From assembly GCA_027487835.1 (NCBI GenBank), contig JAIYCU010000005.1, positions 1-44,579 of the forward strand: 44,579 nucleotides of DNA, written 5' to 3'. The first letter of the stretch is position 1. Each line of letters opens with the position of its first letter. The notes beneath the pieces were generated by a model. That model saw only the letters and a program-made list of their open reading frames with translations. It was not told where the DNA came from and did not search any database. This DNA comes from Bacteroidota bacterium (GTDB lineage Bacteria; Bacteroidota; Bacteroidia; UKL13-3). A program made the translations under genes and the position numbers. Below, in pieces: positions 1 through 44,579 of this stretch.

Positions 1-663
1 GGAAAATTTATTGATTCTAGCGATTGGTTCTATTTAAGTGAGAGAAAATATAAGCTAATAAGTGTGGATAGTTGCGGAAGAACCTCATCCTTTAGCAAAA
101 TTGCTGAACCATTAGCACTTACTACAGGAAACTCGCCAAATGGTGGTTTTTACCCTATGCTTACCTGGGTAAAACCAAATTTTAACAGCCTTGTGCTTGA
201 ATATGAAATTTACAGAAGGAGACCGGGTAATTTATTTAGTTTAATTAAAATCTTAGATTCAAATGAATTCAATCTTATAGATAATTCGATTTCGGGACAA
301 GGTTACAACTTTGAGTATTTCATCAGAGCTAGTTTAATGAACAACTGCCAAGTTAGTTACATCCAAAGCGAAATTAAACCTTGGGCAACATTAGGGGTTG
401 GGGAGCGATTAAATCCTGCAACAGGTTTTAGCTTATTTCCTAATCCAGCCAAACAACAAGTTACCCTAAAAAGCTTACCTAAACAATCCTTCACTAAAGT
501 TCAAATAAGAAGCATTGATGGAAAGTTAATAGAAACCTATCTATTTAATCAAGCAAAAGAAGAAGCGATTCTTCAATTGCCGCCATTAAGCAAGGGTTTG
601 TACCATGTATATATTTCAAGTGAAGGTACCCTAGGGTTTACCTTGCCCCTTATGATTGAATAG
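1..663 (+). CDS. T9SS type A sorting-domain protein, 3' part only
   Basis: The frame is open from the first base of the window, so the gene starts upstream and only the last 220 codons are here. GTG at 64 is an internal codon, not a convincing start. The first part, with a strand pattern around WVKPNFNSLVLEYEIYRRR, looks like a fibronectin type III-like beta domain. The last 80 or so residues begin with GFSLFPNPA and end in a beta-rich segment (LSKGLYHVYISSEG). This is the standard shape of the type A C-terminal sorting domain, which directs export through the type IX system and is cleaved at the outer membrane. The passenger function is unknown. The gene ends 63 bases before the PrsW-like gene. 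Confidence 0.8.
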   Translation, partial: GKFIDSSDWFYLSERKYKLISVDSCGRTSSFSKIAEPLALTTGNSPNGGFYPMLTWVKPNFNSLVLEYEIYRRRPGNLFSLIKILDSNEFNLIDNSISGQGYNFEYFIRASLMNNCQVSYIQSEIKPWATLGVGERLNPATGFSLFPNPAKQQVTLKSLPKQSFTKVQIRSIDGKLIETYLFNQAKEEAILQLPPLSKGLYHVYISSEGTLGFTLPLMIE

Positions 664-692
664 GAAATTAATAGTATTTCTACTTATGAACT

Positions 693-719
693 TTGTTTTC
701 GAATTTAGATTTATATTTT
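693..719 (+). promoter_or_regulatory. candidate promoter for the PrsW-like gene
   Basis: TTG at 693-695 and TATATTTT at 712-719 (7 of 8 to the Bacteroidota -7 consensus TAnnTTTG) are separated by 16 bases. The ATG at 727 follows after only 7 bases, so the transcript would be leaderless or nearly so. Confidence 0.35.
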
Positions 720-726
720 TATAGGC

Positions 727-2040
727 ATGAATGATTCTACTACTTATTTAATCGTCTATTGCCTTGTATCATTACTAGGTTCCTTCATGTGGATTTACTA
801 TTTTAAACTCATTGATGTATTTGAACCAGAAAAATTCTTGCATTTACTGGTTTCGTTTTCCTTTGGATTGGCCTCCCCTTTTATCCTATTCCCACTTTAT
901 CCCGTGATTGAAAACTTGGGTCTTCATTCAGATGACTACCTCCTTCAAACACTCATCGAGAATTTTATTATGGCTGGTTTGTTAGAAGAATTTTTAAAAG
1001 CATTTACCTTTTTGTGTGCCTTTGGTTTAATACGAAAAACAATACATGAACCCCTTGATTATTTAATTCATATATGCCTTTGCGCCTTAGGTTTCTCTGC
1101 CACTGAAAATGTGCTTTATTTTACCAATCACGGGGCTGCCATCATAGATTTCCGATTTGTTTTTTCTTCCTTCGGCCATATTTTTAATAGTTCAGTTTTT
1201 GCCTATGGCGTAATATATGGCATATATAAAACACAAAAACATGTCCTATTATATGCCCTTTCTTTTTTGCTTCTTGCTGCCCTGTTTCATGGCATGTTCA
1301 ACTTTCTACTTAGCTATGATTTTACAGGTCATCTATTAGTTTTTGGGTTATATTTCTTTTTATTGGTCTCTATTTTTAGCACAACCTTAAATAATGCCCT
1401 CAATAATTCTAGTTTATTCTCCTATAAAAAATTAATTTACCCTGACCCAATATTTTTAAGGATGATGCTGGTGTATTGCGCGCTGCTATTGATTAAAACA
1501 ACCTTACTATACTTCCAATTTTCTCTCAAACATGCACTTAATAGCTTATTTAGTAGTTTTATAATTTCATTGCCTATTGTACTAATTGTTTTCCAAAGAA
1601 TTTCACGTTTTACACTTATAAAAAACCATTGGATGGGATTTTCATTAGAGATGCCTTTTACCAGTATCACCTATTTTTCAGGAGTGGGCATTGCCACAAA
1701 AATTGTGGTGAAAGGGCATGGCCAAACAGAAACCTATTTAGGTTCATTTTTAGGCACCAACAATTTACTTTGCGCTGTATCTGAACGCACATCTTGGTTT
1801 GAGAATGAGCCGGAAATACAGGTAAGTCGTAAACTATTTCTAAATAACTATTCTATCTTCTATAGAATAAAACTAAACGAAGAATCAGACGATGACACAA
1901 GCTATTTTATTAAAGCTAAAATTATTGGTAATACCACTATAAATAACACCTATCCAGTAGTTGCCTTATTGTCTTCAAAGGTTAAAGGAGTAAAACATCA
2001 AGATTTATATGATTTTGATGATTTTGATTTCTTAGGCTGA
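727..2040 (+). CDS. PrsW-family intramembrane protease with C-terminal extension
   Basis: This is a 437-residue polytopic membrane protein. The PrsW (CPBP/glutamic protease clan) signature residues are in order: EExxK at 87-91 (LLEEFLK), the ExN motif at E127-N128 (GFSATENVLYF), H151 in a helix with Gly spacing, and H188 (LFHGMFNF). PrsW proteins cleave membrane-bound substrates such as anti-sigma factors inside the bilayer. The substrate here is unknown, and no anti-sigma gene is adjacent. After the protease core come two to three further hydrophobic segments (about 200-290). A soluble tail of about 130 residues follows, ending in an acidic DFDDFDF stretch that I do not recognise. Family assignment is firm; activity is inferred from intact motifs. 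Confidence 0.82.
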   Translation: MNDSTTYLIVYCLVSLLGSFMWIYYFKLIDVFEPEKFLHLLVSFSFGLASPFILFPLYPVIENLGLHSDDYLLQTLIENFIMAGLLEEFLKAFTFLCAFGLIRKTIHEPLDYLIHICLCALGFSATENVLYFTNHGAAIIDFRFVFSSFGHIFNSSVFAYGVIYGIYKTQKHVLLYALSFLLLAALFHGMFNFLLSYDFTGHLLVFGLYFFLLVSIFSTTLNNALNNSSLFSYKKLIYPDPIFLRMMLVYCALLLIKTTLLYFQFSLKHALNSLFSSFIISLPIVLIVFQRISRFTLIKNHWMGFSLEMPFTSITYFSGVGIATKIVVKGHGQTETYLGSFLGTNNLLCAVSERTSWFENEPEIQVSRKLFLNNYSIFYRIKLNEESDDDTSYFIKAKIIGNTTINNTYPVVALLSSKVKGVKHQDLYDFDDFDFLG

Positions 2041-2041
2041 T

Positions 2042-2091
2042 GTTACCTTAAGCCAATCTGAGTTATCGCGTAAATTATAGTTTAAGGCAAC
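2042..2091. terminator. possible stem-loop between convergent genes
   Basis: GTTACCTTAA (2042-2051) and TTAAGGCAAC (2082-2091) form an inverted repeat with one mismatch and a 30-base loop, between the convergent PrsW-like gene and metG. It lacks a T-run and a tight loop, so it is at best a weak bidirectional terminator. Confidence 0.25.
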
Positions 2092-2110
2092 TATTAAATA
2101 AAAGTAAACC

Positions 2111-4216
2111 CTACTTCACCACGCTTCCGGGTTCAATGTCTTGTTCGGGGCTTACGCTAAAAAGTTTTCCAAAGTCGTTGCCAGCCATTAACAGCATGCC
2201 TTGACTCTCTATCCCTCTAATTTTTCTAGGGGCAAGGTTGGCCACAACAGTAACCAATTTACCTACCAATTCTTCTGGCTGGTAATACTCTGCTATGCCG
2301 CTCAAAATGGTGCGTTTTTCAAAGCCTAAATCAACTGTTAAATTTAGAAGTTTATCTGCTTTAGGAACCTTAGTGGCTTCTATTACCTTGCCTACGCGTA
2401 AATCTAACTTGTCAAAATCTTCCCAATTGATGTTTGGCTTTAGCTCGGCCAAATTGCTGCTTTGAGTCACTTGGCTATTTGCCAATTTAATTTGTGCTAA
2501 TCTATCAAGTTGTTTAGCAATCTCCTCGTCTTCCACCTGCTTGTATAAAATCTCAGGCTTATTCAATTGCAACCCTGCTGGTACAATTACTTCCGAGCTT
2601 AACTGCAGCCAACTCACTTGGTTCAACCCTAATAAACCTACTAATTTCTTAGAAGTATGCGGCAAAAATGGCTCTGCAGCAATGGCAAGCTTGGCACATA
2701 TTTGAAGTGCATCAAATAAAATCCCTTTAACCGCTGCTTCATCCGTTTTATACAATTTCCAAGGCTCTGTATCGGCTAGGTATTTGTTGCCTGCACGTGC
2801 AATGCTCATAAAATTTACCTGCGCATCCCTAAGTTTAACCTCTTTAAGGTTTTGCTCCATATCGGCTATACTGGTAGCAATTTGCTCAAAACAAATTCGC
2901 CTAGGTTCTTTTACTTTTTCTAAGGCATTATGCGTTTCTACTTCTGTTACCTCTGGTACAATTCCTCCATAGTATTTATCGCACAATACCAACACGCGGT
3001 TCACAAAATTTCCGAAGATGCTAACCAATTCACTGTTGATTCTGGTTTGAAAATCTTTCCAAGTAAACTCGCTGTCTTTGGTTTCTGGGGCAATGCTGGT
3101 TAAAACATACCGCAATTCGTCTTCTCTATTTGGAAAATCAATCAAATATTCGTGTAACCAAACCGCCCAATTGCGCGAAGTAGATATTTTATCTCCCTCC
3201 AAGTTTAAAAACTCATTGGCTGGAATATTTGATGGTAGAATATATTTCCCATGTGTCATCAGCATCATCGGGAAAATAATGGCATGAAATACAATATTGT
3301 CTTTGCCGATAAAATGAACAAGTTCTGTTTCTTCATTTTGCCACCAATCTTGCCAAGATAAGCTGCTGGCGGTTGGCTCTTGGCTCTTGGCGGAAATTGC
3401 TTCTTTTGTTGCGCTGATATATCCAATGGGGGCATCAAACCAAACATACAATACTTTCCCGTCGGCACCTTCAATAGGAACTGGAACACCCCAGTCTAAA
3501 TCACGTGTCATGGCCCTGCTTTGCAAACCTTCGTTTAACCAACTAGCACATTGCCCTTTGATGTTAGATTTCCAATGGTCGAAACGCTTAATGTAATCTT
3601 GAAATGCATCTGTTTGCTGTAACTTACCCATTGGAAGAAACCAGTTTTTAGTTTCTTTTAAAACAGGGGCAGCGCCACTCAAGGCAGACTTTGGGTTAAT
3701 GAGGTCGGTTGGACTCAAAGATGTACCACATTTCTCGCATTGGTCGCCATAAGCTCCTGGGTTTCCACAACGAGGGCAAGTTCCTGTGATGTATCTATCT
3801 GCTAAAAATTGCTGCGCTTCGGTATCAAAATATTGTTGGGTAACTTCTTCTTCAAACACGCCTTTCTCATACAAATGCCTAAAAAACTCTTGGGCTGTTT
3901 TATGGTGAACCTTTGAGCTGGTGCGGCCATAATAACTAAAATCAATACCAAAAGATTGAAAGGCATTCTTCATAATGCCATCATATTTATCAACCACTTG
4001 CTGCGGGGTAATGCCTTCTTTCTTTGCTTTAATGGTAATTGGCACCCCATGTTCGTCGCTGCCACAAATAAATAAAACTTCTTTACCAATTGCTTTTAAA
4101 TAACGCACATAAATATCTGCTGGCAAATAACATCCTGCCAAATGGCCAATATGCACAGGTCCGTTGGCATAAGGCAAAGCGGCTGTCACTAAAATTCTTT
4201 TCTTATTTGCTTCCAT
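2111..4216 (-). CDS. metG: methionyl-tRNA synthetase
   Basis: This class I synthetase charges tRNA(Met) in the cytoplasm. The HIGH motif is at residues 22-25 (VHIGHLAG). A Cys4 zinc knuckle (C147, C150, C160, C163) sits in the connective-peptide insert, as in the zinc-bearing MetRS type. The KMSKS loop reads KISTS, a variant I associate with this lineage, near residue 345. From about 595 to 701 there is a fused EMAPII/Arc1p-like tRNA-binding domain starting [17 protein letters not shown]. The total of 701 residues fits the long dimeric form. The ATG at 4216 gives the usual [20 protein letters not shown]-terminus. It is a monocistronic minus-strand gene, convergent with the PrsW-like gene. Confidence 0.97.
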
Positions 4217-4355
4217 ATATATTTAACCCAATTACGTTCTCATTTTAAACCTACAAATAACAGCAATTTAACTCGAATAAGTTTTGTTTTATATGCTCAA
4301 AGCCTCAATAAACCTTATTTATTCTCATGCATTTTTTACACTTTTGCATCCACTT

Positions 4356-4847
4356 ATGTTCTACGAGAAACAAAAATTTAACCAGTGGTGGATTTGGACC
4401 ATGCTCCTCATTACTATTTTGGCAATTGCCTATGGCATTTTAACGGGCAAGGCTGACCCAACAGAGCGATACGGACTATTGATAAGCTTAACAGTAGTTT
4501 CCATCATTTCTGCCCTTTTATACTTTACTAGTCTTGAGACAAGGATAGACGAACGCGGCATAACCCTGAGATTTTTTCCTTTCCAACGGGTGTATTATTA
4601 TGTGAAATGGGAAGAAATTCAAACCATTCAAGTTAGAAAATACAAAGCCATTAGAGAATATGGCGGTTGGGGCATACGCTTTAGTTTTTCGGGCGGCAAG
4701 GCCTATACCATTAAAGGCAATGAAGGCCTTCAACTAGTTTTAAATAGTGGGAAACGGTTTTTAATCGGTACCCAAAAAACTGCAGCCATGATAGCCCACC
4801 TTCAAACGCTTAATCTAGCGCAGTGGCAGCAGCCCGACCTGCAATAA
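4356..4847 (+). CDS. small membrane protein with PH-like domain
   Basis: With ATG 4356 as start this is a 163-residue protein. It has two transmembrane helices (residues about 8-27 and 38-55) followed by a soluble beta-rich domain. The soluble part has the pattern seen in bacterial PH-like domains: ERGITLRFFPF, WEEIQTIQV, then YGGWGIR and a GKRFLIGTQK strand. Function unknown; similar proteins are widespread and uncharacterised. The frame is open from 4284, but the extra 24 residues are hydrophobic and unlike this family. A promoter-like TTTTACACTTTTG lies at 4335-4345, just before ATG 4356. Its 3' end overlaps the end of the convergent YhiN-like gene by 38 bases. Confidence 0.65.
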   Translation: MFYEKQKFNQWWIWTMLLITILAIAYGILTGKADPTERYGLLISLTVVSIISALLYFTSLETRIDERGITLRFFPFQRVYYYVKWEEIQTIQVRKYKAIREYGGWGIRFSFSGGKAYTIKGNEGLQLVLNSGKRFLIGTQKTAAMIAHLQTLNLAQWQQPDLQ

Positions 4848-6042
4848 AACCAGTTGTCCAAGCAGCTTGAAAATTAAAGCCACCCGTAATTCCATCAATA
4901 TCTAGCACTTCACCGGCGAAATGTAAACCGCGCATGCGTTTATATTCCATCGTCTTAAAATCTATATCATCTAGGTTCACACCACCACAGGTAACAAACT
5001 CCTCCTTAAAGGTGGTTTTGCCAACTACTTCATAAGAATCATATAATAAATGTTGGATTAAAAGGTTTACCGATTCTTTGCTTACCTCGCCCCAGTTTGA
5101 TTTTTCTTCTATGCCGGCCTTTGCTAATATGTAAACGATGAGGCGCTTTGGTAAGATAAAAGGAAACAATCCGCCTACTTGTTTAGAGGGATTGGCAGCC
5201 TTTAAATTAAATAATTCTTGTCGAACCGAGTCTTCGCGTCTGTTTTCTAACCAACTCACCTGCACTTCAAACTTATATTCCTTTTCTGCTAAAATTCTTG
5301 CCCCCAAAGAAGAAAGCTTTAATACTGCAGGTCCGCTCAAGCCCCAATGGGTAATGAGCATAGGACCGCAATTCTCTAGTTTTGCTTCCGGAATTCTAAC
5401 CCTTACTGGATTGACAGCAATTCCTTGAAGCGCCAATAAATCTGCATTTGGAATATTAAATGTAAATAGTGAGGGCACTGGCGACTCAATTCTCAGGCCT
5501 AACTCTTTTATCCATTCTAAGCCTTCTATTTTTGGTGAGCCGCCACTTGCAATAATTACACGTTGGCAAGAAAGCTTTTGGTCGTTAGACAAGTATAAAT
5601 CAAATCCTCCATGGAAACTTGGTACAACTTTTTTAACACCTGTTTCTTTTCTTATCTCGATTTTTAATTTACTTACTTCCTTTTCCAAACAATCAATGAT
5701 GGTTTGAGAATCATCGCTCACTGGAAACATCCTTCCGTCTGCCTCTGTCTTCAATTTTACTTTTCTTTCCTCAAACCAATTCACGGTATCTTGGGTAAAA
5801 AACCGGGAAAAAGCAGATTTCAAATGTTTTTCTCCGCGCGGATAATTTTTTGCTAATAGTTTCAAGTCAAAGCAGGCATGTGTAACATTACACCTGCCCC
5901 CGCCAGAAACTTTTACCTTTTGCAACACTTTTGCGCTCTTTTCCAATAAGATAACCTTAGCCTGCTTGTTGGCTTCTGCGCATTGAATAGCAGCAAAATA
6001 ACCTGCTGCACCTCCTCCGATAATTACTACTGTATGTGACAC
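4810..6042 (-). CDS. YhiN/HI0933-family FAD-dependent oxidoreductase
   Basis: A 410-residue flavoprotein. The N-terminal dinucleotide motif IIGGGAAGYFAAIQCA (from about residue 7) binds FAD. It is followed by the family hallmark KVSGGGRCNVTH at about 46-57. The C-terminal end GLHFAGEVLDIDGITGGFNFQAAWTTGFIAGRAA is the second FAD contact and is diagnostic of the HI0933/YhiN/BaiN family. Physiological substrates of most members are unknown; one gut relative (BaiN) acts on bile-acid intermediates, but nothing here suggests that role. A TAAATTTG box (reading leftwards) in the divergent spacer at 6071-6078 may drive it. It overlaps the convergent PH-like gene at its 3' end. Confidence 0.88.
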   Translation of the reverse strand: MSHTVVIIGGGAAGYFAAIQCAEANKQAKVILLEKSAKVLQKVKVSGGGRCNVTHACFDLKLLAKNYPRGEKHLKSAFSRFFTQDTVNWFEERKVKLKTEADGRMFPVSDDSQTIIDCLEKEVSKLKIEIRKETGVKKVVPSFHGGFDLYLSNDQKLSCQRVIIASGGSPKIEGLEWIKELGLRIESPVPSLFTFNIPNADLLALQGIAVNPVRVRIPEAKLENCGPMLITHWGLSGPAVLKLSSLGARILAEKEYKFEVQVSWLENRREDSVRQELFNLKAANPSKQVGGLFPFILPKRLIVYILAKAGIEEKSNWGEVSKESVNLLIQHLLYDSYEVVGKTTFKEEFVTCGGVNLDDIDFKTMEYKRMRGLHFAGEVLDIDGITGGFNFQAAWTTGFIAGRAAATALD

Positions 6043-6070
6043 TAATCTTTTTCTCCTATCAAAACCTCCA

Positions 6071-6078
6071 CAAATTTA
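6071..6078 (-). promoter_or_regulatory. candidate -7 box of the YhiN-like gene
   Basis: On the minus strand this reads TAAATTTG, an exact match to TAnnTTTG, 28 bases before the ATG at 6042. No clear TTG lies at the expected upstream distance, so confidence is low. Confidence 0.3.
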
Positions 6079-6090
6079 GGAGAAATCATT

Positions 6091-6098
6091 TATGTTTG
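6091..6098 (+). promoter_or_regulatory. candidate -7 box of the DUF2723 gene
   Basis: TATGTTTG matches TAnnTTTG exactly, 37 bases before the ATG at 6136. It lies in the 93-base spacer shared with the divergent YhiN-like gene. No good -33 TTG is visible. Confidence 0.35.
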
Positions 6099-6135
6099 CC
6101 TTTCTTCGTTAATAGCGCATAATTATTTTGAACGC

Positions 6136-9100
6136 ATGAACAAATATAACCTGTTAAACAGTGTACTCGGATGGCTGCTTTTTGTAGTATCTCTTGTTAC
6201 CTACACGCTCACTCTTGAGCCTACTGTTAGTTTTTGGGATTGTGGAGAGTTTATCTCCGCTTCCTATCGTTTGCAAATTTGTCACCCGCCAGGAGCCCCG
6301 CTCTTCCTCATGATTGGCAGGGTTTTTAGTTTGATGGCCTCAGACCCAAGCAAGGTTGCTTTCTGGGTAAACATGGTTTCTGCTGTAACTAGCGCACTTA
6401 CCGTGATGTTTATGTTTTGGACCATCACCCACCTTGCTAAAAAAATCTTGACCAAAGATGGAAAAGAATTAGAACTCTGGAATACTATTTCAATTATGGG
6501 CGCAGGTGCCGTTGGTGCACTAACCCTTAACTTTTCTGATACTTTCTGGTTTTCAGCAGTTGAAGCAGAGGTGTATGCTTCCTCAAGTTTCTTTACAACC
6601 CTTACCTTTTGGTGTATCCTTAAGTGGGAAAACGTGGCGCATGAGAAGGATGCGAACAAATGGTTGGTATTAATTGCCTACCTTATTGGTTTAGCCATTG
6701 GCGTCCATCTCTTGAACTTACTTGTAATACCTGCAATTGTTTATGTTTATTACTTCAAAAAATACAAATATACCCGTAATGGTTTCTTAGGTGCATCTGC
6801 CGTTGCCATTCTTGCCATTGGTATTGTGCAGTTTGGTTTAATCCCTGGCTTGCCGGGTATTGCTACTAAATTAGATTACTTTACGGTTAACTCTTTGGGG
6901 TTAAGCTTCAACTCTGGCGCATTACTCCTGATTTTATTATTAGTAACCTTATTTGCCTCTTTCTTACATTATACACATACTAAAAATAACCTAAGCTTAA
7001 TTGTAGCCATTGCAGCTTACGGTATAATGTTTTTAAGCAACTTGGCCGTTAACTTCCATGTTAGCTCTTTAATTCTTTGGGGAATCATGAGTTTTGCTAT
7101 TTATTACTTTGTGTTCAAAAAGAAAGTGGCAATGGACATTATTAACCTAGTAGTGCTTTCAATCAGTTTTGTAATTGTTGGCTACTCTTCATATGCTATG
7201 ATTATTATTCGTTCTTTGGCCAATCCGCCAATTGACATGAACGACCCTGAGCAACCTTTCTCTTTGTTAAGCTACCTAAACCGCGAACAATATGGTGAAA
7301 ATCCTCTTCTTTACGGTCAGTATTTCTATGCTAGACCTATAAGATACGATGATGGTGACATGCAATATGCAAAAGGTTTTGATGGAAAATATGCAGAAGC
7401 AGGCACAAAAAAGAAGGCTGTTTACGATAAGAAGGATTGCACAATTCTACCTCGTATGTGGGCAGATAGAGCTGATTATGTAAGGGCTTACAGAGATTGG
7501 GAAAAAATTCCAGAAGGCAAAAACAAAGTGAGTTTTGGTAAAAACATAGACTTTATGTTAAGTTACCAATTAGGCTTTATGTACTGGAGATATTTCTTCT
7601 GGAACTTTATAGGACGCCAAAACGACGAACAAGGTTATGGTGAATTAACCCGCGGGAATTGGATTAGTGGTGTTAACTTTATTGATGAATGGCGCCTTGG
7701 TCCTCAAAAGAATATGCCAGAAACAATGGCAAATAATAAGGCAAAAAACACCTATTTCTTCTTGCCTATTATTCTAGGTATCATTGGTTTAATATACCAT
7801 TATAAAAAGTCAAGGGAAGATTTTGTAGTCATTACAACCCTATTTCTTTTCACAGGTTTCTTTATCATTCTTTACCTAAACTTCCCTGCCCACCAACCAA
7901 GAGAAAGGGATTATGCGTATGTGGGTTCATACCAAACCTTTATGATTTGGATTGGACTAGGCGTTCTTGCTCTAGTGGATTGGTTCAGCAAAAAAATGAA
8001 TAGAAACGTTGCAGCAATTGGCGCAACAGCGCTCAGCTTGGCGGCGGTGCCTGTTTTAATGGGACAACAAAATTGGGACGATCACAACAGAAGCAATCGT
8101 TTTACTGCACTTGCCTTTGCCGAAGATTACCTTAACTCTTGCGCCAAAGATGCCATCCTATTTACCAACGGAGATAATGATACCTACCCGCTTTGGTATG
8201 CTCAAAATGTAGAAAATATTAGAAGCGATGTTCGCGTAGTGAACATGAGCTTACTCAATACAGATTGGTACGCAGATGGACTTAAGCGCCCAGCCTATGA
8301 TAGCAAGCCAGTAGAGTTTAGCATGACTCCAGAAAAATACAAGCAAGGTACACGCGATTATGTTGCATTCTTTGAAAACCCTGAACTAGCCAGAAGATAT
8401 GGTATTAATGCACAAGATCATTATCCATTGAAAAATATCCTTGCTTTTATCAATGACGATGCCGACCCAATGGGAACCGTGACCTCAAATGGTGGCGATG
8501 CGCTTAGGTATTATCCTACTAAGAAGTTTAGCCTTCTTATAGACCGCGAAGCTTGCTTAAAAAATGGGGTAGTTCAGCCAGAAGATGCCAAGTTTATGGT
8601 AGATACCATTCGTTGGGAAATTGGCAACAATAATCTCTTAAAAGCAGATTTGATTTTATTAGATATCATTGCCTCAAATATTAATACCAGACCAATCTAT
8701 TGGGCTATTACAACTGGCTCTGATGTGTATCTAAACTTAACCAAATATTTCCAATTAGAGGGTTTAACCTATAGACTTGTTCCTATTGTAAGCGAAGTGC
8801 AAAGAGATGGTACTACAGGTAGAATAAATACAAACATCCTATACAAAAACCTAATGGAGAAATTCAAATGGGGTAATATGGCAGAAGACGATGTGTATTT
8901 AGATGAAACCATTCTAAGACAATCTAAAAACTTTAGAAACATTTTCTACAGATTAAGTGAGCAGCTTACCCTAGAAGGTAGAAAAGATTCTGCAGTAAAA
9001 GTTTTGGACTACTGCCTAAAAGTAATGCCTCACAAACAAGTTGCTTATGACGTTTTTGTTGTGCGAATCCTAGAGGGTTATTACCAAGCTGGTGCAACAG

Positions 9101-9318
9101 AAAAAGCAAATAACTTGGCCAAAGAATTACTTAGAATTCATGAAGAAAACGCTAAATATTTCCTCACCTTTAAAGCTAAAAAGAACCTTGTACGTCAAGA
9201 TGTGGAAGACAATGTTCAAATACTTAATTATATCTGGCAAGTAGTTGATTTTAACAAACAAACCGAATTAGCGGCAGACATTAGAAAACGTATCGACACG
9301 CTGCAAGTTGGATTGTAA
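6136..9318 (+). CDS. DUF2723 protein O-mannosyltransferase-like glycosyltransferase (GT117 type)
   Basis: A 1060-residue protein with an N-terminal polytopic membrane region and a large soluble C-terminal part. The start MNKYNLLNSVLGWLLF is followed by EPTVSFWDCGEFISASYRLQICHPPGAPL at about 28-56. That segment is the DUF2723 signature; its acidic DCGEF sits where GT-C enzymes carry their catalytic loop residue. About a dozen helices continue to roughly residue 650. The C-terminal 100-150 residues (LSEQLTLEGRKDSAVKVLDYCLK and on) look like TPR-type helical hairpins. The family is typical of Bacteroidota and proposed to glycosylate exported proteins; donor and acceptor are unknown. The next gene starts 3 bases later, so the two are co-transcribed. 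Confidence 0.88.
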   Translation: MNKYNLLNSVLGWLLFVVSLVTYTLTLEPTVSFWDCGEFISASYRLQICHPPGAPLFLMIGRVFSLMASDPSKVAFWVNMVSAVTSALTVMFMFWTITHLAKKILTKDGKELELWNTISIMGAGAVGALTLNFSDTFWFSAVEAEVYASSSFFTTLTFWCILKWENVAHEKDANKWLVLIAYLIGLAIGVHLLNLLVIPAIVYVYYFKKYKYTRNGFLGASAVAILAIGIVQFGLIPGLPGIATKLDYFTVNSLGLSFNSGALLLILLLVTLFASFLHYTHTKNNLSLIVAIAAYGIMFLSNLAVNFHVSSLILWGIMSFAIYYFVFKKKVAMDIINLVVLSISFVIVGYSSYAMIIIRSLANPPIDMNDPEQPFSLLSYLNREQYGENPLLYGQYFYARPIRYDDGDMQYAKGFDGKYAEAGTKKKAVYDKKDCTILPRMWADRADYVRAYRDWEKIPEGKNKVSFGKNIDFMLSYQLGFMYWRYFFWNFIGRQNDEQGYGELTRGNWISGVNFIDEWRLGPQKNMPETMANNKAKNTYFFLPIILGIIGLIYHYKKSREDFVVITTLFLFTGFFIILYLNFPAHQPRERDYAYVGSYQTFMIWIGLGVLALVDWFSKKMNRNVAAIGATALSLAAVPVLMGQQNWDDHNRSNRFTALAFAEDYLNSCAKDAILFTNGDNDTYPLWYAQNVENIRSDVRVVNMSLLNTDWYADGLKRPAYDSKPVEFSMTPEKYKQGTRDYVAFFENPELARRYGINAQDHYPLKNILAFINDDADPMGTVTSNGGDALRYYPTKKFSLLIDREACLKNGVVQPEDAKFMVDTIRWEIGNNNLLKADLILLDIIASNINTRPIYWAITTGSDVYLNLTKYFQLEGLTYRLVPIVSEVQRDGTTGRINTNILYKNLMEKFKWGNMAEDDVYLDETILRQSKNFRNIFYRLSEQLTLEGRKDSAVKVLDYCLKVMPHKQVAYDVFVVRILEGYYQAGATEKANNLAKELLRIHEENAKYFLTFKAKKNLVRQDVEDNVQILNYIWQVVDFNKQTELAADIRKRIDTLQVGL

Positions 9319-9320
9319 GA

Positions 9321-10052
9321 ATGAAGGATAGTATTATTTACGGAACCCATGCCGTTAAAGAAGCCTTGGACGCTGGTAAAGAACTTATCAAAATCCAAGT
9401 AATGAAAGGCATTTTTAACCCTGCGCTCGACGAATTGCTTAAAGCAGCTCGTGGGGCGCAGGTTCCGGTTCAAACCGTACCCAAGGAAAAATTCTTTAAC
9501 CTAAAGGATAAAAATCACCAAGGTGTAATGGCCTTTGCCTCTCCCATTACCTATCATAGCCTCGAACAAATTGTTCCTTCTCTATTTGAACAAGGTGAAA
9601 CACCATTTATCTTAATTTTAGATAGTATAAAAGACGTTAGAAATCTAGGAGCAATTGCTAGAACCGCACTTTGTGCAGGAGTCCACGCCCTTGTGGTACC
9701 GCTCACGGATGCCGCACCAGTAAATGAAGATGCAGTTAAAACTTCGGCTGGTGCCTTACACAAGTTGCCCGTTTGCCGAGAAAAGCACCTTAAGACCACA
9801 TTAGAATACCTTAACCAATCTGGGTTTACTACCGTTGCTTGCACCGAGAAAGGCAAAGACTCTATTAGTCAGACAGACCTTACCGGACCCCTAGCCATTG
9901 TAATGGGAAATGAAGAAACAGGCATAAGCCCAGAATTGCTTAAAAAATGCTCTGCACTCGCTCAAATTCCTATGAATATGGGTGTTAGTTCACTTAATGT
10001 TTCGGTAGCCGCCGGAATTATTTTGTACGAAGCACTTATGCAAAGAACTTAA
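9321..10052 (+). CDS. rlmB: TrmH/SpoU-family 23S rRNA 2'-O-methyltransferase (RlmB-type)
   Basis: A 243-residue SPOUT methylase. An N-terminal substrate-binding domain (YGTHAVKEAL, FFNLKDKNHQGVMA) leads into the knotted catalytic domain. The three family motifs are visible: DSIKDVRNLGAIARTA (about 95-110), IVMGNEETGIS (about 191-201) and IPMNMGVSSLNVSVAAGIILYEA at the C-terminus. RlmB methylates a guanosine in the 23S peptidyl-transferase region using SAM. Paralogues acting on other sites look alike, so the exact nucleotide is not certain. It lies 3 bases behind the DUF2723 gene. Its TAA shares the palindrome TTAA (10049-10052) with the stop of the convergent fusion gene. Confidence 0.88.
   Translation: MKDSIIYGTHAVKEALDAGKELIKIQVMKGIFNPALDELLKAARGAQVPVQTVPKEKFFNLKDKNHQGVMAFASPITYHSLEQIVPSLFEQGETPFILILDSIKDVRNLGAIARTALCAGVHALVVPLTDAAPVNEDAVKTSAGALHKLPVCREKHLKTTLEYLNQSGFTTVACTEKGKDSISQTDLTGPLAIVMGNEETGISPELLKKCSALAQIPMNMGVSSLNVSVAAGIILYEALMQRT
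9467..9477 (-). repeat. dispersed motif CGGTTTGAACC, copy 1
   Basis: Exact 11-mer on the minus strand, inside rlmB, read as codons GTT CAA ACC in the gene. It is one of six exact copies in the window. Confidence 0.7.
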
Positions 10053-11878
10053 TACAATACCCTAAATCTTAGGGTTTCAGTTATTCCCTTTAAATCTTCT
10101 ATGGCTTGGGCTGGATATGCCTTACTTACATCTGTAATTACGTAACCAATCAGTTCATTGGTTTTTAAATATTGACCCAAAATGTTTATATGATAAGAAG
10201 CCAAAATCCGATTTATTTGTGCCAAAACCCCAGGCTTATTCTCATGTATATGTATAAACCTATGCAACTGCTGCATGGCTGGCAAATGAACCAAAGGCAG
10301 GTTTAAACTGCCTTTGGTTTCGCCTGTATTTATATAGTTTAATATCGATTCACACAAAGAACTTGCAATATTATTTTGCGTCTGTTGGGTTTGAAGCCTT
10401 TCTCTAAATCCTACCTTTAAGTGTGCACTTTCTTTTAATAGTTCAAGTTTGTCCTCTTCTAAAATATCTGCATAAAAACCAGACAGTTTACCAACTTGCA
10501 TTGCCTTTCCAATGGCTGCAAAATCAAGATGCTCATCATATCCCAAATGCACAAAAATACTTCCTTTAGGCATTAAGTTAAGTTCTTTTGCTCCGATATT
10601 TAGTTGCCCTTCAAACCTTTTCCCAGCCACATTTACAAGCAGCTCACTCTTGCGCAATAAATCGGCTAAGGTCCTAACTTGTTTCGCATTTCCAATGGAA
10701 GGTTTTGCATCAACATCAAAATAAAAGACCTCTAAGCCTAAATGTGCAGCCAAAACAGACAATAAAGATCCGCTGTGCCCATACCCAATTATCCCAAGCC
10801 TTTTGCCAAACAACTCCTCTCTTTTGCTGCGCGTAAACTGCAATAAATGCAATAAAGCCAATTCTGCTACACTTCGGGTATGCGCATAACTACTGCCAAA
10901 GACAGCTATCCCCGCCTTGGCAAATTTTTGGTGGGTTTCGGTTTGAACCGATTCGCCCCAAACCCCAATTGCTAATACCCTATTCTTAGGGTCGAGAATA
11001 AATTTATTTAAACTTGCATGGGTGGCATTTTCAAAGGCAGGATCATAAATTAGTACATTTACCGCTGCCGCATTCTCACTCCGCTTTAATTGCCCAAAAG
11101 AGCCATACTTCTCAACCTGATAACCTTCGCGCTTAAATAATGCTTCTGCCTGCCAAGTGTTGGAGCCTATTAGGGAAGCGCGTATGCGCGATTTTGGATA
11201 CGAAATAGACATGGGTAAATGCTGCCTAAATAATATCTCATCTAAACTAGGCGCCACTTTAGCCGCTCTAGCAATTACGCTTGGCCTACTTATGTTTTCT
11301 GTATAGGCATAAAAGTCATTGGCCATACCCGATTCAAACACTTCAAAATCAGTAAAACCATCCCCAATCATTATCACGTTTCCACTAAGTTTAAGTTGTT
11401 TTAATAACTTTACTTTTCCTTTCTCTTGGGATAAAAAATTGGATTCGTCTGCCCCTATAATATTGTTCTTTTTGTCATAAATAAAAGTATTGGCAAACAC
11501 ACAACTTGCATCAATATGATACGACTTTACAATCGGTTCAATAAACTCCTTAAAACCCCCAGAAATAATTAATATCCTTCCTTTGTGTGCCTTAAAAAAT
11601 GGCTTGTTCTTAACAAAAGAAGGACTTACTCGCTTCCTGAGTTTATTTACCAATAAATTAATGTGATATTTCTTTGCAGATAATAAGGCAATTCGTGCTT
11701 TAAGCGATTTGCCGAAAGGCATCTTGCCCTCCATTGCCAGGTCTGTTAATTGCTTTATTTTTTCAATTAAATTGTCCCGTTCTGGATCATTCTCTAAACT
11801 AATGGCTGCTAACTCTTCCATGGCCTCCACTTGCGTGAAGGTGCTGTCAAAGTCAAATACATACCATGTTTCCTTCAA
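10049..11878 (-). CDS. SerB-type phosphatase fused to degenerate SerA-like domain and ACT domain
   Basis: This 609-residue fusion has three parts. Residues 1-215 are a HAD phosphatase of the phosphoserine phosphatase kind: DFDST at 9-13 (D9, D11), E18 and E22, R62, S106, a Lys at 153-157 and GDGFTD at 172-177. Residues 225-520 align with E. coli-type 3-phosphoglycerate dehydrogenase. The Rossmann motif GYGHSG (365-370) and D388 are kept. The substrate-loop Arg, the catalytic Arg (SRG is LGYDE near 446) and the catalytic His (PHIGGST is VGFRERL near 491) are missing. Residues 540-609 are an ACT domain retaining H545, N547 and N565, equivalent to the serine-binding residues of E. coli SerA. I infer a serine-responsive phosphoserine phosphatase rather than a bifunctional enzyme. 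The upstream T9SS-cargo gene ends one base before its start codon. Confidence 0.85.
   Translation of the reverse strand: MKETWYVFDFDSTFTQVEAMEELAAISLENDPERDNLIEKIKQLTDLAMEGKMPFGKSLKARIALLSAKKYHINLLVNKLRKRVSPSFVKNKPFFKAHKGRILIISGGFKEFIEPIVKSYHIDASCVFANTFIYDKKNNIIGADESNFLSQEKGKVKLLKQLKLSGNVIMIGDGFTDFEVFESGMANDFYAYTENISRPSVIARAAKVAPSLDEILFRQHLPMSISYPKSRIRASLIGSNTWQAEALFKREGYQVEKYGSFGQLKRSENAAAVNVLIYDPAFENATHASLNKFILDPKNRVLAIGVWGESVQTETHQKFAKAGIAVFGSSYAHTRSVAELALLHLLQFTRSKREELFGKRLGIIGYGHSGSLLSVLAAHLGLEVFYFDVDAKPSIGNAKQVRTLADLLRKSELLVNVAGKRFEGQLNIGAKELNLMPKGSIFVHLGYDEHLDFAAIGKAMQVGKLSGFYADILEEDKLELLKESAHLKVGFRERLQTQQTQNNIASSLCESILNYINTGETKGSLNLPLVHLPAMQQLHRFIHIHENKPGVLAQINRILASYHINILGQYLKTNELIGYVITDVSKAYPAQAIEDLKGITETLRFRVLY
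10939..10949 (+). repeat. dispersed motif CGGTTTGAACC, copy 2
   Basis: Exact 11-mer on the plus strand, lying antisense within the SerB-SerA fusion gene and flanked as TTTCGGTTTGAACCGA. Confidence 0.7.
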
Positions 11879-11879
11879 A

Positions 11880-12563
11880 TCAATTCTTTAGGAATTTTTG
11901 CACGATCATGCCCTTGTCTGTTTGAGCATAAAGGACATATAAACCATTGCCTAAATTACTAACATCTATGCTACTTTGCAAGATGCCGCCTTCTTGCGCT
12001 AATCTTCCGCTCAAATCATAAATTTTATATTCAGTCGGGTTTACGCCTCCAATGTACAAAACGCTGCTTGTAGGTATTGGATATAAACGATAATCATGCA
12101 CACTTAACTTTGGCAATCCAATGCCCAACCCATCATAATCAATGATAACACGTAATAGGTCTTGGCCATTAATTAAATTAGCACTTGTTACACCTTGTAA
12201 GTTTCCTAACTTAACTACAAATTCCTTCTTTCCCCAAAAAGTGCTATTAAGGGTGAAATTGTAACTAATTTTCTTGCGATTAGAAGAATCAAAAATATTT
12301 GTACCTACAGGGAAAATCCACTTTGAGGTGCTCATATTAAAATCTATACCAGCCCTCGCAGACCCATCGATAACAAAAATATCAGCACCTACACCAAATT
12401 CAAGTGTATCATTGTTTTCTGGCCACACTAATAATAATAGATGTGCCTTAGGGTCATTTACATTCCAATTATCATAATCTGCTTGGCCAAAACCAAACCT
12501 GGTTTGTGCATCCGCGCTAAAGGCAAGAATAACTACAGAAGCTATCAGTATAAATTTTTTCAT
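11880..12563 (-). CDS. small secreted protein with T9SS type A sorting domain
   Basis: A 227-residue protein with a clear signal peptide (MKKFILIASVVILAFSADAQ) ending in the usual AQ. A beta-rich body of about 125 residues has no recognised fold name. The C-terminal sorting domain runs from about 150 (YRLYPIPTSSVLYIGG, YKIYDLSGRLAQEG, GNGLYVLYAQTDKGMIVQKFLKN). It is probably exported and surface-attached or released by the type IX system. The body mentions no catalytic motif I recognise. It sits one base upstream of the SerB-SerA fusion on the same strand. The two are probably co-transcribed, although their functions look unrelated. Confidence 0.8.
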   Translation of the reverse strand: MKKFILIASVVILAFSADAQTRFGFGQADYDNWNVNDPKAHLLLLVWPENNDTLEFGVGADIFVIDGSARAGIDFNMSTSKWIFPVGTNIFDSSNRKKISYNFTLNSTFWGKKEFVVKLGNLQGVTSANLINGQDLLRVIIDYDGLGIGLPKLSVHDYRLYPIPTSSVLYIGGVNPTEYKIYDLSGRLAQEGGILQSSIDVSNLGNGLYVLYAQTDKGMIVQKFLKN

Positions 12564-12665
12564 ACAAGTTTATTTTGAATCAATCGCAAAAATCAGAATT
12601 ACAAGTTTAACAATTTATTTGATGTAAAAAAATCCAATTAGGTTGCAAAACAAGCTTTTGCCTAA

Positions 12666-14141
12666 TTATTTTTTTGCTTTGATAACAATAACCAAACGCT
12701 GGCCAATATAAACCACGTCATTTTCAAGATTATTGGTTGCTCTTATATCTTCTGTGCTCAACCCATAAATTCTTGAGATTTGAAAGAGGGTTTCGCCTTG
12801 TCGCACAATATGAACACCTGGGGTACTTTGCGCTTCCTTGGTGTCTGCACTTGTGATAGCAGGATTGATAATCAATCGCTGACCAGCCTCAATAGCATCT
12901 GTTGGCAATAAATTCAGATACATGATTGCATCCACCCTAATTCCATACTTCTTACCAATACTATAAAGTGTTTCGCCTTTCTGAACTGTATGAAAAAAAC
13001 TTAGGTTTTCCTTGAAATCATGCGTGCTGTCTTGCAAATTCAAAGCTTCAACGGGCTTACTCGTCTCAATATTCAATTGGGTATTCTCGTAAACTTTATT
13101 GTTATACGTTGTATCAATTTTTACTGGTTCAGAAACTTGAGCCGTATCTTTGTGCATAACCACCTCTATAATAGTCGCTGTAACCAATTTAGGTGCAACC
13201 TCACGCTTATTCTTTAAATTTATTATCTCGCCTAAGGCAGGCTGTTGCCCTAAAGTTATCAGGTTTCTTTCAAGCAGCTTATCTAGTCTAATGGCATATC
13301 GCTGGCTAATCCAATACATGGTTTCTGTGCCACTAACCGTGTGAAATGATGAATCCGATTTTTGTTTCTTGGATTTTAAGTAAACAGTATCTCCTTCCTT
13401 ACAAACAGCGTCCTTTTCCAAATCATTAAATCTGTAAAGTTGATAAACCTTTAAATCATAATTCAAGGCAATTTGAGCAAAACTCTCATTCGCCTTCGCT
13501 ATAACACCTGGCACTCCATTGTTTGTAAATTCTTTACCATGGCCTTTTACAATTTCTGCTTTGTCTTCTTTTAACTCCCTATCTTCCTCTTCACTCAATT
13601 TTACCCCATCAAACCGATGTAACTTATGCCTATCTATAAAGGTAATCAACAATTCAGCATACTGCGGATTAGTAGCGTACCCAGCCTTTTTTAAACCATA
13701 GGCCCATTCCTTATAATCTGTTCGGTCTAAATCAAATAAAAAAGCATACCGCGGATTATTCATTAAAAAATCAGAATGGTCTCTATAACTATCAATGGCA
13801 GCCTCATATTTTCTAAAACATTCTTGGGGCGCATCATCGTCCTCATAAATGGTTTTACCTGTCCAGGTCTTTTTACACTTAATGCCAAAGTGGTTATTAG
13901 CCTCCATAGCCAATCTGCTGTTTCCATTTCCACTTTCCAAAATTCCTTGGGCCAAGGTTATACTCGCAGGAATTTTACTCCTATACATCTCATCCACTGC
14001 AATAGCGCTATACTTTTCAATATATTGCTCCACTGTTTGTTTAGGTAAAACAGGTGGCTTAACTGTAATTGTATCGGTTTGACCCAACAATAACAGGGGC
14101 ATTAGACAGCTGAAAATAATTATGACTTTGTTTTTTATCAC
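12666..14141 (-). CDS. glucosaminidase-domain peptidoglycan hydrolase with LysM repeats
   Basis: After a signal peptide comes a glucosaminidase/FlgJ-type domain of about 150 residues. It contains ITLAQGILESGNGNSRLA, with the catalytic Glu in ILES, and the typical NNHFGIKCK and YATNPQYAELLITFI segments. The C-terminal half has LysM modules: two clear ones (FHTVQKGETLYSIGKKYGI and HIVRQGETLFQISRIYGL) and one or two weaker ones before them. It should cut glycan strands in the periplasm. The frame is open to ATG 14192, but an exact TACTTTTG promoter box at 14148-14155 lies inside that extension. The GTG at 14141 (or 14144) is therefore the better start and yields the clean signal peptide VIKNKVIIIFSCLMPLLLLGQ. 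Confidence 0.85.
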   Translation of the reverse strand: MIKNKVIIIFSCLMPLLLLGQTDTITVKPPVLPKQTVEQYIEKYSAIAVDEMYRSKIPASITLAQGILESGNGNSRLAMEANNHFGIKCKKTWTGKTIYEDDDAPQECFRKYEAAIDSYRDHSDFLMNNPRYAFLFDLDRTDYKEWAYGLKKAGYATNPQYAELLITFIDRHKLHRFDGVKLSEEEDRELKEDKAEIVKGHGKEFTNNGVPGVIAKANESFAQIALNYDLKVYQLYRFNDLEKDAVCKEGDTVYLKSKKQKSDSSFHTVSGTETMYWISQRYAIRLDKLLERNLITLGQQPALGEIINLKNKREVAPKLVTATIIEVVMHKDTAQVSEPVKIDTTYNNKVYENTQLNIETSKPVEALNLQDSTHDFKENLSFFHTVQKGETLYSIGKKYGIRVDAIMYLNLLPTDAIEAGQRLIINPAITSADTKEAQSTPGVHIVRQGETLFQISRIYGLSTEDIRATNNLENDVVYIGQRLVIVIKAKK

Positions 14142-14147
14142 CACCCA

Positions 14148-14155
14148 CAAAAGTA
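14148..14155 (-). promoter_or_regulatory. -7 box of the glucosaminidase-LysM gene
   Basis: On the minus strand this reads TACTTTTG, an exact TAnnTTTG. It lies 6 bases before the GTG at 14141, so the mRNA would be leaderless. It argues against the upstream ATG at 14192. Confidence 0.42.
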
Positions 14156-14254
14156 ATATTGTAAATTTGGCCGCCCACAGGCATTTTCTCACAATATTAT
14201 TACGATGTACACTTTAATAAGCAATCTATAAACGGTTTCAACTAGCTATTTACA

Positions 14255-15997
14255 TTGGAGATATCAAAAAAATACCTATCAAAAGCACCAACAGAAGTTT
14301 TTCTGCTATTCGCCTTTATATTGGTAATGATGCTAGGCTTCTCCAATCGACAAGAATTTATTAACGCAGATGCAAAAGGATACTACGATTATCTTCCCTC
14401 TGCTTTTTTACATAAAGATTTAGATCGTTTCCCGAAATCTACGCAAGATTTCCCCGAAACATACCATAGAATAGAAACCTTATTTGATAATTACAACCAA
14501 ATTGATGGCTTCAAGGTAAATAAATACACTTGTGGCACTGCTATTTTTGTTTTTCCATTCTTTTATCCACTCCAACAATTTCGAATGCTTCAAGGCTATG
14601 TGGATTCTGGCTATGAACTTCCTTATCAAGTTATAGTGCTAATTGCTGCCCTTACTTGGTTCCTAATAGGCCTTTTTTATATTCGGAAAACCTTATTACT
14701 CCATTCAATTGACCGCCTTAGCATTTTCCTTTGCCAATTTGCTATTGTATTCGCTACACCTTTTACACATTATGCTTGGTTTGATGCTGGATATAGCCAT
14801 GTTTTTTCATTTGCTGCAATTTCAATCTTTGTTTATTCTGTAAGTGCCTTTCTTAAGGGTTCAAGCTTTAAATACTTTACCGCTGCCTCCCTGTTCTTCG
14901 GTTTAATTATAATTCTTAGGCCAATTAATTTGCTAGTGCTTTTTGCTATTCCCTTGCTTATTGAAAAATCAACCCTAAATGGTTTTAGTATAAAAATGCT
15001 AAAAACAAAATGGAAATTGGTTTTACTTTCTCTGTTTATAATGTTAATGCCCGCGATATTACAAAGCATTCTTTGGTATATACAAACTGGCAAATTTATC
15101 CTTTATAGCTATCAGAATGAGTTCTTTGATTTTCTAAATCCTCAACTGGTAAATATTTGGTTTAGTTATCAAAAGGGCTTGTTTATTTATACCCCTATAT
15201 TATTGCTGTTTTTTGTTTTGACCCTAAGTCAAAATTTTAGTAAAAATGCCTTTTTCAGCTTGTATTTCATCTCTTACTTCATAGCCATTTCTTATATATT
15301 TAGCGCTTGGTGGAGTTGGTTTTATGGCAGTTCTTACGGGCAAAGGGTTTTCTTGGATTATTTACCCATACTAATTCTCCCCATTAAACTCATCCAACAT
15401 AAAGGGAAACAAATTTATCGTCTTTTATTAGGCCTTATTCTAACGCTAACCATAGGCTTAAACCTGCTTCAAACTTGGCAATACCAGCATTATATTTTGC
15501 ATTGGGACCAAATGAACAAATCAAAATATTGGCTGGTGTTTTTGCGAACTTCAAACCCATATATGGGTTGGGTTTGGAAAGAGAAATCGGGTGAGCCCAA
15601 AACCAAATATTATTCTCCTCATAAAGAAATCAATTATAAATCAAATGGGCTATTTGCAGATACCATTCTAACCACGCAAGGCATTCATTGGAAGGCTTTG
15701 GAAAATAATGGCGAAATGCGCTTATCCTTAAGCCACCATTTTCCGCATGAGTTTAAAGGTGAAATTGCTGTTTTTGCGATTGATACCATAACTCAAGAAA
15801 AACTCTTTTGGGAGCAAAAGCAGCTCCTCCAATTCTGCAACGGAACTCCAGGTACTTTACAAATTGGCGACTATTGGTTCAAACCGAAACCTCAAAAACC
15901 TCTTGAATCTACCAAATGCTATATTGTAGTCTATAAATTAGATAAAACAGATTCATTAATAAAACTTAAAACGCAAATTGTCCCGTCATTCCAATAG
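14255..15997 (+). CDS. polytopic membrane protein, GT-C glycosyltransferase-like
   Basis: This 580-residue protein has about ten transmembrane helices over residues 15-430, then a soluble C-terminal region of about 140 residues. After the first helix the loop reads EFINADAKGYYDYLPSAFLHKDL. An acidic residue there is what GT-C glycosyltransferases use for catalysis. The overall layout resembles uncharacterised Bacteroidota GT-C-like proteins. Donor and acceptor cannot be told. The start is TTG 14255: an in-frame TAG lies four codons upstream, and the next Met is well inside the first helix. It is divergent from the glucosaminidase gene. Membrane topology is visible; glycosyltransferase activity is an inference. 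Confidence 0.6.
   Translation: MEISKKYLSKAPTEVFLLFAFILVMMLGFSNRQEFINADAKGYYDYLPSAFLHKDLDRFPKSTQDFPETYHRIETLFDNYNQIDGFKVNKYTCGTAIFVFPFFYPLQQFRMLQGYVDSGYELPYQVIVLIAALTWFLIGLFYIRKTLLLHSIDRLSIFLCQFAIVFATPFTHYAWFDAGYSHVFSFAAISIFVYSVSAFLKGSSFKYFTAASLFFGLIIILRPINLLVLFAIPLLIEKSTLNGFSIKMLKTKWKLVLLSLFIMLMPAILQSILWYIQTGKFILYSYQNEFFDFLNPQLVNIWFSYQKGLFIYTPILLLFFVLTLSQNFSKNAFFSLYFISYFIAISYIFSAWWSWFYGSSYGQRVFLDYLPILILPIKLIQHKGKQIYRLLLGLILTLTIGLNLLQTWQYQHYILHWDQMNKSKYWLVFLRTSNPYMGWVWKEKSGEPKTKYYSPHKEINYKSNGLFADTILTTQGIHWKALENNGEMRLSLSHHFPHEFKGEIAVFAIDTITQEKLFWEQKQLLQFCNGTPGTLQIGDYWFKPKPQKPLESTKCYIVVYKLDKTDSLIKLKTQIVPSFQ
15876..15886 (-). repeat. dispersed motif CGGTTTGAACC, copy 3
   Basis: Exact 11-mer on the minus strand within the GT-C-like gene, read in the gene as TGG TTC AAA CCG (a different frame from copy 1). 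Confidence 0.7.
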
Positions 15998-16045
15998 ATA
16001 TCACTTTGTTTGCCCTAAGATTAATAGTTGATATATTCCTTATTT

Positions 16046-16075
16046 TTGCTTTACCACCTTTATTGTATAAATTTG
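16046..16075 (+). promoter_or_regulatory. promoter of dsbD-gmhA
   Basis: TTG (16046-16048), 19 bases, then TAAATTTG (16068-16075). An alternative exact box TATTTTTG is at 16041-16048. Either gives a 5' leader of about 75-100 bases before ATG 16154. The rest of the 156-base spacer shows nothing else definite. Confidence 0.5.
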
Positions 16076-16153
16076 TTCTTTATAATTTTATGACAATTTA
16101 AAGGAGAATCAAATCTCTTTAAGCCTTCATTCTACGTTACTGATTAAAAACTT

Positions 16154-18238
16154 ATGTTGCGAATAAAACTCTTATTAATACCCTTCCTTTTGTTGGGTAT
16201 TGCACCGCTAATTTTAAAAGCACAACTGCAAAAAAAACCAATTTGGGAACTCAAAACTTCTAAACAAGAAGTTAAAATTGGTGATGAACTCGAACTCATT
16301 TTTACCAGCAAAATCCAAAAAGATTGGTACATGTATTCTTCAGATTTTAGCGAATCTGTTGGCCCGGTTGTGGCTCGATTTGATTTTGAAAAACACCCTA
16401 GCTACCAATTAATCGGGAAAATTAAACCTGTTGGCAATCACAAATATTTCGACGAAGTTTTTGAAGGAGAAGTCTCTACTTTTAAAGACAAGGCCGAGTT
16501 TAGACAAAAGGTAAAAATCCTAAAAGCTAATCCTATTATTAAAGTTGCACTTGAGTTTCAAGAATGTTCTCAAATTACGGGCATGTGCGTGTTGTTTGAT
16601 GATGAACTTCAGTTTAAAAACATTAAAGTAATTGACAATAGTAATAACCACAAAACCGAAACCACTAGCCCCTTACCCATTGATACCACTCAGTCAATTA
16701 GCATTGAAAACAAACCAGATACCAATCTTAAAGCTGCGGTTATTTCTTCAGATAGCACCATAATCAAGGCAAAATCTGTTAGTGGCAGCGACCAAGAATC
16801 ATTGCTAGCTTTCTTATTGTTCGCCTTCTTTGGAGGATTAGTGGCGGTGGTTACACCCTGTGTGTTTCCTATGTTACCCATGACTGTTACCTTTTTCACA
16901 AAGCGCAGTGAGACCAGAAGCCTAGCACTAAAACGAGCATTTGGATTTGGTCTCAGCATTGTGGGGATTTATGCCTCGCTAGGACTAGTTTTTGGCGTTT
17001 TTGGTTTGGGTGAAGATTTTGGCAATGCCCTAAGCACACACTGGATTCCTAATGTTCTTTTCTTTGTTGTTTTTATAGTGTTTGCAGCCAGCTTTCTTGG
17101 CATGTTCGAAATTACTTTACCACATCAATTCGTTAACCAGGTAGACAGCAAAAGTTCTATGGGCTCTTTTCTAGGTGTTTTCTTTATGGCATTTACCCTT
17201 GTGCTTGTTTCTTTCAGTTGTACAGGGCCTATTGTTGGCTCCTTGCTGATTGAGGCTGTTGGCGGTAAGTTTTTAAAGCCCGCACTGGGTATGGCCGCCT
17301 TCGGCGCCGGACTAGCCGCTCCCTTTACCTTTTTTGCCATCTTTCCTTCATGGCTTCAAAACCTACCAAAATCTGGTGGTTGGCTTAATTCTGTAAAGGT
17401 AGTTCTTGGCTTTCTTGAACTTGCACTTGCGTTTAAATTCCTCTCCATCCCAGACCAAACATACCACTGGGGACTATTAGATAGAGAAGTTTATCTCGCC
17501 ATCTGGATTGTTATTTTCTTTTTACTTGGATTATACCTACTAGGCAAACTAAGATTTGCCCACGATGATGAAGTAAAAAGCATAAGCGTACCTAGGCTTT
17601 TTATGGCAATTGCTACTTTTACCTTTGTGCTATACCTATTTCCCGGCTTATTTGGCGCACCACTTAAAGCATTAAGCGGCTACCTGCCCCCACAAGAAAC
17701 CCTCGATTTCGACCTTAGCAAATCAAGGGCTCAACACCAAAACAATACTGAAGATTTAGGCTTGGTAAAATACAAAGATATCCTGCCACGTATGCCGCAT
17801 AGTCTTAATGGCTTCTACGACTACAAACAAGCCTTAGCATATGCAAAAAAAGTTAACAAGCCCATTTTCATTGATTTCACAGGACATGGTTGCGTAAACT
17901 GTCGCGAAATGGAACAAAACGTTTGGAGCGACCCTACTGTACTAAAAAGATTGCAAGAAGACTATGTGATGTTAGCATTATACGTAGATGACAAAACAGA
18001 ATTGCCGGCCTCAGAATGGTACACCAGCCTAAGAGATAACAAAGAGAAGAAAACCATTGGCAAACAAAATGCTGATTTACAAATCACAAAATACAATGCC
18101 AACGCCCAACCTTACTATGTTTTAATTGATGCAAATGAAAAGGTTTTGGTTGAACCGAAGGCATACGACCTCGAGGTTCAAAACTTTGTGAATTTTTTAG
18201 ATGCTGGTAAATCCGCCTTCAAAACTACCAAACCATGA
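16154..18238 (+). CDS. dsbD: protein-disulfide reductase DsbD
   Basis: This enzyme passes electrons from cytoplasmic thioredoxin across the inner membrane to periplasmic thiol proteins. All three redox modules and their Cys pairs are present in 694 residues. The N-terminal immunoglobulin-like domain carries C138 and C145. The CcdA-like membrane domain carries C236 ([11 protein letters not shown]) and C356 (VSFSCTGPI) and has about eight helices over 215-500. The C-terminal thioredoxin domain has GHGCVNC (C580, C583). A signal peptide ([19 protein letters not shown]) precedes the first domain. Its stop codon overlaps the start of gmhA by four bases (ATGA), so translation is probably coupled. 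Confidence 0.93.
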
Positions 18239-18801
18239 GCGTTAAACAACATTTTATAGAAGCACAAAGTGTTTTAACAAGTTTTTTATCCGACGAATCC
18301 AATTTCGAAAAAATAGAAACAGCGGGAGAAATCATGGTAAACTCCCTCAAAAACGGAGGCAAAATCCTAAGCTGCGGCAACGGCGGCAGTATGTGCGATG
18401 CCATGCATTTTGCCGAAGAGCTTACTGGAAAATACAGAAATGATAGACCTGCAATTGGTGCAATTTCAATGAGCGATGCAAGTCATATTGCGTGTGTAGG
18501 AAATGATTATGGTTACGATTATATCTTTAGCAGATACCTTCAAGCCGTAGGGCGTCCAGGCGATGTGTTGCTAGCGATTTCTACTAGTGGCAACAGTAAA
18601 AATGTTCTCAAAGCAATGGAAGTTGCCAAAGAGCTTAATATAAAAGTAATTGGCTTAACGGGCAAAGATGGTGGCAAAATGGCCGGCAACTGCGAGGTTG
18701 AGATACGCGCACCCCATACACCTTATGCAGATAGAGCGCAAGAAATTCATATCAAATGCATTCATGCCCTTATTGATTATATAGAACAACACCTCTTCTA
18801 A
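18235..18801 (+). CDS. gmhA: D-sedoheptulose 7-phosphate isomerase
   Basis: A 188-residue SIS-domain protein, close in length and sequence to E. coli GmhA (192 residues). It converts sedoheptulose 7-phosphate into D-glycero-manno-heptose 7-phosphate, the first step towards the heptose of lipopolysaccharide or S-layer glycans. Visible hallmarks are [22 protein letters not shown] near residues 43-64, [10 protein letters not shown] (phosphate binding) near 120-129, [11 protein letters not shown], and the C-terminal [17 protein letters not shown] with the catalytic His. The loop reads GGSMCD rather than the GGSHCD I recall from E. coli. It overlaps dsbD by four bases. Confidence 0.9.
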
Positions 18802-18859
18802 GCGCATATTTGCAAATCCAATCTCTATCCTTTAGGTTTGATTTTCTAAATCAAACCTG

Positions 18860-20554
18860 GTGAACCTAAAATCCCTCTTCAGAAAAAAAACCATTGCAGA
18901 TATTCAGCGCGACCACGATGCACTTGCTGAAAGTGGTGGAGCCCTTCACAAAACTTTAGGCTTTAAAGACCTAACAGCAATGGGAATTGCTGCTATTATT
19001 GGCGCTGGAATATTCTCAACAATTGGAAATGCTAGCTTTCACGGTGGCCCAGCAGTAACAACCCTTTTTATTTTTACCGCTATTGCGTGTGGATTTTCTG
19101 CCCTTTGCTATGCAGAGTTTGCCTCTGTCATTCCTATCAGCGGTTCAGCCTATACTTATGCTTATGCTGCTTTTGGGGAAGTCGTAGCCTGGATAATTGG
19201 CTGGGCCTTAATTGTAGAATATGCCATTGGAAATATAGTTGTTGCAATTAGCTGGAGCGACTATTTTACAGGCTTACTAGCCGGACTGGGTATTAATATC
19301 CCAACTTATCTAAGTATGGATTATTTAAGCGCCTTCAACGGCAGCAAAGAGGCCGCCTCATTGTTAGCCTCTAATCAAATAATCCCCTCAAACTTGTTGG
19401 AAGCCGCCAACGCTTGGAGTCTTGCACCCGAATTAGGTGGATTCAAAATTATTCTAGATTTGCCCGCTCTAGCCATCGTAATTGCAATTACTTGGTTAAT
19501 TTTTAGAGGGGTTAAAGAAACTAAAAACGCCAGTAATATTATGGTGGGCCTAAAATTAATAGTGGTAGTTATGGTTATTGTAGTGGGCGCGTTTTATGTT
19601 AACCCAGAAAATTGGAGCCCATTTGCACCAAATGGATTAGCTGGTGTACTTAAAGGTGTTTCGTCTGTATTCTTTGCCTACGTAGGTTTTGACGCCCTTG
19701 CGACAACCGCCGAAGAATGCAAAGACCCAAGAAAGGATCTCCCTAAAAGCATGATAGCCTCACTCATTATTTGCACCGTGCTCTATATTTTAATTGCACT
19801 CGTGTTAACAGGGATGGTAAATTATACAGAACTTGGTGTAGGCGACCCACTTGCCTTTGTTTTTGAAAAAGTAAACCTGCCGTGGATGCAAGGAATTGTT
19901 GCCGTAAGCGCCGTTATCGCCATGGCAAGCGTACTGTTGGTGTTTCAAAACGGCCAACCCCGTATTTGGATGACCATGAGCCGAGATGGACTCCTTCCTA
20001 AAAAATTCTCCGCCATTCATCCCAAATATAAAACACCTTGGTTTGCTACCATAATTACTGGAATTATGGTAGCTGTTCCAGCTCTTTTCATGAATTTAAA
20101 AGAAGTAACAGACCTCTCTAGTATTGGTACCTTGTTTGCTTTTGTACTTGTAAACGCAGCAGTTATTGTGATGGAAAGCCACAAAAGCGAATACCACACT
20201 GGCTTTAGAGTTCCATATATCAATGGAAAATACATAGTCCCAATTCTTTTCTTGTTAGGCGCTACTATTACCCTGTATTTTAACCCAAACTTTATTTCAA
20301 ACCTGTTTTCAGCAAATGAATGGTGGCACAAAATTCCAGTTTATGGTTTTTTAAGTATTTGTATTGTTGTAAGTTACTTAAGTTTTAAAAGAAATTTTTC
20401 CCTTATCCCGGTGCTTGGCCTTACCAGTAATTTTTACCTAATGACAGAATTAGGCCTGAGCAACTGGATAGGATTTAGCGTTTGGCTAGCCGTTGGCTTA
20501 GTTATTTACTTTAGCTATGGTAAATTCAAGTCCAATTTAAATGTTTCGGTTTGA
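18860..20554 (+). CDS. amino acid permease, APC superfamily (CAT-like)
   Basis: A 564-residue inner-membrane transporter with about 12-14 helices. The first helix GIAAIIGAGIFSTIGNA contains the GAGIF substrate-binding loop of APC transporters. CYAEFASVIPISGSAYTYAYAAFGE and VFFAYVGFDALATTAEECKDPRKDLP are typical of the cationic/branched amino acid transporter (CAT, YfnA-like) branch. Substrate not determined. The start is GTG 18860 (MNLKSLFRKKTIADIQ); no ATG upstream fits. The TGA stop is embedded in a copy of the dispersed motif CGGTTTGAACC. It follows gmhA after 58 bases and may have its own promoter. Confidence 0.88.
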   Translation: MNLKSLFRKKTIADIQRDHDALAESGGALHKTLGFKDLTAMGIAAIIGAGIFSTIGNASFHGGPAVTTLFIFTAIACGFSALCYAEFASVIPISGSAYTYAYAAFGEVVAWIIGWALIVEYAIGNIVVAISWSDYFTGLLAGLGINIPTYLSMDYLSAFNGSKEAASLLASNQIIPSNLLEAANAWSLAPELGGFKIILDLPALAIVIAITWLIFRGVKETKNASNIMVGLKLIVVVMVIVVGAFYVNPENWSPFAPNGLAGVLKGVSSVFFAYVGFDALATTAEECKDPRKDLPKSMIASLIICTVLYILIALVLTGMVNYTELGVGDPLAFVFEKVNLPWMQGIVAVSAVIAMASVLLVFQNGQPRIWMTMSRDGLLPKKFSAIHPKYKTPWFATIITGIMVAVPALFMNLKEVTDLSSIGTLFAFVLVNAAVIVMESHKSEYHTGFRVPYINGKYIVPILFLLGATITLYFNPNFISNLFSANEWWHKIPVYGFLSICIVVSYLSFKRNFSLIPVLGLTSNFYLMTELGLSNWIGFSVWLAVGLVIYFSYGKFKSNLNVSV

Positions 20555-20557
20555 ACC
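20547..20557 (+). repeat. dispersed motif CGGTTTGAACC, copy 4
   Basis: Exact 11-mer on the plus strand. The permease stop codon TGA (20552-20554) is part of it, and the motif extends beyond the gene. Confidence 0.7.
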
Positions 20558-20620
20558 TAACCCTTTATCTCCTAAATCTAACCACTCAACACCTCTTCTA
20601 TAAACTTTGTCGTTTTCAAC

Positions 20621-20650
20621 TTGATTTATACTTGCGCGCAAGTAGCTTTG
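20621..20650 (+). promoter_or_regulatory. promoter of the TonB-receptor locus
   Basis: TTG (20621-20623), 19 bases, TAGCTTTG (20643-20650): a full Bacteroidota sigma-A type promoter. The upstream in-frame TTG 'start' at 20621 is actually the -33 element, which fixes the receptor start at ATG 20669. Confidence 0.6.
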
Positions 20651-20668
20651 CGCAGCTTTAAAACCAAT

Positions 20669-23062
20669 ATGTTACACAAATTATTGTTACCTATCTCGTT
20701 TGTTTGCTTGCTGCTTGTATCAAACAATCTATCGGGTCAAACCAAAAACTTTACCATAAGTGGTAATATTACAGATGCCAAAAACGGAGAAGAACTCATC
20801 GGTGCCTCCATTGCAATTCCTGCACTAAAAACAGGCACATCTACAAACGCATACGGCTTTTATTCGCTTAGTTTACCCCCTGGAAATTACAAAGTTGAAA
20901 TAAGTTATGTTGGCTACGAAACCGTTATTAAAGAGGTCGAATTAAATCAAAACATCAAATTAAATCTAGAATTAAAAGAAGGCCAAAAAGCGCTTAAAGA
21001 ACTCGTTGTCCAATCAGATAAGATTAGCAATAGCAACGTTACTCAGAACAAGATGAGTGTGGTTAAAATTGATGTGAAACAAGTTAAAAAAATTCCAATT
21101 TTACTAGGTGAGGTAGACATTATAAAAGCCATCCAATTACTGCCTGGTGTGCAAGCCGCAGGCGATGGATCTACCAACTTTATTGTGCGAGGTGGCAATA
21201 TAGACCACAACCTTGTTCAATTAGATGAAGCTGTGGTGTATAACCCTTCACACGTACTTGGTTTCTTTTCAACTTTTAATGGAGATGCAATTAAAGATTT
21301 TGAACTTTATAAAGGTGGGATTCCTGCTCAATACGGCGGAAGACTCGCTTCTGTTTTAGATGTTCACATGAAAGATGGAAACTCAAAAAAGTTTGGCGCC
21401 AGCGGTGGCATTGGTATTCTTTCCTCCAGGCTTACACTAGAGGCTCCAATTATTAAAGATAAATCCTCTTTCTTAATAAGCGGCAGAAGAAGTTACTTCG
21501 ATCTTTTCTTCCCACTTTCCGACCAACTATCTCAAGTTACTGCATACTTTGGCGACCTTAACGTTAAGCTAAATTATGAGTTGAGTGATAAAGACAAGCT
21601 CTACTTAAGCGGCTATTTTGGAAGGGATGATCTTGCTTTTGGTGGCGCTTTTGGCTTTGGATGGGGTAACTATACTGGTACCCTCAGATGGAACCATATT
21701 TTTAACAGCAAATTATTTGTAAATACTAGTTTAGTTTACTCTAGATACAACTACAATTTTGATATTAACATTAGTGAAAATCTAAATTTTACAAGAACAA
21801 ACTACATCGACGATATCAACCTTAAAGTAGATGGCAGTTATTTTCTTAATAATAAAAATATTATCAAATTTGGGGTCAAGGCCAATAGGTACGAATTCCT
21901 TCCTGGAAAGATAGATCCAATTAAATCAGCCTCAATAGTAGACCCACAATCGCTTCCTGTGAAAAATGCGCTTGAGCAAGATTTATATGCCTCTCACGCT
22001 ACTAAAATTGGTGCACGAATTTCCTTGGATTATGGTGCACGAATTTCTATTTTCTCTAATACAGGTGGTCGCGCCATTAACTATGTTGGCGGTAACCCTA
22101 CCTTTTTAGAAAATGGCCAAATCAAAGAAAGTGCTATTGATGCCCTAAATCCATATAATAATTATGCATCTGGCGAGGTGTTTAATACTTATGTTGGCTT
22201 TGAACCAAGGTTGAATTTTACCTATATGCTAAATGATAAAAGCTCTGTAAAAGGCTCCTACAATAGAATGTATCAATACATGCACCTTATTCAAAACATT
22301 ACTGCAAGCATTGGACAAGAGTTTTGGACACCAAGTGATAATTATATTAAACCACAAATGGCCGACCAATATGCCATCGGATATTTTAGAAATTTCTTCG
22401 AAAATAAACTTGAGTTCTCTGTCGAAACCTATTATAAAAACCTTAAAAACACAGTAGAACTTAGGGAGGGCGCAGATATTCAATTTAATGAGGCTATAGA
22501 AGCTCAAGTAGTTGCTGGTCAAGGCAGGGCTTATGGTGTTGAGTTTTTTGCCAGAAAACAAAGCGGTAATACAACAGGCTGGCTTGGGTATACAATTGCT
22601 AAATCTGAACGCAGAGCTGATAATGTAAACCAAGGTCAATGGTACAACTTTAGATTCGACAGAACACATTATTTTACCTTTGTCTTGAATCAGAAAATTA
22701 ATGAGCGAGTTAGCATTTCTGGGAATTTCATTTATGCCACAGGTGAAGCTTTTACGCAGGCAAGTCAACGATATTCAATTTTTGGTGGCGAACAGCCTTC
22801 CATCTTTTATGGCGAAAGAAATAATGCACGATTCCCTAATTACCATAGAGCCGATGTTTCCTTGACTCTTGGGCGTAAAAAAATACCAGGTAAAACCTAT
22901 AAAAACGAAAGTGATTGGGTTTTTTCAATCTATAATTTATACGGGCGTAAAAACGCCTATACCCTCAGCTATGCTAACGACTTAGATACAGGGGTGCCAA
23001 TTATTTACAAGTGGTATCTTTTTACAATCGTTCCATCTGTTACTTATAACTTTAAATTCTAA
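20669..23062 (+). CDS. TonB-dependent outer membrane receptor
   Basis: This is a 797-residue precursor from ATG 20669. The signal peptide is MLHKLLLPISFVCLLLVSNNLSGQ. A CarboxypepD_reg-like beta domain follows (FTISGNITDAKNGEELIGASI to about residue 105). Next is a plug domain, with IIKAIQLLPGVQAAGDGSTNFIVRGGNIDHNLVQLDEAVVYN near 155-200. The rest is a 22-strand type barrel ending with aromatic-rich strands and a terminal Phe (VTYNFKF). It imports an unknown ligand with TonB energy. It is not a SusC (no SusC-specific length or SusD partner). Its partner is the DUF4249 lipoprotein five bases downstream, a pairing common in this phylum. Confidence 0.9.
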   Translation: MLHKLLLPISFVCLLLVSNNLSGQTKNFTISGNITDAKNGEELIGASIAIPALKTGTSTNAYGFYSLSLPPGNYKVEISYVGYETVIKEVELNQNIKLNLELKEGQKALKELVVQSDKISNSNVTQNKMSVVKIDVKQVKKIPILLGEVDIIKAIQLLPGVQAAGDGSTNFIVRGGNIDHNLVQLDEAVVYNPSHVLGFFSTFNGDAIKDFELYKGGIPAQYGGRLASVLDVHMKDGNSKKFGASGGIGILSSRLTLEAPIIKDKSSFLISGRRSYFDLFFPLSDQLSQVTAYFGDLNVKLNYELSDKDKLYLSGYFGRDDLAFGGAFGFGWGNYTGTLRWNHIFNSKLFVNTSLVYSRYNYNFDINISENLNFTRTNYIDDINLKVDGSYFLNNKNIIKFGVKANRYEFLPGKIDPIKSASIVDPQSLPVKNALEQDLYASHATKIGARISLDYGARISIFSNTGGRAINYVGGNPTFLENGQIKESAIDALNPYNNYASGEVFNTYVGFEPRLNFTYMLNDKSSVKGSYNRMYQYMHLIQNITASIGQEFWTPSDNYIKPQMADQYAIGYFRNFFENKLEFSVETYYKNLKNTVELREGADIQFNEAIEAQVVAGQGRAYGVEFFARKQSGNTTGWLGYTIAKSERRADNVNQGQWYNFRFDRTHYFTFVLNQKINERVSISGNFIYATGEAFTQASQRYSIFGGEQPSIFYGERNNARFPNYHRADVSLTLGRKKIPGKTYKNESDWVFSIYNLYGRKNAYTLSYANDLDTGVPIIYKWYLFTIVPSVTYNFKF

Positions 23063-23067
23063 TATTT

Positions 23068-23877
23068 ATGAAATTTCGTATAATTATATTCTCGCTTTTT
23101 TCGATTTTGATAGTTTCTTGCAAAGAAAAAATTGCAATTGAAATTCCTAATGCCGAGCCATTACTCGTTGTTGAGAGCGAAGTAACCACAGAAATGGATA
23201 GCTCTTTTGTAAAGCTTAGCCTAAGTAGCAATTATTATGGTTCAGGCGCCTATCCCATTGTTAAAAATGCGGTGGTAAGTGTAAACAATGTGCCCTTTAT
23301 TTACAATGAAACGCTTAAAGTTTATAAACCAGCAAATGGATTTATTGGTGTTAAAAACAATGTCTACAAATTGAATATTACTCATAATGCTAAGGTATAC
23401 ACAGCCCAAAGCACTTTAGAGCCGATGTTTAGAGTTGACTCCATTTTTCAAACTTGGAAAGGCCCAGAGTTGGGAGGTGCAATCCCTGCGGGTTGGTCTA
23501 TTAGTTATGCCGGTTTTGATGATAGACCACAAATAAAATACACCTATTTTGTAAGCGGCGTTTATAGCGATAGCCTTCAACAGGATTCTTTTAATGTTGA
23601 TAAAATTACTTTCGATAATAGTATAACCCCTGTTAATGAACCTTATGCCTTCGAACTTCCTTTTTCTAGGTTTGAAAGTGGTAAAATATTCTTAGCCATT
23701 TTTAGGTCAATTGATAAAAACATGTACAACTTTATTAATGCCTATAATAATGCCGACCCCAATATTCCCGGACCGTTTCAGTCGCCACCAGCCAATTTAC
23801 CTACCAATTTAACAAACGGAGCTGTTGGCTATTTTGCAGCCTATGATGTGGTTAGAAAACGATATACCGTAAAATAG
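23068..23877 (+). CDS. DUF4249-type lipoprotein
   Basis: A 269-residue lipoprotein with signal peptide MKFRIIIFSLFSILIVSC and a lipobox IVSC at residues 15-18. The mature part is beta-rich; the early segment PNAEPLLVVESEVT and the strand FVKLSLSSNYYGSG are typical of DUF4249. It probably sits at the outer membrane as accessory partner of the upstream TonB receptor (5-base gap, same operon), in the way SusD partners SusC, though the families are unrelated. The ligand is unknown. The C-terminal end is YFAAYDVVRKRYTVK, as usual for the family. Confidence 0.8.
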   Translation: MKFRIIIFSLFSILIVSCKEKIAIEIPNAEPLLVVESEVTTEMDSSFVKLSLSSNYYGSGAYPIVKNAVVSVNNVPFIYNETLKVYKPANGFIGVKNNVYKLNITHNAKVYTAQSTLEPMFRVDSIFQTWKGPELGGAIPAGWSISYAGFDDRPQIKYTYFVSGVYSDSLQQDSFNVDKITFDNSITPVNEPYAFELPFSRFESGKIFLAIFRSIDKNMYNFINAYNNADPNIPGPFQSPPANLPTNLTNGAVGYFAAYDVVRKRYTVK

Positions 23878-23932
23878 TAAAACCTTAAGATTATTTTTAG
23901 AATATTATATCTGATTAACCGTTTGCATAGCA

Positions 23933-23940
23933 TAGTTTTG
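23933..23940 (+). promoter_or_regulatory. -7 box of the PorT-like gene
   Basis: TAGTTTTG is an exact TAnnTTTG. It contains the GTG (23940) that would otherwise extend the gene. ATG 23946 lies 5 bases after the box, suggesting a leaderless mRNA. Confidence 0.45.
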
Positions 23941-23945
23941 TGCAA

Positions 23946-24611
23946 ATGAGAATGCGAATAATATATCTATTTCTTGCTAGCCTTTTTATTCAAACAAATG
24001 TGTCGGGTCAAACCGACTCTACAGAAGAGGAGGAAAGCCCTATACCTTGGGTTAAAGCCTCAGAAGAGGGTAAATACCGATTGGGAATTAAAATGGGCCT
24101 CAATTTCACCTCAATTTATGGCAGCTATCCAATTGATAAGGGTTTAATGCTGGGCGTGTTGGGTGGTGGTTTTGGTCGTGTTAATTTTTCAAAATTAGTA
24201 AGCCTTCAACATGAGTTTTTAATCACCTTTCGGGGCGCAAATTTTAGCGGGAATAGTCCTGATATTGGGGCCATTAAAATTTTATATCTAGATTTTCCTG
24301 CCATTATAATGCTGAAGCCCGGTCCTAAGAGCTTACATAGGTTTGGCGCTGGCATGCAATATAGCCATGCTTTAAATAGATTGGTTTTTCAAGATAATAA
24401 TTCTTTCCCTACGGAAGGTTTTGTACCATTAGATAAAAACGATTGGGCAGTTGTTACTGCATATCAATACCAATTAGAATATATTGCCTTTCAAATTGCC
24501 CTAAAGGGCGGATTAAGAAATTTAAACCTTGGTGGAACTTGGCCAGGAAATATAACAAATAAATCAGGTAGCATGCATAACTTTGCCCTCGAATTTAACC
24601 TGATATTTTAA
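23946..24611 (+). CDS. outer membrane beta-barrel protein, PorT family
   Basis: This 221-residue precursor has signal peptide IIYLFLASLFIQTNVSGQ and a mature protein of about 195 residues. The mature part alternates short amphipathic strands (YRLGIKMGLNFTSIYG, LVSLQHEFLITFRGANF, KILYLDFPAIIMLKPG, HRFGAGMQYSHAL) and ends in FALEFNLIF. This is the eight-strand barrel pattern of the OMP_b-brl_2/PorT-like family. PorT itself is needed for type IX secretion, but most family members are uncharacterised, so no role is claimed. The start is ATG 23946 (or 23952), decided by the promoter box. pyrF starts one base after its stop. Confidence 0.75.
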   Translation: MRMRIIYLFLASLFIQTNVSGQTDSTEEEESPIPWVKASEEGKYRLGIKMGLNFTSIYGSYPIDKGLMLGVLGGGFGRVNFSKLVSLQHEFLITFRGANFSGNSPDIGAIKILYLDFPAIIMLKPGPKSLHRFGAGMQYSHALNRLVFQDNNSFPTEGFVPLDKNDWAVVTAYQYQLEYIAFQIALKGGLRNLNLGGTWPGNITNKSGSMHNFALEFNLIF

Positions 24612-24612
24612 T

Positions 24613-25419
24613 ATGTTTACTTTAGATAAGCTTGTTGCTGAAATCAATAAAAAACAATCCTTCTTATGCGTAGGTCTTGATACAGATTTATCAAAAATAC
24701 CAAGCCATCTTCTCTCAGAACCAGACCCAATTTTTGCCTTTAATAAAGCAATTATAGATGCTACTGAGCCTTTCTGTGTTTCTTATAAAATTAATACCGC
24801 ATTCTTCGAGGCAAGCGGCGCTGCTGGTTGGGAATCCATGCAACGTACTTTTGATTATATTCCTAATAATTGTTTCAAAATTGCGGATGCTAAAAGAGGT
24901 GATATTGGTAATACCAGTAACCAATATGCCAAAGCGTTCTTTGAAACGCTTAATGCAGATGCTGTAACCTTAGCACCTTATATGGGTAATGATTCAATTG
25001 CACCCTTTTTCGATTATAAAGGCAAATGGGGTATCGTTTTGGCTTTAACCTCAAATCCTGGTAGTGCAGATTATGAACAAAAAATTGTAGGTGATAAATT
25101 CTTATTCGAACATGTGGTGGAAAATACCTGCAAAATAGGATCAACCCAAAATCTAATGTTTGTTGTTGGGGCAACAAAACCAGAAGAATTTGAACTAATA
25201 AGAAAACATGCACCTAATCATTTCCTTTTAGTGCCTGGAGTTGGGGCGCAGGGTGGTAGTTTAAAAGAAGTAGTAAAATACGGTTTGAACCAAAATGTAG
25301 GGTTATTAATTAACGCCTCAAGAAGTATAATTTATGCCTCAAATAGAAATGATTTTGCACAACTAGCGGCCCAAGAAGCAAGCAAAATGCAACAAGAAAT
25401 GGCTTTCTTATTGGCCTAA
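24613..25419 (+). CDS. pyrF: orotidine 5'-phosphate decarboxylase (subfamily 2)
   Basis: The enzyme decarboxylates OMP to UMP, the last step of pyrimidine synthesis. The 268-residue length and the motif FKIADAKRGDIGNTSNQYA near residues 91-109 mark the longer OMPDC subfamily. The active-site Asp-Lys-Asp array is in DAKRGDIGNT. The N-terminal FLCVGLDTD and the C-terminal phosphate loop LLVPGVGAQGG are also present. It begins one base after the PorT-like gene and is likely co-transcribed with it. A copy of the CGGTTTGAACC motif lies within it. Confidence 0.93.
   Translation: MFTLDKLVAEINKKQSFLCVGLDTDLSKIPSHLLSEPDPIFAFNKAIIDATEPFCVSYKINTAFFEASGAAGWESMQRTFDYIPNNCFKIADAKRGDIGNTSNQYAKAFFETLNADAVTLAPYMGNDSIAPFFDYKGKWGIVLALTSNPGSADYEQKIVGDKFLFEHVVENTCKIGSTQNLMFVVGATKPEEFELIRKHAPNHFLLVPGVGAQGGSLKEVVKYGLNQNVGLLINASRSIIYASNRNDFAQLAAQEASKMQQEMAFLLA
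25281..25291 (+). repeat. dispersed motif CGGTTTGAACC, copy 5
   Basis: Exact 11-mer on the plus strand within pyrF, read as TAC GGT TTG AAC CAA (Y-G-L-N-Q), a third reading frame relative to the other copies. Confidence 0.7.
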
Positions 25420-25518
25420 CTTTTTAGTTATCTGGCTATTTTTTGATTGTCTTTCATTTGATTGTTTGAAATTCCTACATTTATCCATTAATTGCGTAAA
25501 TATCAAACTACTCAACTT

Positions 25519-26604
25519 ATGGAATGGGTTAAAATCCTAAAGTGCACGCTTACCGCAAATGATTTACGTGTACTTGCAGCAAATGAAATTTCGTCAATTA
25601 ATGAATTAAGCAAAAATCAAGCGCTTTGGCATGTAAACGGCACCTTAGTTGATTATCCAATTGAATCTGCCCTAATATCTTCAGATGGTACTTATGTTTA
25701 CCCTATTATCAAAGGAATTGTTGTACTTTTATCTGATTTAGCTATTGTATCTGACAAAAGTAAAATTCTAGGAGAAAGTCTAATTGCAGATAAAAAACTG
25801 GTACAAAACTTCTACAACGATAGAGGCTGGTCTAAAGAAGAGGAAGGCGACTATGAAGACGCTATTATTTTTGAAGACCTTAGGCCGATGTCTGCCGATT
25901 ACCTAAAAGATTGCCATAAAAGAGTAAAAAGGTATTTGCATGATACTGGAACTTACATGTTAGATGCTGGCTCAGGCGCACTTCAATACACTGATTATTT
26001 GCAATATTCCGAAAACTATAAGTACAGAATTTGCGCTGATTTATCTTTTCAAGGATTACAAGAATGTAAACGAAAATTAGGGGATAAGGCTATCTGCTTG
26101 CTATGCGACTTAACCAAATTACCCATTAAAGACGGAGTTGCTGATGGATTTGTTTCTTTAAACGTAGTTTATCATATTCCCAAGGATGAACAAATAAATG
26201 CAATTGCAGAAATGTATCGAGTGCTAGCAAAAAATGGAAAAGGTGTGGTGGTTTATGACTGGTATAAACACTCCATTTTAATGAACGTTACCCTTTTACC
26301 CTTTAGAGCGTTTGAATTCTTTAGACACAGGATTAAGGCCCTTTTTGCTAAAGCTGCAGGTCAAAGCAAACCTCAAAAGATGCTTTATTTTCATGCACAC
26401 CCTTATGAATACTTCAAAGCCAACATGCCAATGCCGTTTAAACTAGCTGTTTGGCGTGTAGTTAGCGTTCCTTTCATGAAAGTTTATTTACATCCATTTT
26501 TATTTGGGAAACAACTTTTAAAGCTGATATGGAATTGGGAGGAAAAACATCCGGAATATACAGGCAAAAATGGAGAATATCCATTGTTCTATTTTGAGAA
26601 ATAA
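25519..26604 (+). CDS. SAM-dependent methyltransferase with Trm112-like N-terminus
   Basis: From ATG 25519 the protein has 361 residues. The N-terminal 75 residues (WVKILKCTLTANDL, LVDYPIESALISSDGTYVYPIIKGIVVLL) have the Trm112/YcaR-like 'YPI..GI..LL' pattern but lack its Cys pairs. A class I methyltransferase domain follows with motif I LDAGSGALQY and the later DGVADGFVSLNVVYHIPKDEQ. The C-terminal 100 residues are basic and partly hydrophobic. The substrate is unknown. An upstream in-frame TTG (25492) is rejected because a promoter-like TACATTTA (25476-25483) is too close and ATG 25519 fits the family. The gene ends at a strong terminator. Confidence 0.75.
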   Translation: MEWVKILKCTLTANDLRVLAANEISSINELSKNQALWHVNGTLVDYPIESALISSDGTYVYPIIKGIVVLLSDLAIVSDKSKILGESLIADKKLVQNFYNDRGWSKEEEGDYEDAIIFEDLRPMSADYLKDCHKRVKRYLHDTGTYMLDAGSGALQYTDYLQYSENYKYRICADLSFQGLQECKRKLGDKAICLLCDLTKLPIKDGVADGFVSLNVVYHIPKDEQINAIAEMYRVLAKNGKGVVVYDWYKHSILMNVTLLPFRAFEFFRHRIKALFAKAAGQSKPQKMLYFHAHPYEYFKANMPMPFKLAVWRVVSVPFMKVYLHPFLFGKQLLKLIWNWEEKHPEYTGKNGEYPLFYFEK

Positions 26605-26610
26605 GACATA

Positions 26611-26637
26611 AAAAAAGCGCCTGTGGCGCTTTTTTTT
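26611..26637. terminator. bidirectional intrinsic terminator
   Basis: A-run, GCGCC, loop TGT, GGCGC, T-run. The stem is extended by A/T pairs to 11 base pairs. It lies between the convergent methyltransferase and deoxyhypusine-synthase-like genes and works in both directions. Confidence 0.9.
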
Positions 26638-26642
26638 ATTTT

Positions 26643-27617
26643 TTACCAGCCTAATATCCAAGCAAATATTAGCGGGGCAACTATTGTTGCATCGCTTTCT
26701 ACGATAAACTTAGGTGTATGAATATCTAACTTTCCCCAAGTGATTTTTTCATTTGGAACTGCACCACTATAAGAACCATAAGACGTTGTTGAATCGCTAA
26801 TTTGACAGAAATAACTCCAAAATGGAATGTTTTCCATTTCCATGTCCTGGTACAACATAGGCACCACACAAATAGGAAAATCTCCTGCAATACCACCACC
26901 TATTTGAAAAAAACCAATGCCTTTTCCTGCTGAATTTTTAACATACCAATCTGCTAGCCAAGCCATGTACTCTATACCAGACTTCATTGTGCTAGCCTTA
27001 ATTTCGTTCTTAATAACATAAGATGCAAAGATATTTCCCATAGTAGAATCTTCCCAACCAGGAACCACCATTGGGAGGTTCTTCTTGGCTGCTGCAAGCA
27101 TCCAACTATCTTTAGGATCAATTTCATAATATTGCTCTAATTCACCACTGAGTAAAATTTTATACATGTACTCGTGCGGAAAAAATCTTTCACCTGCAAC
27201 ATCTGCATCTTTCCAAATTTTGTGAATATGCTTTTGCAATCTCCTAAATGCTTCTTCTTCTGGTATGCATGTATCTGTTACTCTATTGAAATGGTTTTCC
27301 AATAAATCCCATTCATCCTGTGGACTTAAATCTCTATAGTTTGGCACTCTTTTATAATGAGAATGAGCAACTAAATTCATAATATCTTCTTCTAAATTAG
27401 CTCCAGTACAAGATATAATAGCAATTTTATCTTGTCTAATCATTTCTGCCAGTGATTTTCCTAACTCAGCTGTGCTCATTGCCCCAGCTAAAGTCACCAT
27501 CATTTTACCACCCTCTAAAAGATGTGTCTCATATCCTTTTGCTGCATCAACTAATGCAGCTGCATTAAAATGTTTGTAATGAGATTCAATAAAATTACTA
27601 ATTGGTCCTTTATTCAT
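26643..27617 (-). CDS. deoxyhypusine synthase-family protein
   Basis: A 324-residue homologue of eukaryotic/archaeal deoxyhypusine synthase. Family features are VTLAGAMSTAELGKSL near the N-terminus (NAD site), DSTMGNIFASYVIKN and GFFQIGGGIAGDFPICVVPML. The C-terminal ISDSTTSYGSYSGAVPNEKITWGKLD carries the Lys that forms the spermidine imine in the true enzyme. Bacteria lack eIF5A; bacterial homologues have been linked to homospermidine-type polyamine synthesis (cyanobacterial SpeY), so a polyamine role is the best guess. ATG 27617 is chosen over 27641: it lies 10 bases after the pheS stop and is preceded by the A-rich stretch common before starts here, whereas 27641 would overlap pheS. Confidence 0.85.
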   Translation of the reverse strand: MNKGPISNFIESHYKHFNAAALVDAAKGYETHLLEGGKMMVTLAGAMSTAELGKSLAEMIRQDKIAIISCTGANLEEDIMNLVAHSHYKRVPNYRDLSPQDEWDLLENHFNRVTDTCIPEEEAFRRLQKHIHKIWKDADVAGERFFPHEYMYKILLSGELEQYYEIDPKDSWMLAAAKKNLPMVVPGWEDSTMGNIFASYVIKNEIKASTMKSGIEYMAWLADWYVKNSAGKGIGFFQIGGGIAGDFPICVVPMLYQDMEMENIPFWSYFCQISDSTTSYGSYSGAVPNEKITWGKLDIHTPKFIVESDATIVAPLIFAWILGW

Positions 27618-27627
27618 TTTGTTTAAT

Positions 27628-28644
27628 TTATATGCTTTCAAATTGTTTCAAAAATCTAGTGTCATTGCTAAAGTAGGTCCTTAAATCCTTCACCTCAAAT
27701 TTAAGCATTGCAATTCTTTCAATACCCATCCCAAAAGCAAAACCAGTATATTTTTCAGGATCAATATTACTAGCTTTTAACACGTTTGGATCAATCATTC
27801 CGCAGCCTAAAATTTCTAACCAACCTGTATACTTGCAAACATTACATCCTTTTCCCTTGCAAAGTAAGCAACTAATATCCATTTCAGCGCTTGGTTCAGT
27901 AAATGGAAAATAACTTGGTCTGAACCGAACATTAATGTCATTTCCAAATAGTTGTTGAACAAAATAAAAAAGTGTTTGCTTTAAATCAGCAAAACTTACC
28001 TTCTCATCAATATAAATTCCTTCAATTTGATGGAAGAAACAGTTAGCTCTTGCAGAAATTGCTTCGTTCCTATAAACCCTACCTGGCATAATTGCCCTAA
28101 TTGGCGGGTTTTGATTTTCCATTAATCTTACTTGTACACTGCTTGTATGCGTTCTTAATGCAATTTCCTCAGCAATGAAAAAAGTATCTTGCATATCTCT
28201 TGCTGGATGGTTTTCAGGGAAATTTAAAGCAGAAAAATTATGCCAATCGTCTTCAATTTCTGGCCCATCTTCATATACAAATCCTAAACGCTTAAAAATT
28301 TCTACAATCTCATTTTCTACAATTGCTAATGGATGTCGAGATCCTGCAAAGTCAACTTCTGAGGGTAAGGTTAATTCAATTTCTGATTTTGTATTTTTTA
28401 ATTTGTCAGATGAAAATTTATTGTTTGCCTCATCAAATTTTTCCTGCGCTTTATTTTTAAGAACATTTAGTTTTTGACCAATTTCCCTTTTGTATTCATT
28501 TGGAATAGATTTAAATTCTTCAAACAAATCATTAAGCTCTCCTTTCTTAGATAAGAACTGTAGCCTAAACTGCTCTGTCTGCTCTATTGCTTTAATTTCA
28601 AAGGATTCTATTTTATTTAATAAAGCTTCTAGACGTTCTTTCAT
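27628..28644 (-). CDS. pheS: phenylalanyl-tRNA synthetase alpha subunit
   Basis: The catalytic alpha chain of the class II (alpha-beta)2 PheRS, 338 residues. The N-terminal coiled coil (FLSKKGELNDLFEEFKSIPNEYKREIGQKLN) contacts tRNA. Class II motifs follow: HPARDMQDTFFI, MPGRVYRNEAISARANCFFHQIEG and the C-terminal GFAFGMGIERIAML. A Cys-rich loop CLLCKGKGCNVC near 263-274 is typical of many bacterial PheS. pheT is not in the window. It has a good promoter (28664-28694) and leads an operon with the deoxyhypusine-synthase homologue. Confidence 0.96.
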   Translation of the reverse strand: MKERLEALLNKIESFEIKAIEQTEQFRLQFLSKKGELNDLFEEFKSIPNEYKREIGQKLNVLKNKAQEKFDEANNKFSSDKLKNTKSEIELTLPSEVDFAGSRHPLAIVENEIVEIFKRLGFVYEDGPEIEDDWHNFSALNFPENHPARDMQDTFFIAEEIALRTHTSSVQVRLMENQNPPIRAIMPGRVYRNEAISARANCFFHQIEGIYIDEKVSFADLKQTLFYFVQQLFGNDINVRFRPSYFPFTEPSAEMDISCLLCKGKGCNVCKYTGWLEILGCGMIDPNVLKASNIDPEKYTGFAFGMGIERIAMLKFEVKDLRTYFSNDTRFLKQFESI

Positions 28645-28663
28645 GAGTTGATTTTCTTTTTGT

Positions 28664-28694
28664 CAAAGGTATTATTCATTCTTAGTACGCGCAA
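28664..28694 (-). promoter_or_regulatory. pheS promoter
   Basis: On the minus strand: TTG (28694-28692), 20 bases, TACCTTTG (28671-28664), then 19 bases to the pheS ATG. Both elements match the Bacteroidota consensus exactly. Confidence 0.6.
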
Positions 28695-28912
28695 TAGTTT
28701 TCAACCAACATTAGAAGTATTAATTTAAATAATTATATATATGTTATATAGTAATAGAGATGTTAGTTTGGTTGATAATTATTTTTAGAGGTATTTGTTT
28801 ATTGACTTATAAGTTTTAATTAACATTTTCTTAACTTATTAAGCTATTGTAAATTAATATTTTATATTTTTATGTTTATTACTTTTTTGAATATTATTTC
28901 GTGATTTGGGAT

Positions 28913-28922
28913 AAATGTCGCA
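28913..28922 (+). repeat. direct repeat AAATGTCGCA, copy 1
   Basis: Same 10 bases recur at 29051; both are preceded by GGA (GGATAAATGTCGCA here). It overlaps the DnaA-box-like TTGGGATAA. Confidence 0.5.
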
Positions 28923-29050
28923 CTTGATTTGTGTGTATATGAGACCATATTATCCCCAAGTAGTAAACAGTAATTCACATTGGTTTTCTATTAATTTTGA
29001 TTTGTGGATGTTACTCTAGTTTATTAACACTTTTTATAATCAAAAGTGGA

Positions 29051-29060
29051 AAATGTCGCA
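29051..29060 (+). repeat. direct repeat AAATGTCGCA, copy 2
   Basis: Second copy, 138 bases after the first, in the context GTGGAAAATGTCGCA, close to the 3' end of the downstream operon. Confidence 0.5.
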
Positions 29061-29088
29061 TTATCTATTTATTATAAACTACTGATAT

Positions 29089-30711
29089 TTAATTAATTAG
29101 TAAATCATTTTCGGTTAGTATTATTTCTATGTCCCAGTATGCTTTTATATTTATTTCTTGTTCAATATACTTAATTTTTTCAGGTTGCATTTGTTTACCA
29201 TAGTCACCTGTATCCCATTTCTTATTGTTATTGATATCTTTAACCAATCTTATTTTGTATTTTCCTGGTGTTATGTTCTCAATGATGTAGGATTTACTAT
29301 TAATGAGTTCACTGTATATTACATTCTTAGTTTCTGTTTGATCCAATACTTCTAGTAGTAAATTTACTGGGATTTTACTAGGCAATTCTATTTTAAGTCC
29401 TCCAAATGATTCCTGCTTTAATGGAGTAATGATTTGGGCAATTCTTGTATTATATTGATTATAAATGCTTGTAATTGATGAATCTGGAACAATAATCTGA
29501 TAGGAATATTTTGGTTCAAATTTATACCTTAAGTAATAATTGAAGGGATCAATTTTAATCCATGTAATTGAATCAATTTGTAAAGTGTCTTTTTTTATTG
29601 TAAATAATTGGTAATCAATATTTTGTATAGGATTTGTGCTTCTAATTATGATTGAATCATTTGGTTTGGATTGTGGAATTATACTTATTTTATTTTCCTC
29701 AATACGTTTTGATTTACCCTTTATTTTCCCATGAATTTTTAATGTATCTGTTTTATTATTTAATGTGTAAATGAATATTTGATTACTTGTGTCTTGATAA
29801 TTTGATAGGTATAGATTCACTGTATCATATCCATTATTACCTTTAATATCCTGTGTAGTATAGCTTATTTTTCTATCTAGTATGCTAATATTTGCTTTTT
29901 CCTTTTGGTAAATTACAAATTGATATTTTCTTTCATTTTGTTTAATTGTATCAATTAAGTGATCTGGCTCATATTCTAAAGGTTTGAAGACTTTTAAAAC
30001 TATAGAACTACTTGTAATAAGGAATTTTATATTTTCATTTAAAAAGCCTATTTTCTCTTCTTTATCAATTTCGTTGTTATTATTGATATCAATGAATGCA
30101 AATATTTCAAATTCTTTGTTAGGTAAATTGTTTAATGAAAAATTACCATTGCTGTCACTTTTCGTTATATATGATATATATTTTGAATAGATGGAACTAT
30201 CTTTATATTGGGTATTGTCAGTTAATCCAATTGTTACATCAATTAAGTTTTTTTGTGATAATGCGTCAATAACTTTGCCCTGAATTGAATTTGAATCTAG
30301 ATTATTTCCTGTACTTAAAACATAATTATGAGTATTTAGTAATTTTCCCTCGTGTATGTCAGCAATTGCATTTGTAAATGATATAGAATATGTGGTATTA
30401 CTGTCAAGGGAGTTTGGAATAAAATCAATTAATACTTTTTTACCATTTGCCTGTATTATTGGTTTCTTTTTAGGTTTTGGTGAAATTATTATATTTCTAG
30501 CTTCTTTAATTTGAATGTACTCATCAAAATTTATAGTTATATTATTAGCACCAAAATTTCTTGCACCAGATGCTGGCTTTTCTCCTATAACTTTTGGTGC
30601 TTGTTCGTCTTTATTTCCTCCATCTGGCGGGATTTGCTGAGCACATGAGCTGAGGATAAAAAATAATACAATTGAATATATTGAGTTACTTTTATTTAGT
30701 ATTTTCTTCAT
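29089..30711 (-). CDS. Ig-like domain lipoprotein
   Basis: This 540-residue lipoprotein has signal MKKILNKSNSIYSIVLFFILSSC and lipobox LSSC. An N-terminal bacterial Ig-like domain of the Big_5/SbsA kind follows (QAPKVIGEKPASGARNFGANNITINFDEYIQIK, then FTNAIADIHEG). After it come several beta-rich repeats, including FSLNNLPNKEFEIFAFIDINNNNEID and GKYKIRLVKDINNNKKWDTG, which look like carboxypeptidase-regulatory/calcium-like loops. Function unknown; an outer-membrane location is likely. The gene is strikingly poor in G and C and rich in Ile, Asn and Ser. Its coding strand has more C than G in the lines I counted, unlike its neighbours. It starts 20 bases inside the preceding methyltransferase gene and is the last gene of the operon. 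Confidence 0.78.
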   Translation of the reverse strand: MKKILNKSNSIYSIVLFFILSSCAQQIPPDGGNKDEQAPKVIGEKPASGARNFGANNITINFDEYIQIKEARNIIISPKPKKKPIIQANGKKVLIDFIPNSLDSNTTYSISFTNAIADIHEGKLLNTHNYVLSTGNNLDSNSIQGKVIDALSQKNLIDVTIGLTDNTQYKDSSIYSKYISYITKSDSNGNFSLNNLPNKEFEIFAFIDINNNNEIDKEEKIGFLNENIKFLITSSSIVLKVFKPLEYEPDHLIDTIKQNERKYQFVIYQKEKANISILDRKISYTTQDIKGNNGYDTVNLYLSNYQDTSNQIFIYTLNNKTDTLKIHGKIKGKSKRIEENKISIIPQSKPNDSIIIRSTNPIQNIDYQLFTIKKDTLQIDSITWIKIDPFNYYLRYKFEPKYSYQIIVPDSSITSIYNQYNTRIAQIITPLKQESFGGLKIELPSKIPVNLLLEVLDQTETKNVIYSELINSKSYIIENITPGKYKIRLVKDINNNKKWDTGDYGKQMQPEKIKYIEQEINIKAYWDIEIILTENDLLIN

Positions 30712-31600
30712 GCTTTACTATAAACATAATTGTCGAGTAGTTTTTTGAAAATACTGCCGATAAATTTGATATAATACCTATTATCGCTCCACTAAGCATT
30801 GCTAGTTTCTTATTTTTTTTGTGATTTTCACTTCTCATTGAAATGTAAGGTGAATCAAATAGTAAAGGTAGTTCATCTACAATTTTAAAATTATGCCTTT
30901 TCATAAGTAAATCAAATGATTGCCTATTAAAGTGCAGAAGATGTCTTGGTACATCATAACCGTCCCAATATTTATCATAATATTTTGCATCAAATGAATC
31001 TCTAATTGGTACTGCTATAAACATGGTTCCTTTTGGCTTTAATACTCTCTTTAGAAAAGTCATTCTTTCCGACAATAAATGTACGTGTTCTAAAACATGC
31101 CATTGCGTGATTACATCATAGGTATTTGCTGGTATTGCAGGTAAGTCAACTTCATTTAATACTTTAATTTGGAAGTTATTCTTGACATAAGATATTGCCT
31201 CTTCTGAAACATCTGCAGCATCATATGTAAAGGTATTATCAAGTCTTACCCCATTTATAAAGTATCCCATACCACATCCTAAATCAAGTAACTTACCATT
31301 AGAGTGATATTTCTTGATGATTCTTAATTTTTTATCAATGCTAAAGTTTCTTACTATGTCATATACTTTATACATAAAACCCATATCCTTTTTTTCATTA
31401 CCTGCATGGGATATATATTTATCAGATTGGTAGTACCTTCCGATTTCCTTTTCTGTTGGTCTAGGATTTGTAAATTTTAGTGTACATATTGAACATTCAT
31501 AGATGCTAAATTCTTCGCCGGTTGATACGTAATCTTGGCAAGTCAAAACCTCTCGCAAATTGTTACCTTCACATGAAGGACATTTAGTTAATTTTTCCAC
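30692..31600 (-). CDS. class I methyltransferase with N-terminal zinc ribbon
   Basis: A 302-residue protein. The N-terminal 60 residues contain CPSC and CSIC pairs, followed by LKFTNPRPTEKEIGRYYQSDKYISH. This is the arrangement seen in many Bacteroidota sugar- or small-molecule methyltransferases. The SAM-binding motif is KLLDLGCGMGYFINGV near residues 104-119, followed by YDVITQWHVLEHV. A C-terminal hydrophobic stretch (LAMLSGAIIGIISNLSAVF) may touch the membrane. The substrate is unknown. It lies 15 bases after mnmG and overlaps the next gene by 20 bases. Confidence 0.78.
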   Translation of the reverse strand: MEKLTKCPSCEGNNLREVLTCQDYVSTGEEFSIYECSICTLKFTNPRPTEKEIGRYYQSDKYISHAGNEKKDMGFMYKVYDIVRNFSIDKKLRIIKKYHSNGKLLDLGCGMGYFINGVRLDNTFTYDAADVSEEAISYVKNNFQIKVLNEVDLPAIPANTYDVITQWHVLEHVHLLSERMTFLKRVLKPKGTMFIAVPIRDSFDAKYYDKYWDGYDVPRHLLHFNRQSFDLLMKRHNFKIVDELPLLFDSPYISMRSENHKKNKKLAMLSGAIIGIISNLSAVFSKNYSTIMFIVKHEENTK

Positions 31601-31615
31601 GCTTGCAAATTACAA

Positions 31616-33481
31616 TTATCTTCCTAAATGTACCATTAGTATTGAAATATCTGATGGAGCAATTCCACTGATACGTGATGCTTGTCCTAGAGTTTTTGGC
31701 CTCTGTTTTATTAGCTTTTCTTTCGCTTCAAGAGATAGTGATTTTATTGCGCTAAAATCAAATGTTTCTTTGATTTGTATGTTCTCTAACCTTGTCATTT
31801 TTTCTACTAGGAGTTGTTCTTTCTCTAGATAGCCTTCATATTTCATTAATATTTCTGCAGATAATAAACTATCCTTATCACATGTATTGAATAATGCCTC
31901 GATTTCCAATGATGTATTTTTAAAGTTTTCAATATTTATCTGTGGCCTGCTAAGAATCTGAAATAATTTATAATTCTGTTTTATTTCACTCGAGCCATTA
32001 TCTATTAGCATTGGATTGGCAATTTCTGGCTGAATAGAAGTTTTCTTAAAGTATTCGATAATTTGATTTGTTTTCTTAATTTTAGCTGTTACAGCTTCTA
32101 TCCTTTCTTCCGAGGCTAATCCTAGTTCATAGGATTTAGTTGTTAATCTTACATCTGCATTATCTTGTCTTAGCATTAGCCTATATTCTGCCCTAGATGT
32201 GAACATTCTATAAGGCTCATCAGTGCCTTTATTTACTAGGTCATCAATTAATACGCCTATATATGCTTCCGACCTATTAAGTATGAATGGCTGTTTATTA
32301 TTTATACTTTGATGTGCATTAATTCCTGCCATTAACCCCTGACAAGCGGCTTCTTCATAGCCGGTAGTTCCATTAATTTGACCAGCGAAGAATAGATTTT
32401 TTATGCTCTTTGTTTCAAGGTTTAAGTTTAATTGAGTAGGTGGAAAATAGTCATATTCTATAGCATATCCGGGTCTAAACATTTTTGCGTTTTCAAACCC
32501 TGGTATATGCCTTAGCGCTTTGTATTGTATATTTTCAGGTAATGAAGTGGAGAATCCATTTACATATATTTCATGCGTATTCCATCCTTCTGGTTCAACA
32601 AATATTTGGTGTCTTTCTCTTTCTGCAAAGCGGTTTATCTTATCTTCAATTGATGGGCAATAACGGGGCCCTAATCCTTGGATTCTTCCTGCATACATGG
32701 GCGAATCTTCAAACCCCTCTTTTAGGATATCATGGACATTTTGATTTGTATAGGTTATCCAGCAGTTTAGTTGTTTAGTTGTCTTTCTTTCGTCTTTTAA
32801 GTAGGAGAATCTTTCTGGATTTGTGTCACCCTCTTGAATTTCCATTTTTGCATAATTCAAGGTTCTACCATCAATGCGAGGAGGTGTGCCTGTTTTCATT
32901 CGTCCAGTTTCCAAACCAATGCTTCTTAGTTGTTCTGTAATTCCAGTTGCAGACTTTTCACCTATACGTCCGCCACCAAATTGTTTTGTGCCAATGTGGA
33001 TTATTCCATTTAGGAATGTTCCATTAGTCAAAATAACTGATTTAGCATTTATCGTTTGACCCATTCCAGTTTTTACGCCAACTACCGTTTCTTTGTCTAA
33101 TATTATCTCGCTAACCATGTCTTGCCAAAAGTCTATATTGATTGTCTCTTCAAGCAATTCTCTCCAATATTGCGTGAATAGCATTCTATCATTCTGACTT
33201 CTAGGGCTCCACATTGCTGGCCCTTTTGACCTATTGAGCATTCTAAATTGTATAGTTGATTTGTCGCTCACAATTCCAGAATATCCCCCAAGTGCATCAA
33301 TCTCCCTTACTATTTGGCCCTTTGCAATGCCTCCCATTGCTGGATTGCAACTCATTTGTGCCATTTTCGTCATGTCCATGGTTATCAGCAAAACCTTTGA
33401 TCCAAGGTTTGCTGCTGCTGCTGCTGCTTCACAACCGGCATGACCGGCTCCGACTACTATCACATCATATTGATCAAACAT
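31616..33481 (-). CDS. mnmG: tRNA U34 carboxymethylaminomethyl-modifying enzyme MnmG (GidA)
   Basis: A 621-residue FAD enzyme that, with MnmE, installs the 5-carboxymethylaminomethyl group on wobble uridine of several tRNAs. The FAD motif [16 protein letters not shown] is at residues 10-25. Family motifs [45 protein letters not shown] and [22 protein letters not shown] are all present. The C-terminal helical domain (residues about 550-621) binds MnmE and tRNA. The length is normal. It follows ybeY by 11 bases. mnmE is not in the window. Confidence 0.97.
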
Positions 33482-33492
33482 ATTATTTTCTT

Positions 33493-33942
33493 TTATTCCA
33501 CGTGGAACATGGTATTGTATAATTCAATTAATTCGTTTTCCGATCTTCTCATTTGCTCTTTTTGCTTTTTGCTTTTATCATTTAGTCCACACAAATGTAA
33601 AACACCATGTATTATTACTCGTAATGTTTCTTTCTCAATTGTTTCCTGGTTAGTTTTAGCATTATCCTCTACTCTTTCAGTGCTAATATATATATCGGCC
33701 TCTAAGGTGTTAGATATATTATCATCTCGCATATCAAAAGTAATTATATCTGTAAGATAATTGTGATTTAGAAAGTCATTATTTATTTTAAGCAAGTATT
33801 CATCCCTACAAAAGATGTAGTTTATCTGTCCTATTTTTTTGTCGTACTTATGAACCGCTTCTTTTAACCAAGACCTAATCTTTCCCTTATTAATTTTAGG
33901 TTGTACTTCAATATTAGTAAATGCTATTTTATTTAATGACAT
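33493..33942 (-). CDS. ybeY: endoribonuclease YbeY
   Basis: A 149-residue member of UPF0054. YbeY is a metal-dependent RNase involved in 16S rRNA 3'-end maturation and ribosome quality control. The motif is [15 protein letters not shown]. The first two His ligands are present, while the third position of H-x3-H-x5-H is Asp rather than His, a substitution I recall in other Bacteroidota YbeY. The N-terminal [31 protein letters not shown] is typical. It overlaps the T9SS-B gene upstream by 14 bases. Confidence 0.9.
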
Positions 33943-35650
33943 TTATATTTCCCTTAATAGTAACATAGTCATTGCCCCTTTTTATTTTTGCTTTAAAGAA
34001 GTACATACCAGTATCAACAATGTTATTCATTGAATCCTCTCCAATCCATGGTATACTTATATCATTCTTTTTATATATCATATTTCCCCATCTATCATAT
34101 ATTTCTACTTCACTTTGGTTAAGGTTAACCCCCTTTCCCAAGAAGGTGAACTCGCTATTAATCCCACCAATTATAATTGCATTTGGATAATAGATATCGC
34201 TCGTTTCTATAAGACATATTCTATTGCTTTGACTTATTGTATTTAATAGCTGTTCGATAGCCTCTATATAATAACAGCTAACCGCTTCAATTGGTTTGTT
34301 GATGTCTTGATATTGTGTATCTATGCCTGTGCTTCCGATTGCCGTGAAATTGATTGCTTCTGACTCGTTATTACCTGAAGATCTGTATATTATATGTTTT
34401 TCAATTGGATTGTTCCACGTGGAATAGTTTGACCATATTAGTTTATTTAGAGTTTCCTCTTTGTTTATACCCAATACAATGTTATGAGATATATTGCTTG
34501 TATCAATTGCTTGTCCGCATACGTTTTTTGCAATTAATCTATAATAGTTTATTTCAGTGTTTTTCGACTTCGTATCTTCAAAAATGTTATCATTTGTAAT
34601 AATGCCAATAACTTCAAATTCCCCATTTGTATTTCTTTTTTGAACGAGTATTTCGCTGTAGTTGCTGACGCTATTTAACCTAGGTTTTATAGTTATATTA
34701 TTTTTTTCATTTGAACTTACTGCCTCAATTTCTGTATTTTTTGGGTTTTGTGATTTGCCTGTGATTTGAGGATATGAAAGATTGGAACTTGAGCTTGATT
34801 GATTTGTTGCGCTATGAGCCCTAACAAAATATTCTATACTTAAACTCCCAAAAACATTTGTGTCATTATAATTTAATGTTGTTGAATTTAGCTGCGCAAT
34901 TGGTGTAAATGGATTTCCATTGATTCGTCTGAATAGCCAGTATTCTTTTACTTCCCATCCAATATATTTTGTCCACTCAATTGATACTATATTCTTACAA
35001 GTATCTGTTACTGCTTTTAGCCAGATTGTCTTGTGAAAATATTTGCCATACTCTCTTCTATTATCGCAACTATCTGAAGAGGTTATGTCGTATGTTAAAG
35101 ACCTTGTTTTAGGGTTAATAGGATTTAAGTCTATATACTGAGTATCTCTATAATTTTCTGCTAGCCTTGGGTCAGTTCTATCTATATTATAAAGGTAGTA
35201 TGAGGCAAAATCTGGAGTTTTATTTGACTGCCATCCTAAAATTACCGAGTTCGTAAAAGGATTAATGCTTGCTGAATCTAGAATTGTTGAGTCTGGTTTG
35301 CTGTCATCAATTTTGGCTAATTTCGTGAATTTTATCACTGTATCGATATTGCATATTATCCTATATTCTATGCAATACTCCCAGTTTTTTATAGCTGGAA
35401 TATTTGCGTTTAAATGAATATAGGTTTGATCTCCTATGTTTATGTTTGAATCAACTTTATATAGGCTACTGCTTGTATTTTCTTTTGCCCATAAGTTTAT
35501 ACTGGGTATTATCTGGCAGGTATCTGTTCCACTTTGCCAAAATATCGTGTTATTTGGACCATTATTACATATCCTGCTAAGTATAATCTTTTGAGAATAA
35601 CCAATTATATTTAAGAAGAATATAAAGAAAATTACTAATATTTGTTTCAC
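33929..35650 (-). CDS. secreted multidomain protein with T9SS type B sorting domain
   Basis: This 573-residue protein has signal peptide MKQILVIFFIFFLNIIGYSQ. The body contains fibronectin type III-like segments (WKSNKTPDFASYYLY-like, IEWTKYIGWEVKEYWLFRRINGNPF, SVSNYSEILVQKRNTNGEFEVIG). The C-terminal 85 residues (YPNAIIIGGINSEFTFLGKG, VEIYDRWGNMIYKK, GMYFFKAKI) form the type B / gliding-motility-associated C-terminal domain (CHU_C), used by SprF-dependent T9SS cargo. Probably a surface or adhesin-like protein; the ligand is unknown. It overlaps the preceding M16 gene by four bases and ybeY by 14 bases. Confidence 0.83.
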   Translation of the reverse strand: MKQILVIFFIFFLNIIGYSQKIILSRICNNGPNNTIFWQSGTDTCQIIPSINLWAKENTSSSLYKVDSNINIGDQTYIHLNANIPAIKNWEYCIEYRIICNIDTVIKFTKLAKIDDSKPDSTILDSASINPFTNSVILGWQSNKTPDFASYYLYNIDRTDPRLAENYRDTQYIDLNPINPKTRSLTYDITSSDSCDNRREYGKYFHKTIWLKAVTDTCKNIVSIEWTKYIGWEVKEYWLFRRINGNPFTPIAQLNSTTLNYNDTNVFGSLSIEYFVRAHSATNQSSSSSNLSYPQITGKSQNPKNTEIEAVSSNEKNNITIKPRLNSVSNYSEILVQKRNTNGEFEVIGIITNDNIFEDTKSKNTEINYYRLIAKNVCGQAIDTSNISHNIVLGINKEETLNKLIWSNYSTWNNPIEKHIIYRSSGNNESEAINFTAIGSTGIDTQYQDINKPIEAVSCYYIEAIEQLLNTISQSNRICLIETSDIYYPNAIIIGGINSEFTFLGKGVNLNQSEVEIYDRWGNMIYKKNDISIPWIGEDSMNNIVDTGMYFFKAKIKRGNDYVTIKGNINVIK

Positions 35651-36924
35651 TCTTTTCCAACGATAATTTCTATCATATTATTCTCTACAAAATATTCTTG
35701 AGCTATCTCTTGCAAGTCTTTGCTATTAATGGCGTTCAGTAATTCTACGAATTCAGCGTAGTAGGCGGGTGATAGTTCATTGTCTATAATGATTTTGAGT
35801 CTATCTGCAAGTGAAAATGGACCATCTAATGATTTTAGAAACGACCCTAAATAATAGTTTTTTGCGTTTTCTAGTTCTTCTAATGGAATAGGCTCCTCCT
35901 TAATTTTATTAATCTCTTTTAGGATTTCTTCAATCCCCTTATTTCTATTTTTATAATTTATTTCACAATCAAGATACCAAATGCTAAAATCTTTATATGG
36001 TTCTATCACAGAATAGATTCCATAGGTTAGCCCTTTGTCCTCTCTAATGTTTTTCATTAGTCTTGATCCAAAATATCCGCCAAAAATTAGATTTAAGAAC
36101 TGAAGTTTTCTGAAATTTTTGTGTTTCCTATTAATTGTTGTTGTTCCAATTCTGATACTAGACTGGACGCTTTCATTTTTTGCTATAAGTGTGTTTTTAT
36201 TTCCCCTATTCCCTAGAGGGATTGTAAATTCCCCACTAGCCATTTTTAAATCTGAACTAGCTAGCATCCTGGAAAAGGATGCTATACCCAAGTGGGATAT
36301 GTTACCAGAGATTATTGCATACTTGAACCCATTTAGTATGTTTTTTTGATAAAAATTAGTTAATGTTTCCCTGTTAATTCCTTGAATATCTTCCTTTTCA
36401 GTAAATGATGCTAGAATATGTTCTACGCCAAATAGAGTTTGATAAAATGTTTTTCTGCAGACATAACTATTCTTTTTCTTTGATACTAATAACTTTTGAA
36501 TTGCATTCTTTTTCTGAATTGATAGTTCTTTTTCTGGAAATATTGAATTTGTAAGAGCATCGAAAAAATGCGGTAAGCAACTTTCTAAATGTTTGTCTAA
36601 GCAGTATAATGTTGCAATACAATCTTCTGCATTGCATCTTAGCTGGAAATAGGAGCCATAATAATCTAATGCATCAGCCAACTCCAATGCGGTTTTACTT
36701 TTTGTGCCTTCACTAAGCATACTGGCCACAAAACCCGCTTCACCTTTGGTGCTTTGTTTAATAATACCAGCATCAAAAACAACTTCAATTCTAACTACCG
36801 GCTCATTTCCTGCAATTAGTGTATAATAGGGAAGTCCATTAGCAGTTTGGTGTATTCCATACTTTGGAAAATTTAGTTTTTCGATGGTATTAAATCCAGG
36901 GGCAATTTGTCTATTCAGCGTCAT
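35647..36924 (-). CDS. M16-family peptidase-like protein, non-catalytic subunit
   Basis: A 425-residue M16 (pitrilysin) homologue. The zinc-binding HxxEH is absent at the usual place (EVVFDAGIIKQSTKGEAGFVASML). The C-terminal FGGYFGSRLMKNIREDKGLTYGIYS carries the Arg/Tyr pair found in the non-catalytic half of M16 enzymes. It should pair with the active subunit encoded just upstream to form a heterodimeric clamp around peptides. No signal peptide is visible, so the complex is probably cytoplasmic. It overlaps the active-subunit gene by 14 bases and the following gene by four. Confidence 0.85.
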   Translation of the reverse strand: MTLNRQIAPGFNTIEKLNFPKYGIHQTANGLPYYTLIAGNEPVVRIEVVFDAGIIKQSTKGEAGFVASMLSEGTKSKTALELADALDYYGSYFQLRCNAEDCIATLYCLDKHLESCLPHFFDALTNSIFPEKELSIQKKNAIQKLLVSKKKNSYVCRKTFYQTLFGVEHILASFTEKEDIQGINRETLTNFYQKNILNGFKYAIISGNISHLGIASFSRMLASSDLKMASGEFTIPLGNRGNKNTLIAKNESVQSSIRIGTTTINRKHKNFRKLQFLNLIFGGYFGSRLMKNIREDKGLTYGIYSVIEPYKDFSIWYLDCEINYKNRNKGIEEILKEINKIKEEPIPLEELENAKNYYLGSFLKSLDGPFSLADRLKIIIDNELSPAYYAEFVELLNAINSKDLQEIAQEYFVENNMIEIIVGKE

Positions 36925-38158
36925 TTTTTGCTTTATAATAAATGGTTGAACATTTCTCTTCTTTAAAAGTTAGAGCTGCAAACTTTTGTAGTTCTTTTGC
37001 TGATAAACTTCTGTATGATTCTATTTCGGAATTTACTAGAGAGGTGTCTCCAATAAATTTTGCAAATGCCAATTTCATTGCCCTGTTTAAAATATTAACA
37101 TCGCCGAAATGAATATTAGTTTCTGTTTTATTGATAACCTTTGTTACCTCATCATTGCTTACACCGTTGATTATTAGGTCATTTAAAACATTTATTATAG
37201 CATTTTCTGCTGTTTCGAAAGAAATTCCCTTTTGAAGCTTACCTTCTATTAGAAATAGGCCAGGATCAACATCTCCAGATATATAGGCATCAATTTCACT
37301 AAATACATCATTATCTTTTACCAATTTGTTGTATAATCTAGCCGATTTGCCAGAACCTAGAATGTCCGAAAGTAAATCACAGGCGAAATAATCATTATCT
37401 AGTCTTCCCCCCATCTTGTATCCCTTTAGAATTAGGTTTACAGGTACATCAGCTTCTACATTTATTTTTCTTGCTTCTGTTTGAGCCAACTCCTTTGCAT
37501 ATAATGGTATTTCAGAACTTCTATTAGGAATAGATTCAAACCATTTGGCACATAGTCTTTTAGTTTCTTCTAAATTTATGTTACCTGCAACAACTAATAT
37601 TGCATTTGAGGGTGCATAAAAATTATCAAAAAATGCTTTAACATCTTTTAGCTGTGTTTTTTCAATATGCTCAATATTTTTACCAATTGTGGGCCAGTTA
37701 TAGGGGTGAGTTTGGTAAGCAAGCGGAAGAATTTTTAACCATAAGTCACCATAGGGTTGGTTTAAGTACCGTTCTTTAAACTCCTCAATAACAACACCTT
37801 TTTGAACATCTAAACTCTTTTGGCTAAAATTTAAGGAAAGCATTCGGTCGCTTTCTAACCAAAAACCAGTTTCAATGTTATTAGCTGGCAATGTTACATA
37901 GTAATTTGTAATGTCATTACTAGTAAAAGCATTACTTTCTCCGCCGGCTCTTTGCAGCTCAGTGTCAAATTCTTCAATGTTTATAGATCCGCCAAACATC
38001 AAATGTTCAAATAAATGAGCAAAACCTGTGTGTTCAGGGTTTTCATTTCTCGAACCAACTTTATATAAAATATTTAGTGCGCACAATTGAGTGGCATCGT
38101 CTTGATGATGGATTACATGTAAACCATTGCTTAACGTAAATTCAGAGTACTGTATCAA
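36911..38158 (-). CDS. M16-family zinc metallopeptidase, catalytic subunit
   Basis: A 415-residue M16B peptidase. The inverted zinc motif HLFEH is at residues 48-52 (FAHLFEHLMFGGS), and the third ligand Glu falls in VVIEEFKER near 125-126. The second half repeats the fold without the motif, as expected. It probably degrades oligopeptides together with the next gene product. No signal peptide is seen. It is the first gene of a seven-gene minus-strand operon. The 97-base spacer to dctA shows no exact promoter match. Confidence 0.9.
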   Translation of the reverse strand: MIQYSEFTLSNGLHVIHHQDDATQLCALNILYKVGSRNENPEHTGFAHLFEHLMFGGSINIEEFDTELQRAGGESNAFTSNDITNYYVTLPANNIETGFWLESDRMLSLNFSQKSLDVQKGVVIEEFKERYLNQPYGDLWLKILPLAYQTHPYNWPTIGKNIEHIEKTQLKDVKAFFDNFYAPSNAILVVAGNINLEETKRLCAKWFESIPNRSSEIPLYAKELAQTEARKINVEADVPVNLILKGYKMGGRLDNDYFACDLLSDILGSGKSARLYNKLVKDNDVFSEIDAYISGDVDPGLFLIEGKLQKGISFETAENAIINVLNDLIINGVSNDEVTKVINKTETNIHFGDVNILNRAMKLAFAKFIGDTSLVNSEIESYRSLSAKELQKFAALTFKEEKCSTIYYKAKNDAE

Positions 38159-38255
38159 GTAAAATTTGGATTAAAGTCCAAAATTAAACCAATACCCTTA
38201 CATCCATATTCTAAATCACTAACAAGATTTAACCTAAATATGTGAATAGTTTCAC

Positions 38256-39629
38256 TTATACCTCACCTTCCCATTTAGCTATTACCCATGTTGCAAGACA
38301 ATTTCCTATTACATTTACTGTAGTCCTACCCATATCCATCAACGCATCTACAGCCAATATTGCAAAGGCTTTGGTGGGGTCTAAGGTGCTACCATCTGGC
38401 ATGCTTAAAGTACTTATTGTTGAGACTAATATCAAAAAGCTGGCGCCCCTAACTCCAGCAACCCCCTTACTTGTAAGCATTAAAATTAAGCACATTTGTA
38501 TTTGTTGCCCCACCGTTAAATCTAAACCAGACGCCTGGGCAATAAAAACCGATGCTAATGATAAATAAAGAGTGGTGCCATCCAGGTTAAAGCTGTAACC
38601 CGTTGGCAAAACAAAAGCTACAACCTTTCTTGGAATACCCATTTGTTCTAATCTTTCCATGGCTTTTGGTAAAGCCGCTTCAGAACTTGCGGTTGCAAAG
38701 GCTATAGAAACAGGCTCAGATATGGCATTTAGAAATTGTTTAAATGGCAGCTTAGTTAGAACGGCTATTGGCAACAGAACAAGTGCGACAAATGCAATTA
38801 AGGCCCCATAAAGCGTTGCAACTAGCTTTAATAAGTTGCCCAGCACTCCAAGCCCCATACTAGCAACTGAATAGGCCATGGCTCCCCCAACAGCAAGAGG
38901 TGCAAATAACATTACAATATGAGTAAACTTAAACATTACTTCGCTTAAACTTTCTGTAAATCGTAGCATTACGCTCTTTTTTTCTTCGTTTTGAACCAAG
39001 GCCAATCCTATACCAAATAAGATACTAAAAATCACAATTTGAAGAATTTGATTCTCCGCGATTGCTTTAGCTATATTCTCAGGAAACACATCCAAAATAA
39101 CATCGTGTGTTTGTTTTTGAGCGAGAAGCTTATTTGCCTTTTCAATTTGGGAACTTCCGGCTTCTAATACTGTGCCAACTCCAGCTTGGGTAAGGTTTAT
39201 TGCAATTAGACCAATAACGAGTGCGACAGTAGTTACAAGTTCGAAATAAATTAGCGATTTTAAGCCCATTCTTCCAACTTGTTTAATGTTTGAATGCCCA
39301 GCAATTCCCACAACTAATGTGGCAAAAAGTAAAGGTGCAATAATGGTTTTTATCAACCGTAAAAATATGTCACTTAACACTTTTAATGGTTTGCTAATTT
39401 CTGGGAAATCATTACCCAAAGCAACACCAATAAACATTGCAACCATTATCCAAGCGGTTAAATTTTTTCTTTCCCAGGCAAACCAAGTTGCTAGACCCAA
39501 ACCCAACCATTTTAGAACCTGAAGCAATGCATCTGGAATTTTTGCGATTGCATATTGGTTGATTAAATACAAAATCGATAATACACCAAACAACATAATT
39601 GTTGCTATTAAAAGTCTTTTTGCCTTCAT
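38256..39629 (-). CDS. dicarboxylate/amino acid:cation symporter (DctA/GltP type)
   Basis: A 457-residue DAACS (SLC1-type) transporter. Signatures are the serine-rich hairpin ASSEAALPKAMERLEQMGIPRKVVAFVLPTGYSFNLDGTTLYL, the SFNLDGT sodium/substrate motif and the second hairpin KGVAGVRGASFLIL. It takes up C4-dicarboxylates or acidic amino acids coupled to sodium or protons; the exact substrate cannot be told. The N-terminal 60 residues add two helices before the core. ATG 39629 lies 5 bases after a TAAGTTTG box, which suggests a leaderless mRNA. Confidence 0.9.
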   Translation of the reverse strand: MKAKRLLIATIMLFGVLSILYLINQYAIAKIPDALLQVLKWLGLGLATWFAWERKNLTAWIMVAMFIGVALGNDFPEISKPLKVLSDIFLRLIKTIIAPLLFATLVVGIAGHSNIKQVGRMGLKSLIYFELVTTVALVIGLIAINLTQAGVGTVLEAGSSQIEKANKLLAQKQTHDVILDVFPENIAKAIAENQILQIVIFSILFGIGLALVQNEEKKSVMLRFTESLSEVMFKFTHIVMLFAPLAVGGAMAYSVASMGLGVLGNLLKLVATLYGALIAFVALVLLPIAVLTKLPFKQFLNAISEPVSIAFATASSEAALPKAMERLEQMGIPRKVVAFVLPTGYSFNLDGTTLYLSLASVFIAQASGLDLTVGQQIQMCLILMLTSKGVAGVRGASFLILVSTISTLSMPDGSTLDPTKAFAILAVDALMDMGRTTVNVIGNCLATWVIAKWEGEV

Positions 39630-39634
39630 GAGTC

Positions 39635-39642
39635 CAAACTTA
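39635..39642 (-). promoter_or_regulatory. -7 box of the symporter gene
   Basis: On the minus strand this reads TAAGTTTG, an exact TAnnTTTG, 5 bases before the ATG at 39629. No strict TTG at the -33 position is visible. Confidence 0.42.
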
Positions 39643-39681
39643 TGAAAAAACCACCACGATTCGATTGCTTTGATAATCTTT

Positions 39682-39692
39682 GGTTCAAACCG
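39682..39692 (-). repeat. dispersed motif CGGTTTGAACC, copy 6
   Basis: Exact 11-mer on the minus strand in the intergenic spacer between the symporter and rluB genes, flanked as TTTTTCGGTTTGAACCAAAG. This copy is non-coding. Confidence 0.7.
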
Positions 39693-39724
39693 AAAAATAA
39701 AACAAGCGTTTTGTGTATAATATG

Positions 39725-39754
39725 TTGAAAAACACCAACAGAAAGCTATCTTTG
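39725..39754 (+). promoter_or_regulatory. rluB promoter
   Basis: TTG (39725-39727), 19 bases, TATCTTTG (39747-39754). ATG 39762 follows after 7 bases, so transcription probably begins at or just before the start codon. Confidence 0.6.
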
Positions 39755-39761
39755 TAGGCTA

Positions 39762-41225
39762 ATGATACGAAAAAATACAGCAGGAAAAGCACCTGCACGC
39801 AAAGGGAAAGTAAGTGGTTCTAGCGCAACAGGTAGAAAAAGAGCAGTCCAAACAAAATCATATAAGCCAAAATCTGAGGGAGCAGCCATAAAATCTGAGA
39901 GCAGGACACCTCGCACTTCATCTTCAAAACCTCGGTTTGATTCTAAGGGAGGTGCCCCTAGAAAGAATGTGAATTCGCGTTTTAGCGCAAAGTCAGAAAG
40001 CCCTGGGTCAAAAGCAGAAGGAAGACCAGCTCGCACTGGGGCTTCAAAATTCAAATTTGAATCTAAAAGTGCAACGCCACGGAAATCAACTAGCAGATTT
40101 AGAACAAACACTAGTGAAACCAGAGCAACAAAAAAAGAGCAAGACCCAACTAAAAAACCTTATGGTAAGGCAAGTTCTTATCAAGATAGGATAAAATTAA
40201 AGAGTTTATCTGAGTCAAAACCAGTTAAGGAGAATATTGAAAGGGAGTCGAAGCGAGAGCGCACAGCGAGAGAAAAAACGTATGTAAATTTTGATGGACC
40301 AAAAGGAAAAGGTAAATTCACAAAAAAGAATGAGTTAAAAGGCTTTAATCCAAAAATTAGCGCAAAAAATGAGGAAGACTTTAGGTTTAAAAAGCCGGGG
40401 TCTAGAGGAAAACAAATTATTGTTGAAGAGCAGCAGGAGTTAGGAAAAGGCAAATTGAAAGGTAATACCAAGGAATGGGTTACCGAAAATGCGCTTAAAA
40501 AGGGAGAAGAGATTAGGATAAACCGATATATTTCAAATGCTGGAGTTTGCAGTAGGAGAGAAGCAGATGAGTTAATTACGGCAGGGTTGGTTTCCGTAAA
40601 TGGCCAAGTAGTGACCGAGATGGGACTTAAGGTAAAAGCTGGAGATGTGGTAAGGTTTAATGGTGAAAAATTAAATGTAGAGGCAAAAGTTTACATTGTA
40701 TTAAATAAACCTAAAGACGCTATTACCACCTCAGATGACCCAGAAGGCAGAAACACCGTAATGGATTTATTTGAAGGTAAAATGAGGGAGCGCATTTACC
40801 CTGTTGGTAGGTTAGATAGAAATACAACAGGTGTATTACTTTTGACAAATGATGGCGAAATGTCGCAAAGACTTATGCACCCTAAGTATGAGGTAAAAAA
40901 AGTATATAAAGCCACATTAAACAAAGCAATAAAGCCAACGGATTTATGGACTTTGGCCAATGGTGTTGAGCTCGAGGATGGTTTTATAAAACCTGATGCA
41001 TTGGGTCAATCAGACCCTAAGGATAAATCAATTGTTGGGGTAGAAATACACAGTGGAAAAAACAGAATTATCCATAGAATTTTTGAACATTTAGGTTATA
41101 CGGTAGATAAATTAGATAGGGTTTTATATGCTGGTTTGGATAAGGGGAAACTCAAAAGAGGAGAGTGGCGAGAGTTAACAGAAAAGGAGCTAAAACAAAT
41201 AAAACGTATGTTGCATTTGAAATAA
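39762..41225 (+). CDS. rluB: RsuA/RluB-family pseudouridine synthase with long basic N-terminal arm
   Basis: A 487-residue protein. The C-terminal 240 residues form the enzyme. An S4 RNA-binding domain (IRINRYISNAGVCSRREADELI) is followed by the catalytic domain with GRLDRNTTGVLLLTNDG; its Asp is the nucleophile that isomerises uridine. The family acts on 23S rRNA (RluB/RluE/RluF) or 16S rRNA (RsuA); the fit is best to RluB. Residues 1-247 are rich in Lys, Arg, Ser and Gly and probably disordered. They include two imperfect 32-residue repeats (about 44-76 and 84-115) built on 'R.ART..SK..F.SK...PRK...RF'. A promoter lies 7 bases upstream of the ATG. Confidence 0.88.
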   Translation: MIRKNTAGKAPARKGKVSGSSATGRKRAVQTKSYKPKSEGAAIKSESRTPRTSSSKPRFDSKGGAPRKNVNSRFSAKSESPGSKAEGRPARTGASKFKFESKSATPRKSTSRFRTNTSETRATKKEQDPTKKPYGKASSYQDRIKLKSLSESKPVKENIERESKRERTAREKTYVNFDGPKGKGKFTKKNELKGFNPKISAKNEEDFRFKKPGSRGKQIIVEEQQELGKGKLKGNTKEWVTENALKKGEEIRINRYISNAGVCSRREADELITAGLVSVNGQVVTEMGLKVKAGDVVRFNGEKLNVEAKVYIVLNKPKDAITTSDDPEGRNTVMDLFEGKMRERIYPVGRLDRNTTGVLLLTNDGEMSQRLMHPKYEVKKVYKATLNKAIKPTDLWTLANGVELEDGFIKPDALGQSDPKDKSIVGVEIHSGKNRIIHRIFEHLGYTVDKLDRVLYAGLDKGKLKRGEWRELTEKELKQIKRMLHLK

Positions 41226-41240
41226 TCTAAAATCTTTTAA

Positions 41241-41268
41241 TTGGGTAGCTAAAAAATAGCTAATTTTG
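41241..41268 (+). promoter_or_regulatory. tatA-gatA promoter
   Basis: TTG (41241-41243), 17 bases, TAATTTTG (41261-41268), then 19 bases to ATG 41288. Both elements match the consensus exactly. Confidence 0.55.
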
Positions 41269-41287
41269 AACTTTAAATATTAATCAT

Positions 41288-41476
41288 ATGTTTGGACTAG
41301 GTGGATCAGAAATGATCGTTATTTTGCTTGTAATTTTATTATTATTTGGCGGTAAAAAAATACCTGAATTAATGCGTGGTTTAGGTACGGGCATCAGAGA
41401 ATTTAACGACGCAAAAAAGAACGTTAAAGAGCAGATTGAAGAAGGAATGAAGGCTAAAGAGCAGGAAAAAAAATAG
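41288..41476 (+). CDS. tatA: Sec-independent translocase protein TatA/E
   Basis: A 62-residue membrane protein. A short hydrophobic helix ([17 protein letters not shown]) is followed by the [24 protein letters not shown] amphipathic helix and a charged tail ([15 protein letters not shown]). This is the standard TatA layout and length. TatA oligomers form the pore for folded proteins with twin-arginine signals. TatB cannot be told apart fully by sequence alone, but the Gly-Lys hinge and short tail favour TatA. tatC is not in the window. gatA starts 11 bases downstream. Confidence 0.93.
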
Positions 41477-41487
41477 TTTAGCATTTC

Positions 41488-42897
41488 ATGTATACTAGTT
41501 TAGCCCAAATCCGCACGGACTTAGAATCTGGTGAAATTAATCTGCCTAAGTTGGTTAATAATTACCTTGAAACTATTCAGGAAAAACAGCATCTAAATGC
41601 ATTTTTAGAAGTTTATGAAATAGAGGCAAAAGAAAGGGCAGCTATAATTGAAAAAAAAATAGAGGCCGGTGTGGCAGGAAAGTTAGCCGGAATGGTAATT
41701 GGGCTAAAGGATAATATTGTTTATAAGGGACATAAGGTCTCGGCATCTTCTAAAATACTAGCTGGTTTTGAATCATTGTATTCTGCCACAATTGTGGAGA
41801 GACTATTGGCTGAGGATGCAATTATCATTGGAAGATTAAATTGCGATGAGTTTGCAATGGGTGCTTCTAATGAAAATTCTGCCTTTGGACCTGTTAAAAA
41901 TGCATTAGATGAAAGTCGAGTTTCAGGCGGATCAAGCGGAGGTGCAGCAGTTTCTGTTCAAGCAGGAATGTGCCTTTTAAGCTTAGGGAGTGATACAGGA
42001 GGCAGCATAAGGCAGCCGGCATCTTTTTGTGGTTTGTATGGTTTTAAACCTACCTATGGATATGTCTCTAGATATGGGTTAATTGCTTATGCTTCATCCT
42101 TTGATATAATAGGCCCAATTGCTCATAATATCGAAGATTTAAAACTAGTTATGGAAACCATTGCAGGTTCAGATGAAAATGATGCAACGTCTGTTCAGCA
42201 AGCAATTCCAAGTTTTCTGCAATTGCCCAAAGAGACTGAATCTAAAAGAAAGTTTGCCTACATTAAAGAAACACTAGAAACTGAAGGAGTTGAGCCAGCT
42301 GTAAAAGCAGAAACCGAAAAGTTTTTAAAGGAACTTATTAGTAAAGGTCATCAAGTAGATGCAATAAGTTTTGATTTATTGTCGGTAATGGTGCCGGTAT
42401 ATTATACATTAACTACAGCTGAGGCCTCATCTAATTTAGCTAGATTTGCAGGCATGCATTATGGTTTTAGGAGTCAAAATGCGGTAGATTTAGAAAGCAC
42501 GATAAAGAAATCTAGATCAGAAGGATTTGGGCCGGAAGTTAAGAGGAGAATTATGTTAGGTACCTTTGTATTATCTTCTGGTTATTATGATGCATATTAT
42601 AGTAAAGCTCAAAAAGTGAGACGTTTGGTTAAAAATAAGACAGAAGAAATCTTTAAAAATTACGATTTTATTATTTCTCCAACCTCTCCTACGACGGCCT
42701 TTAAAATTGGTGAAAAGTCGGATAATCCGCTAGCCATGTACTTAGCAGATATATTTACTGTTCATGCAAATATTGCTGGAATTCCTGCCATTAGCATTCC
42801 TAATGGACATGATACTAATGGGCTTCCAATAGGTCTGCAAATAATGGCCCCTTTGGGAAAAGACGCTGCTTTATTGAATCTTATTTCTACCCTGTAA
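41488..42897 (+). CDS. gatA: aspartyl/glutamyl-tRNA amidotransferase subunit A
   Basis: A 469-residue amidase-signature protein. It liberates ammonia from glutamine for GatB to convert Glu-tRNA(Gln) (or Asp-tRNA(Asn)) to the amide form. The Ser-cisSer-Lys triad is visible: K in GMVIGLKDNI, and the serines in RVSGGSSGGAAVSVQAG and GSDTGGSIRQPASFCGLYGFKPTYGYVSRYG. The C-terminal IPAISIPNGHDTNGLPIGLQIMAP is typical. It follows tatA by 11 bases in the same transcript. gatB and gatC are not in the window. Confidence 0.95.
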   Translation: MYTSLAQIRTDLESGEINLPKLVNNYLETIQEKQHLNAFLEVYEIEAKERAAIIEKKIEAGVAGKLAGMVIGLKDNIVYKGHKVSASSKILAGFESLYSATIVERLLAEDAIIIGRLNCDEFAMGASNENSAFGPVKNALDESRVSGGSSGGAAVSVQAGMCLLSLGSDTGGSIRQPASFCGLYGFKPTYGYVSRYGLIAYASSFDIIGPIAHNIEDLKLVMETIAGSDENDATSVQQAIPSFLQLPKETESKRKFAYIKETLETEGVEPAVKAETEKFLKELISKGHQVDAISFDLLSVMVPVYYTLTTAEASSNLARFAGMHYGFRSQNAVDLESTIKKSRSEGFGPEVKRRIMLGTFVLSSGYYDAYYSKAQKVRRLVKNKTEEIFKNYDFIISPTSPTTAFKIGEKSDNPLAMYLADIFTVHANIAGIPAISIPNGHDTNGLPIGLQIMAPLGKDAALLNLISTL

Positions 42898-42993
42898 CAA
42901 TTGTCCTTTGCAAGTGGCAAATGGAGAGAACAAGTGTTTAAATCTTAATTAGTTTCTCAAATTTTTTCTAAATCAAAATTTAGCTTGCGCACT

Positions 42994-44217
42994 ATGGGAA
43001 GATTGTGTTTTTTTTTGTTTTTTGTTTTTTGTTTTAATTTAGTTGAAGCTAAAAAAACAGCTGGAATAACTGACGAGTTGCTTCAATCTAGAATTGCCTC
43101 AATGAGCAGTAGTATTGAGTTGACATGGCACCCATCTGTTAGGCCTTTTATTGAGGATTATCTAAATAACCCAGATAAAGTTAGGGCGCTTATTGGCAGA
43201 AGCAAGTATTATTTTCCATTGCTAGAAAAAAGTTTAAAAGCAAAAGGTTTACCAACAGGGTTAAAATATTTGGCAGCTACTGCCTCCTCTTTAGATCCAT
43301 CCACTGTTGCCTCTAATGGTGCAAGTGGTATCTGGATGATGACATATGCTGTAAGTAAAATGTACAAGTTAAAGGTTAATACTTATATTGATGAACGCAG
43401 AGATCCTGTAAAATCTAGTATGGTTGCTGCACAACACTTTAAAGATTTATATAGTATTTATAAAAGTTGGCCACTAGCCATTGCAAGTTATGGCTGCTCG
43501 CCAGTTACCCTAAATAAGTGTATTCGAATAAGTGGAAACAGCCTTTATTTTTGGGATATTTATCCGCATATGCCGGCTTTTTGTAAAGATTTGTATCCTA
43601 GAATAGTGGCTACTGCCTACATTCTTAATTTTTACAAAGAACATGGAATAGCTACAGCAGAACCAACTTTTGAGGTAGAAACAGACAGTTTGTTCGTAAA
43701 TAAATGGCTTTCATTTGAGCAAATTTCTGCTGTTACAGGTACTCCAATAAATGAATTGCGAGAATTAAACCCCATATTTAGAAAGGATGTAATCCCTTTT
43801 TCAGTTGAAGGGTATTTAGTTAAGGTTCCAAGCTCCAAATCAAAGAATTTAAGCTTTTTAAAGGATTCAGTTTTTAGACCAATAAATGTTTCTGACTTAC
43901 AAGCGGATCCAGTTCAAAAACTGAAGGAACAAATAGTTGATAGTGTTGCTGATAGTCGCACAAATGCAAGCACGGAGAAGAAGTTTACTAAAAAGAAACT
44001 AATTTATAAAGTTAAGAAGGGGGATAATCTTGGAGACTTAGCAGATTGTTTTGATGTGCCTGCTTCTGATATAAAATCATGGAACAAACTCAAAAAGAAT
44101 TCCTTAAAGTATGGTCAGAACTTAACTATTTGGGTGGAAGGCAACAAATTAGGTTACTATAAAAAGATTAATAGTATGACTCTATCACAAAAGAAAAAGA
44201 TACGGGCTAAAGATTAG
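42994..44217 (+). CDS. transglycosylase-like (MltD-type) LysM protein lacking the catalytic Glu
   Basis: From ATG 42994 the precursor has 407 residues, with signal peptide GRLCFFLFFVFCFNLVEA. Residues about 60-220 follow the MltD-type SLT fold of this phylum: RSKYYFPLLEKSLKAKGLP, then ASGIWMMTYAVSKMYKL, YIDERRDPVKSS and ASYGCSPVTLNKCIR. Where active members have LPIIES the sequence reads LAATAS, placing Ala (residue 97) at the catalytic Glu position. The later YNCGPGNV motif is YGCSPVTL. A LysM module (YKVKKGDNLGDLADCFDVP) lies near the C-terminus, with a weaker one before it. I infer a non-catalytic peptidoglycan-binding protein. The TTG at 42985 is rejected because it overlaps a -7-like TAGCTTGC. 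Confidence 0.82.
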   Translation: MGRLCFFLFFVFCFNLVEAKKTAGITDELLQSRIASMSSSIELTWHPSVRPFIEDYLNNPDKVRALIGRSKYYFPLLEKSLKAKGLPTGLKYLAATASSLDPSTVASNGASGIWMMTYAVSKMYKLKVNTYIDERRDPVKSSMVAAQHFKDLYSIYKSWPLAIASYGCSPVTLNKCIRISGNSLYFWDIYPHMPAFCKDLYPRIVATAYILNFYKEHGIATAEPTFEVETDSLFVNKWLSFEQISAVTGTPINELRELNPIFRKDVIPFSVEGYLVKVPSSKSKNLSFLKDSVFRPINVSDLQADPVQKLKEQIVDSVADSRTNASTEKKFTKKKLIYKVKKGDNLGDLADCFDVPASDIKSWNKLKKNSLKYGQNLTIWVEGNKLGYYKKINSMTLSQKKKIRAKD

Positions 44218-44223
44218 GGCATA

Positions 44224-44253
44224 AAAAAACCGCTTCATTTGAAGCGGTTTTTT
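44224..44253. terminator. bidirectional intrinsic terminator
   Basis: A-run, CCGCTTCA, loop TT, TGAAGCGG, T-run: an 8-bp GC-containing stem extended by six A/T pairs. It lies between the convergent LysM protein gene and the RRM gene. Confidence 0.9.
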
Positions 44254-44260
44254 ATAAACA

Positions 44261-44280
44261 TAAGAGATTAGAATCTCTTA
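44261..44280. repeat. perfect inverted repeat at the 3' end of the RRM gene
   Basis: TAAGAGATT-AG-AATCTCTTA: a perfect 9-bp inverted repeat with a 2-base loop. It includes the RRM stop codon and its last codons. It may add to termination or protect the transcript end. Confidence 0.5.
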
Positions 44281-44573
44281 TTGAATGATCTGCGTTCGCC
44301 ACCACCGTTGCTGCTACGAGCAGGTCTCTCTTCGCGAGGACGAGCTTCGTTCACAGTAATGTTGCGGTCTTTAAAGGCTTGACCATTAAGAGCGTTGATG
44401 GCATTATGGCCTGATGTTGTATCAGGCATTTCCACAAAACCAAATCCTTTGCTGCGGCCAGTGAATTTGTCGCTAACTATGTTAGCAGAGCTTACTTCGC
44501 CGAATTGGAGAAAGAGGCTACGTAAATCATCCTCAGTTGTGCTCCAGTTTAAATTTCCAATATAGATGTTCAT
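44268..44573 (-). CDS. RRM-domain RNA-binding protein
   Basis: A 101-residue protein with one RNA-recognition motif (residues 1-78): RNP2 is IYIGNL at 3-8 and RNP1 is SKGFGFVEM near 41-49. The tail (RPREERPARSSNGGGERRSFNKRF) is Arg/Gly-rich and probably flexible. This is the glycine-rich RRM protein type also found in cyanobacteria and many Bacteroidota, where members are linked to stress or cold response. No such link is shown here. The ATG is 6 bases from the window edge, so its promoter is outside. Confidence 0.93.
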   Translation of the reverse strand: MNIYIGNLNWSTTEDDLRSLFLQFGEVSSANIVSDKFTGRSKGFGFVEMPDTTSGHNAINALNGQAFKDRNITVNEARPREERPARSSNGGGERRSFNKRF

Positions 44574-44579
44574 TGATAA

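Follow-up and report, generated by a model that had tools for sequence, protein, structure and literature searches.

The window analysed here is a stretch of 44,579 nucleotides from a Bacteroidota bacterium of the lineage UKL13-3 (contig JAIYCU010000005.1 of assembly GCA_027487835.1). One of its genes joins a putative phosphoserine phosphatase (SerB) to a D-3-phosphoglycerate dehydrogenase (SerA) that appears to have lost its active site and to have kept its ACT domain. This raises the question of why an apparently dead enzyme of the first step of serine synthesis is retained on the same chain as a predicted enzyme of the last step.

Organization of the fusion gene

The features of the gene are listed in table 1. 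The start codon lies one base past the stop codon of the upstream gene. Pfam profiles recognize a HAD domain (best stretch, residues 7–180), a 2-Hacid_dh NAD domain (351–479) and an ACT domain (542–603) in the protein. Its predicted structure has a pLDDT of 91.5. Residues 228–609 of the model adopt the SerA fold (Z 38.4, rmsd 2.6, 372 residues aligned to 1yba), and residues 3–221, the HAD part, align with 3kd3 (VIA-align; Z 29.3, rmsd 1.8, 213 residues aligned); the structural aligner gives residue ranges only, with no residue-by-residue pairing.

Table 1. Features of the SerB–SerA fusion gene in the window. Residues marked E. coli are numbered as in E. coli SerA.
Feature	Position	Strand	Remarks
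Whole gene	10049..11878	minus	609 aa; HAD-IB phosphoserine-phosphatase-like domain and apparently dead SerA (D-3-phosphoglycerate dehydrogenase) with ACT; TTG start
Residues 1–215, HAD-IB phosphatase domain	11234..11878	minus	D9, D11, E18, R62, S106, K155, D173, D177 retained
Residues 226–326, former substrate-binding domain, first part	10901..11203	minus	R60 equivalent is D279
D279, E. coli R60 position (substrate phosphate)	11042..11044	minus	alignment
Residues 327–500, former NAD-binding (Rossmann) domain	10379..10900	minus	NAD motif retained, catalytic residues gone
Residues 351–354, site of 18-residue deletion; inter-subunit arm (E. coli W139, K141) absent	10817..10828	minus	
G365–G370 (GYGHSG), nucleotide-binding motif	10769..10786	minus	
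D388	10715–10717	minus	NAD-motif Asp
Y447–D448, replacing R240–G241 of SRG (E. coli)	10535..10540	minus	alignment
R492–E493–R494, replacing H292-I-G294 (E. coli)	10397..10405	minus	alignment
Residues 538–609, ACT domain	10052..10267	minus	H545 (10244–10246), N547 (10238–10240), N565 (10184–10186)

The phosphatase domain

The SerB catalytic set (DxD, Glu, Arg, Ser, Lys and the GDGxxD aspartates) is complete in the window protein when aligned with human PSP, and it is invariant across all fusions holding those positions. A first-pass annotation, made from the sequence alone, had described all HAD motifs as intact. This holds for the motifs, but the active-site glutamate is E18 and not E22 as then assigned: E18 pairs with E29 of human PSP and is invariant in 136/136 fusions holding the HAD part, whereas the position of E22 is a glutamate in just 58 of the 108 intact fusions.

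The protein scores above the cut-off of the NCBIfam model HAD-SF-IB (TIGR01488; 63.8 bits, cut-off 45) and below that of the SerB equivalog TIGR00338 (78.7 bits, cut-off 144.15). As the latter is passed in none of 25 fusion genomes versus 7 of 14 control genomes, the model may simply miss this branch. Of the 11 PDB sequences matched at E ≤ 1e-6, nine carry the name phosphoserine phosphatase or phosphoserine phosphohydrolase-like. The domain is a predicted phosphoserine phosphatase, with phosphoserine as the presumed substrate.

The missed equivalog cut-off would also suit a domain working on another phosphate ester, in which case the serine logic would be wrong. The HAD part matches (4.5e-9) the algal enzyme 6iuy, which, according to PMC7468427, likewise joins a HAD-IB phosphatase to a dehydrogenase, and makes glycerol; the dehydrogenase of this bidomain enzyme, unlike that of the window, is a working glycerol-3-phosphate dehydrogenase of another family. 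Retention of serC in most family genomes that lack the fusion points the same way. The names of the PDB matches and the alignment of the E29 equivalent and the whole catalytic set with human PSP make this reading quite improbable, as does an intact fusion in genome G071 that is separated by one gene from an aminotransferase whose match to SerC is weak; no close short SerA was found in G071.

Loss of the dehydrogenase active site

Residues 228–609 share with the ACT-type SerA of E. coli (1yba, 1psd) the fold, the NAD motif and the equivalents of H344, N346 and N364, and differ from it in the active site and in the phosphatase joined at the N-terminus. Alignment pairs R60 with D279 (IYDPA), R240 with Y447 (LGYDE) and H292 with R492 (VGFRER), bearing out the earlier claim that the loop arginine, the arginine of SRG and the histidine of HIGGST are replaced. 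E269 corresponds to D476, a mild change; glutamate is found there in 6 of the 17 fusions of the window's family (below, the dead clade), and the position, which adjoins an alignment gap, is placed with less certainty than the other three. There are 18 fewer residues between R350 and E355, and the arm carrying W139 and K141 in E. coli is deleted, a loss overlooked in the first pass. A review (PMC6300728) describes an aromatic residue on the floor of the cleft and an arginine contributed by the adjoining subunit (human Arg134′), which we take to correspond to W139 and K141 of E. coli.

The residues by which a working SerA was recognized (R60, R240, E269, H292 and the neighbour's arm) are thus not present as a set in the window protein. 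The GxGxxG motif and its aspartate are present, and alignment agrees with the earlier reading in placing G365, G367, G370 and D388. With the NCBIfam SerA model NF008759 (cut-off 404) the window protein scores 237.4 bits; three intact fusions scanned score 646–662 bits and three dead ones, the window's included, 200–246.

Alignment error as the source of the missing residues was ruled out: pairwise phmmer, two MAFFT alignments and the whole-clade pattern concur. According to PMC6300728, a lysine replaces the catalytic histidine in some type 3 SerA enzymes; this substitution was rejected as a feature of the clade, since lysine occurs in 2/17. As far as sequence can tell, these observations support the earlier view that the fused dehydrogenase half is catalytically dead.

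Comparison with other fusions

The fetched loci comprise 17 fusions of the dead clade, 108 untrimmed fusions from outside the family and 12 trimmed fusions, 137 in all; they come from best-match lists (two of 30 loci, and the best 80 of 568) and do not represent a census. In the dead clade, R60, R240 and H292 are each kept in 0/17, and W139/K141 are deleted in 17/17. Among the untrimmed fusions outside the family, R60, R240, E269 and H292 are all present in 107/108 of the fetched loci (R60 and R240 in 107; E269, H292 and W139 in 108). Alignment with other Bacteroidota fusions, proposed in the first pass as a check, therefore indicates that the loss is clade-wide. The intact fusions, present in Hymenobacter, Pontibacter, Algoriphagus, Echinicola, Salegentibacter and others, have the domain order of the window protein and about 39–45% full-length identity to it; they differ in their intact dehydrogenase active site and, for the three scanned, in exceeding the NF008759 cut-off. 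One fusion, L024, is half-changed.

The NAD residues are largely kept in the dead clade (G365 and D471 in 17/17; G367, G370 and D388 in 16/17), and in one member, L023, the NAD motif is gone too. New residues of the cleft are near-fixed: G238 and W307 in 17/17, G308, D448 and R494 in 16/17, and Y447 in 14/17. Both patterns would be expected if the fused dehydrogenase still acted on some substrate through a rebuilt active site (W307, Y447, D448, R494). We regard this as very unlikely: the former catalytic positions are unconstrained in the dead clade (column entropy at the 57th percentile for H292, the 91st for E269 and the 66th for R60), position 492 being free (N in seven, R in four, Q in four, K in two), no residue replaces the proton donor, and L023 lacks the NAD motif.

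Mean pairwise identities in the dead (16 rows) and intact (22 rows) fusions are, respectively, 0.73 and 0.54 for the HAD domain, 0.67 and 0.63 for the ACT domain, 0.37 and 0.65 for the substrate-binding part, which is the least conserved region of the dead clade, and 0.45 and 0.68 for the NAD domain. In the dead clade the phosphatase and the ACT domain are thus slow-evolving, and the dehydrogenase evolves fast, yet under purifying selection. The dN/dS of the NAD domain is 0.08–0.22 in 6/7 dead pairs (the computable ones), synonymous sites being near-saturated in most pairs, which argues that the protein is still selected; for the three untrimmed pairs used in comparison the values were 0.02 and 0.12, the third not being computable. 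The combination found here, clade-wide catalytic loss and a fold under purifying selection, is what would be expected of a regulatory pseudoenzyme.

In three relatives (G027, G045 and G011) truncated remnants occupy this locus, and 47 of the 64 family genomes, incomplete ones among them, lack the gene; both facts might suggest a decaying relic that is being lost. This is extremely improbable: the reading frame is open over the held part in all 17 holders (G053 is cut by the contig end), every phosphatase residue is kept, and in the computable dead pairs dN/dS is about 0.01–0.1 for the HAD domain and 0.04–0.08 for the ACT domain.

Flanking genes were read at 14 dead-clade loci, a set that leaves out G058 and G053, and 13 of them show the order glucosaminidase–T9SS protein–fusion; the 14th, L208, ends at a contig end. 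No link with serine is visible in these neighbours, and none of the window's neighbour genes recurs next to the four trimmed fusions inspected.

The ACT domain and the serine site

H545, N547 and N565 align with H344, N346 and N364 of E. coli SerA with identical spacing (2 and 18), as the first-pass annotation had stated. A figure in the review by Grant (PMC6300728) marks three L-serine contact positions, 537, 539 and 557, with the same spacing, and Asn364′ of E. coli is discussed; we read positions 537 and 539 as H344 and N346. By its residues, the ACT domain of the window is of the serine-binding type and would be expected to bind serine. The trio is kept in every fusion compared (dead, 17/17; untrimmed others, 108/108; trimmed, 12/12; 137/137 in total), and 25 of the 72 ACT columns are invariant in 15 dead rows, versus 18 in 22 intact rows.

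The 12 trimmed fusions, which arose at least twice, lack E. coli positions 112–301 (every position tested) and keep the HAD and ACT domains. Since they drop the NAD domain yet still join the phosphatase to the ACT domain, they lend independent support to a signal from serine to the phosphatase. The predicted structure of the trimmed form is weak (pLDDT 76, pTM 0.52), and therefore we make no claims on ACT packing.

Alternatively, the SerA half could be a structural scaffold only, in which an ACT dimer stabilizes the phosphatase, with no signalling role left for serine. A scaffold would account for a dehydrogenase core that changes quickly within a preserved fold, and for trimmed forms in which the dehydrogenase is pared down to what holds the ACT domain. 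Dimer contacts alone, however, are not expected to fix ligand residues such as the invariant trio, and the larger number of invariant ACT columns in the dead rows also argues against this reading, which we hold to be unlikely.

Serine control of a phosphatase through ACT has a parallel in Mycobacterium tuberculosis SerB2. As described in PMC10564941, SerB2 is a phosphoserine phosphatase with ACT domains that is inhibited by L-serine. It differs from the window protein in its two N-terminal ACT domains and in having no dehydrogenase remnant; its oligomer switch was measured, whereas the window protein is known here from its sequence.

Separate SerA and distribution of the gene

In the genome of the window, serC is followed by a gene for a 321-residue ACT-less SerA with intact R, SRG and HIGGST, and then by DUF1015; the search for a separate serA, another check proposed in the first pass, thus found one adjoining serC. 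This short SerA (C35) belongs to the same superfamily as the fused half and by prediction carries out the first step; unlike the fusion, it has intact active-site residues, no ACT domain and a gene of its own. Comparison of a dead dehydrogenase with the presence of a separate SerA gave 28/30 versus 12/29 by genome (Fisher p 2e-5) and 4/5 versus 4/9 by family (p 0.30); the link is strong across genomes and not across families. Genome G034, which holds a dead fusion, gave no match to either serC_1 or the short SerA. The DUF1015 neighbour was used to look for an assembly gap there: DUF1015 is present in G034, and in G022, of the same genus, DUF1015 and serC sit on different contigs. The short SerA was not found in G360, a trimmed fusion genome.

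The gene is held by 17/64 family genomes and by 15/45 of those of good quality. Of the 47 genomes without it, 43 nevertheless match serC, in some cases over part of the gene, and no credible SerB was detected in the 47 by TIGR00338 at E ≤ 1e-8. Because serC is kept there without a credible SerB match, another phosphatase may perform the last step, perhaps in the window genome too. Fusion genomes also encode HAD proteins of a single domain that match less well (one of 225 aa in G022, 1.6e-8; one of 230 aa in G009, 6.4e-8), and the further matches of the window genome are all in frames of 659–845 aa.

A proposed mechanism

The explanation that we favour, and consider rather likely, is a phosphoserine phosphatase that is linked to serine sensing through a pseudo-dehydrogenase. 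The C-terminal half would be a pseudoenzyme derived from a D-3-phosphoglycerate dehydrogenase: non-catalytic, folded, probably dinucleotide-binding and ending in a serine-binding ACT domain. Its ancestor would be a two-activity SerB–SerA fusion of the type found across several Bacteroidota families. In the window lineage the ACT-less SerA adjoining SerC would have taken the first step, and so the fused dehydrogenase may have been free to lose its activity. Serine bound at the ACT–ACT dimer interface would shift the arrangement of the chain and lower phosphatase activity at the last step, which may be why the ACT domain was retained. The sequences themselves document the lost and retained residues, the intact and trimmed relatives and the separate SerA, whereas we infer what the phosphatase acts on, that serine binds, that dimers form, in which order the events took place and that the two functions are coupled. 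Several points count against this scheme: most family genomes do without the gene and three carry remnants of it, G034 and G360 lack the short SerA, the tie to a separate SerA is not strong by family, the SerB equivalog cut-off is passed by none of the fusions scanned, and ACT conservation could come from dimer formation alone.

The first-pass annotation had proposed that feedback control moved to the last step. This is not quite right: the intact fusions, taken as the ancestral type, already carry an ACT domain on the phosphatase chain, and so the change would be the dehydrogenase going dead rather than the ACT domain moving.

The conservation of the NAD residues makes an NAD signal possible. 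The dead dehydrogenase might then be a two-input sensor, with the ACT domain reading serine and the NAD site and rebuilt cleft (G238, W307, G308, Y447, D448, R494) reading NAD(H) or another small molecule, both setting the phosphatase rate; we put this forward tentatively, as a doubtful extension. If it is true, a redox or energy signal would act on the last serine step through a pseudoenzyme.

Significance

ACT-controlled phosphatases are already known, and a fusion of the first two serine steps exists in an oomycete (PMC2705460). In a literature search covering SerB–SerA fusions and dead SerA proteins of Bacteroidota, none of the matches listed was recognized as describing this architecture. 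Proteins of this kind may be named phosphoglycerate dehydrogenase by similarity although their sequences suggest that the activity is lost.

The comparison suggests that a worn-out first-step enzyme came to serve its neighbour as a control handle. Intermediates in the evolution of a feedback handle are rarely visible; here living lineages present apparent stages, from fusions with both sites intact, through the half-changed L024 and the dead window protein, to forms with the NAD domain cut and the ACT domain kept. If the coupling is true, the intact fusions may control both steps through one ACT domain, and the window protein would be a directly testable case of a dead first-step enzyme through which the last-step enzyme senses serine.

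Organization of the fusion gene

The fusions are divided into intact (SerA residues kept), dead (SerA residues lost) and trimmed (NAD domain cut out). In the window, the fusion gene starts 1 base past the stop of the upstream gene, which codes for a T9SS-sorted protein. Pfam recognizes an HAD phosphatase, an ACT domain and, between them, the NAD domain of D-isomer 2-hydroxyacid dehydrogenases. The top two NCBIfam matches, SerA (NF008759, 237 bits) and SerB (TIGR00338, 78.7 bits), are below their cut-offs of 404 and 144; the protein passes HAD-IB (63.8 bits, cut-off 45).

Positions of the fusion genes and neighbouring genes
Location	Feature	Position	Strand	Remarks
Window	RlmB gene	9321-10052	plus	Convergent with the fusion gene, 4-base overlap
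Window	Phosphatase–SerA fusion gene (dead class)	10049-11878	minus	609 residues, TTG start
Window	LysM glucosaminidase gene, T9SS-sorted protein gene	11880-14192		Followed by the fusion gene; order common to 13 of the 14 dead-clade loci with flanks read
L193 (locus in genome G071)	Intact fusion, one gene from an aminotransferase with a weak SerC match	2408-6624		Intervening gene ion-channel-like (our reading of the sequence)

Active-site residues and predicted structure

Residues were compared in an alignment of 150 sequences with Escherichia coli SerA as reference. The first-pass annotation had described intact HAD motifs joined to a SerA with replaced substrate and catalytic residues and a retained NAD motif and serine site; this description holds, except that one residue needs correcting and that a further loss had been missed. 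R60, R240, E269 and H292 of E. coli SerA correspond to D279, Y447, D476 and R492, and the replacements at D279, Y447 and R492 are those claimed. The change at E269, which we take to have a role in the SerA active site, is mild. The glycine motif (G365, G367, G370), D388 and the ACT residues H545, N547 and N565 are all retained, as described. The missed loss is that of the arm carrying W139 and K141, the interval R350–E355 being shorter by 18 residues; K141 would correspond in E. coli to the arginine of the human arm. We follow the Grant review (PMC6300728) for the roles of the cationic residues, the neighbouring-subunit arginine and the active-site histidine. The phosphatase retains D9, D11, E18, R62, S106, K155, D173 and D177; in the alignment with human phosphoserine phosphatase, E29 falls on E18, so the glutamate given as E22 should read E18. 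The dehydrogenase half is almost certainly dead.

The AlphaFold model (55 rows) has a pLDDT of 91.5 and a pTM of 0.77. Residues 3-221 superimpose on 3kd3 (Z 29.3, rmsd 1.8, 213 residues aligned) and residues 228-609 on the active form of E. coli SerA (Z 38.4, rmsd 2.6, 372 residues). A well-formed SerA is predicted for the dead half. For a trimmed fusion, the model is weak (pLDDT 76).

Distribution and descent of the fusions

We searched 98 related genomes, 395 genomes of the phylum and named genomes, taking from the last the best 80 of 568 matching loci. By our count of the listing, untrimmed fusions (about 630 aa) are present in 25 of the 395 phylum genomes and trimmed ones in 11; the single dead one is that of the window's own genome. 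Intact fusions are spread over many families; those best 80 of 568 loci include ones from Hymenobacter, Pontibacter, Algoriphagus, Echinicola, Runella, Salegentibacter and others. Dead fusions (about 605 aa, 17 genomes) were seen in the window's family only. Trimmed fusions (about 430 aa, 12 genomes) have lost E. coli positions ~112 to 301 and keep the remainder of the substrate-binding domain, its last helix and the ACT. Three bins assigned to Latescibacterota, Nomurabacteria and Woesearchaeota also contain Bacteroidota-type fusions (L117, L144 and L166), through misbinning or transfer.

Residue counts cover the fetched loci: 108 untrimmed outside the window's family, 17 dead and 12 trimmed. 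Outside the family, R60 and R240 are kept in 107 of 108 and E269, H292 and W139 in all 108; R60, R240, H292 and the arm are kept in 0/17 dead fusions. The ACT trio is retained in 137/137. The sole exception among the 108, L024 in genome G081, has R60G and R240G with H292 retained, and its genome also has a short, ACT-less SerA adjoining serC; it is an independent, half-changed fusion. Scores against NF008759 are 646-662 bits for three intact fusions, 566 for L024, 200-246 for three dead ones including the window's, and 119-149 for two trimmed ones. In one dead fusion (L023, G006) the NAD motif is also gone (GNDYST in place of GYGHSG), a later stage of dehydrogenase decay.

In a quick IQ-TREE tree of the phosphatase and ACT columns (73 rows), the dead fusions are monophyletic (SH-aLRT 100) and L024 branches separately from both dead and trimmed groups. 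The trimmed fusions require two origins, that of genome G070 being separate. Descent of the dead fusion from a two-activity fusion is very probable. A long branch within the fusions carries two single-domain phosphatases (L187, G319; L188, G377), as might be seen had a fusion split again.

Constraint on the dead dehydrogenase

Mean pairwise identities in dead versus intact fusions (16 and 22 rows) are 0.73 versus 0.54 for the HAD part, 0.37 versus 0.65 for the substrate-binding part, 0.45 versus 0.68 for the NAD domain and 0.67 versus 0.63 for the ACT; the dehydrogenase has therefore lost the constraint that the phosphatase and sensor retain. The NAD domain of dead fusions is nevertheless not drifting freely: its dN/dS is 0.08-0.22 in 6 of 7 dead pairs (those computable) and 0.02 and 0.12 in two untrimmed pairs outside the clade, values that are rough because most pairs are close to synonymous saturation. 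By column entropy within the dead clade, the R60, E269 and H292 positions are unconstrained and G365, G367, G370, D388 and D471 are among the most conserved; the near-fixed residues G238, W307, G308, D448 and R494 are new. This pattern differs from that expected of plain decay, and is the ground for a less likely reading in which the NAD site, together with a rebuilt cleft, would act as a second input.

Serine pathway in fusion-bearing and fusion-free genomes

The first-pass annotation had asked whether a separate active serA exists in the genome. There is a candidate: serC is followed by an ACT-less SerA of 321 aa, predicted to be active from its intact residues, and then by DUF1015 and a gene that we take to be MazG-like. 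Among 59 genomes with a clear fusion from the 98 related and 395 phylum searches (G365, with pieces only, left out), this short SerA (E <= 2e-69; next-best matches 3e-42 or weaker) is found in 16/17 with dead fusions, 11/12 with trimmed ones, that of L024 and 12/29 with intact ones. It adjoins serC in every genome holding it except G070. The association is strong when counted by genome (28/30 versus 12/29, p = 2e-5) but not when counted by family (4/5 versus 4/9, p = 0.30). The distribution is compatible with a second SerA having made the fused one redundant, but falls short of proof. Genome G034, which has a dead fusion and no match to the serC query (serC_1) or the short SerA, is a case against. 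The L193 locus is possibly a compact serine pathway.

Other results run counter to the proposed reading. The window's family is represented by 64 genomes, 17 of which carry the fusion (15 among the 45 with >= 90% completeness and <= 5% contamination). Of the 47 without it, 43 have a serC match and none a credible SerB (TIGR00338, E <= 1e-8), leaving the last step of serine synthesis unfilled; the six TIGR00338 matches are five partial ones inside 834-861-aa frames and an 89-aa stub. This stub is among the truncated N-terminal remnants (L203, L204 and L205, in G027, G045 and G011) that adjoin the same T9SS-protein gene as full copies. From the absences and the remnants at the same locus, the fusion is being lost in relatives. 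In these relatives a different phosphatase may carry out this step, and the window's own genome may have it too. In that genome SerB is matched strongly by the fusion alone, three other matches (E 4e-6 to 8e-4) lying within 659-845-aa frames; other fusion genomes have weak single-domain HAD proteins (e.g. 225 aa in G022, 230 aa in G009).

Proposed control by serine

According to the Grant review (PMC6300728), serine at the ACT interface of E. coli SerA rotates the substrate-binding–ACT unit against the NAD domain. Trimmed fusions retain just this unit and the phosphatase. In the simplest reading, the unit would relay to the phosphatase whether serine is bound, in the way described for the ACT domains of Mycobacterium tuberculosis SerB2 (PMC10564941). 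On the basis of sequence, we moderately favour control of the window's phosphatase by serine. Fusions of the window's clade still have the NAD domain between the unit and the phosphatase, where it may add a nucleotide input.
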